The position numbers and the translations under genes are program-made. Under the pieces are notes generated by a model, which searched no databases, had not been told where the DNA came from, and was given only the letters and a program-made list of their open reading frames with translations. Positions 1 to 39,239 of a DNA stretch of 39,239 bases are shown here, one piece after another. The stretch comes from an uncultured cyanobacterium (GTDB taxonomy: Bacteria; Cyanobacteriota; Cyanobacteriia; PCC-6307; Cyanobiaceae). The stretch covers positions 1 to 39,239 of the forward strand of contig CAIJRN010000001.1 of NCBI GenBank assembly GCA_903823115.1. Direction: 5' to 3'. Within the stretch, counting starts at the first letter, position 1; each line of letters begins with the position of its first letter.

Positions 1-447
1 CAAGATTGGGGATCTTGATCTGCCGAACTCGTTTGCGCAACCTCCTCTGGCGCATGGGTTTGGAGCGAGTGGATCAGGTGTTGGCGAGTGGATATCAGCG
101 ACATCCCGCTTCAGACTGGCTTCCTGTGCCTGGTGACGGTGGTTGATCTCTGCTCCAGAAACGTTCTCAGCTGGACGCTCTCGAGCAGCCTTGAAACAGA
201 GTCTCTCTGGATTCACTGGAGATGGCCCTGGCTCGTGGCCGGAAGTCAATGATCTTCCATTTGGCTCAGGGCTGTCATTTCACTTCCGGAACTTTCGTGT
301 CCAGGATGTAGGGGCAGGAGGTCAAGAGCTGTTGGTCACGGGGAAGCGGAACCCAGCCTCTCTCGCTTCCTATGGAGGTATCGCCATGTCAGCCCCAAAG
401 GCAACTTAGAAGGCAGAACGGCCCAGGATTTCTGCCCTGAGACCTGA
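1..447 (+). pseudogene. Decayed IS3-family transposase (OrfB) remnant
   Basis: No intact frame exists, but three forward frames read in turn reproduce the C-terminal half of an IS3-family DDE transposase. Around 100-200 one frame gives ISDIPLQTGFLCLV, VVDLCSRNVLSW and LSSSLETE, matching the family's first catalytic Asp block. A second frame around 210-300 gives LDSLEMALARGRK, MIFHLAQGCHFTSG and, after a stop, QEVKSCWS. A third around 350-447 gives SLSRFLWRYRHVSPKG and LEGRT and ends at TGA 445-447. The second catalytic Asp (usual HSDQG) is replaced by HLAQG. The block with the catalytic Glu appears deleted between the second and third frames. The element is therefore dead. The window starts inside it, so its left end is not visible, and I could not identify a terminal inverted repeat. 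Confidence 0.8.
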
Positions 448-717
448 CGATCGTCCCCCATCCGAGGTTGACGACTCAGGGGCCCAAGCCGTCGAAGCAA
501 AGGCAGGCACCTCAGACTCTGCTGCTGCTCCCTGCTTCTTGGGCTGGCCGGCTTGTTCGCTGATGACTGGCTCGGGGATCTTCGCTGTGCGAACCTGTAT
601 TCGCTCTAGTTGCTTCTGTTGGGCTGGCTTGGGATCAGGCTTTGAATCAGAGCTGGCCTTCGGCCACTGTTCAGACCATCGGGGCTGTCATTCATTCAGC
701 AAGGCAGGCCGCTATCG
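448..717. other. Non-coding gap after the transposase remnant
   Basis: This 270-base stretch separates the transposase remnant from the BrkB-like gene. On the reverse strand a frame stays open from 687 to a stop at 406 and reads as a Lys/Pro/Glu/Gln-rich peptide, but it has no ATG, GTG or TTG start and runs into the remnant. I do not call it a gene. It may be another piece of decayed mobile or low-complexity sequence. No RNA gene or clear promoter is seen. Confidence 0.4.
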
Positions 718-1653
718 ATGACAACCATCACTGGACTGGCGATCCGGCGCCGGACCCGGCCAGTGCTGCGAGCTCTTTGGTCGGCCTATATCCTCTGGTT
801 GCGCGCTGATTGTGTAGACCTGAGTGCCGCATTCGCTTATCACACACTTCAGTCATTTTTCCCTGCCCTGCTGATTGTGCTGTCAGTGCTTTCGAGGTTG
901 TTGGGACGCAATCAGGATCTCCTTGCCAGGCTGCAGGAACAGGTGGCTCAGCTTCTGCCGGCAGCCAATATGCCTCTGTTTGAGTCCACCTTGGATCGCT
1001 TCACTCGCCAGGGCCTGGGTGCGGGGCTGTTGGGTGTGTTATTGCTCGTGCTCAATGCCAACAACATCTATCTCACCTTGCAACGGGGCGCCGATCGCCT
1101 CTGGTGGAATCGACCCTTTGGATTTGACGGACTGCCCTGGCAAGAGATCGTACGTCGCTTTGTGTTGTTGCGTTTGAAGGCTTTTGTGCTGTTGCTGTTG
1201 GTCTCTGTGCTGATTGTTGTTGATCAACTGATCAGTAATCTGCGCTTCTTTGGTTTTAAGATTTTGCGCCAATGGATGTTGGCAGTCTTGCCACGGCCTT
1301 CCCATTGGTTGTTGTCAGTCTCCGGTGGCATGGATGTGCTGATCTCACTGGGGATTGGTTGCCTCAGTGCCTTGCTTCTGCTCTGGTTGTTGCCTTCTCG
1401 GCCCATCCGTCTGCGGCCCTTGGTTCTACCTGCCGTCTTGGTTGGTTCAGCACTTACGCTTCTCAACCTTCTGTTGGGCCGCAGCCTGGTGGCGATGGGG
1501 CTGCGCTTCCAGGCCTATGGCGTGGTCGGGGCGGTGTTGGTGCTGACCCTCTGGGTCTGGTTGGTGGGCGTGATCCTTTACTACGGTCAGTGTCTTGGGG
1601 TTGTGCTGGCAAGCCGGTCGACAGGGGGGCGATCCACACCGCAGGCTCCCTGA
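718..1653 (+). CDS. YihY/virulence factor BrkB family membrane protein
   Basis: The 311-residue protein fits the YihY/BrkB family (historically mis-called ribonuclease BN), whose members are inner-membrane proteins of about 300 residues with no settled biochemical role. The family's conserved N-terminal pattern is visible: a cytoplasmic helix followed by LSAAFAYHTLQSFFPALL near residues 35-53. About six hydrophobic segments follow, and the C-terminus has the usual VGAVLVLTLWVWLVGVILYYG region where the last helix begins. The start ATG at 718 lies directly after the non-coding gap and has no obvious Shine-Dalgarno sequence. The next two genes are also small membrane proteins on the same strand, so the three may be co-transcribed. 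Family assignment is firm; function is unknown. Confidence 0.85.
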   Translation: MTTITGLAIRRRTRPVLRALWSAYILWLRADCVDLSAAFAYHTLQSFFPALLIVLSVLSRLLGRNQDLLARLQEQVAQLLPAANMPLFESTLDRFTRQGLGAGLLGVLLLVLNANNIYLTLQRGADRLWWNRPFGFDGLPWQEIVRRFVLLRLKAFVLLLLVSVLIVVDQLISNLRFFGFKILRQWMLAVLPRPSHWLLSVSGGMDVLISLGIGCLSALLLLWLLPSRPIRLRPLVLPAVLVGSALTLLNLLLGRSLVAMGLRFQAYGVVGAVLVLTLWVWLVGVILYYGQCLGVVLASRSTGGRSTPQAP

Positions 1654-1704
1654 ACGTTTGCCCCTGTGGCCAGTCAAGATGGAAGCATCGTTTCATCTGC
1701 AGCG

Positions 1705-1971
1705 ATGCTCAAGATCCTTCCTCTGATGCGTTCCGCTCAGGATCGTCCTGGTCGCATTCGCCCTCTCGTCGCCACCCTGGCCCTGGTCTGTACGGCTGTC
1801 GGCGCCGTGGTGGTGATTGGCTTCACCACCCTGGCTCTGGTGCCGCTGCTCCTGACTGTTGGTGTCGTCGGCGCCTGGTTGCTGGCGCTGCTGTTGTTGG
1901 GCTGGGCTGGCATTGAGGGGTTGGCGGCCTTGGAGCGCTGGTTCGAGTCCGATTCCCGCTTCCAACGCTGA
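1705..1971 (+). CDS. Small conserved membrane protein, unknown function
   Basis: This 88-residue protein starts MLKILPLMRSAQD and contains two hydrophobic stretches separated by a short turn (about residues 21-45 and 48-70), then a short charged tail ending ESDSRFQR. I do not recognise a family. The frame is open back to a GTG at 1666; I prefer the ATG at 1705 (another ATG is at 1726) because it leaves a short basic N-terminus before the first helix. Its stop overlaps the next gene's ATG by one base (TGATG at 1969-1973), so translational coupling is likely. Confidence 0.6.
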   Translation: MLKILPLMRSAQDRPGRIRPLVATLALVCTAVGAVVVIGFTTLALVPLLLTVGVVGAWLLALLLLGWAGIEGLAALERWFESDSRFQR

Positions 1972-2342
1972 TGCAGCGATCCATCCCCTGGCTGTGGATT
2001 GTGCTTGGCGGGCTGCTGCTGTTGGCGCCTGGAGCGATCGGGCGACTCCTGCTCGATGTCGCCGAGGGTCTGACCTTCTTGCTGGTGGTCTTGCCCCTGT
2101 TGGCCGCAGGTGCTGGCCTGATCGCCTGGCAGGTGTTGAAGCGCCGTGTTCATGCCTGTGAAGCTTGCGGGGTCACCAGCTTTGCCACCGACGTCTGCCC
2201 TGCCTGTGGCACGTTGTATCCCACCGATTCCAGCGGTTCTCCGGGTTCGACTGACGCTCCGGCGATCGATGCCCGCAACGTGACAATCAATGTGGATGCG
2301 GTGGAAGTGCCCACTGTTGATCGCCAGAAAAGCAGCAACTGA
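1971..2342 (+). CDS. Membrane protein with a C-terminal CxxC pair (zinc-ribbon-like)
   Basis: The 123-residue protein has two hydrophobic segments (about residues 5-25 and 31-54) followed by a soluble tail. The tail contains CEACGVTSFATDVCPACG, two CxxC motifs spaced like a small zinc ribbon, and then an acidic, Ser/Thr-rich end. A role in metal binding or protein contact at the cytoplasmic face is inference only. It is coupled to the preceding small membrane protein by a one-base overlap. The next genes run towards it from the opposite strand, so it is probably the last gene of its unit. Confidence 0.65.
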   Translation: MQRSIPWLWIVLGGLLLLAPGAIGRLLLDVAEGLTFLLVVLPLLAAGAGLIAWQVLKRRVHACEACGVTSFATDVCPACGTLYPTDSSGSPGSTDAPAIDARNVTINVDAVEVPTVDRQKSSN

Positions 2343-2493
2343 AAGAGGCTTCCAGCAGTCATTCTTCGCTGGCAGGTTCAGAAGGGCGTTCATATCAACG
2401 ATCAGCTTCCCCTGCTGCCGACATGGTTGATACAGCCATGTGGGGTTGAATCAGGGATGAATTGCCTGCTGAAATGCTGGTTGGCTTGTTATC

Positions 2494-2928
2494 TCAGCTG
2501 GGCATTCCCAGGCGTTGCAGTTCTGCCAGGCGCCGTTCCCTCAGATGCAGAAATAAAGGGGCTCCGAAGGCGAAGGCAATGGTGATGCAGCTCAGCAGCA
2601 CCCAGCCCAATCCCCGCATCTTCAGGCGCCGGCTTTCCAGCACCATCCAGATCGTCACCGCCGTCGCACTGACAGCCAGATCCCTGGAAACGAATTGGGA
2701 GGCTGGATTGGCATTGGCCAGGGCGATGAACCGTCCCAGATCAAAACCTGAGCCGTAGGCCTGGATGAAGTCCCAGTTGGCGAGCCAGGGAAGGATGGCG
2801 CCAGCCAGGCTCAGGGCCAGATACATCCAGGCCATGGCTGGCACTGCCGGGCCCACGCCGGTGATCGGCGCTGGCTGCGACCCTTCGGACGTCAGCTGCT
2901 GCACATCGGGCGGCAAGGCTGGTTTCAT
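2494..2928 (-). CDS. DUF2834 family membrane protein
   Basis: The 144-residue protein starts MKPALPPDVQQ and has a Pro-rich soluble N-terminus, then about three hydrophobic helices with the DUF2834 pattern: a first helix with LPWLANWDF, a central NPASQFVSRDLAVSA stretch, and the end ESRRLKMRGLGWVLL...FGAPLFLHLRERRL. DUF2834 proteins are small cyanobacterial and proteobacterial membrane proteins without a known function. The start ATG at 2928 overlaps the xseB stop by four bases (ATGA), which decides the start against a longer frame reaching 2973. It is the downstream member of the xseA-xseB group, but nothing suggests a part in DNA repair. Confidence 0.75.
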   Translation of the reverse strand: MKPALPPDVQQLTSEGSQPAPITGVGPAVPAMAWMYLALSLAGAILPWLANWDFIQAYGSGFDLGRFIALANANPASQFVSRDLAVSATAVTIWMVLESRRLKMRGLGWVLLSCITIAFAFGAPLFLHLRERRLAELQRLGMPS

Positions 2929-3236
2929 GGTTGATAGGGACGGGGTGCCGCATCCGGTTGTTCCGGATCCCATTGCATCACGTCCTGTTCGATTTGATCG
3001 AGCAGACTTTCGCAGCGATTGGCATAGCTCTGGGCTCGCTCATAGAGGCCGCTCATGGCTTCGATATCCAGATCGCTTGCCTGCAACTGGGCCAGACAGA
3101 GTTGCAGGGCGGCCTGGGCTTCGCGGTAACTGAGCTCAGCGCTGATGTCTTCTTGATCCTGCGGTGCTGCTGGCTCTGGCGCGATCTTGCCTTTGGCGCT
3201 CTGGGCGGCACGTTCTTTTTTGGCTGCTGGTGACAT
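2925..3236 (-). CDS. xseB: Exodeoxyribonuclease VII small subunit
   Basis: This 103-residue protein is the small subunit of exonuclease VII, which binds as several copies along the long helices of the large subunit and is needed for activity on single-stranded DNA. The core around residues 33-85 shows the usual heptad-like helical hairpin: LSYREAQAALQLCLAQLQ, then DLDIEAMSGLYERAQSYANRCESLL. The frame is open upstream to 3350, but the ATG at 3236 (MSPAAKKERAAQ) gives the family's usual length with a short Ala/Lys/Pro-rich leader. It lies 20 bases downstream of xseA, and its stop overlaps the DUF2834 gene by four bases. Confidence 0.88.
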   Translation of the reverse strand: MSPAAKKERAAQSAKGKIAPEPAAPQDQEDISAELSYREAQAALQLCLAQLQASDLDIEAMSGLYERAQSYANRCESLLDQIEQDVMQWDPEQPDAAPRPYQP

Positions 3237-3256
3237 GGGATGGGGAAGGGGTCGGT

Positions 3257-4441
3257 TCAGGAGGTCGGTCGGCCCTGGATTGCCGTGGCCGGCTGCCGTT
3301 GGTGCACCTCGGCGGCCAGGCGTCCGTCGCTCAACTCGACCGTGATGCAATCGCCTTCCGTCAGGACGGTGATCGAGCGCACCAGGTTCCCTTGCTGATC
3401 ACGGATCAGGGCGAAGCCCCGCTCCAGCAGATGGCGGGGGGAGAGGGCCTGCAGCAGGGCCCGCTGTTGCCTCAACCACTGTCGCTGTCCCTCCAGCAGC
3501 AGGTTGGGGTGCAGAGCCTCAAGCCGCTGACGATCGCGGACCAGCTGTTGGCGTGCCGCCTGAAGGCGCAGGATCAACAGCTGCCTCAGGTGGCGTCGGT
3601 GCTGGGTCAGGGTGATCCGTTCCGCCTGACGGTCGGGCAGCAGGGCCACCACGGCGGCGGTGGGTGTGGCGGCTCGGTAGTCCGCCACCAGATCGGCGAT
3701 CGTGGTGTCGTCTTCGTGGCCGAGGCCGCAGACCACCGGCAGCGGACAGGAGGCCAGGCAGCGGGCCAGCTCCTCGCCGTCAAAGACGGCCAGATCCTCA
3801 CGGCTGCCGCCGCCGCGGGCCAGCACGATCGCATCGAGTTCGAGCTCGGAGGCGCGGGCAGCGAGGCGTTCGATCGCCGCTGTGATCCTCGCTTCCACCA
3901 GTCCCTGGACGGGGATCGGCACCACCAGCAGCCTGGTCGCCGGCCAGCGTTCCTGAGCCGTGCGCAGCATGTCGGCCAGGGCGGAGCTCGGCACGCTCGT
4001 GAGCAGGGCGATACGCCGGGGCCAGGGGGGCAGGGGGCGCCTGCGCTCCGGATCGAACAGTCCCTCCGGCTCCAGCAGCGATCGCACCCGCTCGAACTGG
4101 CGCAGCACGGCGCTCAGGCTGGGCCGAACATCGAGGATCTGGACCGTCAGCCGCGCCTGGGTCGCCCAGAAGTTGAGTTTGCCGACCACGACCACCCCGT
4201 CGCCTTCCTCGGGGACGAAGCTGAGTTTCTGGAGCTGGGAGGCCCAGATCACCGCCGGGATTGAGGCCTGGCCATCGCAGAGGGTGAGCCAGAGATGGCC
4301 TTTCTTCAGCTGGGGGCGGCTGACCGTGGCATCGACCAGAAAGCGGGGGGCAAAGCCACGCTCCAGCAGGCTGCCGATCGCCTCGTTGAGTTGGGCGACG
4401 CCGTAGCGGGGCAGGCCACTGCTGGGTTGGGAGCTGTTCAA
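3257..4441 (-). CDS. xseA: Exodeoxyribonuclease VII large subunit
   Basis: The 394-residue catalytic subunit of exonuclease VII degrades single-stranded DNA in both directions and takes part in mismatch repair and processing of DNA ends. The N-terminal OB-fold covers roughly residues 10-110 (VAQLNEAIGSLLERGF; GHLWLTL). The catalytic region shows RRIALLTSVPSSALAD, ARGGGSREDLAVFDGEELAR, GHEDDTTIADLVADYRAATPTAA and a C-terminal coiled-coil that holds XseB. The conserved GHExD(F)TIAD block reads GHEDDTTIAD, a small variation. Length is on the short side of the family, as in other picocyanobacteria. The frame starts with TTG at 4441; no ATG or GTG lies further upstream in frame. Confidence 0.93.
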   Translation of the reverse strand: MNSSQPSSGLPRYGVAQLNEAIGSLLERGFAPRFLVDATVSRPQLKKGHLWLTLCDGQASIPAVIWASQLQKLSFVPEEGDGVVVVGKLNFWATQARLTVQILDVRPSLSAVLRQFERVRSLLEPEGLFDPERRRPLPPWPRRIALLTSVPSSALADMLRTAQERWPATRLLVVPIPVQGLVEARITAAIERLAARASELELDAIVLARGGGSREDLAVFDGEELARCLASCPLPVVCGLGHEDDTTIADLVADYRAATPTAAVVALLPDRQAERITLTQHRRHLRQLLILRLQAARQQLVRDRQRLEALHPNLLLEGQRQWLRQQRALLQALSPRHLLERGFALIRDQQGNLVRSITVLTEGDCITVELSDGRLAAEVHQRQPATAIQGRPTS

Positions 4442-4454
4442 GGATGGGATCCGC

Positions 4455-4640
4455 TCACTGGCTGAGCTGCCTGTACTGCAGCCACCAGTACAGGCTCAGG
4501 CCGCCGGCCACCAGGGCTAGGGCGCGACCGAGCGGGTGATCCAATCGCACCAGGCCGATTGTGGTGAACACCAGGGCCGTGCTGAGCAGCCTGGCTCCGT
4601 CGCGTCGGTTGCCGGCGAAGAAGCGGATGGGGCGGCTCAC
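4455..4640 (-). CDS. Small membrane protein, unknown function
   Basis: The 61-residue product (MSRPIRFFAGNRRDG..., GTG start at 4640) has a basic N-terminus and one long or two short hydrophobic stretches (LLSTALVFTTIGLVRL and ALALVAGGLSLYWWL), ending YRQLSQ. It sits 13 bases upstream of xseA on the same strand and is probably the first gene of that transcript. I do not recognise a family. GC-rich third codon positions and tight spacing support it as a gene. Confidence 0.5.
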   Translation of the reverse strand: MSRPIRFFAGNRRDGARLLSTALVFTTIGLVRLDHPLGRALALVAGGLSLYWWLQYRQLSQ

Positions 4641-5030
4641 AAGGGCCTGGCGGTCGGTAGGGCCAGGGTAGGAGCCAGCTGCGTCACCCGAGCTTCGATG
4701 CTTGCCCCAGTCCGGTCGTTCGGGTCAGTAGGGCTGCAGACAAGGGATTGATTGCAGGGGCTGGGGTGGTGGCATTCAGGTCAACCCCGGCCAGCACCTG
4801 AAAGTGTTCACTTACTGCGCTGTTCTTCTCTTTGCTTCAGGCCTAACTTGAGCAGGCTCGTAAACATGAATGTAAGAAGTTATTGCCGGCATCCCCATAC
4901 ATGGTTCGGCCAGTCTTCCGGGCAAAAGAATTGATTTGATAGCCGATCAAGCTCCTCGACGACCGCTGGATCGTTGCGGAGCTGGTGATCGATCGGGGCC
5001 CGCAGGCCCCTCCGTTCCTGAGCTTGGGCC
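4641..5030. other. Non-coding stretch, less GC-rich than its surroundings
   Basis: These 390 bases lie between the hli gene and the small membrane gene, both on the reverse strand. Short open frames occur on the forward strand but none shows coding bias or a recognisable product. Part of it (about 4800-4945) is clearly richer in A and T than the flanking genes. A GC-rich hairpin sits at 4995-5010. I see no tRNA or known RNA gene; a small RNA or a long leader remains possible. Confidence 0.4.
4995..5010 (-). terminator. Possible hairpin terminator after hli
   Basis: GGGGCC and GGCCCC form a perfect 6-base-pair stem around a CGCA loop, 20 bases downstream of the hli stop codon. There is no T tract, so it may end transcription weakly or only protect the 3' end of the message. 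Confidence 0.35.
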
Positions 5031-5177
5031 TCAGCCCAGACCGATCTGGGCCAGAATCCCCTGGCCGGTCAGGACTTCAGTGGCCAGTCCGATCACGAAA
5101 CCGAGCATGGCCAGGCGTCCATTCCAGGTTTCAGCGAAGTTCACAAAACCAAAGCGGGGCTGGGAAGCGTTGGTCAC
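5031..5177 (-). CDS. hli: High-light-inducible protein (Hli/Scp, one-helix chlorophyll-binding)
   Basis: This 48-residue protein was found by reading the reverse strand directly; it starts with GTG at 5177. It carries the chlorophyll-binding signature of the light-harvesting/Hli family: E16-T-W-N19-G-R21-L-A-M24-L-G within one transmembrane helix (about residues 19-36), after a short polar N-terminus (TNASQPRFGFVNFAE). Hli proteins bind chlorophyll and carotenoid in the thylakoid membrane and protect photosystem assembly and pigment turnover under strong light. No in-frame ATG, GTG or TTG lies between this GTG and the upstream stop, and the length is normal for short Hli proteins. It stands alone in its own strand region, with about 110 bases separating it from the divergent HAD gene, so it probably has its own promoter; I could not pick one out with confidence. 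Confidence 0.87.
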   Translation of the reverse strand: MTNASQPRFGFVNFAETWNGRLAMLGFVIGLATEVLTGQGILAQIGLG

Positions 5178-5286
5178 GAGAGCAAGCGCAATGACTCATC
5201 AACTGTAACGTTTCGTAGGGATGTCTTGACTGTGCTCGTCACTGCTTTTTCTGGTTCGGGTTTCCGTTGGAGCTGAGGCCGCGCTG

Positions 5287-6189
5287 ATGGCTGGTGTCGT
5301 CCCTGCCGATTCTCCCGACGGCTCGCCCCGGCAGCGCTTGCAGGCCCAGTTGGCGGCCCAGCTCCCGGCCCATCCGGAGCTGGTGCTGGTGACCGACCTC
5401 GATGGCACCTTGCTGGCTGGGCCCTCTCCCTGGCGCCGTTGGCTGTATCGCTGGCTCGTGCGCGAGCGCCATCGCATCATTCACGTGTTCAGCACCGGCC
5501 GGGATCTGCGCTCCGTGGCCCGGGTGCTGGCCGCCGAGCCCGAGCTGGGGCTCGCCGCCCCCCATCTGGTCATCAGCGATGTGGGCTGCACCGTCGCCTG
5601 CGGGCTGAGCCTGGAGCTCCTGCCTCTGGCGGTTGATCCGATCGAGGCGCGCTGGCGCGGCCTGCCGGAACGACTGCTGCCTCAGCTGGCCCTGATTCCC
5701 GGCGTGGCCTCCCAGCCGGTGACGGCTGATCGTCGCCTGGCCTACGACGTCGATGTCGAGGCCCTCGACTGCAGCCTGCTGCGGGAGCTGGAGGCCCATG
5801 GGGTGGATTGCCTGGTCTCCGGCGGCCGCTATCTCGATGTCTTGCCGGCCGGTGTCAACAAGGGCAGCACCCTGATGGCTCTGCTCGCCTGGCTGGAGGT
5901 GGCGCCGGAGCGGGTGCTGACCGCCGGGGACAGCCTCAACGACCTCGCCATGTTCGAGACCGGCCTGGCCTCCGTGATGATGGCCGCCTCCGAACCCGAG
6001 CTGGTGGCCCAGCTGCCGCGCTTGCCAGCCACCTATCAGGCTCGGGCCGAAGGTTGCCAGGGGATTGTGGAGGGTCTGCACCATTTCGGCTTCACGGCGC
6101 TGCTGGAGGGGCGTCCTTGCGATCGCCCGAGCGGTCCCAGCCAGTCGCTGGCTCAGGAGCTTGCCTCTGGCGCACGCGGGGTCCGCTGA
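5287..6189 (+). CDS. HAD phosphatase of the sucrose-6-phosphate phosphatase-like group
   Basis: The 300-residue enzyme has the four HAD motifs: the nucleophile block TDLDGTLL (D37, D39), the Thr/Ser motif in FSTGRDL, a Lys in GVNKGSTL, and the metal-binding GDSLNDLAMFE near residue 215. The cap and the phrase GGRYLDVLPAGVNKGS are typical of class IIB HAD proteins that include sucrose-phosphatase, mannosyl-3-phosphoglycerate phosphatase and related enzymes of compatible-solute synthesis. It probably removes phosphate from a sugar phosphate in the cytoplasm. The exact substrate (sucrose-6-P, glucosylglycerate-P or another) cannot be read from sequence, and no glycosyltransferase partner lies nearby. 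The start ATG 5287 gives a 30-residue leader before the first motif. Confidence 0.78.
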   Translation: MAGVVPADSPDGSPRQRLQAQLAAQLPAHPELVLVTDLDGTLLAGPSPWRRWLYRWLVRERHRIIHVFSTGRDLRSVARVLAAEPELGLAAPHLVISDVGCTVACGLSLELLPLAVDPIEARWRGLPERLLPQLALIPGVASQPVTADRRLAYDVDVEALDCSLLRELEAHGVDCLVSGGRYLDVLPAGVNKGSTLMALLAWLEVAPERVLTAGDSLNDLAMFETGLASVMMAASEPELVAQLPRLPATYQARAEGCQGIVEGLHHFGFTALLEGRPCDRPSGPSQSLAQELASGARGVR

Positions 6190-6312
6190 TTGATGGCGTC
6201 GGAATCCCGCCAAAGCTGAACAGGGAACGAGCGGCGACCAATGCCGCCAGGTTTCAATCGGAACGAGCCTGGGGCGGCGATGCGATCTCCGTTCAGCGAT
6301 CCTGCTGGTGCG

Positions 6313-8880
6313 TCAAGGGCCGTCGGAGCCAGGGGCAACCCTCGACAGCGCCGCCTTGGTGAGGGCGGTGGCGATCCCCTGGCGGGGGTCTTCCGGCCAG
6401 GGGTGTTTCGGATAGCGCCCCCGCAGCTCGCGGCGTACCTCCCCGTAGCCGCTGTCCCAGAAACGGCCCAGATCCTGGGTGATCGCCGCGGGGCGTCCGG
6501 CCGGTGAGAGGAGTTCCAGGGTCAGAGGCAGCCGGCCCTGCAGCAGGCTCGGGGTGTTCTGGCAGCCGAACATCTCCTGCAATTTCACCGCCAGGACGGG
6601 CCCCTCGGGCCCGTACCGAATCGGCAGGCAGCGGCCGGAGGGCACCTTCAGGCTCGCTGGCAGCAGGATCTCCAGCTCCCGGCGCCGCTGCCAGTCCAGA
6701 TCGCCCCAGAGGGCTTCGATCAGATTCAACCCCTGCAACTCCTGGGCACTGCGGCGACCCTCCAGCCAGGGGGCCAGCCAGTGCTCCAGGCTGACGCTCA
6801 GATGCTCCAGGGAGCGGTCCGGCCAGGGCGCTCCCAGGAGTCGGTGGGCCAGCTCCAGCCGCTGGCGCAGCTCCCGGCTGCGTTCGCACCAGGGCAGGGC
6901 CTCCAGGCCGAGCTGCTGCAGGCCCTCGAGCAGGGCCCTCTGGACGACCTGCTCGTCGGCCTCCGGCCAGGGCTGGCGCTCCAGCACCAGGGCGCCCAGG
7001 CGCAACAGCCGTTCACAGCGCACCCGGCGGGCCTTTTTATCCCAGACGGCCTGCTCCGCCTGTTCCCCTTGCTCCTGCGCCAGCTCGGCCAGCACACCAT
7101 CGCTGAGGGGCACCGCCAGCAGCACCCGGGCTTCCTGGCCCTGGTCGTCCAGAGCGGCAATCGCCAGGGCTCGGCAACCGGCCAGGGGGTCATCGCCATG
7201 GAGCAGGGCCCCCCGTCCGCCCCGCATCAGCCAGCGGCCATCTCCACTGCCCCGGTTGAGGGCGACCCGTTCGGGATAGGCCCAGCTCACCAGGTGGGCC
7301 GCCATGGTGTCGACGCTCTGAGGCGACAGGGGCGTCCGGCTGGTCGGTACGCGGCCCTGGTCTGAGCCAGAGCTGCCCGAACGCACCTGCCGCTGCAGCT
7401 GGGCCTTGAGTTGATGGAGCTGGCGCCGCTGTTGCTGGCGCCCATCTCGTTGGTCGTGGGCCAGCCAGTCGAGGCGTCGCAGCAGGTCGCAACCGGCCTC
7501 GCGCCGATCGAGTGGATCCCGTTCGCTCAGCAGCACCGCCAGGCTGCAGCCCAGATCCAGCCAGCCCCGTTCCTCGGCCAGCAACAGCATGTGGGCCAGG
7601 CGCGGATGCAGGCCAAGACGGGCCATGGCCTGTCCATGGGCGCTGATCCGGCCATCGGCACTCAGGGCACCGAGTTGCTGAAGCAGGCGCTGGGCCTCCG
7701 CCATCGCCGCCTCGGGCGGCGGGTCGATCCAGGCGAGGTCCTGGCCCAGGCCCGCCCCCCAGGCGGCCAGCTGCAGGCAGATCGGCAGAGGATCCACCTC
7801 CAGCAGCTCCGGCGTGTCATAGGCGGGCCGGCGCTGCTGTTCCGCCGCCGACCAGAGTCTCAGGCAGCGGCCCGGGCCGAGGCGGCCAGCCCGACCCCGG
7901 CGCTGCTCGGCGCTGGCCTGGCTGGCGGGCACCGTGACCAGGCCATCCAGGCCGCGGGCGGGATCGAAACGATTGCGTCGGCTGAGGCCGCTGTCGATCA
8001 CCAGCCGTACGCCGGGGATCGTCAGGGAGCTCTCGGCGATGGCCGTGGCCAGCACGATCTTGCCGGCGGCTCGTCGGGCCGGTGCCAGCGCCTCCATCTG
8101 GGCCTCCAGGCTCAGCTGACCGTGCAGGAGCACCACCTCCGGCTCCTGCCCCCAGGCTGTCGCTGCAATGGCCCGCTGGCTCGCCAGGAGTTCCCGCTGC
8201 CCCGGCAGGAAGATCAACGCTGTCTCGTCTGCGCTGCGCTGGTCGAGCCAGTGACCTTCGAGGGCCCGCACCACCTGCTGATCCAGCCGTTCGTCCTGGC
8301 GGTTCACCTGGTGCTGCACCGCCACAGGCCAGCTGCGCCCCAGGCTCTCGATCACCTCAGCGCCATCGAGTCGCGCCGCCAGAGGGGCCAGATCGAGGGT
8401 GGCCGACATCAGCAGCAGGCGCAGATCGGGGCGCAGCAACTGACGGGCCTGACGCAGCAGGGCCAGGGCCAGATCGGCCTCGGCCGAACGTTCATGGAAC
8501 TCGTCGACGATGACGCAGGCGACACCCGCCAACTCCGGATCGCTCTGCAATCGGCGCAGGAACAGCCCGGCGGTGACCACCTCCAGGCGGGTGGCTGAGG
8601 AGGTGCGGCTCTCGAGCCGGACGCTGTACCCCACCAGGCCGCCCAGCGGTTCGCCCAGGGCCAGGGCCAGGCGAGCGGCGGCCGTGCGGGCTGCCAGCCG
8701 TCGCGGTTCCAGCATCACGATCAGACCTTCTCCCCCCAGGCTCTCGAGCAGGGTCAGGGGGACCCGGGTGGTTTTGCCGGCCCCGGGAGGGGCCTGCAGC
8801 AACAGGGTCGAGCCCGGCGGCCTCAGGGCCGCACGGATCGCTCCGAGCTGGGCCTCGATCGGTAGGCCATCGGGGGTCAA
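6313..8880 (-). CDS. hrpB: ATP-dependent RNA helicase HrpB
   Basis: The 855-residue protein is a DEAH-type superfamily 2 helicase of the HrpB family. Visible motifs in order: Walker A APPGAGKTTRVPL (about residue 31), EPRRLAARTAAARLA, Walker B DEFHERSAEADLALALLRQ (DEFH in place of DEAH), SATLD, FLPGQRELLASQ, and motif VI QRRGRAGRLGPGRCLRLW. The C-terminal HrpB region contains RYPKHPWPEDP near the end. Length matches the family. The precise RNA substrate of HrpB is not established in cyanobacteria. The frame opens with TTG at 8880 and no better start lies upstream in frame. The two small genes at 8899 and 9354 precede it on the same strand with short gaps. Confidence 0.93.
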   Translation of the reverse strand: MTPDGLPIEAQLGAIRAALRPPGSTLLLQAPPGAGKTTRVPLTLLESLGGEGLIVMLEPRRLAARTAAARLALALGEPLGGLVGYSVRLESRTSSATRLEVVTAGLFLRRLQSDPELAGVACVIVDEFHERSAEADLALALLRQARQLLRPDLRLLLMSATLDLAPLAARLDGAEVIESLGRSWPVAVQHQVNRQDERLDQQVVRALEGHWLDQRSADETALIFLPGQRELLASQRAIAATAWGQEPEVVLLHGQLSLEAQMEALAPARRAAGKIVLATAIAESSLTIPGVRLVIDSGLSRRNRFDPARGLDGLVTVPASQASAEQRRGRAGRLGPGRCLRLWSAAEQQRRPAYDTPELLEVDPLPICLQLAAWGAGLGQDLAWIDPPPEAAMAEAQRLLQQLGALSADGRISAHGQAMARLGLHPRLAHMLLLAEERGWLDLGCSLAVLLSERDPLDRREAGCDLLRRLDWLAHDQRDGRQQQRRQLHQLKAQLQRQVRSGSSGSDQGRVPTSRTPLSPQSVDTMAAHLVSWAYPERVALNRGSGDGRWLMRGGRGALLHGDDPLAGCRALAIAALDDQGQEARVLLAVPLSDGVLAELAQEQGEQAEQAVWDKKARRVRCERLLRLGALVLERQPWPEADEQVVQRALLEGLQQLGLEALPWCERSRELRQRLELAHRLLGAPWPDRSLEHLSVSLEHWLAPWLEGRRSAQELQGLNLIEALWGDLDWQRRRELEILLPASLKVPSGRCLPIRYGPEGPVLAVKLQEMFGCQNTPSLLQGRLPLTLELLSPAGRPAAITQDLGRFWDSGYGEVRRELRGRYPKHPWPEDPRQGIATALTKAALSRVAPGSDGP

Positions 8881-8898
8881 GGCGGGCCGGGGCGCAAC

Positions 8899-9285
8899 TC
8901 AGCGCACGTGGCGAATGCCATCGACCGGGTGGTAAACCTCGCCGGTGGTCTCCTCGTAGACAATCGCCGGCAGGCCGGTTTCGAACATGGTCTGCAGGGC
9001 CTCCTTGAGATAGGGATTCCAGCCGCCGGTGCTCACCTTGCCGTGGCGCACAGTCCAGTCCCAGGTGCCCTGTAGATCTCTCGGAATGCGTCCTTCGCGA
9101 TCCCGGCGGGCCACCAGATCCTGGGATTCGACCAGGCCGACCAGGATCGGATCCTTGCCGTAGGAGGGCGTAAGGCTCAGTTCCAGGCGGATCGGATCGT
9201 CCTTGATCAGCTTCAGCCGGAAACGGGGCGGCAGCTTGAGGCCATTGAGCACGGCAGCCACGATTCGGGTCCTTTGATCCACCAT
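8899..9285 (-). CDS. Conserved hypothetical protein (128 aa)
   Basis: This soluble, basic protein starts MVDQRTRIVAAVLNGLKLPP and ends HPVDGIRHVR. It has no membrane segment or known motif; Trp-rich WDWTVRHGKVSTGGWNPYL lies near residue 80. I believe it belongs to a protein group shared by picocyanobacteria but cannot name a function. The start is decided by a good Shine-Dalgarno sequence: GGAGG lies just upstream of TTGATG, and I take the ATG at 9285. It lies 18 bases upstream of hrpB. Confidence 0.7.
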   Translation of the reverse strand: MVDQRTRIVAAVLNGLKLPPRFRLKLIKDDPIRLELSLTPSYGKDPILVGLVESQDLVARRDREGRIPRDLQGTWDWTVRHGKVSTGGWNPYLKEALQTMFETGLPAIVYEETTGEVYHPVDGIRHVR

Positions 9286-9353
9286 CAACCTCCGACGGAG
9301 TGCGTGTTCGTAGCGCTGAGCCTATTCAGCGACGGTCCGAGGGGATCCGGGGC

Positions 9354-9668
9354 TCAGGCGATGTCCTCGGGACGCACCGGCTTTTCGTTGTCACCGCTGA
9401 AACGGACCGTCAGCAAGTCTTCGCGGGTGAGCTGCCCCTCGGCATCGAGCAGTTCGGGGTGGATGGTCAGCCTGCCGGTGCGGTCCGTCATGGCCGCGAC
9501 CCCCCGATCGTCGGCTGAGGTGCTCTCCCTGCTGGAGGCCGAGGCCCCGTCGCCGGGTCTGGGTACGGCCTGGAATCCCTTGGCCATCACGCGGAAGGCC
9601 TGCCAGAGGAGCACCAAGAAGCACGCTCCGTAGAGCAGGGGGATCAGCTGGGAGACGAAGGTGGGCAT
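9354..9668 (-). CDS. Small membrane-anchored protein, probably DUF2973
   Basis: The 104-residue protein has one N-terminal helix (LIPLLYGACFLVLLWQAFRVM), a low-complexity Ser/Ala linker, and a conserved soluble end: DRTGRLTIHPELLDAEGQLTRE then DLLTVRFSGDNEKP. This arrangement resembles the cyanobacterial DUF2973 proteins, which have no known function. It may be tied to the membrane with the soluble part in the cytoplasm. The assignment is from memory of the pattern, not a search. It lies 68 bases upstream of the 128-residue gene on the same strand. Confidence 0.65.
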   Translation of the reverse strand: MPTFVSQLIPLLYGACFLVLLWQAFRVMAKGFQAVPRPGDGASASSRESTSADDRGVAAMTDRTGRLTIHPELLDAEGQLTREDLLTVRFSGDNEKPVRPEDIA

Positions 9669-9726
9669 GACGAGGGACGACCCTGGCTGGCGGAAGGACC
9701 GAAGTGAACTCGCCGGATCCCTTTCA

Positions 9727-9858
9727 TCATCGCTCCTGCGGCGTTGAGCTGGAGGCCAGCATCCAGGCCCAGAGGGTGGTGCAGGCGGCCCCGAAGGCCA
9801 GGAACGCCAGGAGCAGATGGCTGGTATCCACGGGTCGATAAGAAACTTTACAAATCAT
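9727..9858 (-). CDS. Possible 43-residue single-helix membrane protein
   Basis: Starting at ATG 9858, this short frame encodes MICKVSYRPVDTSHLLLAF and then LAFGAACTTLWAWMLASSS, one clear transmembrane helix with a short polar tail. An inner GTG (valine 10) would give 34 residues. Third positions are rich in G and C within the helix, as in the neighbouring genes, which supports coding. It lies 58 bases upstream of the DUF2973-like gene and is divergent from the HtrA protease gene. I do not recognise it; it resembles the many tiny membrane subunits of cyanobacteria only in general form. Confidence 0.4.
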   Translation of the reverse strand: MICKVSYRPVDTSHLLLAFLAFGAACTTLWAWMLASSSTPQER

Positions 9859-9949
9859 AGGCTGAGGCGTCGGCGCTGGACGGTTTGCCTCCCCTTTCCC
9901 TGGGTGGGCCGTGCTGACTACGGTTCTTTTTGCCGTTTCCCTCGTTGCG

Positions 9950-11107
9950 ATGTCCCCCAACCGCGCCCTCCCCCGCGGCGTTATCTGCCGCGGAGTTGTC
10001 GGCCTGGCGGCGGCGGCGCTGGTGGTGGCCCCCGCCGTCTTGCTGCCAGAGGTTCGGGCCCAGGCCCTCGCCAGTCCTGCCGCCAGCGCCCTGGGCCGCC
10101 AGTCATTCGTGGCGGCCGCCGTGCGCCGGGCCGGGCCTGCAGTGGTGACCATCGACACCGAGCGCACCGTGGCCAGCCAGGGCGCCCCCGGAGGCCTGCC
10201 CCAGGGACTGCTGAGTGATCCCTTCTTCCGCCAGTTCTTCGGGCTGCCCCAGATGTCCACGCCGCCGGCCCAGCGCACCGAACGGGGCCAGGGCAGCGGC
10301 TTTGTCTTTGAGGCCGACGGGCTGGTGCTCACCAACGCCCATGTCGTCGAACGCAGCAATCGGGTGACCGTGGGCTTCCAGAACGGCCAGCGGCTGGAAG
10401 GCAAGGTGGTGGGCATTGATCCGATCACCGATCTGGCCGTGGTGCGACTGGTGGGTTCAGGCTCCTGGCCCGTCGCGCCCCTGGGGAACTCCGATGGCCT
10501 GCAGGTGGGGGACTGGGCCATTGCCGTCGGCAATCCCTTTGGACTCGATCACACGGTCACCCTGGGAATCATCAGCAGCCTCAATCGCAATGCAGCCAAG
10601 CTGGGGATCACCGATAAGCGCCTCGATCTGATCCAGACCGACGCGGCGATTAATCCCGGCAATTCGGGTGGTCCCTTGCTCAATGCCGATGGCGAAGTGG
10701 TGGGGATCAACACCCTGGTGCGCTCGGGCCCAGGTGCCGGCCTGGGCTTTGCGATCCCGATCAACCGGGCCCGCTCGATCGCTCGGCAACTGGTGGCCAA
10801 TGGCAAGGTCAGTCATCCGATGATCGGTGTGGGCCTCGACATGGTGCGCAGCGCCCAGGGATCGGTGCTGGCAGGGGCTCTGATCGCCAGTGTTCAGGCC
10901 GGCGGACCCGCCGAGCGGGGTGGTCTGCGCCAGGGAGACGTGATTGTGGCGGTGGCCGGCCGACCGGTGCGCTCTCCGGCCGATGTGATCACGGCTGTGG
11001 AGGCGGCAGGCGTGGGCAGACCCCTGCTGATCGGCGTCACCAGGGGTGGGGTGAACCAGCAGCTTCAGGTGGTGCCCCAGGACCTGGTGCTGCCCCGCTC
11101 CCGCTGA
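9950..11107 (+). CDS. HtrA/Deg-type serine endoprotease with one PDZ domain
   Basis: The 385-residue protein (from ATG 9950) has a signal peptide (basic start, hydrophobic core [18 protein letters not shown], likely cleavage after VRAQA) and would act in the periplasm or thylakoid lumen on damaged or misfolded proteins. The trypsin-like domain shows the triad: His131 in TNAHVVE, Asp161 in DPITDLAVV, Ser239 in [10 protein letters not shown]. One PDZ domain follows ([23 protein letters not shown]). This is the cyanobacterial HhoA/HhoB/HtrA layout; I cannot say which of the three paralogues it is. The frame also opens at GTG 9911, but ATG 9950 ([10 protein letters not shown]) gives a better signal peptide. 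Confidence 0.92.
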
Positions 11108-11110
11108 GGC

Positions 11111-11136
11111 TGAGCCGGCCGCCGTTGGCGGGCTCA
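11111..11136. terminator. Inverted repeat between convergent genes
   Basis: TGAGCC at 11111-11116 pairs perfectly with GGCTCA at 11131-11136, and inside the loop GCC and GGC can pair. It begins four bases after the protease stop and includes the stop codon of the opposing gene. There is no T tract. It could serve as a shared terminator or 3'-end stabiliser. Confidence 0.4.
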
Positions 11137-11403
11137 GAGCACGTCGTGACCCTGGTGTCCCTGGTTGGGCATCAGGGCATCGAGGGCGGCGGGATCGATG
11201 GCCATTTCGCCGCTGAAGCGCGGCGGGCCCCCGAGTTGTTGGCGCATGATCCATTGGGTGGCCGCCTTCTGGCTATGCCAGGCCTGAAGCAGTTGTTTGG
11301 CCAGACCGCGCAGGGCCTGGGCATCACCCGTGGCATCGATCGCCCGGGTCATGCGCTCGAGTTCGAATTTCTGGCCAAGGCTGAGGGCGAGAGGTTCGGA
11401 CAT
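11134..11403 (-). CDS. Small helical protein resembling NblA in layout
   Basis: The 89-residue protein (ATG 11403) starts MSEPLALSLGQKFELERMTR and continues with a short polar loop (DATGDAQ) and a second helix (ALRGLAKQLLQAWHSQKAAT), then a variable Gly/Pro/Asp tail. NblA, the phycobilisome-degradation adaptor, is a small helix-loop-helix protein that often begins with an LS(L/V)EQ.F.L pattern, and this resemblance is visible here. It is longer than typical NblA (about 60 residues) and the match beyond the first helix is weak, so I call it only NblA-like in layout. It could equally be an unrelated conserved picocyanobacterial protein. Confidence 0.6.
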   Translation of the reverse strand: MSEPLALSLGQKFELERMTRAIDATGDAQALRGLAKQLLQAWHSQKAATQWIMRQQLGGPPRFSGEMAIDPAALDALMPNQGHQGHDVL

Positions 11404-11806
11404 GTCGGACAACGCGATGGAACGGGGTCGATCAACCGCTCCAAAGCTACGAAGTGTTTCAAGGGGCCACGTATCGAAAGCAACAGCCTTATGAGCCAAG
11501 TCAGCGAATCAAGGCGAGCGGCGGCCCTGGCTCCCCTCCTGCGTCGGTCCGTGCCAGCGGTTCGGGCCCTGGTGACCCGGAGGTCTGGTGTTTCTCCCCC
11601 GCCTGGCCCGTCAATCCGTCCGACCATGACCGTGCAGCCCGTTTGGATTGCGCAGCGCGAATCAGGCCCAGGGCACCGGGCCGATCAACGGACGGGTTGG
11701 CTGACGCCGATCGAGCATTCCCTGCAGAACGGTCCAGCCGCTGGGAACGGTTGCGGGCTGCTGAAGCCGGATGATCCCCTTCCGCCCACAGTTCCGATCC
11801 GTCGCG
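11404..11806. other. Intergenic stretch with no recognisable gene
   Basis: About 400 bases separate the start of the NblA-like gene from the end of the ABC-F gene, both on the reverse strand. Forward frames here are open but have neither a recognisable product nor a consistent coding pattern. I see no tRNA, repeat array or strong terminator. The promoter of the NblA-like gene must lie in its first part. Confidence 0.35.
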
Positions 11807-13555
11807 TCACCCCTTGCTGGCCTTGGCTTTGCGGGACTGGGCCTTGCGCACCTCGTCCTTGGCCTGCTGTTTGAGCCGGTTCGCTTCCCGTTTGCGCTCC
11901 TGTTCGCGGCGCACTTCGTCCTGGTCGGTCGCTTCGGCCTCTTCGCGTTTCTTCTCGAGGTAGTAGGCGTAGTCGCCCCGGTACAGCACCAGCTCGCCAT
12001 CGCGCAGCTCGACGATCTTGTTGGCCACCCGGCCAATGAAGTAGCGATCGTGGGAGACGACCAGGGCGGCCCCTTCGTACTCCATCAGGGCGTCCTCAAG
12101 CATCTGCTTGGCGGGGATATCAAGGTGGTTGGTGGGCTCGTCGAGCACCAGCAGGTTGCAGGGGCTGAGCAACATCAGGGCCAGGGCTAGGCGGGCCTTC
12201 TCGCCCCCTGAGAGCTTGCCCACCTGCTTGAAGACGGCGTCATTGCTGAAGCAGAAGCTGCCCAGCAGCGAGCGCACCTGGGTCTGGGTCCAGTCCGGCA
12301 CCGCCTCGAACAGGGTGTCGATCACGGTCTTGCTCAGATCGAGGGCTTCGGCCTGGTTCTGCTCGAAGTAGCCGGCGATGACGTTGTGCTCTCCCAGGCC
12401 AGCCGTGCCCTCGTCCGGTTGTTCCATGCCCATCACCAGGCGCAGCAGGGTGGATTTGCCGGCGCCATTGGGGCCCACAAAGGCGATGCGATCGCCTCGC
12501 TCCACCTCCAGGTGGGCGCCGAGGAAGAGGATCTTGTCGCCGTAGCTGTGGGTGAGGTTGTTGATCACCGCCACCTGGCGTCCGCAGCGCGGTGCCGGTG
12601 GGAACTGAAAGCGGGGACCGCCGACGGTTTCCAGCGGCGCTTCGATTCTCTCCACCTTGTCGAGCAGCTTCTCGCGGCTCTTGGCCTGGGTGCTGCGGGT
12701 GGCGCTGGCCCGGAAGCGATCGATGTAGGCCTGCTGGGAACTGAGTTCCTTCTGCTGGCGCTCGAAGGCGGCCTGGCCAGCCTCCCGTTCCAGCACCTTC
12801 TGCTCCAGGTGCTGGCTGTAGTTGCCCAGGTAGGTGCGGGCGATGCCCCGCTCGGTTTCAACGATCTGGTTGCAGACGCGATCGAGGAAGGCGCGGTCGT
12901 GGCTGATCACCACCAGTGGCACGGTCTGGCCGCGGAGGTAATCCTCGAGCCATTGGATCGTCTCGACATCCAGGTGGTTGGTGGGTTCGTCGAGCAGGAG
13001 CAGATCCGGTTCCTGCAACAGGATCTTGCCGAGGGCAATGCGCATCTGCCAGCCACCGGAGTAGTCGGCCACCAGCTGGTCGGCCCCGGCGAGGGTGAAG
13101 CCCAGGGTCGGCAGCAGCCGGTCGATGCGGGCATCGAGTACGTAGCCGTGCAGGGCTTCAAAGCGGGTCTGCAGGCTGCCGAGCTCCTGGATCAGGGCGT
13201 CGAGGTGGTCGGCATCGCTGGCCGCCAGCTCGCTGCCCATGGCCTCCTCCACCTGTTGCTGGCGGTTGAGCACCTCGGCCGCCTCGCCGAAGGCCTGAAA
13301 CAGTTCGGCCCGCACCGTGCGGCGCGGATCGACGTCGAACTCCTGCTGCAGATAGACGATCCGGGGCGCCCCCTGCTTCACCACCTGGCCGCTGCTGGGC
13401 TCCTCCAGGCCGGCGATGATCCGCATCTGGGTGGATTTGCCGGCACCGTTGACCCCCACCAGGCCAATGCGGTCACCCGGTTTCACTTCCCAGGTGACAT
13501 CGCGCAGCACCTCTCCGGTGGGATAGATCTTGCCGATGCGTTCGAGGCGCAGCAC
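11807..13555 (-). CDS. ABC-F family ATP-binding protein
   Basis: The 582-residue protein has two ABC ATPase domains in one chain and no membrane segment, the mark of ABC-F proteins, which act on the ribosome rather than in transport. Domain 1: Walker A GVNGAGKST (about residue 34), signature-like YSGGWQMRIALG, Walker B LLLLDEPTNHLD. A linker rich in Gln, Glu and Arg follows (about residues 235-290). Domain 2: Walker A GPNGAGKST, signature LSGGEKARLALAL, Walker B LLVLDEPTNHLD. A Lys/Arg/Glu-rich coiled tail ends KAQSRKAKASKG. It is close to the Uup/YheS type of ABC-F; the exact subgroup is not decided. The start is GTG at 13555. Confidence 0.92.
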   Translation of the reverse strand: MLRLERIGKIYPTGEVLRDVTWEVKPGDRIGLVGVNGAGKSTQMRIIAGLEEPSSGQVVKQGAPRIVYLQQEFDVDPRRTVRAELFQAFGEAAEVLNRQQQVEEAMGSELAASDADHLDALIQELGSLQTRFEALHGYVLDARIDRLLPTLGFTLAGADQLVADYSGGWQMRIALGKILLQEPDLLLLDEPTNHLDVETIQWLEDYLRGQTVPLVVISHDRAFLDRVCNQIVETERGIARTYLGNYSQHLEQKVLEREAGQAAFERQQKELSSQQAYIDRFRASATRSTQAKSREKLLDKVERIEAPLETVGGPRFQFPPAPRCGRQVAVINNLTHSYGDKILFLGAHLEVERGDRIAFVGPNGAGKSTLLRLVMGMEQPDEGTAGLGEHNVIAGYFEQNQAEALDLSKTVIDTLFEAVPDWTQTQVRSLLGSFCFSNDAVFKQVGKLSGGEKARLALALMLLSPCNLLVLDEPTNHLDIPAKQMLEDALMEYEGAALVVSHDRYFIGRVANKIVELRDGELVLYRGDYAYYLEKKREEAEATDQDEVRREQERKREANRLKQQAKDEVRKAQSRKAKASKG

Positions 13556-13653
13556 GGGAGCGAGGGGGGCCGGAATGGCTGCATCATCCCCTGTCGGCCG
13601 AGTCCGGCAGACTGCAGCTGAGCGTTGCAGGCAGCCATCGGGATGGTTCAGGA

Positions 13654-14064
13654 ATGATCAAGCGCCTTGAACAGGTGGCCGCCCTCGTGGTGGCGGCGGG
13701 TCTGGCGATCGTCAGTTACTGGCTGTTTTTCAGCTGGGCCCAGGGTGGGGCCCCCGGCGCTCGCCAGGAGCGGCGTCACTCCCAGCTACAACTGCGTTCA
13801 GAGCCCGCCGCGGGCCTTGATCAGCCACTGGCGGGTGGCGCTGTCGTCGAGGCTGTCCAGGTGGGTCCGCACCTCCTCGGCGCTCACCGGCAATCCCTCG
13901 GCGGTGCCGATCTCGACGATCCGGCCCAGAGCGCCACTGGGATCCTGGAGCGCTTGACGGAACAGGGCCTGGGTGAGCTCGCCATCGGCACTGATGCGCC
14001 TGTAAAGCTCGGCTGCGTTGGAAGCGGCGTTGGAGTTGCTCATGGCTGCAAACGGTTTTCCTGA
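13654..14064 (+). CDS. Possible small membrane protein with doubtful C-terminus
   Basis: The frame starts ATG 13654 and encodes MIKRLEQVAALVVAAGL and then AIVSYWLFFSWAQGG, a convincing basic start and single membrane helix, followed by a basic linker. From 13798 on, the frame runs codon against codon through the whole Nif11-like gene on the other strand, and there it reads like an antisense shadow (Gly/Ala/Leu/Gln-rich). The first 48 codons lie in otherwise empty DNA and look real; the last 88 probably do not reflect selection. A lost stop codon, a frameshift near 13790, or a real antisense overlap would all fit. Confidence 0.4.
   Translation: MIKRLEQVAALVVAAGLAIVSYWLFFSWAQGGAPGARQERRHSQLQLRSEPAAGLDQPLAGGAVVEAVQVGPHLLGAHRQSLGGADLDDPAQSATGILERLTEQGLGELAIGTDAPVKLGCVGSGVGVAHGCKRFS
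13798..14043 (-). CDS. Nif11-like leader family protein, no core peptide
   Basis: The 81-residue protein has the Nif11 pattern: AAELYRRISADGELTQALFR, then the DP pair, GRIVEIGTAEGLPVSAEEV and a short helical end WLIKARGGL. Nif11-like domains serve as leader peptides of ribosomally made modified peptides (prochlorosins and others) and also occur as small proteins of unknown role in nitrogen-fixing and other cyanobacteria. Here the chain ends one residue after a Gly-Gly, has no cysteine, and no lanthionine synthetase or peptidase gene is in the window. It is therefore either a stand-alone Nif11 protein or a leader that lacks its core. Confidence 0.65.
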   Translation of the reverse strand: MSNSNAASNAAELYRRISADGELTQALFRQALQDPSGALGRIVEIGTAEGLPVSAEEVRTHLDSLDDSATRQWLIKARGGL

Positions 14065-14115
14065 CCCTATGCACTGGGTCTCCCGCCGGTCCAGGGGCGG
14101 GAGATGCTCTGGCCC

Positions 14116-14421
14116 TCAGGCGGCGGAGGGACGGGCACTTTCATCGGTGCCGCTGGCGGAGGCGTCCTCCATGGTGCGGGCGTCGAGGCAGAGCACCTTG
14201 CGCAGCTGGGCGTAGTTGGCGGCCAGGGCCTGGCGGCCTTCCTGCTGGGCCCCGTACTCGGCCCGCTGCAGCACGTGGTGCAGGTGGGTCAGCAGGTAGG
14301 TGCTGATCACGGCCGAGACGAGCACGTCGCTGCTTTCCGCTGTGCGGCGCCGGCTGCCGTGGGGTTTGTCGCTGGGATCACGGGTTACGGCCTGGGCCTG
14401 GGTCTGGGGGGAACGGGCCAT
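14116..14421 (-). CDS. Conserved hypothetical protein (101 aa)
   Basis: The product starts MARSPQTQAQAVTRDPSDKP (ATG 14421), then has a helical core with SSDVLVSAVISTYLLTHLHH and YGAQQEGRQALAANYAQLR, and an acidic Ser/Ala end. The middle is amphipathic rather than membrane-spanning. I do not recognise a family. The frame is open upstream, but the sequence before this ATG is low-complexity and overlaps the control region of the divergent ribbon-helix-helix gene. It lies upstream of the Nif11-like gene on the same strand with a 72-base gap. Confidence 0.6.
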   Translation of the reverse strand: MARSPQTQAQAVTRDPSDKPHGSRRRTAESSDVLVSAVISTYLLTHLHHVLQRAEYGAQQEGRQALAANYAQLRKVLCLDARTMEDASASGTDESARPSAA

Positions 14422-14512
14422 GGGTTCGGACCGGCCTGGCAGCCGGAAAGGGGGATGGGGTGGCTGGAGAGAGGGGGGATGGATGGAGGACCAGCCCCGA
14501 TGTTCCACAAGC

Positions 14513-14527
14513 ATACTTCTGGATACT
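14513..14527. promoter_or_regulatory. Direct repeat ATACT with 10-base period, possible operator
   Basis: ATACT occurs at 14513-14517 and again at 14523-14527, so the two copies sit on the same helical face. They lie between the divergent genes at 14421 and 14580, in an A/T-richer patch. Ribbon-helix-helix regulators commonly bind tandem short repeats about one turn apart, and the gene to the right encodes such a protein. Autoregulation is inference. Confidence 0.35.
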
Positions 14528-14579
14528 ACCCTTGACCACCTCTGTACACTTCGTCGTAGCCGAGTGGATCCTCGCGGCC

Positions 14580-14888
14580 GTGGCCACCCGTCAGACCTCA
14601 TCGAGCGGGCGCCCCAAGTCCCCCCGCATTCAGGTGGTGCTGCCGGAGGATCTCTGTGACCGCCTGTCAGCCCTGGCCGAAACAGAATCCCGCACCGTTA
14701 GCAACATGGCCAAGGTGCTGATTCAGCAGGGAGTGGAGCGGCTGGAGCGCCAGCAGAGCGAGGAGGGGGAGGGGCGCTCCAGTGGCACCGATCGCTTTCG
14801 CCAGGTTCTCGAGCAGCAGCAGCACGATTCCCCCCGGCGGCAGCGGGGCGCGCCAAGGCGCCTGCGGCTGCGGCGGCCGAAAAGCTGA
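14580..14888 (+). CDS. Ribbon-helix-helix (CopG-like) DNA-binding protein
   Basis: From GTG 14580 the 102-residue protein reads ATRQTSSSGRPKSPRIQVV, LPEDLCDRLSALAETESRTV and SNMAKVLIQQGVERLE. A short beta strand (RIQVVLP) followed by two helices is the ribbon-helix-helix fold of CopG/MetJ/Arc regulators, which bind DNA as dimers. The C-terminal third is charged, Gln/Arg-rich and basic at the end. No toxin gene follows, so an antitoxin role is not supported; a small repressor is more likely. The frame is open to 14460, but codons before 14580 look non-coding and cross the probable promoter region. Confidence 0.75.
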   Translation: MATRQTSSSGRPKSPRIQVVLPEDLCDRLSALAETESRTVSNMAKVLIQQGVERLERQQSEEGEGRSSGTDRFRQVLEQQQHDSPRRQRGAPRRLRLRRPKS

Positions 14889-14890
14889 AC

Positions 14891-14938
14891 CGGTTCCTCA
14901 GGTTGTCCGCTGGGGGCCTGCGGCTCAGCCGGGAACCG
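14891..14938. terminator. Inverted repeat between convergent genes
   Basis: CGGTTCC at 14891-14897 pairs with GGAACCG at 14932-14938. Inside, GCTG and CAGC can form a second stem. It lies three bases after the ribbon-helix-helix stop and reaches into the last codons of anmK. No T tract is present. Confidence 0.35.
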
Positions 14939-16064
14939 CCGCCCGCAAACCAAGCCGGCTGGCCTTCGGCGCCCCGGTGACCGAGGGGAGTGAGGCGGGA
15001 TGGCGGTGGTGGTGCCACCAGGCCAGCAGGGCGAAGGCGAGGGCTTCGCGCTGATCATCGGCGATGCCCAGCTCCGCCAGGGGGCGCACCACCATGCCGC
15101 GACAGCGACGCACCAGCTGGTCCATCAGGGTGCGGTTGCGCGCCCCACCACCGGCCACCAGCAGTTCGAGTGGGCGTGCCCCCCGGGCCAGGTCCTGTGC
15201 CACCACCGCGGCGCTGAAGGCGGTGAGGGTGGCGAGGGCGTCAGCATCGCTGTGTGTCGGCTCGAGGGCCTCGATCTCGGCCAGGCGGCGCTGGAGATCG
15301 GGGCCGCCGAACAGCTCGCGGCCGGTGGATTTCGGGGGGCGTTGGCGGAAATAGGGCTCCTGCAACCAGCGCTCGATCAGTGGCTCCTGGGCTTGTCCCT
15401 GAGCGGCCCAGGACCCGTCCGCGTCGAAGTTCAGTCGCCCCTCGCTGAAGAGCTGGGCCGCCAGATCCAGCAAGGTGTTGGCGGGACCACAGTCCCAGCC
15501 GAGCACGGCGCTGCGGCGATCCGGCCCCGAACTGGGCGGCAGCAAGGTGAGATTGGCGATACCGCCCAGGTTGAGCAGCGCTCGCCAGCCGCCGATGCCC
15601 CCCAGCAGGGCGGCGTCCGTGGCCGGCACCAGCGGGGCCCCCTGGCCGCCGAGGGCCAGGTCAGCGCTGCGGAAGTCGAAGACCACGGGGCATTGCAGTT
15701 GCTGAGCCAGGCTTGGCCCGAGCAGCAGTTGCCAGCTGGCTCCGATCCGCCCCGCTTCGGGAGGGCGGTGCCAGAGCGTCTGGCCATGGCAGCCCACCAG
15801 TTCGGCCTGGCCGCTGGGATCACAGGCCCGGGCCGCGGCCGCCTGGGCCTCGGTGACCGCTTCGGCCAACTCCAGCCAGTCCTGGGCCGAGAGTGCTCTG
15901 CCCTGGCCGGCGGCCACCAGCTGTTGCCGCAGGCCCCCTGGATAGGGCATGGCGGCGCTGGCCAGAATGCGCCAGCGGGGGCGCTCCGGACGGCCACGGA
16001 AGTCCGCCAGGACGGCATCGACCCCATCGGCGCTGGTGCCGCTCATCAGGCCGAGAACCTTCAT
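14925..16064 (-). CDS. anmK: Anhydro-N-acetylmuramic acid kinase
   Basis: The 379-residue enzyme phosphorylates 1,6-anhydro-N-acetylmuramic acid to MurNAc-6-phosphate during peptidoglycan recycling. It shows the family blocks GLMSGTSADGVDAVLADF at the N-terminus (ATP/sugar site), VGCHGQTLWHRP, STSADLALGGQGAPLVP-type text (here DFRSADLALGGQGAPLVP), LLNLGGIANLTLLP, WDCGPANTLLD and LLVAGGGARNRTLMDQL. Length matches the family. Its ATG at 16064 lies four bases after the stop of the KtrA-like gene, so the two are probably translated from one message. No murQ or anhydromuropeptide transporter is in the window. Confidence 0.93.
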   Translation of the reverse strand: MKVLGLMSGTSADGVDAVLADFRGRPERPRWRILASAAMPYPGGLRQQLVAAGQGRALSAQDWLELAEAVTEAQAAAARACDPSGQAELVGCHGQTLWHRPPEAGRIGASWQLLLGPSLAQQLQCPVVFDFRSADLALGGQGAPLVPATDAALLGGIGGWRALLNLGGIANLTLLPPSSGPDRRSAVLGWDCGPANTLLDLAAQLFSEGRLNFDADGSWAAQGQAQEPLIERWLQEPYFRQRPPKSTGRELFGGPDLQRRLAEIEALEPTHSDADALATLTAFSAAVVAQDLARGARPLELLVAGGGARNRTLMDQLVRRCRGMVVRPLAELGIADDQREALAFALLAWWHHHRHPASLPSVTGAPKASRLGLRAAVPG

Positions 16065-16068
16065 CGGC

Positions 16069-16773
16069 TCATCGCGACGGCAGGGCTTCGAGCGCCTCGC
16101 AGCTGCCCATCACCACCAGCAGTTCGTCTTCCTGCAACACCTGGGAGGCGGGCGGATTCACGGTCAACTGGTTCACCGGTCCGGCGGCCAGAACGCTGAC
16201 ACGGAACGTCTTGCGCAGATTGAGGTCTCGCAGTGAGAGGCCAGAGAAGCTGGCCGGCACCCTGATCTCCTCGATGCTGTTGTGGTCGTCGAGGCGCAGG
16301 CGCTCCAGCAGGTTGGGGCGCACCAGCTCCAGGCCGAGGCGGCTGCCCTGCATCTTCGAGGGAAACACCACCCGATCGGCTCCGACCCGACGCAGCATCT
16401 TCTCGTGCAATTCGCTGCTGGCCCGGGAGATCACCTGGCGCACCTGGCTGCCTTCGCCATCGCGGACGATCAGGGTGGCGGTGATGCTGGCTTCAATCGG
16501 CTCGCTGATCGCCACCACCACCGTGCCGACATCCAGGGCGCCGGCGGCCCGCAGGGCCTCCTCATCGGTGCAGTCCACCACCCGCGCTTCGATTCCGGGA
16601 TCCTGCTGCCGCAGCTCGTCGATGGCGCGCTGGCTCATGTCGATCGCCAGCACCTCGGCTCCGCTGGCCGACAACTCCCGGATCACGGCACGGCCGAAAC
16701 GGCCCACACCGATCACGCAGTAGCTGTTGCCGATCCGATCAGCTCCTGCCTGCCAGGTCCACCAGTGGGTCAT
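16069..16773 (-). CDS. KtrA/TrkA-type potassium channel regulatory subunit
   Basis: The 234-residue protein (from ATG 16773, MTHWWTWQAG) has an N-terminal RCK/TrkA-N Rossmann domain with the nucleotide motif VIGVGRFGRAVIREL, acidic strand end LAIDMSQ, and a C-terminal RCK-C domain (SGLSLRDLNLRKTFRVSVLA; DELLVVMGS). Such proteins form an octameric ring under a KtrB or TrkH channel and gate K+ (and Na+-dependent) uptake in response to ATP/ADP or NAD(H). No channel subunit gene is next to it here, unlike many genomes. An alternative ATG at 16788 adds five residues. Confidence 0.85.
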   Translation of the reverse strand: MTHWWTWQAGADRIGNSYCVIGVGRFGRAVIRELSASGAEVLAIDMSQRAIDELRQQDPGIEARVVDCTDEEALRAAGALDVGTVVVAISEPIEASITATLIVRDGEGSQVRQVISRASSELHEKMLRRVGADRVVFPSKMQGSRLGLELVRPNLLERLRLDDHNSIEEIRVPASFSGLSLRDLNLRKTFRVSVLAAGPVNQLTVNPPASQVLQEDELLVVMGSCEALEALPSR

Positions 16774-16843
16774 TGTCGAATCCGCCAAGGGCCTGATGGG
16801 GGTCGGGCCCTTGGGCTGCGGCCCCGGGACCCGACGGAGAGGC

Positions 16844-17479
16844 TCAAAGGTTGGGCTGGGGGGTCATGCGCAGATAGGGGCGGATCTCGGTGACGCCTTT
16901 GGGAAACTTGCTGCGGGCTTCCTCGGTGGGAATCGAGGGCACCACAACGCAGTCGTCGCCGTTCTTCCAGTTGACCGGTGTGGCGACCTGGTGGTGATCG
17001 GTGAGCTGCAGGGAGTCGATCACCCGCAGGATCTCATCGAAGTTGCGGCCCGTGCTGGCGGGGTAGGTGATCTGCAGGCGCAGTTTCTTGGCGGGGTCGA
17101 TGATGAACACCGAGCGCACCGTCAGGTTGTTGAGTGAATTGGGGTGGATCATGCCGTAAAGGTCACTGACCGTCTTATCGGCGTCCGCCAGGATCGGATA
17201 GTCGACCGTGGTCTTCTGGATTTCGTTGATGTCACCGATCCAGCCCTTGTGGCTTTCCGCCGTGTCGACACTCAGAGCAATGGTCTTGACATTGCGCTTC
17301 TCCCATTCGGGGCGCAGACGGGACACCTCGCCGAGTTCGGTGGTGCACACCGGCGTGTAGTCGGCGGGGTGGGAGAACAGCACGACCCAGCTGTCTGCGC
17401 CGAAGTCGTAGAGGTTGATCGGACCGAGCTGGGAGTCCTGGGTGAAATCGGGGACGGTATCGCCGAGCTGCAGCACCAT
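16844..17479 (-). CDS. 1-Cys peroxiredoxin (Prx6 type)
   Basis: The 211-residue enzyme reduces peroxides with a single peroxidatic cysteine, Cys45, in HPADYTPVCTTELGEVSRL. The long C-terminal domain (DHHQVATPVNWKNGDDCVVV, PSIPTEEARSKFPKG, RPYLRMTPQPNL) is the mark of the Prx6 subgroup, in contrast to 2-Cys peroxiredoxins. Length and motif match cyanobacterial 1-Cys Prx. It starts with ATG 17479, 15 bases after hflX, and is likely part of the same transcript. It would act in the cytoplasm against H2O2 and organic peroxides from photosynthesis. Confidence 0.93.
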   Translation of the reverse strand: MVLQLGDTVPDFTQDSQLGPINLYDFGADSWVVLFSHPADYTPVCTTELGEVSRLRPEWEKRNVKTIALSVDTAESHKGWIGDINEIQKTTVDYPILADADKTVSDLYGMIHPNSLNNLTVRSVFIIDPAKKLRLQITYPASTGRNFDEILRVIDSLQLTDHHQVATPVNWKNGDDCVVVPSIPTEEARSKFPKGVTEIRPYLRMTPQPNL

Positions 17480-17494
17480 GAACCAGGAAAAGAA

Positions 17495-19183
17495 TCAACC
17501 TGCCGATGTTGGCACAGCCTCTTCGCCGCTGTGGCCTGCCTCGCCGGGCCAGTGGCGCAGCCGCTCTCTGAGGTTCTGCAGCCCCAGATCGGCCGTCGCC
17601 GAGATGAACATCATCTCGGGCTCCAGGGCCTTGGCCCGTTCCAGTTCGCTGGCCGGGCAGCGGTCGATCTGATTGCCGATCACCAGTTGCGGTGCCAGTG
17701 AACCGAGCCCTTCGAGGATCGAGCGCACCGTGCGCAGCTGCTCCGGCCAGGCCGGGTCGGCCAGATCGACGACCAGCAGCAGGCCATCGGCGTCAAGGGC
17801 CTCCTCGATCGTCGAGCGGAACGCCTCCATCAGCTGGGCCGGCAGGGCCCGGATGAAGCCGACGGTGTCGGTGATCAACAGGGGCTGATCGGCGCTGCCA
17901 TCGGCAGCGATCAGGGTGAGGCGCCGGGTTGTGGGGTCGAGGGTGGCGAACAGCTTGTCCTCCGCCAGCACCGCATCGGCGGCGGCAACCCGGGTGAGGC
18001 CATTGAGCAGGGAGCTCTTGCCGGCGTTGGTGTAGCCCACCAGGGCCAGACGGCGCAGGCCCGTGCGGCTCTGGCGCAGCCTCGCCCGATGGTCGCCGAG
18101 CTTCTGCACCTCCCGCTGCAGCCGTTCGACCCGCCGGCTGATCGCCCGTCGATCCTTCTCCAGCTGGGTTTCTCCGGGCCCGCGGGTGCCGATCCCTCCC
18201 CCTTGTCGGGACAGGCTCAGGCCGCGGCCGGTGAGCCGCGGCAGGCGGTAACGCAGCTGGGCCAGCTCCACCTGGAGGCGGCCGGCGCCACTGGCGGCTC
18301 GCTGGGCAAAGATGTCGAGAATCAGCTCGCTGCGATCGCTCACCGGCAGATCCAGCAGCCGTTCCAGGTTGCGGGCCTGGACCGGGGTCAGCTCGCGATC
18401 GGTGACGACCAGATCGGCCTGCAGGCGGCGGGCTTCCAGGGCTGCCTCCTGCAGCTTGCCCTCGCCCCAGATGGTCAGGTGGCTCTCGCCGCTGCGGCGC
18501 TTCTGTTCGACGATGCCCACCGGCACGCCACCGGCACTGCGCACCAGGCCTTCGAGTTCGGCCTCCTCCCGGCGGGTGTGCTCGGGGTCGCCGCCCACCA
18601 GGCAGAGCAGCAGCACCCGCTCCGGCCCCTCGGTGACCCTGCTGCTGGTCTGGGGGGAGGGCTCCTGCACCAGGCTGGCTGGATCTTCAACACAGAGGTC
18701 GGCCAGGTCGCCCTCCGCCTGCTGGTGCCAGGGACTGTCGCCATCGCCGGGGGTCAGCAGCAGGGCCGGCCATTGGCCGCCGGCGCCGGGCTGATCGGCG
18801 TAGCGCAGCCAGAGGCAGGGGGCCAGATCGAGGGCCACCACGGCTTCCTGGGGCCCAGGCAGCAGGGGGGATGAGCGACTGCCCCGCCGGCAGGTGATCA
18901 GCCGCAGATCGTTGCCCTGGCGGCGATCGGATCCGGGCAGCTTCTCGATCAGCCGTCCCGACTGTTCCAGGTCTCCCACCCAGAGCAGGCGGCAGAGTCC
19001 GCGACCATCCACCACCAGGCTGAGCGGCAGCTCCAGGCCATGGGATTCGGCCGCCAGCCGCTGCAGGGTGAGCAGATCGGCGGTGGCATCGGCGGGATGG
19101 CGGCGATGGCAGAGCCGTTCCAGCCGCCGGCGCTCGGCGGGGCGCAACCCGGCTGTTCGACCCGCGAGGACACCCTGTCTCAA
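17495..19183 (-). CDS. hflX: GTPase HflX
   Basis: The 562-residue protein belongs to the HflX GTPases, which bind the 50S subunit and split stalled or stressed ribosomes. The HflX N-terminal domain has LVGGDPEHTRREEAELEGLV, GGVPVGIVEQKR and GKLQEAALEARRLQADLVV. Then comes GGIGTRGPGETQLEKDRR, and the G domain with G1 GYTNAGKSSLLNGL, G3 DTVGFIRALP and G4 NQID. About 180 residues precede the canonical HflX core, a longer N-terminus that cyanobacterial HflX proteins often have. The start codon is TTG at 19181-19183, overlapping the HAD gene stop as TTGA. This coupling supports that start. Confidence 0.92.
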   Translation of the reverse strand: MRQGVLAGRTAGLRPAERRRLERLCHRRHPADATADLLTLQRLAAESHGLELPLSLVVDGRGLCRLLWVGDLEQSGRLIEKLPGSDRRQGNDLRLITCRRGSRSSPLLPGPQEAVVALDLAPCLWLRYADQPGAGGQWPALLLTPGDGDSPWHQQAEGDLADLCVEDPASLVQEPSPQTSSRVTEGPERVLLLCLVGGDPEHTRREEAELEGLVRSAGGVPVGIVEQKRRSGESHLTIWGEGKLQEAALEARRLQADLVVTDRELTPVQARNLERLLDLPVSDRSELILDIFAQRAASGAGRLQVELAQLRYRLPRLTGRGLSLSRQGGGIGTRGPGETQLEKDRRAISRRVERLQREVQKLGDHRARLRQSRTGLRRLALVGYTNAGKSSLLNGLTRVAAADAVLAEDKLFATLDPTTRRLTLIAADGSADQPLLITDTVGFIRALPAQLMEAFRSTIEEALDADGLLLVVDLADPAWPEQLRTVRSILEGLGSLAPQLVIGNQIDRCPASELERAKALEPEMMFISATADLGLQNLRERLRHWPGEAGHSGEEAVPTSAG

Positions 19184-19842
19184 GAGCGTTGCACGATCAG
19201 ACAGCGGACGCCTGCGGCCTCGGCGCCGGCCGCATCCTCGGGGCTGTCGCCCACATGCCAGGCCTGGTCGGCCGACAGGCCAAGGGCCTGCAGGGCCAGC
19301 CGGAAGGGTTGGGCTGAGGGCTTGGCGGCCCCGGCCCGGCTGGAGATCACCACGTGCTCGAGCCAGCGGCTCAGCCCGAGGCCGGCCAGCAGGCCATCGA
19401 GGCGCTGGTCGAAGTTGCTCACCACCGCCAGCCGCAATCCTTGCTTTCGCCAGGACTCAAGCTGGGGTGGCACATCGTCGTAGACCCGCCAGAGCTCGGG
19501 GTCGGCAAACCGGTCGAAGAGGTTGCGATGCAGATCCGGCGCTCCTGGACCGGCACCGGCAGCCACCAGCACCGCGTCGATGCGCTGCGCCCACCACTGG
19601 CGTTCGGCCCGCTCCAGTTCCTCGCCCCGCAGGCCGGGGAAGGCCAGGGGCGGGGCGGCTCGATACACGGCAGGGAAGGCCCGGTCGATGGCCTCGGCCT
19701 CCACCTGCAGCCCATGGTCCGCAGCCAGGCGTGCATAGGTGCTGCCGATGGAGCGGCGTAGCCCGATCAGGGTGCCCATGGCATCGAGCAGCAGGCCCTG
19801 GGGCCGGGGCCAGGTCGCAGGGGGCTGGGGGTTGGCGGTCAT
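19180..19842 (-). CDS. HAD-superfamily hydrolase (HDHD3/haloacid dehalogenase-like)
   Basis: The 220-residue protein starts MTANPQPPATWPRPQGLLLD and carries HAD motif I as LLLDAMGTLIG. The second Asp of the usual DxDxT is replaced (DAMGT), as in dehalogenase-like and HDHD3-type members. Motif II is VVSNFDQRL, the Lys lies in RAGAAKPSAQPF, and motif IV is WHVGDSPEDAAGA. It is probably a small cytoplasmic phosphatase, substrate unknown. The ATG at 19842 overlaps the stop of the NDH-2-like gene (ATGA), which decides the start although the frame is open to 20022. Confidence 0.82.
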   Translation of the reverse strand: MTANPQPPATWPRPQGLLLDAMGTLIGLRRSIGSTYARLAADHGLQVEAEAIDRAFPAVYRAAPPLAFPGLRGEELERAERQWWAQRIDAVLVAAGAGPGAPDLHRNLFDRFADPELWRVYDDVPPQLESWRKQGLRLAVVSNFDQRLDGLLAGLGLSRWLEHVVISSRAGAAKPSAQPFRLALQALGLSADQAWHVGDSPEDAAGAEAAGVRCLIVQRS

Positions 19843-21065
19843 GGTTTCCAGTCGGCTAGCCAGCCGGCGGCCACCCGCAGGGTGTGGGCCAGGCCGGGCA
19901 TGCGGCTGAGATAGGCCAGCTGGCGCAGACGAAAGGCTGCCGGGCCCGCCAGCGTGAGGCCCGCAGCGGTCAGGCAGGCGTCGCCCCGGCCGAGGGAGAA
20001 CATCTCGCCGAGATCCTTCCATTCGAAGGCGTCCAGCGGCTCATCCGCCAGGGAGTGCAACAGGTTGGCGGCCAGCAAGGGCGCCTGTTGGAAGGCCACC
20101 TGGGCCGTGCCGGGCAGGGGTTGGCCCTCGGGGCCCTCCAGATGGGCCAGGTCGCCGGCCACGAAAATGGCGGGCTCCCCTTCCAGGCTGAGATCGGGCT
20201 GGCAGCAGAGCCGGCCGCGACGATCGCGACGGGGTTCGGGACTGATCAGCGGCGGCCGGAAGCTCAGCCCAGCGGTCCAGATCACCCCGTCGATCGGCAG
20301 CAGTTCCTCCTGAGCAGGCTGCAGCTCACCGCCCATGGTCGGGTTTTGGCAGCACAGGTGCAGCCGATCAGCGGCGACCTGGGTGACGGCGGTGTGGGTG
20401 CGCAGGCGCACATCCCGTTGCCGCAGGGCTTTTTCCGCCTGCTCGCGGCTGAAAGAGCGGGCCTGGGGCAGCAGGGTCGGGCCCTGCTCGATCAGTTCGA
20501 TGACCGCGCAGCCCTGGACCAGGTCCGCGAGTTTGCAGGCCAGCTCGACGCCGGTGGGGCCAGCCCCCACCACGGCCAGGCGCTGCAGTGGGCGAGCCGA
20601 ATGGCGGAGCTTCTCCACCAGGTGCTGGAGGCGCTCCACATCGACGAGGTTGCGGAAACCGAGGCTGTGGATATCCGCGCCCGGTACACCGAAGTACTCG
20701 GGACAGCCCCCCGTGGCGATCACCAGGCGGCGATAGGGAAGGCGGCGACCGCCGGCGGTGTGGACCTGCTGCTGGCGGGCATCGATCCGATCGACCCGGT
20801 CCTGCAGCCAGCCCACCCCCTTGCCGGCCAGCAGGGCGTCGTAGCGGGGGGCGACCTCCCAGCCCCGCAGTTCGCCGCTGAGCAGCTCGTAGAGCAGTGG
20901 CAAGAACAGAAAGCGCTCCTGCGGTTCGATCAGCAGGATCGGCGGATGGCGACGGCTCTCGGCGAGGGCCAGAGCGGTGTAGAGGCCGGCGAAGCCCCCC
21001 CCGACGATGACGACCGGAGAACCGCTGGCGCTGCCTGAGTCCGAGGGATACCTGTCACTCTCCAT
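19839..21065 (-). CDS. Type II NAD(P)H dehydrogenase-like flavoprotein (Ndb type)
   Basis: The 408-residue protein has two Rossmann folds: the FAD motif VVIVGGGFAGLYTALALAE near residue 18 and the NAD(P)H motif LAVVGAGPTGVELACKLADL near residue 163. It also has the second FAD motif IFVAGDLAHLEG near the C-terminus. This is the layout of type II NADH:quinone oxidoreductases (NdbA/B/C in cyanobacteria), which pass electrons from NAD(P)H to quinone without pumping protons. One Ndb protein has also been linked to phylloquinone synthesis. Which subtype this is cannot be told. No cysteine pair suggests a thioredoxin-reductase-like role. It starts at ATG 21065, divergent from cysH, and leads the operon with the HAD gene and hflX. 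Confidence 0.85.
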   Translation of the reverse strand: MESDRYPSDSGSASGSPVVIVGGGFAGLYTALALAESRRHPPILLIEPQERFLFLPLLYELLSGELRGWEVAPRYDALLAGKGVGWLQDRVDRIDARQQQVHTAGGRRLPYRRLVIATGGCPEYFGVPGADIHSLGFRNLVDVERLQHLVEKLRHSARPLQRLAVVGAGPTGVELACKLADLVQGCAVIELIEQGPTLLPQARSFSREQAEKALRQRDVRLRTHTAVTQVAADRLHLCCQNPTMGGELQPAQEELLPIDGVIWTAGLSFRPPLISPEPRRDRRGRLCCQPDLSLEGEPAIFVAGDLAHLEGPEGQPLPGTAQVAFQQAPLLAANLLHSLADEPLDAFEWKDLGEMFSLGRGDACLTAAGLTLAGPAAFRLRQLAYLSRMPGLAHTLRVAAGWLADWKP

Positions 21066-21195
21066 GCAGGAACCCTACCCAGCGTTTCCATTCAGGGGTG
21101 ATGATGGCCTGATGCTGACCCTTCCGGCCACGGGAAACGCCGTACCGAATTCGCCCTTGCTGCAGGTACCGGCAGTCCATTCCCCCTCCTTCGAG

Positions 21196-21942
21196 ATGCC
21201 CGCTGATCGGCAGGGGCGCCCCCTGGATCTGGAGGCGGCCCGGGAGCTGCTGGAGCCGCTGGATGCCCCATCGCGGCTGCGCTGGGCGGCGGATACCTTC
21301 GGCGCCGGGCTGGTGCTCACCACCAGCTTCGGCATCCAGTCTGCGGTGCTGCTCCACATGGTCAGTGAGCTCGGTGAGGTGGCTCCCGGTCAGCGGGTGC
21401 CCGTGATCTGGGTGGACACCGGCTATCTGCCCCCCGAGACCTACCACTACGCCGAAGAGCTCGCCTCGCTGTTGTCGATTGACCTGAGAGTGGTCCAGGC
21501 GGCGATGAGTCCGGCCCGGATGGAGGCGCTGCATGGCCGCCTGTGGGAATCCGGCACCCTGGAGGATCTCCAGCTTTACAACCAGCTCCGCAAGGTGGAA
21601 CCCCTTGATCAGGCCCTGATCGATCTGCAGGTGCGTTGCTGGGCCAGTGGGGTGCGCGGCCGTCAGACCGATCATCGCCGCGGCATGACATCGCTGGATG
21701 CGGTGCGCGGGGCCTGGTCGCTGCGGCCCCTGCTGGCCTGGACCAGCCGCGATGTCTTTTATTACATGCAGGAGCATGGATTGCCCCAGCATCCCCTCTT
21801 TGAACAGGGGTATTCCACCGTGGGCGACTGGCACTCCAGCGCCCCCGACGATGGCGATATCAGTGGTCGTGCCACCCGATTCGGCGGCATCAAGCAGGAG
21901 TGCGGTATCCATCTGCCAGGGCTGATGGGCGAGGGCATCTGA
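21196..21942 (+). CDS. cysH: Phosphoadenylyl-sulfate (PAPS) reductase
   Basis: The 248-residue enzyme reduces PAPS to sulfite with thioredoxin in assimilatory sulfate reduction. It shows the PP-loop region LVLTTSFGIQSAVLLHM, the segment VIWVDTGYLPPETYHYAEEL, and the C-terminal catalytic Cys in KQECGIHLPG. The paired cysteines that bind a 4Fe-4S cluster in APS reductases are absent: only one Cys is seen at QVRCWASGVRG. The enzyme is therefore the PAPS-type without an Fe-S cluster. The frame is open to 21007, inside the divergent NDH-2-like gene; other ATGs are at 21064 and 21112. I choose 21196 (MPADRQGRPLDLEAA) because it gives the normal length. Confidence 0.9.
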   Translation: MPADRQGRPLDLEAARELLEPLDAPSRLRWAADTFGAGLVLTTSFGIQSAVLLHMVSELGEVAPGQRVPVIWVDTGYLPPETYHYAEELASLLSIDLRVVQAAMSPARMEALHGRLWESGTLEDLQLYNQLRKVEPLDQALIDLQVRCWASGVRGRQTDHRRGMTSLDAVRGAWSLRPLLAWTSRDVFYYMQEHGLPQHPLFEQGYSTVGDWHSSAPDDGDISGRATRFGGIKQECGIHLPGLMGEGI

Positions 21943-21943
21943 A

Positions 21944-22672
21944 GTGTCGGGCGCTTCGCGCCGCTGGCTGCTGATCGGGAACAGTCGCTGGCACTGGGCC
22001 AGAGACAGCGGCGACGGTCTGAGCATCGACCATGAACTGCCGCAGGTCGGTGCTCTGGAGCCAGGGCTGCTGGCCGAGCTGGTGGGTTGGGCGGCGGTGG
22101 GGTCGCTGAAGCCGCCGCTGCTGCTGCCGCCGCAACGGCGGCTTCAGCTGGATCGGGTGCCGCTGGCGGATTTGCCGCCCTGGTTGGGTCTGGATCGGGC
22201 CCTGGCCGGCTGGCTCGCCTGGCGCCGCCATGGCCAGGGCGTGCTGGTGGCGGATGCCGGCACGGTGCTCAGCCTCACCCGGGTGGAGGGCTCAGGCCGC
22301 TTTGTGGGCGGGCGATTGTTGGCAGGGGTTGGCCTGCAGCTGCGGGCGATGGCGCAGGGCACGGCGGCCCTGCCGCTGCTGGAGCTGCCGCTGGAGGATG
22401 GGCTCGGCTCCGCCGAGGCGGAGGCCATCGGCTGGCCGACGCAAACCCGGCTGGCCATGACCACGGGCGTGGTGTTGGGCCTGGCCGCGGCGGTGGCCGA
22501 TGCCGCCCTGGCGGCTCGTGAACACGATCCGGGCTGTCGTCTGGTGCTCAGCGGCGGCGATGGGGCCCTGCTGCAGCCCCGACTCCAGGAATTGCTGGGT
22601 GCCCATGGCGTGGTGGTGGATCTCCAGCCCGATCTGGCGCTGGAGGCCCTGGTGGAACTGCACCCGATCTGA
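21944..22672 (+). CDS. coaX: Type III pantothenate kinase
   Basis: The 242-residue enzyme would phosphorylate pantothenate, the first step of coenzyme A synthesis. Type III kinases belong to the ASKHA fold, and the pattern is visible: LLIGNSRWHWARD at the N-terminus (phosphate-binding loop, usually GNT), VADAGTVLSLTRV in the middle, GGRLLAGVGLQLRAMAQGTAALP, and LVLSGGDGALL near the end. The N-terminal NS for NT and the divergent VLSLT for AITLD are typical of picocyanobacterial versions as far as I recall. The GTG at 21944 lies one base after the cysH stop, so the two genes are co-transcribed. Confidence 0.8.
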   Translation: MSGASRRWLLIGNSRWHWARDSGDGLSIDHELPQVGALEPGLLAELVGWAAVGSLKPPLLLPPQRRLQLDRVPLADLPPWLGLDRALAGWLAWRRHGQGVLVADAGTVLSLTRVEGSGRFVGGRLLAGVGLQLRAMAQGTAALPLLELPLEDGLGSAEAEAIGWPTQTRLAMTTGVVLGLAAAVADAALAAREHDPGCRLVLSGGDGALLQPRLQELLGAHGVVVDLQPDLALEALVELHPI

Positions 22673-22773
22673 TCAGGCTGCGGCTCAGCCCAAGGCCAGG
22701 CCTGCATCGGTCCCAGTCCCGGCGTCAGGCGACAGCCCACCAGACCCGGTTGGCGCGCAGGCAATTCTGATGC

Positions 22774-22800
22774 CAGGTCCAGGCTTCGGGCCCGGACCTG
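22774..22800. terminator. Hairpin between convergent genes coaX and bcp
   Basis: CAGGTCC at 22774-22780 pairs with GGACCTG at 22794-22800. After one mismatch GGC pairs with GCC around a TTCGG loop. It lies in the 144-base gap between two convergent genes. There is no T tract on either strand. The rest of the gap contains no gene I can support. Confidence 0.5.
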
Positions 22801-22816
22801 CATCGCCCCCTTCGGC

Positions 22817-23284
22817 TCAGGCCAGGCCGAGGTCCGTGAGGATCTGATCGGCCATCGTTTCCGCTTTGACCTTGGTGTAGAGGCGCTCGATCTTGCCTTC
22901 GGGGTCGATGACAAACGTGTGGCGCATCATGCCCATGGACTCCTTGCCCATGAAGGTCTTGAGGCCGTAGCTGCCGTAGGCAGTGGCCACGGGGCAGGGC
23001 AACGCGTCGCTGAGCAGGGTGAAGGGCAGCTCGTACTTGCCGATGAACTTGCTGTGGCTGCTGGCTCCGTCCTTGCTGATGCCCAGCACTCGGATTCCCT
23101 GGGCCTCGAAGGCCCCCCAACGGTCGCGGAAGTTACAGGCCTCCTTGGTGCAGCCGGGGGTGTCGTCCTTTGGATAGAAATAAATCACCACCCTCTGTCC
23201 CCTGAGGGCCGCGAGGCTCACGCTTGTGCCGTTCTGATCCGGCAGGCTGAAATCAGGAGCTGCATCACCGATCTGAAGCGCCAT
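22817..23284 (-). CDS. bcp: Peroxiredoxin Q / bacterioferritin comigratory protein
   Basis: The 155-residue enzyme (ATG 23284, MALQIGDAAPDFSLPDQNG) is a PrxQ/Bcp-type thiol peroxidase. The peroxidatic Cys45 and resolving Cys50 lie in DDTPGCTKEACNFRD, the CxxxxC spacing of PrxQ. Later blocks GISKDGASSHSKFI, MRHTFVIDPEGKIERLYTKV and the length fit. It uses thioredoxin to reduce H2O2 and organic peroxides and in cyanobacteria is commonly present in several copies. The frame is open to 23395, but sequence before ATG 23284 has no family match. Confidence 0.92.
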   Translation of the reverse strand: MALQIGDAAPDFSLPDQNGTSVSLAALRGQRVVIYFYPKDDTPGCTKEACNFRDRWGAFEAQGIRVLGISKDGASSHSKFIGKYELPFTLLSDALPCPVATAYGSYGLKTFMGKESMGMMRHTFVIDPEGKIERLYTKVKAETMADQILTDLGLA

Positions 23285-23401
23285 GGAGGGCTTGCTCTGG
23301 CTGGGCTGAGAGCTTAGGCGTCGGGTTTCTCCCGGCGGCAGCAGGCCCCGGAAAGCGCCTGCGCAGGTCGTCAGCTGATGCAAATCAGTGCACAATCCTG
23401 A

Positions 23402-23430
23402 TCGAAAGATTCTTTTTTATTTGGTATCAT
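23402..23430 (+). promoter_or_regulatory. Predicted sigma-70-type promoter of the DUF1400 gene
   Basis: TCGAAA at 23402-23407 (-35-like, 4 of 6) and TATCAT at 23425-23430 (-10-like) are separated by 17 bases within an unusually A/T-rich patch that includes a run of six T. Transcription would begin near 23437, about 20 bases before the ATG at 23458. Confidence 0.5.
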
Positions 23431-23457
23431 CGACGAGAGTTACCCGCATTCAGTGTC

Positions 23458-24129
23458 ATGCTCAAGCGTCTCGTCGTTGGTCTCGCCGTGGGAACGGCTC
23501 TGACCACTGCTGCCCTGCCTGTTTCCGCTGCTGTTCACAACGGCCTGCCTGTGCGTTGGAACACCGGCGGCGCCGTCTGGTCCACCAACCAGGAGGCCTT
23601 CGACACCTTCTTCGAAACCGGTGCCGTCACCGATCGGGGTCTGGAAGGTGGACTCAAGCGCTCCGGTTGGACCGCCGATGAAGTCCGCACCGGCATGACC
23701 AAGTCCTACACCGTCAGCCTCGTCGGCGTTTCCGACTTCCTGTACTCGGACGCCGGTGTGAAGTTCCTCAAGAACGCCACCGCCAGCTACTTCCCGTACT
23801 GGAGCATGAACACCTACGCGGTTCAGGCCCTGCGCGGCGCCATCCTGGCTGACGCCGTCGATGGCAGCATCTCCTCGGCCGGCATCATGCGTGCCCTGCC
23901 CACCGATTTCCGTCTGGCTGATTTCTGCAACACCTACACCGGTGCCCAGAACATCTGCGCCGAAGGTCGTTGCCAGCCTGGAACCGCCCAGTGCACCTCG
24001 CTGCTCTCCTGGTACGTCTTCCTGCCTGCCTGCATCCAGGCCAACCAGATTGTCGCGGCCGTGGCTGAGCGTCCCGCTCCCGCTCCTGCCCCCGCTCCCT
24101 ATGCCGCACCGATCCGCGGCCTCTGGTGA
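23458..24129 (+). CDS. Secreted stand-alone DUF1400 protein
   Basis: The 223-residue protein has a clear signal peptide (MLKRLVVGLAVGTALTTAAL, cleavage about VSAAV). The mature part follows the cyanobacterial DUF1400 pattern: a repeat-like helix region TDRGLEGGLKRSGWTADEV, then YTVSLVGVSDFLYSDAGVKF, ASYFPYWSMNTYAVQALRGA and DGSISSAGIMRALPTDFRLA. In many cyanobacteria DUF1400 sits in front of an alpha/beta hydrolase; here no hydrolase follows. Instead the chain ends with a four-cysteine segment and a Pro/Ala-rich tail (ERPAPAPAPAP). Codon choice is strongly biased to TTC, AAC, TAC, GGT and CGT, as in highly expressed genes. It has its own promoter and terminator. Function is unknown; a periplasmic or surface role is likely. 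Confidence 0.75.
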   Translation: MLKRLVVGLAVGTALTTAALPVSAAVHNGLPVRWNTGGAVWSTNQEAFDTFFETGAVTDRGLEGGLKRSGWTADEVRTGMTKSYTVSLVGVSDFLYSDAGVKFLKNATASYFPYWSMNTYAVQALRGAILADAVDGSISSAGIMRALPTDFRLADFCNTYTGAQNICAEGRCQPGTAQCTSLLSWYVFLPACIQANQIVAAVAERPAPAPAPAPYAAPIRGLW

Positions 24130-24176
24130 TCCTGGGCTTGCCCAGAATCCTCTGATCGCTGCATGGACAGCGATCC

Positions 24177-24201
24177 AGCCCCGGCATTGCCGGGGCTTTT
24201 T
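24177..24201 (+). terminator. Rho-independent terminator
   Basis: AGCCCCGGC and GCCGGGGCT form a 9-base-pair stem around a three-base loop, followed by five T, 48 bases after the DUF1400 stop. It is the only hairpin with a T tract that I found in the window. Confidence 0.9.
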
Positions 24202-24358
24202 GTTGGATGCGACCTTCTCTGGATGACGGCCCAGCCGGGCCTTGCCGATCCGCCTGGGATCTGCCGCCAGTCGCCCGCCATCCTGGGCCCGCTCCTGGGC
24301 AGGCTCCTGGGCCGTCGCGACTTCCCTGTCCCGAGTGCCCTGACTTCAATCGTGCGAT

Positions 24359-26575
24359 TCAGCCGGGGCGGCGGCTCCGCAGCAGGCTGTGGCGCAGGGG
24401 TTGGGGCAGGCGGATCCCCTGATACCGGCTGAACAGGGCCTGCAGCTTGTCGATGACCGCGTTCCCCAGCTGGCGGCTCAGCAACTGCCGGTAGTCGGCC
24501 TCCGCCCCGAACCAGCGCCGCAGCAGGGATGGGTCCAACGGCAGGCCCAGGCCTTCCTGCCAGCTCTGGCACTCCACCAGCCAGCCCCGTTGCTCCAGCA
24601 GGGTCTGCACCGGCGCTGGCCCCGGTCCCTGCGCCTTCAGCCAGTCCCGCTCCAGGACCTGGGCCTGGATCAGGGCGTCGGCCAGCTCCGCCGGCGCGGC
24701 CAAGTCGCTGTCATGGGCCAGCAGGCTGCCCACAGGGCCAAGAAGCGGTTCGCTGAACAGCAGCCTGGCGTGGGCCGCCGGGGCCGCCAGGCCGGTGAGA
24801 CTCTCGATGGCCGTGTCCAGGTGGGCGTCGCTGCAGCGCCGCCAGGGCTGGCGGGCGGCCAGCCAGTCGAACTGCCAGCCGACCTCCAGTTGGTCGGCCA
24901 GGGCCGTGGGCTGGTCGCCGGGCAGCATCAGCAGCCGGGGCCGGCGCAGCTGGTCCAGCAGTTGCAGCTGGGCCTGGAGCCGTTCCTGATCCGCCGTGGC
25001 CGCCAGGGTGATCACCACGTCGCCTTCGCTGGCGGCCTGCAGCGGGTCCAGAGCCCAGAGCAGGGAGCGGGCTTCCAGCACCAGCACCCGGTCCAGGCGC
25101 CCGATCGGGGCGTCCTGCCAGAAACGCTGGCGCAGACGGTCGAGCCGCTCCCCTTCGGCGGCGGCCTGGCGCTGCAGCCAGCGGGCCAGCACCGGGTCGT
25201 CGGGACTGCTGCTCAGCAGCTCCGGCTGGTCGTTTTCGGTTTCGGCCGCGGCGGCCAGCTGGGCGGCCCGGCGCTGCTGCAGGCGCTGGCGCAGGGCGCC
25301 TTCCCAGCCCAGCGGGCCGGGCTGCCAGAAGACTTCCCCCTGCAGGGCGCTGGGCAGATATTGCTGGGCCACCCAGTGCTCGGCGTAGGCATGGGGATAG
25401 CGATAGCCGACGCCATCGCCGAAGGCCTTGCCATCGCGGCTGGCATCCCGCAGGTGGGAGGGCACCTGCTGCTTCTGGGCTTCGCGGACGGTCTTGATGG
25501 CATCGAAGAGCCCCAGGCTGCTGTTGCTTTTCTCACTGCCGGCCAGGTAGAGAGCGGCATGGGCGAGCGGATAGAGCCCTTCAGGCAGGCCGATCCGGTC
25601 GAAGGCGGCCGCACAGGCCTCGACCACCACCATCGCCTGGGGATCGGCCAGGCCGATGTCCTCGCCGGCGGAGATCAGCAGCCGCCTGAGGATGAAGCGG
25701 GGGTTTTCGCCCGCTTCCAGCATCCGGGCCAGCCAGAACAGGGTGGCGTCGGCATCGGAACCGCGGATCGACTTGATGAAGGCGCTGATCGTGTCGAAGT
25801 GGGCATCGCCCTGCTTGTCGTAGAGCACGGCCCGCTGCTGGATCGATTCCTCAGCGATCGCCAGGTCGATCACCACCTCGCCCGCGTCGTTGACGGGCGT
25901 GGTCTCCACCGCCAGTTCCAGGGCGTTGAGCAGGCTGCGGGCATCGCCGCCGGCCACGTTGAGCAGGTGGTCGGCGGCCTCCGGCAGGATCCGCACCTGG
26001 CGCTGGCCGTAGCCGTGCTCCGGATCGCTCAGGGCCCGGTCGATCAGCTGGCGCAGATCTGCGGCTTCCAGAGGTTGCAACCGGAACAACCTGGCCCGGC
26101 TCACCAGGGCCTTGTTGACCTCGAAGTAGGGGTTCTCGGTGGTGGCGCCGATCAGGGTGAGGGTGCCGTCCTCCACCCAGGGCAGCAGGGCATCCTGCTG
26201 GGCGGCGTTGAAGCGGTGCACCTCATCGATGAACAGGATGGTGCGCAGGCCGTGGTGCTCCAGGCGCTCGCGGGCGGCGTCCACCTCGCTGCGCAGATCC
26301 TTGACTCCCGCCAGCACGGCGTTGAGGCTGCGAAAGGAGGCGCGGGTGCTGCCGGCGATGATCCGCGCCAGGGTGGTTTTCCCCGTTCCCGGCGGGCCGT
26401 GCAGGATCAGATTGCCGACCCGATCGGCGGCGATGGCGCGGCGCAGCAGCCGGCCGGGACCGAGGATCGCCGCCTGGCCGACGAAGTCGTCGAGGCTGCG
26501 GGGCCGCAGCCGATCTGCCAGCGGTGCGATTCGGCTCAGGGTCTGCTCCCGGCGGTGGCTGAACAGATCGCTCAA
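24359..26575 (-). CDS. rarA: RarA (MgsA) AAA+ ATPase fused to a methyltransferase-like domain
   Basis: The 738-residue protein has two parts. Residues 1 to about 430 are RarA/MgsA, the AAA+ clamp-loader-like ATPase that works at stalled replication forks: Walker A HGPPGTGKTTLAR (60-70), Walker B LFIDEVHRFN (about 114-123), sensor GATTENPYFEVN, GGDARSLLNALE, and the C-terminal YRYPHAYAEHWVAQQYLP block. Residues about 450-738 are an added domain with a degenerate class I SAM-methyltransferase look (DRVLVLEARSLLWALDPL and VVITLAATADQERLQAQL). It lacks a clear GxGxG loop, so it may be inactive. This fusion is known in cyanobacteria but its role is not. The start is TTG at 26575. Confidence 0.9.
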   Translation of the reverse strand: MSDLFSHRREQTLSRIAPLADRLRPRSLDDFVGQAAILGPGRLLRRAIAADRVGNLILHGPPGTGKTTLARIIAGSTRASFRSLNAVLAGVKDLRSEVDAARERLEHHGLRTILFIDEVHRFNAAQQDALLPWVEDGTLTLIGATTENPYFEVNKALVSRARLFRLQPLEAADLRQLIDRALSDPEHGYGQRQVRILPEAADHLLNVAGGDARSLLNALELAVETTPVNDAGEVVIDLAIAEESIQQRAVLYDKQGDAHFDTISAFIKSIRGSDADATLFWLARMLEAGENPRFILRRLLISAGEDIGLADPQAMVVVEACAAAFDRIGLPEGLYPLAHAALYLAGSEKSNSSLGLFDAIKTVREAQKQQVPSHLRDASRDGKAFGDGVGYRYPHAYAEHWVAQQYLPSALQGEVFWQPGPLGWEGALRQRLQQRRAAQLAAAAETENDQPELLSSSPDDPVLARWLQRQAAAEGERLDRLRQRFWQDAPIGRLDRVLVLEARSLLWALDPLQAASEGDVVITLAATADQERLQAQLQLLDQLRRPRLLMLPGDQPTALADQLEVGWQFDWLAARQPWRRCSDAHLDTAIESLTGLAAPAAHARLLFSEPLLGPVGSLLAHDSDLAAPAELADALIQAQVLERDWLKAQGPGPAPVQTLLEQRGWLVECQSWQEGLGLPLDPSLLRRWFGAEADYRQLLSRQLGNAVIDKLQALFSRYQGIRLPQPLRHSLLRSRRPG

Positions 26576-26672
26576 GGTGGGGGGCCGGAGGGCAGGGTGG
26601 GTCGCTGGCGCCCAGCGTGGGCTTGCGGCCCATGGCCATCATCAGCGTCCGTCCCCAGGGCTGGTTCCGGCC

Positions 26673-27106
26673 TCAGCGCCTGGCGGCGTCAGTGTCCCTG
26701 GGGTGGGACTCAACAGGCAGACCGAAGCGCAGCAGATCGAAGCCGCTGAACAGCAAGCTGATCCCCACGAGCAATCCGATCACCGAGAGCTGGCCCGCCG
26801 GGTGCATGGTGAGGATCAGCAGGCCCTCCGCCAGGAACACGATCCCCAGGGCAACGGCCAGCGCCTTGATCTGCAGGGCCGCCGGCACCAGGCCGGCTTT
26901 GAATTGGATGAGCATCCAGCCGCCTGCCAGCAGAAACAGGGTGGCGATTACCAGCCGCCCGAAAGCGTGCCAGCGGCTGAGCCCCCGGGCGCGGCTGAGT
27001 CGGCCTGGGTGAGTCCCCGCAGCCGCGAGAGTTCGGCGGCCTGGGGATCGGGGGGGACGGCATCCAGCGGCGGCGGGATGGTCCTGGGGGCGGTGTCGGG
27101 GGCCAT
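26673..27106 (-). pseudogene. HdeD/DUF308-like membrane protein gene with a frameshift
   Basis: The C-terminal part, ending at TGA 26673-26675, is a membrane protein with three helices in the HdeD/DUF308 style: FGRLVIATLFLLAGGWML, ALAVALGIVFLAEGLLIL and SVIGLLVGISLLFSGFDLLR. Its frame has no usable start upstream of an ATG inside the first helix. The other frame begins at ATG 27106 with MAPDTAPRTIPPPL and runs through ELSRLRGLTQAD before shifting out near 26999-27001. Adding one base there joins LTQAD to LSRARGLSRWHAFGR without a break. The joined product would be about 145 residues. A run of seven G at 27050-27057 is a second possible site of the shift. This may be a true mutation or a sequence error. 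Confidence 0.6.
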
Positions 27107-27278
27107 GGCGATGGCGGGGCGACCTCAGCTCCAGGGTGGGAAGCCAGGCGTTAGGGCGCCCCGTCTCGTCATCGGTCGATACAGCCCCGCATGGACCTTG
27201 ACTGGACCGGGCGCGGAGCGTCACACCCTGCCACCGGGGGTGGATGCCATCATCGGGCCCACCGGCCATGGCGCCCCC

Positions 27279-28412
27279 TTGCGATTGCACGCCCCAGCGC
27301 TCAGGGCCACCTGGCCAGGCCGGAACGGCTCCAGGGCCGTAGGCGCTGCGATCGGCACCTCGCTTGGCCTGCTGCTCACCGGCTGTACGGCGCCGAAGGC
27401 CCCGCCGGCTCGGATCCTGCCCGTGCGGGTGGAACCGGTGGCGCTCGGCTCCTTCAGCGACAGCATCGAGACGATGAGCACCCTGGAGTCGCTGAAGGAG
27501 GTGGCTCTGGCGGCCCAGGCCAGTGGCCGTATCCAGCGCCTGCTGGTGCAGCAGGGAGACCGGGTGCGCCAGGGGCAGTTGCTGTTGGTGCTGGATCAGA
27601 CCCAGAGCCGGGCCGAGGTGGCGCGGCTCGAGGCGGAGGTCGAGACCAACCGGCTCAACTTCCAGCGCTACGACTACCTGGTGAAACAGGGCGCCGCCAG
27701 TGCCTTCCAGCGTGATGAGTTCCGCCAGCGCTACCTCTCCTCCCGGCAGGAGCTGATTGCCCGCCGCGCCGATCTGGCCTTCCGCGATCTGCGGGCACCG
27801 ATCGGCGGCATCGTCGGCGATCTGTCGGTGAAACAGGGGGATGTGATTCAGGCCGGTGCACCGTTCACCAGCCTGATCCGCAACGACCGCCTGCTGGCCC
27901 GGGTGGAGGTGCCGGCTCTGTATGCCCCGCGCCTGCGGCTGGGACAGCCGGTGATCCTGATGGACCCGGCCAGCAACCGACCGTTGGCCCGGGCGCCGCT
28001 GAGCTCGATCGATCCGGGGGTGGTGCCCGGCAGCCAGTCGCTGCTGGCCAAGGCCGAGTTCGACAACGCCAGCCAGCGCCTGCGCAATGGGCTGCGCACG
28101 CGGACGCGGCTGATCCTCGATGACAGTCGCCGGGCCTCGGTGCCGTTCACCGCCGTCACCCAGATCTCGGGTCAGAGTTTTGTCTATCGGGTCGGCAGCC
28201 TGGCGGGCCTGCGGGAGCGCCCTGGCCAGGCTGATCTTGCCGCTGCCGCCAGGCTTCCATCGGGCAGCCGCTTCGCCCTGCAGACGCCGGTGCGGCTGGG
28301 CCCCTTGCAGCACAACCGCTATCCGGTGCTGGCGGGTCTCAACCCTGGCGATCCGGTGATCGTCGCCAATCTGCTCAGCCTGCGTCATGGCCTGCCGGTG
28401 CAGGTTCGATGA
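27279..28412 (+). CDS. RND efflux periplasmic adaptor (MFP) lipoprotein, first of two
   Basis: From TTG 27279 the 377-residue protein begins with a lipoprotein signal: basic region WPGRNGSRAVG, hydrophobic core, lipobox LLTGC with Cys36. It then shows the adaptor fold: barrel-sandwich half with ASGRIQRLLVQQGDRVRQGQ, a helical hairpin rich in Arg/Gln/Glu (EVARLEAEVETNRLNFQRYD), and RAPIGGIVGDLSVKQGDVIQ. A beta-barrel and membrane-proximal domain follow. It would link the inner-membrane RND pump to an outer-membrane channel. Start choice is uncertain: GTG 27240 and TTG 27285 are also in frame. Its stop overlaps the next gene by four bases (ATGA 28409-28412). Confidence 0.85.
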   Translation: MRLHAPALRATWPGRNGSRAVGAAIGTSLGLLLTGCTAPKAPPARILPVRVEPVALGSFSDSIETMSTLESLKEVALAAQASGRIQRLLVQQGDRVRQGQLLLVLDQTQSRAEVARLEAEVETNRLNFQRYDYLVKQGAASAFQRDEFRQRYLSSRQELIARRADLAFRDLRAPIGGIVGDLSVKQGDVIQAGAPFTSLIRNDRLLARVEVPALYAPRLRLGQPVILMDPASNRPLARAPLSSIDPGVVPGSQSLLAKAEFDNASQRLRNGLRTRTRLILDDSRRASVPFTAVTQISGQSFVYRVGSLAGLRERPGQADLAAAARLPSGSRFALQTPVRLGPLQHNRYPVLAGLNPGDPVIVANLLSLRHGLPVQVR

Positions 28413-29671
28413 TCAGTCTCTGGATTGGTCTCGCCAGCGGGGCCCAAGCCCGGATCTCCGGTAACTTGCCTCCGTCACTGATCCGAACCCCTGTGCGCCG
28501 GCCGGCTGCCCAGCCCCGCTCTCTCGATCCAGCACCAAGGCCGTGGCCGTGGTTGGCCTGCCTTCCCCTGGTGGGGCTTCTGGGCGGTTGTGGTGGCGAG
28601 CCCCCCAAGGCCCAGCAACCGATGAGCGTGCAGGCTGTGACCGTCTCTCCCGGTCGCTTTGCGCCGGGCATTGATGTGGTCAGCCGCATCCAGTCCACCA
28701 GCAACGTGGTGATGCGGCCCGAGGCCGATGGCCGGGTGGTGCGCATCCTGGCCAGCCAGGGTCAGCGGGTGAAGACGGGGCAGCCGATCCTGGTGCTGGA
28801 CAATGTGCAGGAGGCGGCCAACCTCGATGCCAGCCGCTCGGAGGCGATCAAGGATCGCGCCAATGCCCTGCGCTATATCTTCCTCAACGACCAGGGTGCG
28901 GTCTCCACCAAGGACCGCGATTACTACGTGACCCAGGCGCTGCAGAGCCGTGATCGGGTCCGATCCAGTGCCGCCACCCTGGGGTACAAGTTCGTCACCG
29001 CCCCGATCGACGGCATCCTCGGCAACCTCGACACCGTCAAGCTGGGCGATTTCGTGCAGAAGGGCCAGTCCATCACCGGGATCGTCAACAACAGCATGCT
29101 CTGGACCCTGATGGATGTGCCTGCCACCCAGGCTGGCCAGGTCCGCCTCGGGCTGCCGGTGACGGTGCAGAGTCAGGGAAATCCGCCGGTGCAGGGGGTG
29201 GGCCGGGTTGTGTTCATCTCCCCCTATTACGGCGAGAACGATGACAAGTCTTCCCCGAACACGGTGTTGGTCAAGGCCGTGTTCCCCAACCTCAGCGGCG
29301 AGCTGAAAACGGGCCAATTCGTCAAAAATCGCATCATCACCGGCCTCTCTGAAGAGTTGGCCGTTCCTGCCCAGGCGGTGCAGATGAAGGCTTCCCAGTC
29401 CTTCGTCTTCAAGCTCTATCCGCTGCGCCAGGTGCTGGCCAAGATCAAGGCTTCCACCCAGGTGCTGCCGGCCCAGAAGCAGGCCCTCGAGCAGTTGCCG
29501 GGCAGCACACCGATCGCCGTGCAGGTGCCGGTGCGGCTCGGCCCGATGCAGGGCAATGCCTTCCCGGTGCTGGAGGGGCTGAGCAAGGGGGATCAGGTGG
29601 TGGTCAGCAACACCGCCCTGCTGCGCTCCGGGATTCCCGTCAAGGTGGCCGCCAGCGGCCCCAGCAACTGA
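28409..29671 (+). CDS. RND efflux periplasmic adaptor (MFP) lipoprotein, second of two
   Basis: The 420-residue protein is a second membrane-fusion adaptor, clearly different from the first. It has lipobox VGLLGGC (Cys61), the lipoyl-like MRPEADGRVVRILASQGQRV, a short helical hairpin (SEAIKDRANALRYIFLNDQG), TAPIDGILGNLDTVKLGDFV, and a barrel region with SGELKTGQFVKNRI. The ATG at 28409 overlaps the preceding stop, which suggests coupling, but would place 50 residues before the hydrophobic core. A GTG at 28493 gives a normal lipoprotein signal (RRPAAQPRSLDP then the core, Cys33) and may be the true start. It is followed after seven bases by the pump gene. Confidence 0.87.
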   Translation: MISLWIGLASGAQARISGNLPPSLIRTPVRRPAAQPRSLDPAPRPWPWLACLPLVGLLGGCGGEPPKAQQPMSVQAVTVSPGRFAPGIDVVSRIQSTSNVVMRPEADGRVVRILASQGQRVKTGQPILVLDNVQEAANLDASRSEAIKDRANALRYIFLNDQGAVSTKDRDYYVTQALQSRDRVRSSAATLGYKFVTAPIDGILGNLDTVKLGDFVQKGQSITGIVNNSMLWTLMDVPATQAGQVRLGLPVTVQSQGNPPVQGVGRVVFISPYYGENDDKSSPNTVLVKAVFPNLSGELKTGQFVKNRIITGLSEELAVPAQAVQMKASQSFVFKLYPLRQVLAKIKASTQVLPAQKQALEQLPGSTPIAVQVPVRLGPMQGNAFPVLEGLSKGDQVVVSNTALLRSGIPVKVAASGPSN

Positions 29672-29678
29672 GGCCACC

Positions 29679-32600
29679 ATGTCGCTTTCCGATAATTTCA
29701 TCAAGCGGCCGGTCTTGACCACCGTCTGCAGCATCCTGATCGTGCTGGTGGGGCTGATCGCGATCCCCAGCTTGTCGATCGAAAACCTGCCGAACATCGC
29801 GCCACCGCTGATTCAGGTGACGGCCAACTACGGCGGCGCCAACTCCCTGGTGACCGAGCAGGCTGTCACCAATCCGATTGAGCAGCAGATCAACGGAGTG
29901 CCAGGGGCAAACTATATTTCGTCTACCAGTAATATGACTGGTACGAGTGTGATATCGGTGTATTTCAACGAAGATACCGATATCAATATTGACCAGGTGA
30001 ACGTGCAGAACCGCGTGTCACTGGCCATGCCGCAGTTGCCCCAGCAAGTGCAGGCAACGGGTGTGTCGGTGACCCAGAGCACCCCGTCGATCCTGCTGGC
30101 TTATCAGGTTTCATCGACCAAAGGCCAATTTGACTCTGCCTATCTCAATGGCCTGATCTACGAGAATCTTTATTATCAACTGGGTCGGGTTCCTGGGGTT
30201 GCCAATGTCAGTCTGCTGGGGGGCAGTAATCCGGCTTTCTGGTTGTTCATTGACCCGAACAAGCTCACATCCAACGGTCTCACGGCTGATCAGGTGGTTG
30301 CGGCAGTCAAGAGTCAGAACAGCGTGGCGGTCGGCGGCATCGTCGGCGGTCCACCTTCTGGTGGCGATCAGCAGTTTGCTTATCCGATTCTGGTCCAGAA
30401 CAATGGCAATCTGATTTCCATCGACGATCTCAATAACCTCATCGTCGGACGATCGCCGATGGGCAATTTGCTGCGGCTCAAGGATGTGGGCCAGGCGATC
30501 TACGGCTACAACAGCTTTGCCCAGGCGGCTGTCAGCAAGGAGGGATCACCTGCTCTCACCGTTGCCGTTTTTCAGACACCGGAAAGCAACGCTCTGGATG
30601 TTTCCGAAGCGGTGGTCAAGGTGATGAACCAGTTCAGCCAGACCGTGCCGCCCGGTGTGACGGTCAGCGAGATCTACAACATCGGCCAGTTCATTGAATC
30701 CGCCGTTGAGGGCGTCGTCGATGCCCTGGGCCTGGCGATCGTGCTGGTGCTGCTGATCCTCTATCTCTTCCTGCAGGACTGGCGCGCCACGGTGATACCG
30801 AGCCTGGCCATCCCAATTTCCCTGGTCGGCACCTTCGCCTTCATCAAGGCCTTCGGTTTCTCCATCAATCAGCTCACCTTGCTCGGTCTGGTGTTGGCGA
30901 CCGGCCTTGTGGTCGATGACGCCATCGTGGTGATTGAAGCGGTGTCGAAGAATCTCGAGCGCGGCATGCGCCCTCGCCAGGCAGCGCTGGACTGCATGGG
31001 TGAACTGATCGGTGCCTTGATCGCCACGGCTCTGGTCCTGATGGCGGTGTTTGTGCCGGTGGCTTTCTATCCAGGCAGCATCGGCATCATTTATCGCCAG
31101 TTCGCCTTGACGATCGCTTTCTCGATCGCGATTTCTGCCTTCAACGCCGTCACCTTCTCGCCGATGCTCTCGGCCCTGTTGCTCCGGAACGAGAAGGCCA
31201 AGCCACCGGGACGGCTGCTCGGCAGCATCGCCGGCCTGCTGGTCGGCCTGGCCTTCGGCCGCTTCAGCGTGGCCTCCTTCGGACCGATCGCCTGGGTTGT
31301 CGGTGTGGTGCTGGGGGTGCTGGCCGGCGCCAATCTGGGCTGGATCTTTGATCAGTTCAATCTCTTCTTTGCCCGTGTGGAGAAGGGCTATGCCGCTCTG
31401 GTGGAGCGGCTGATCCGCAGCAGGCGCCTGATCATGGCCGGCCTTGCCGGGGGCATCGTCCTCACCGTGCTGGCTTTCGGCGCCCTGCCCTCGGCCTTCA
31501 TCCCGGAGGAGGATCAGGGCTATGGCCTCGGCATCTTCCAGCTTCAGAACGGTGCCTCCCTGAGTCAGACCCAGAAGATGGGCCAGGAGATCGCCAAGGT
31601 GCTCAATGAGGAGCACGAGATCATCGCCGGCTCCGTGATCAGTGGTTACGGCTTCAACGGCTCCAGTCCCGATCAGGGGGTTTTCTTCTACGGCTTCAAG
31701 CCGCTGGAGGAGCGCAAGGGCGCGGATCAGAAGGCGCCCGCCATTGTCGGTCGCCTCAACGCCAAGCTCAAAAACCTGAGCAGCGGCCTGGCAGTGGCTG
31801 CTCAGCCACCGGCCGTGCCCGGTTTTTCCAGCCAGGGGGGCTTCTACTTCCAGTTCAACGATCTCAGCAACGGCGCCTATTCGTTCAACGAACTTGATGA
31901 TCTTGCCAACAAGCTGGTGACCACCGGCAAGGCCAGTGGCGCTTTCGGATCCCTTTACACCCAGTTCATTCCCAGTGCACCGGCTGTTGGTCTCAAGGTG
32001 GATCGCTCGATCATGGGAGCCCTCGATATTGATTTCCAGCAGGCGATGAATACGATTGCGGTTCTGGCGGGCGGCAATTATTCTGGGCTCACTTATGAAA
32101 GCGGCCAGGTTCGAAATATTTATGTGCAGGCCCAGGCTGCCAACCGCAACAAGATTCAGGACATCCTCAGCTTCTACGTTCGGAATCGGCAGGGTAAAAT
32201 GGTGCAGGTATCGCAATTTGCCGATAGTCAACTCAGTAGTGCCCCGCCGATCATCAGCCACTACAACCTCTATCGCACGATTCTGGTGCAGGGCGTAGAG
32301 GCCGCCGGCAAGAGTTCCGGTCAGGCCCTAGCCAAGATCCAGGCGGTGTTTCAGCAGCTCGATTTCAATAACATCGGCTATGCCTTCACCGGCCTGGCGG
32401 CCCTGCAGTTGTCGGCTGGCAACGCCACCGTCCTGGTGTTCGGCCTGGGGGTGTTGGTGGTGTATCTGGTGCTTTCGGCCCAGTACGAGAGCTATGTCAC
32501 GCCGGTGATCATCCTGATGACCGTGCCTCTGGCCATGCTCGGGGCCCTGGCCTTCCTGGCCCTGCGCTCGATCGACCTCAACATTTATGCCCAGGTGGGG

Positions 32601-32969
32601 CTGGTCACCCTGATCGGCCTCGCCGCCAAGAACGGCATTCTGATTGTGGAGGTGGCGGAGCAGCACATGCATGCCGGCATGAGTGCCACCCAGGCCGCGA
32701 TTGCTTCAGCCGAGTCGCGCCTGCGGCCGATCCTGATGACGGCGATCGCCGCTCTGGCCGGCTTCCTGCCCCTGGTGGTGGCGAGCACCGCCGGCGCCAA
32801 CAGTCAGCAGTCGCTGGGTACGGTGATTTTTGGCGGGCTGCTGGTGGCCACCGTGCTCTCGCTGGGAGTTGTGCCTCCCTTCTATGTGGTGATCAAACAC
32901 CTGGAGGCCCGTTGGTTCCCCGAGCAGCCTGAAGAGCCTGAGGCCGTGGCCGGAAGCCACGGTTCCTGA
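29679..32969 (+). CDS. RND multidrug efflux pump, HAE1 (AcrB-like) family
   Basis: The 1096-residue inner-membrane pump exports hydrophobic compounds using the proton gradient. It starts MSLSDNFIKRPVLTTVCSIL, the usual RND opening. The TM4 proton-relay pair is Asp413 and Asp414 in GLVVDDAIVVIE, and the TM10 lysine is Lys984 in GLAAKNGILIVEVAE (Asp407, Asp408 and Lys940 in AcrB). Two large periplasmic porter/docking loops are present. About 50 residues longer than AcrB, it carries an extra hydrophobic Gly/Leu/Val-rich stretch between TM6 and TM7 (about residues 509-560). A GAGG ribosome-binding site lies just before ATG 29679. No outer-membrane channel gene is nearby, so a TolC-like protein encoded elsewhere must serve it. 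Confidence 0.94.
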   Translation: MSLSDNFIKRPVLTTVCSILIVLVGLIAIPSLSIENLPNIAPPLIQVTANYGGANSLVTEQAVTNPIEQQINGVPGANYISSTSNMTGTSVISVYFNEDTDINIDQVNVQNRVSLAMPQLPQQVQATGVSVTQSTPSILLAYQVSSTKGQFDSAYLNGLIYENLYYQLGRVPGVANVSLLGGSNPAFWLFIDPNKLTSNGLTADQVVAAVKSQNSVAVGGIVGGPPSGGDQQFAYPILVQNNGNLISIDDLNNLIVGRSPMGNLLRLKDVGQAIYGYNSFAQAAVSKEGSPALTVAVFQTPESNALDVSEAVVKVMNQFSQTVPPGVTVSEIYNIGQFIESAVEGVVDALGLAIVLVLLILYLFLQDWRATVIPSLAIPISLVGTFAFIKAFGFSINQLTLLGLVLATGLVVDDAIVVIEAVSKNLERGMRPRQAALDCMGELIGALIATALVLMAVFVPVAFYPGSIGIIYRQFALTIAFSIAISAFNAVTFSPMLSALLLRNEKAKPPGRLLGSIAGLLVGLAFGRFSVASFGPIAWVVGVVLGVLAGANLGWIFDQFNLFFARVEKGYAALVERLIRSRRLIMAGLAGGIVLTVLAFGALPSAFIPEEDQGYGLGIFQLQNGASLSQTQKMGQEIAKVLNEEHEIIAGSVISGYGFNGSSPDQGVFFYGFKPLEERKGADQKAPAIVGRLNAKLKNLSSGLAVAAQPPAVPGFSSQGGFYFQFNDLSNGAYSFNELDDLANKLVTTGKASGAFGSLYTQFIPSAPAVGLKVDRSIMGALDIDFQQAMNTIAVLAGGNYSGLTYESGQVRNIYVQAQAANRNKIQDILSFYVRNRQGKMVQVSQFADSQLSSAPPIISHYNLYRTILVQGVEAAGKSSGQALAKIQAVFQQLDFNNIGYAFTGLAALQLSAGNATVLVFGLGVLVVYLVLSAQYESYVTPVIILMTVPLAMLGALAFLALRSIDLNIYAQVGLVTLIGLAAKNGILIVEVAEQHMHAGMSATQAAIASAESRLRPILMTAIAALAGFLPLVVASTAGANSQQSLGTVIFGGLLVATVLSLGVVPPFYVVIKHLEARWFPEQPEEPEAVAGSHGS

Positions 32970-32986
32970 TCGCTTTCTCCGCGGCT

Positions 32987-33029
32987 GCTCCCTCGCGCCA
33001 GCCCCGCAGGCGGGCCGCCATGAGGGAGC
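32987..33029. terminator. Large hairpin between convergent RND pump and phosphoglucomutase genes
   Basis: GCTCCCTC at 32987-32994 pairs perfectly with GAGGGAGC at 33022-33029. The loop contains a nested GC-rich stem (GCCCCGC with GCGGGC, one bulge). It lies in the 84-base gap between two convergent genes and could end transcription from both sides. No T tract is present. Confidence 0.5.
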
Positions 33030-33053
33030 CCAGGCTCCAATCGGCAGCGGCGA

Positions 33054-35227
<2,174 letters not shown>

Positions 35228-35244
35228 GCCGACAGTGCCCCTAT

Positions 35245-35706
35245 TCAGCGGGCTGGCTGGGGGGCTCCGACGCTGAAATTGCCGCCGCCGAAGAGGCCGC
35301 CCGGCTTGCTGTCGCCTTTGCCTGTGGGCTTGTACTGGGGTTTGCAGAACACCGTCAGATCCTTGGCGCTCCGATCGATGCCATCGCGGCGGCTCTCGCT
35401 GTTGCTGGCGGCGGGGCGGGCCTGCTGGCTGATCGACCAGAGCACGTCTTTGCAGCTGGTGGGCAGGCGAGGGTGATCCAGCAGGGGGTCGGCGATGGCT
35501 CGGGCCTTATCGCAGCTGGCGGCGCTGTTTTCGCGGCTGCAGGTGAGGGTGATCAACTGCAGATTGCGGAAGGTTTCCGTCGGTGGGAAGGTTTCGGGTT
35601 GCGGCCCTGCCAGGCCAGGCGCCGAGCTGATCAGGCTCAGGCTGCAGCCGGCGATCGCGCTGGCGGCCCGGATCAAGGGGCGCGGGACGGGGATGGCCCG
35701 GCTCAT
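35245..35706 (-). CDS. Exported hypothetical protein (153 aa)
   Basis: From ATG 35706 the protein begins MSRAIPVPRPLIRAASAIAG with an AIAGC lipobox-like site at Cys21 and a second hydrophobic stretch ending PGLAG, so either lipoprotein processing or ordinary signal cleavage is possible. The mature part has four cysteines (LTCSREN, ASCDKARAIAD, TSCKDVLW, VFCKPQY) and ends with a Gly/Phe-rich tail (GGLFGGGNFSVG). Function is unknown. The start overlaps the stop of the FAD monooxygenase gene by four bases (ATGA), so it is translated together with it. Confidence 0.68.
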   Translation of the reverse strand: MSRAIPVPRPLIRAASAIAGCSLSLISSAPGLAGPQPETFPPTETFRNLQLITLTCSRENSAASCDKARAIADPLLDHPRLPTSCKDVLWSISQQARPAASNSESRRDGIDRSAKDLTVFCKPQYKPTGKGDSKPGGLFGGGNFSVGAPQPAR

Positions 35707-36956
35707 GCTGACGCTGCGAATCCATCCATCATGGCGGCGTCCGGGATGGTCAGGTCGGTCGCGGCGCATCCCTGGCGCAACAGGGTCTGGCTGGCCTGCC
35801 AGCGCTGGGACAGCAGCGGACCGCTCCAGCCGGCGGAGGTCGCCAGCAGCTGACGCAGCCAGCCGTTACGGCGCAGCAGTTCAGCCCGTGCCAGTTCCTG
35901 GGCCTGGCTGGCCTGGATGCGGCGGATTTCGATCTGCCGTTCGGCGCTGATGGCGGCCAGGGCCTGATCGAGATCGGCGCTGCCGGCCTTGCCCAGGGCC
36001 GGCAGCAGATGGCGAGCGGCCACCAGAGCATCCCGCAGGGCCATGTTGATGCCCTGGGCGCGCAACGGGCTCATCGGGTGGGCAGCATCACCGAGCAGCA
36101 GCAGGCCTGGCTGCCACCAGTTCTCGAGATGCCCCACCTGCACCGGCAGCCGCACTGGCCCTTGAATCGCCTCCAGGGGACAGGCCCGCAGCAGGGTTGC
36201 CAGGGGCGTCGGGCTGGCCTGGGCCCAGCGTTCCCGCCAGTCAGCGGTGGTCGCGGGCACGGCCTGGGCCGGATCCTGGAGCCAGCCCAGTTGCACCCCG
36301 CCGTAGACCGAGGCGTAGAGGGCAAAGCTGTCGCCGCCCCCGAGCACCGTCACGAACTGGCCCCGGAGCCAGCGGGCCAGCGGATCATCGGCGGCCGCTG
36401 ACGACAGCCGGAACCAGCGCACGTCCAGCGGCTCGCCCTGCAGCTTGAGCTCCATGCCTGCCTTCCGGCGCAGCAGCGAGGCGCGACCGTCGCAGGCCAC
36501 CACCAGCTCGCCCCGCACCCTGGTGCCATCGTCGAGTTCCACCCCAACCACCCGCTCGCCGTTCAGCTCGTCGCTCAGCAGTGGCGCCACGATCGGCCGG
36601 CCCCTGAGCACCCGGACCCCGCTCTGGCGGTGCACCTGCTCCAGCAACCAGTCCAGCAGGGCCTCCTGATCCACCAGGGTGCAGGGGCGCTCGCTGCCCA
36701 TCGGTTCAGCCACCTGGAAGAGCTGCTGGCCATTGGCCCAGAACGCCCAGCCCGTCAGGGGACGTTGGGCGATCGACGCGTCCAGGGGTAGCAGCCCCAT
36801 CGCTGCCAGGGCCGCCAGGCCGCTGGGCATCAGAGCTTCTCCCCGGAACTGCCGCGCCGAGCTGGGGCTCGCCTCTACCAGGGTCAGGGGCACCCCCCGG
36901 CGGGCCAGCAACAGGGCCAGGGCGGCCCCAGCCGGGCCGGCACCGGCGATCACCAC
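35703..36956 (-). CDS. FAD-dependent monooxygenase (UbiH/PHBH-like)
   Basis: The 417-residue flavoprotein shows the three signatures of class A FAD monooxygenases: the N-terminal Rossmann VIAGAGPAGAALALLLARRG, the DG motif VVACDGRASLLRR (about residue 153), and the GD motif LLLLGDAAHPMSPLRAQGIN (about residue 278). These enzymes hydroxylate aromatic or polyprenyl substrates with NAD(P)H and O2; the substrate here is unknown. The start is GTG at 36956, very close to the first motif, and no better in-frame start exists upstream. It lies 23 bases after the 80-residue gene and overlaps the next gene by four bases. Confidence 0.87.
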   Translation of the reverse strand: MVIAGAGPAGAALALLLARRGVPLTLVEASPSSARQFRGEALMPSGLAALAAMGLLPLDASIAQRPLTGWAFWANGQQLFQVAEPMGSERPCTLVDQEALLDWLLEQVHRQSGVRVLRGRPIVAPLLSDELNGERVVGVELDDGTRVRGELVVACDGRASLLRRKAGMELKLQGEPLDVRWFRLSSAAADDPLARWLRGQFVTVLGGGDSFALYASVYGGVQLGWLQDPAQAVPATTADWRERWAQASPTPLATLLRACPLEAIQGPVRLPVQVGHLENWWQPGLLLLGDAAHPMSPLRAQGINMALRDALVAARHLLPALGKAGSADLDQALAAISAERQIEIRRIQASQAQELARAELLRRNGWLRQLLATSAGWSGPLLSQRWQASQTLLRQGCAATDLTIPDAAMMDGFAASA

Positions 36957-36979
36957 GCCGGAGGCTGCAGTGAGGGGGT

Positions 36980-37222
36980 TCAGGTGAAGGAGTTGTAGTT
37001 GGGGTTCTGGGTGGAATCCGGTGGCTTCACACCGAGCAACCCGTGCTTTTTGTTGAGCAGGTAGTCGACGAGCTCCTGTTGCAGTGTGAGCAGTTCTGCG
37101 GTGCAGTCCCGAAAGGCGGCTCGATGCCTGATCTCATCGTGGCGGGTGTGCAGATCCCGCAGCATCAGATTGATGGCGTCGAGTCGCGGGGTGGTGCCGC
37201 GGGAGGGGGGTACCGGGTCCAT
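36980..37222 (-). CDS. Conserved hypothetical protein (80 aa)
   Basis: The small soluble protein reads MDPVPPSRGTTPRLDAINLM, then LRDLHTRHDEIRHRAAFRDC, TAELLTLQQELVDYLLNKKH and GLLGVKPPDSTQNPNYNSF. It looks like a helical hairpin with a conserved tail. I believe close relatives occur across picocyanobacteria, but I know no function. It lies 15 bases after the phospholipase-D-like gene and 23 bases before the FAD monooxygenase gene, in the same operon. Confidence 0.7.
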   Translation of the reverse strand: MDPVPPSRGTTPRLDAINLMLRDLHTRHDEIRHRAAFRDCTAELLTLQQELVDYLLNKKHGLLGVKPPDSTQNPNYNSFT

Positions 37223-37237
37223 CGGACGACCTGACGA

Positions 37238-38752
37238 TCAAGGAAGGCGAACGGCCATCGTAGTCGCGCTCTGGCTGGGCTTCCTCTCGGTGGGCCTCCG
37301 CCCGGGTGGCTCGCTTGGCCGCCGGCTGGATCGGCCCAGCCCAGGCTCGTTGTCCCTGGCCAGTCCCTGGCCGCAGTGTTGCCGCTGTTTGAGGCGCTTG
37401 CGCTGCAGGCGCCGGTTCAGCCCCAGATCGGCTCCGCGCCAGAGCCGGTCGATTTCGTGTTCAAAGTGCAGGGCCAGCGGTTTTGAGTCGATCAACAGCA
37501 GGGTCTCGTCGTTCTGGAAGGCAGCCGATGGGCTCCAGTTGAACGAGCCGCTGATCACCCAGCGCCGGTCAAGCACGGCGATCTTGTGGTGCAGTTTGTC
37601 GCCCCCCGCCAGCTGGGGGATGCCGACACCCTCGAGTGGGCTCGACCAGGGGCGATTGCCGGCTTCGATGCGGCAGCGGTGATCCGGCAGGGTGATCGCG
37701 AGCAGGTCCAGCACTTCGCTGAAGGCCCGGTTGGCGAAGCCGGGATCGGCCAGCACCCGCAGCTTCACCCCCCTGGCGCGCAGGACCGCCAGGCTGTCGG
37801 CCAGGTTCTGGGCCGAGAACACGAATAAACCCAGATCCAGCCGACGCCGCACCCGGGCCAACCGGGTCTCAAGCCAGATCAGCCCCTGGTTGGCATCGCT
37901 GCGGCGATGGGGCGCGAACAACACCTCCACCGGCGTCTGAGCCACCAGCACGCGCTCGGCCTTGCCCTCCTGCTTGGCGATGCCGAAGCGGCTGTCCGGC
38001 TTGCCGCCCGGTCCGTCGCCCCACATGCGGCCGAATTCGGCCGTGAACAGACGGGCCAGGGCGGGGCTCTCGAAGCGCAGCAGGTGGTTGACGTTGCCGC
38101 GGCTGCTGGGATCGTCGGGATCGCCGTGGATGCAGGAGGGGCTGAAATTCGCTGATCCGGTGATCACGATGCGCTGGTCCACCACCATGAATTTGTGGTG
38201 CATCAGGCCACTGCCGGCGCTGCCATCGGCGGTGTCATCGAGCATCGGCACACCGCCTTGCCGCAGGATCAGCACCGCATCTCCCAGGCCCAGGGCCCGC
38301 AGCTGCTCCACCCGATGCCTTTGGTGGGCTGGCAGGCTGGCCGGATTCTCCTGGCTCCAGGGACTGCTGTAGGTGTTTTCAAGGACAACCCTCACGCGGA
38401 CACCCTGGCGTTGCCGCTCCACCAGGGCTGCGGCGATGCGGGGCAGGGACAGTTCCTGGACGGCCACCACAATCTCCCGACGGGAGGCCTCGATGGCCTC
38501 GAGCAGGAAGGCTTCCAGGTCGTCACCCTGGCGCCACTGGCCGCTGATCGGGCTGCGGTAGCGGTGTTCAGCCCGATGGTTGAAGGCGACGCGAATGCCG
38601 GCCGGCAGCGGTAGCTCCGCTGGCGATGGGCCCAGGCGCAGGGCCTCTGCGCTGCCGCAACCAACCAGCAGCAGTCCGGCGGCCAGGCTGCTGATCAGGA
38701 CGGCCGGTCGGCGGGCATGGGCGGATCCGCTCGTCGGCAGGAGCGCAGGCAT
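37238..38752 (-). CDS. Phospholipase D-like lipoprotein with two HKD motifs
   Basis: The 504-residue protein (ATG 38752) has a lipoprotein signal (ARRPAVLISSLAAGLLLVGC) and two phospholipase D domains. The first HKD motif is MHHKFMVVDQRIVITGSANF and the second LHHKIAVLDRRWVISGSFNW; each has His, Lys and Asp in the HxKx4D spacing plus the GSxN(F/W)S end. The family includes phospholipases, cardiolipin synthases and nucleases. The lipoprotein anchor and single long chain suggest a periplasmic or outer-membrane-facing enzyme rather than a cardiolipin synthase with N-terminal helices. The last about 70 residues are basic and low in complexity. The frame is open to 38890, but only ATG 38752 gives a clean signal peptide. 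Confidence 0.85.
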   Translation of the reverse strand: MPALLPTSGSAHARRPAVLISSLAAGLLLVGCGSAEALRLGPSPAELPLPAGIRVAFNHRAEHRYRSPISGQWRQGDDLEAFLLEAIEASRREIVVAVQELSLPRIAAALVERQRQGVRVRVVLENTYSSPWSQENPASLPAHQRHRVEQLRALGLGDAVLILRQGGVPMLDDTADGSAGSGLMHHKFMVVDQRIVITGSANFSPSCIHGDPDDPSSRGNVNHLLRFESPALARLFTAEFGRMWGDGPGGKPDSRFGIAKQEGKAERVLVAQTPVEVLFAPHRRSDANQGLIWLETRLARVRRRLDLGLFVFSAQNLADSLAVLRARGVKLRVLADPGFANRAFSEVLDLLAITLPDHRCRIEAGNRPWSSPLEGVGIPQLAGGDKLHHKIAVLDRRWVISGSFNWSPSAAFQNDETLLLIDSKPLALHFEHEIDRLWRGADLGLNRRLQRKRLKQRQHCGQGLARDNEPGLGRSSRRPSEPPGRRPTERKPSQSATTMAVRLP

Positions 38753-38831
38753 GGCTGAACAGGGCTGGCCCTTGACGGGCCGACAGGGCTTCTGCTCAGC
38801 ATTCCCGGTGGCCGACAGGCCCCAGGCCGTT

Positions 38832-39035
38832 TCAGCTGTGGCCGGGCATTTCGGCGGTGCGCAGCATGGCGACAAACCACAGGGAGCCAATCAACACCGC
38901 CGCCATCACGCCGGCGCCGATGCTCACCCGCACCATCAACAGAGGCACCACCAGGGGAAACAGAATCGAACCGGCGATCGGCGTCAGGGCGACGATGGCG
39001 CGCAGCGGGGTGCGATCGGCGTTGGTCGCGGTCAT
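38832..39035 (-). CDS. Small membrane protein (67 aa)
   Basis: The product begins MTATNADRTPLRAIVALTPI and has two hydrophobic helices (about residues 12-32 and 38-58), ending RTAEMPGHS. I do not recognise the family. Its ATG at 39035 overlaps the stop of the DUF4912 gene by one base (TGATG), so the two are coupled. The 79-base gap to the next gene contains nothing I can identify. Confidence 0.6.
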   Translation of the reverse strand: MTATNADRTPLRAIVALTPIAGSILFPLVVPLLMVRVSIGAGVMAAVLIGSLWFVAMLRTAEMPGHS

Positions 39036-39239
39036 CAGAACCACTCGGCCACGGCTTGACTGGCTGGATTGCTGTTGTCTTCGGGGGTGGTGCGCCGGAA
39101 CTCCAGGGTGATGTTGCGTCGCTGTTCGCCATCGGCGGCGAGGGCCTCGATCGGATAGAGCTGCTGACCGTCGCGGAAGGGGACCTGAATGCGGAAGGTG
39201 CCGTCGGCGGAGAGGGGCACCTCTTCGCCGCCGATCGAG
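39035..39239 (-). CDS. DUF4912-type protein, C-terminal part (cut by window edge)
   Basis: Only the last 67 codons are visible; the frame is open to the end of the window. The visible part contains GGEEVPLSADGTFRIQVPFR, then DGQQLYPIEALAADGEQRRN and ITLEFRRTTPEDN, which matches the C-terminal beta-rich part of DUF4912 proteins. These proteins occur in cyanobacteria and other bacteria and have no known function. The GTG at 39220 is internal to this domain and is not the start. Confidence 0.65.
   Translation of the reverse strand, partial: SIGGEEVPLSADGTFRIQVPFRDGQQLYPIEALAADGEQRRNITLEFRRTTPEDNSNPASQAVAEWF

Follow-up and report, generated by a model that had tools for sequence, protein, structure and literature searches.

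The window, i.e. the whole 39,239-nucleotide stretch of cyanobacterial DNA that was analysed, encodes a RarA ATPase that carries a class I methyltransferase-like domain, which we regard, with a probability of roughly 60%, as a pseudo-methyltransferase that hangs on a linker, lost its cofactor site near the time of its acquisition and has since been kept for binding rather than for methylation. The second half of the protein probably serves for attachment and has no enzymatic role. Computation gave the fold (as a model), the missing SAM loop, the co-inheritance with the RarA core and the purifying selection; the binding role and its target are what we infer.

The gene (24359-26575, reverse strand) is complete and consists of a single open frame without interruption, as judged from the list of open reading frames and the translation, with 738 codons, a TTG start and the stop at 24359-24361. 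In the encoded protein of 738 aa, the RarA/MgsA AAA+ ATPase (residues 1-434) is followed by approximately 300 extra residues. On the reverse strand, Pfam places the AAA ATPase domain (PF00004; residues 56-162, 26090-26410), with the Walker A motif at residues 60-67 and the D117 E118 pair, the AAA lid (AAA_assoc_2; residues 191-271, 25763-26005) and the MgsA_C domain (PF12002; residues 272-434, 25274-25762; 194.5 bits against a cut-off of 27), with which the RarA core ends. G60, P61, P62, G63, G65, K66, T67, D117 and E118 all correspond to invariant columns across 58 aligned sequences; for this full-length alignment 63 of 72 domains were prepared, 57 were used together with the window protein, and nine, which include L001, L067 and the long spirochaete forms, were omitted. 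When the last 313 aa (residues 426-738) were compared alone with Pfam, no family was found at E up to 10. The NCBIfam model NF009883 (PRK13341.1-4), instead, extends over residues 2-736 with 1154.3 bits against a curated cut-off of 668, NF009881 covers residues 3-718 above its own cut-off, which marks the extra residues as a conserved part of the protein, and the gene is the sole full-length match in its own genome. The open frame, the Pfam domains and the full-length NCBIfam match bear out the original prediction that RarA and a long extra C-terminal part form one protein.

On the opposite strand, an open frame of 786 aa (24389-26749, forward) runs antisense to almost the entire rarA gene and most likely results from G+C-rich codon use. 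Adjoining rarA on the forward strand, an efflux set consists of two HlyD-type adaptor genes and, after them, an AcrB-type RND pump (27213-32969, where 27213 is a start picked inside the frame of the HlyD-type gene). Gene neighbours were considered as a clue to the partner of the fused domain and were dropped, because no gene-neighbour family was shared by more than four of 34 fused loci outside the picocyanobacteria in the flanks covered.

The residues past the RarA core are predicted to have a class I methyltransferase fold. Residues 405-738 were modelled using 49 sequences, with a mean pLDDT of 88.5 and a pTM of 0.85; the alignment of C-terminal parts comprised the window protein and 48 of the 51 candidates, leaving out L001 (identical to the window), L067 (masked letters) and L059 (at a contig end). 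Structure prediction and a fold search had been put forward with the original prediction as its check, a search giving no methyltransferase similarity being what would speak against it; with a threshold of E 0.001, Foldseek returned 1075 matches of the C-domain model in the PDB, and the 50 of these that were listed include 49 SAM methyltransferases, by title or by the known nature of the protein, and one cyclopropane fatty acid synthase, which shares the fold. VIA-align of the predicted C-domain gave a Z of at least 8 for 999 of 1000 Foldseek-ranked chains and, for NodS (3ofj), a Z of 18.0 with an rmsd of 2.5 over 174 aligned residues; the 50 VIA-align matches listed all have the class I methyltransferase fold, some of them presumably so, being placed there from the protein name alone. 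A profile of the 49 C-terminal parts also matched SAM methyltransferases in the PDB (best E 2.1e-6), from motif I to past strand 5. With Pfam at E up to 1, Methyltransf_12 was found in 13 of the 49 C-terminal parts (best 4.8e-6) and Methyltransf_23 in 12 (best 5.8e-7), and the window member itself matched no Pfam methyltransferase family at this threshold. Since predicted structure and sequence profile agree, the methyltransferase likeness is more than chance, and the proposal of a class I methyltransferase-like second half stands on the model, on both structural comparisons and on the profile.

The cofactor site was scored in 72 non-redundant complete fused domains, out of 104 fused frames. 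The three glycines of motif I (GxGxG) are found together in none of the 72 domains; at least two are present in 24 and none in 16, the third glycine being kept in 48. No domain has the acidic residue that follows strand 2 and serves the ribose (0 of 72), and 34 have an acidic residue in b1 (D in 33, E in one). In the window protein, the place of motif I (residues 499-505; 25061-25081, reverse strand) reads VLEARSL in the alignment, with zero of the three glycines remaining. Thus, the lack of a clear SAM-binding loop, already noticed in the window protein, is found in register there and in 71 other fused domains, and the SAM cofactor site is, as judged from the alignment, degraded throughout the 72 domains counted. 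In 20 of them, the window's included, the last two motif I places are occupied by SL, which is itself the criterion by which they were grouped; these 20 are the picocyanobacterial members, which form one branch of the C-domain tree with a stem of length 1.91. Outside the picocyanobacteria, many members share a new consensus of the type LNA[GR][ST]GLLTWEA in the motif I region.

The same profile search also found free-standing relatives, L095 (DAGTGLG; a methyltransferase by Pfam) and L097 (ELGFGTG), that have all three glycines as well as the aspartate after strand 2. As a control, 20 Methyltransf_25 loci of the window's own genome were inspected; the C-domain profile was set aside for this purpose, as it did not align these methyltransferases along the motif, and a loose pattern was used in its place, which found motif I in 14 loci and did not in six. 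When the 14 were read by eye, all three glycines were seen in 12, and D or E after b2 in 11, with N or S in the other three. The glycine count of the control is partly circular, because the loose pattern already demands part of the glycine motif. The lost glycines are, nonetheless, a stronger sign than the strand-2 acid, which is missing in three of the 14 control methyltransferases too.

The RarA fusion family is already catalogued in databases (i.e. the NCBIfam PRK13341 models) and is, we believe, titled ‘RarA/unknown domain fusion protein’ in CDD. The fusion was found in records labelled Cyanobacteria, Spirochaetes, Fibrobacteres, Lentisphaerae, Myxococcales, SAR324, Anaerolineae and others, the labels being taken as given and many of the records being metagenome bins; a record named Nostoc (L030) is among the carriers. 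The fusion, known in cyanobacteria according to the original prediction, is not limited to them, as other phyla carry it. One metagenome bin titled Bifidobacterium breve contains a RarA fusion (L008, 3604-5856) that is 89% identical to that of the window and stands beside it in the tree, so that the label is probably wrong.

The fused form is present in 24 of 28 genomes chosen from fusion-bearing loci, in eight of 146 sampled genomes of the window's phylum and in 11 of 120 genomes of the phylum of a spirochaete (G272), in which three more match by the RarA tail alone. A search with MgsA_C across 145 Cyanobacteriia genomes identified RarA in 86, with frames of at least 700 aa in 69 and shorter ones in 17, at least one of which lies at a contig end (G251); the ten Cyanobacteriia RarAs that were fetched agree with the frame-length call by the C-domain test, eight being fused and two plain. 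No MgsA_C match at E 1e-10 was found in 59 of the 145 genomes, several of them listed as 99-100% complete, and the control Synechococcus elongatus also gave none; RarA seems to be absent from many cyanobacteria. Two other observations concern unusual RarAs. In a genome of the window's phylum, the RarA core occupies residues 397-813 of an 824-residue frame (L110, 313-2784) and is preceded by approximately 400 residues, in which no Pfam family was found at E 0.001; this may be a further RarA fusion or result from a wrongly assigned start. Furthermore, two plain RarAs of the window's class (L130 and L132, family code f9) sit on a branch 2.57 long, where their neighbours are RarAs from other classes of the same phylum; they would be either a different RarA, perhaps a transferred one, or a long-branch error.

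A tree of the RarA core was calculated from 130 of the 161 RarA frames, after removal of cores that were identical or short; this tree and that of the C-domain are quick ones, with no bootstrap, with long-branch warnings and with roots not inferred. All 75 fused cores fall within one group (SH-aLRT 99), which spans several phyla and also contains 16 plain cores. The fused and plain states require a minimum of six changes on the core tree, one of which is a contig end (L058), and the pattern would fit one gain with later losses, a count of changes being unable to separate gain from loss. The distances between cores and those between C-domains correlate with r = 0.89 over 2556 pairs, which are not independent, and this correlation indicates that the RarA core and the C-domain travelled together.

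Besides L058, the plain RarAs nested in the fused group are 11 Prochlorococcus-type rows, which we take to be probably high-light types, L104, L157/L158 and L047. The placement of the Prochlorococcus rows is less sure because of their long branch and odd letter make-up; the stem of these RarAs (L073-L081, L083 and L106) measures 1.91 changes per column, a sign of fast change in the core. No remnant of the C-domain with a positive score was found behind plain rarA in the 10 loci with downstream sequence out of 11 tried, which took in four of the nested Prochlorococcus-type rows (L073, L075, L083 and L106); L158 and L130 gave one negative-score match each, and L058 stops at the contig end. Nor was a C-domain found elsewhere in the genome in G107 and G114 (E 1e-8) or in G290 (E 1e-6). 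As some lineages have RarA without the domain, the latter would be dispensable for the core activity.

How the fused domain is constrained was estimated from synonymous and non-synonymous changes. Among near relatives, dN/dS is approximately 0.04-0.07 in the RarA core and 0.22-0.41 in residues 476-738 (five pairs among four sequences). The domain itself is made of two parts, both on the reverse strand, that evolve at different rates: the linker helix with the former SAM half (residues 461-545, i.e. b1, aA, b2 and aB in the models; 24941-25195), the dN of which is 0.7-5.1 times that of the core over 18 pairs, and the former substrate half (residues 546-738, b3 to b7; 24362-24940), which reaches 3.3-12.4 times over the same number of pairs. 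In every one of the 18 pairs, dN is higher in the second part than in the first, although a few pairs have a sequence in common. In two pairs that include the window protein, the former SAM half, at 0.7 and 1.5 times the core, is about as slow as the core itself, and dN/dS of the fast half is about 0.5-0.6. Purifying selection is concentrated in the former cofactor half. Outside the RarA tail, the conserved positions include W466 (71 of 72), R469 and L498 (both 72 of 72) and P546 (70 of 72), to which E517-G518 of the PEG loop between aA and b2 (25022-25027, reverse strand; E in 67 and G in 70 of 72) and, in the former substrate half, F569 (71/72), E642 (71/72) and W688 (68/72) can be added. 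The split was considered as proof of protein binding and rejected as non-specific: an active methyltransferase, too, would have a conserved first half and a variable second one and would give the same split, so that the latter shows that the slow half is used, not for what, and selection alone favours neither protein nor ligand binding. Binding of a protein or of another ligand would be the likeliest function.

Several other explanations have to be weighed against a domain kept for binding after the loss of its cofactor site. The pocket may have been reshaped rather than lost, in which case the domain would bind a different small molecule (a nucleotide, or SAM held in an unusual manner) and gate RarA as a sensor. 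The slower evolution of the former SAM half in all 18 pairs, the kept PEG loop and the new motif I-region consensus of many members outside the picocyanobacteria would be in line with such a pocket, which we nevertheless consider unlikely: the picocyanobacterial loop has changed again (SL in 20 of 20, by the very criterion of selection) on a long stem branch, and this makes it hard to keep one ligand for all members. Less probable still is a DNA-binding extension that helps RarA to hold gaps or duplex ends. Class I folds are generally known to include nucleic-acid methyltransferases, and RarA binds DNA gaps and duplex ends according to PMC8735627, but the C-domain has a net charge of -2 in the window protein, with a median of -3 and positive values in only 14 of 72 domains, which leaves DNA binding without support from charge.

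That the domain has remained a methyltransferase, which would use a divergent cofactor site and act on a protein or on DNA at the fork, appears improbable. The fold is complete in the model, and the domains that keep two motif I glycines (24/72) or the b1 acid (34/72) make SAM binding possible in some relatives, the third glycine being also widely retained; the full glycine triplet and the strand-2 acid, however, are missing from every domain counted, and the window protein has none of the three glycines, so that methyl transfer would require an unusual grip on the cofactor. The idea that the second half may ‘modify something’ at the fork is disfavoured for the same reason, i.e. the degradation of the cofactor site in all 72 domains. 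Finally, a decaying relic without function, as several RarAs that lack the domain despite lying within the fused group and the dN/dS of the fast half in the two window pairs might suggest, is very improbable in view of the lower dN/dS over residues 476-738 in the five pairs of near relatives, the long frames in 69 of 86 RarA-bearing Cyanobacteriia and the identity of R469 and L498 in all members.

Between the RarA core and the domain, the linker (residues 451-458; 25202-25225, reverse strand) has a pLDDT below 50 in the full-length model, as do residues 452-457 in the model of the 405-738 fragment. The full-length model, built to see whether the domain packs on the RarA core, has a pTM of 0.56 and does not position the two parts relative to each other, so that no packing is proposed. 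Its pLDDT is below 50 also at 250-256 and 370-401 within the RarA core; as parts of the core are themselves poorly predicted, a flexible tether does not follow from the low pTM. A short conserved motif, LT[FYW][SGT]P, also lies in the linker and is found in 29 of 72 relatives from several phyla (29 of 52 outside the picocyanobacteria), with 42 of 72 matching a looser pattern; the window protein reads ELLSSSP at this place. Shuffling each linker gave an expectation of 0.005 against the 29 observed, a contrast that is inflated by relatedness and is exploratory, because the pattern was picked after the linkers had been inspected. The motif could be a docking peptide.

Under the preferred reading of a pseudo-methyltransferase kept for binding, RarA would have gained a class I methyltransferase, in the simplest case by a single event, and the appended domain would have lost its cofactor site at or near the time of the gain. 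The RarA part would act as an ATPase tetramer at gaps and at stalled forks, as in E. coli RarA, with each subunit carrying a domain that hangs by the linker. The slow half (461-545) would form a fixed surface or a reshaped pocket and bind, at the fork, a partner or ligand that is conserved, and the fast half (546-738) would be free or would track a changing partner. In this manner, the domain may tune where or when RarA acts, a role that has been proposed in WRNIP1 for its ubiquitin-binding zinc finger. A more specific version, which is speculative and on balance rather doubtful, is that the former SAM site serves as a sensor pocket or docking face. Jointly with the linker peptide of the E.LT[FY]SP type, it would connect the RarA tetramer with a component of the fork that Cyanobacteria, Spirochaetes and Lentisphaerae have all retained, and would be a bacterial counterpart, of wholly different fold, of the WRNIP1 recruitment module.

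The fusion joins a familiar repair ATPase to an unexplained module. Being kept in distant phyla and missing from some Prochlorococcus that keep the core, this module offers a natural handle on RarA, the binder of the module is probably a RarA partner, and the protein represents a clear example of how an enzyme fold seems to have been converted for binding while attached to a DNA-repair ATPase. In open-licence PMC text, among the matches listed, no paper was found that deals with the second half by its title or the start of its abstract, a search on pseudoenzymes at large gave no paper, and the text of PMC12153180 contains neither ‘fusion’ nor ‘methyltransferase’; within this literature, the role of the second half is indeed undescribed, as had been supposed. 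As far as open-licence PMC searches reach, the fold with a lost cofactor site, the single fused group with nested plain forms and the constraint split are new. PMC8735627 describes E. coli RarA as a tetramer acting at gaps and forks and still regards what the RarA/Mgs1/WRNIP1 family does at the molecular level as undefined.

Among known systems, the NCBIfam models PRK13341.1-2, PRK13341.1-3 and PRK13341.1-4 (NF009881, NF009882 and NF009883), named ‘AAA family ATPase’, have the same full-length architecture as the window protein, but name no function for the second half, to which a fold is assigned here. E. coli RarA/MgsA (3pvs) shares the AAA+ core, the lid and MgsA_C and matches residues 16-432 (E 2.8e-100); its chain, however, has 447 residues, and the match stops at residue 432 of the query. 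Yeast Mgs1 and human WRNIP1 are family kin of RarA and would share the AAA+ core, the lid and MgsA_C. With class I SAM methyltransferases (NodS, 3ofj; the CysG-type 9fce/9fcl; 3ccf), the C-domain has in common the fold and the order of its elements, but it differs from them in being joined to RarA and in lacking the GxGxG loop and the acid after b2. Pseudo-methyltransferases such as METTL14, Mtf1/TFB1M-type factors and the N-domain of anamorsin, chains of which in the PDB match the profile of the C-terminal part weakly (E 0.32-0.49), would resemble it in the way they work, in other protein contexts and with no shared descent evident beyond the fold: in them, the methyltransferase fold is used for binding.
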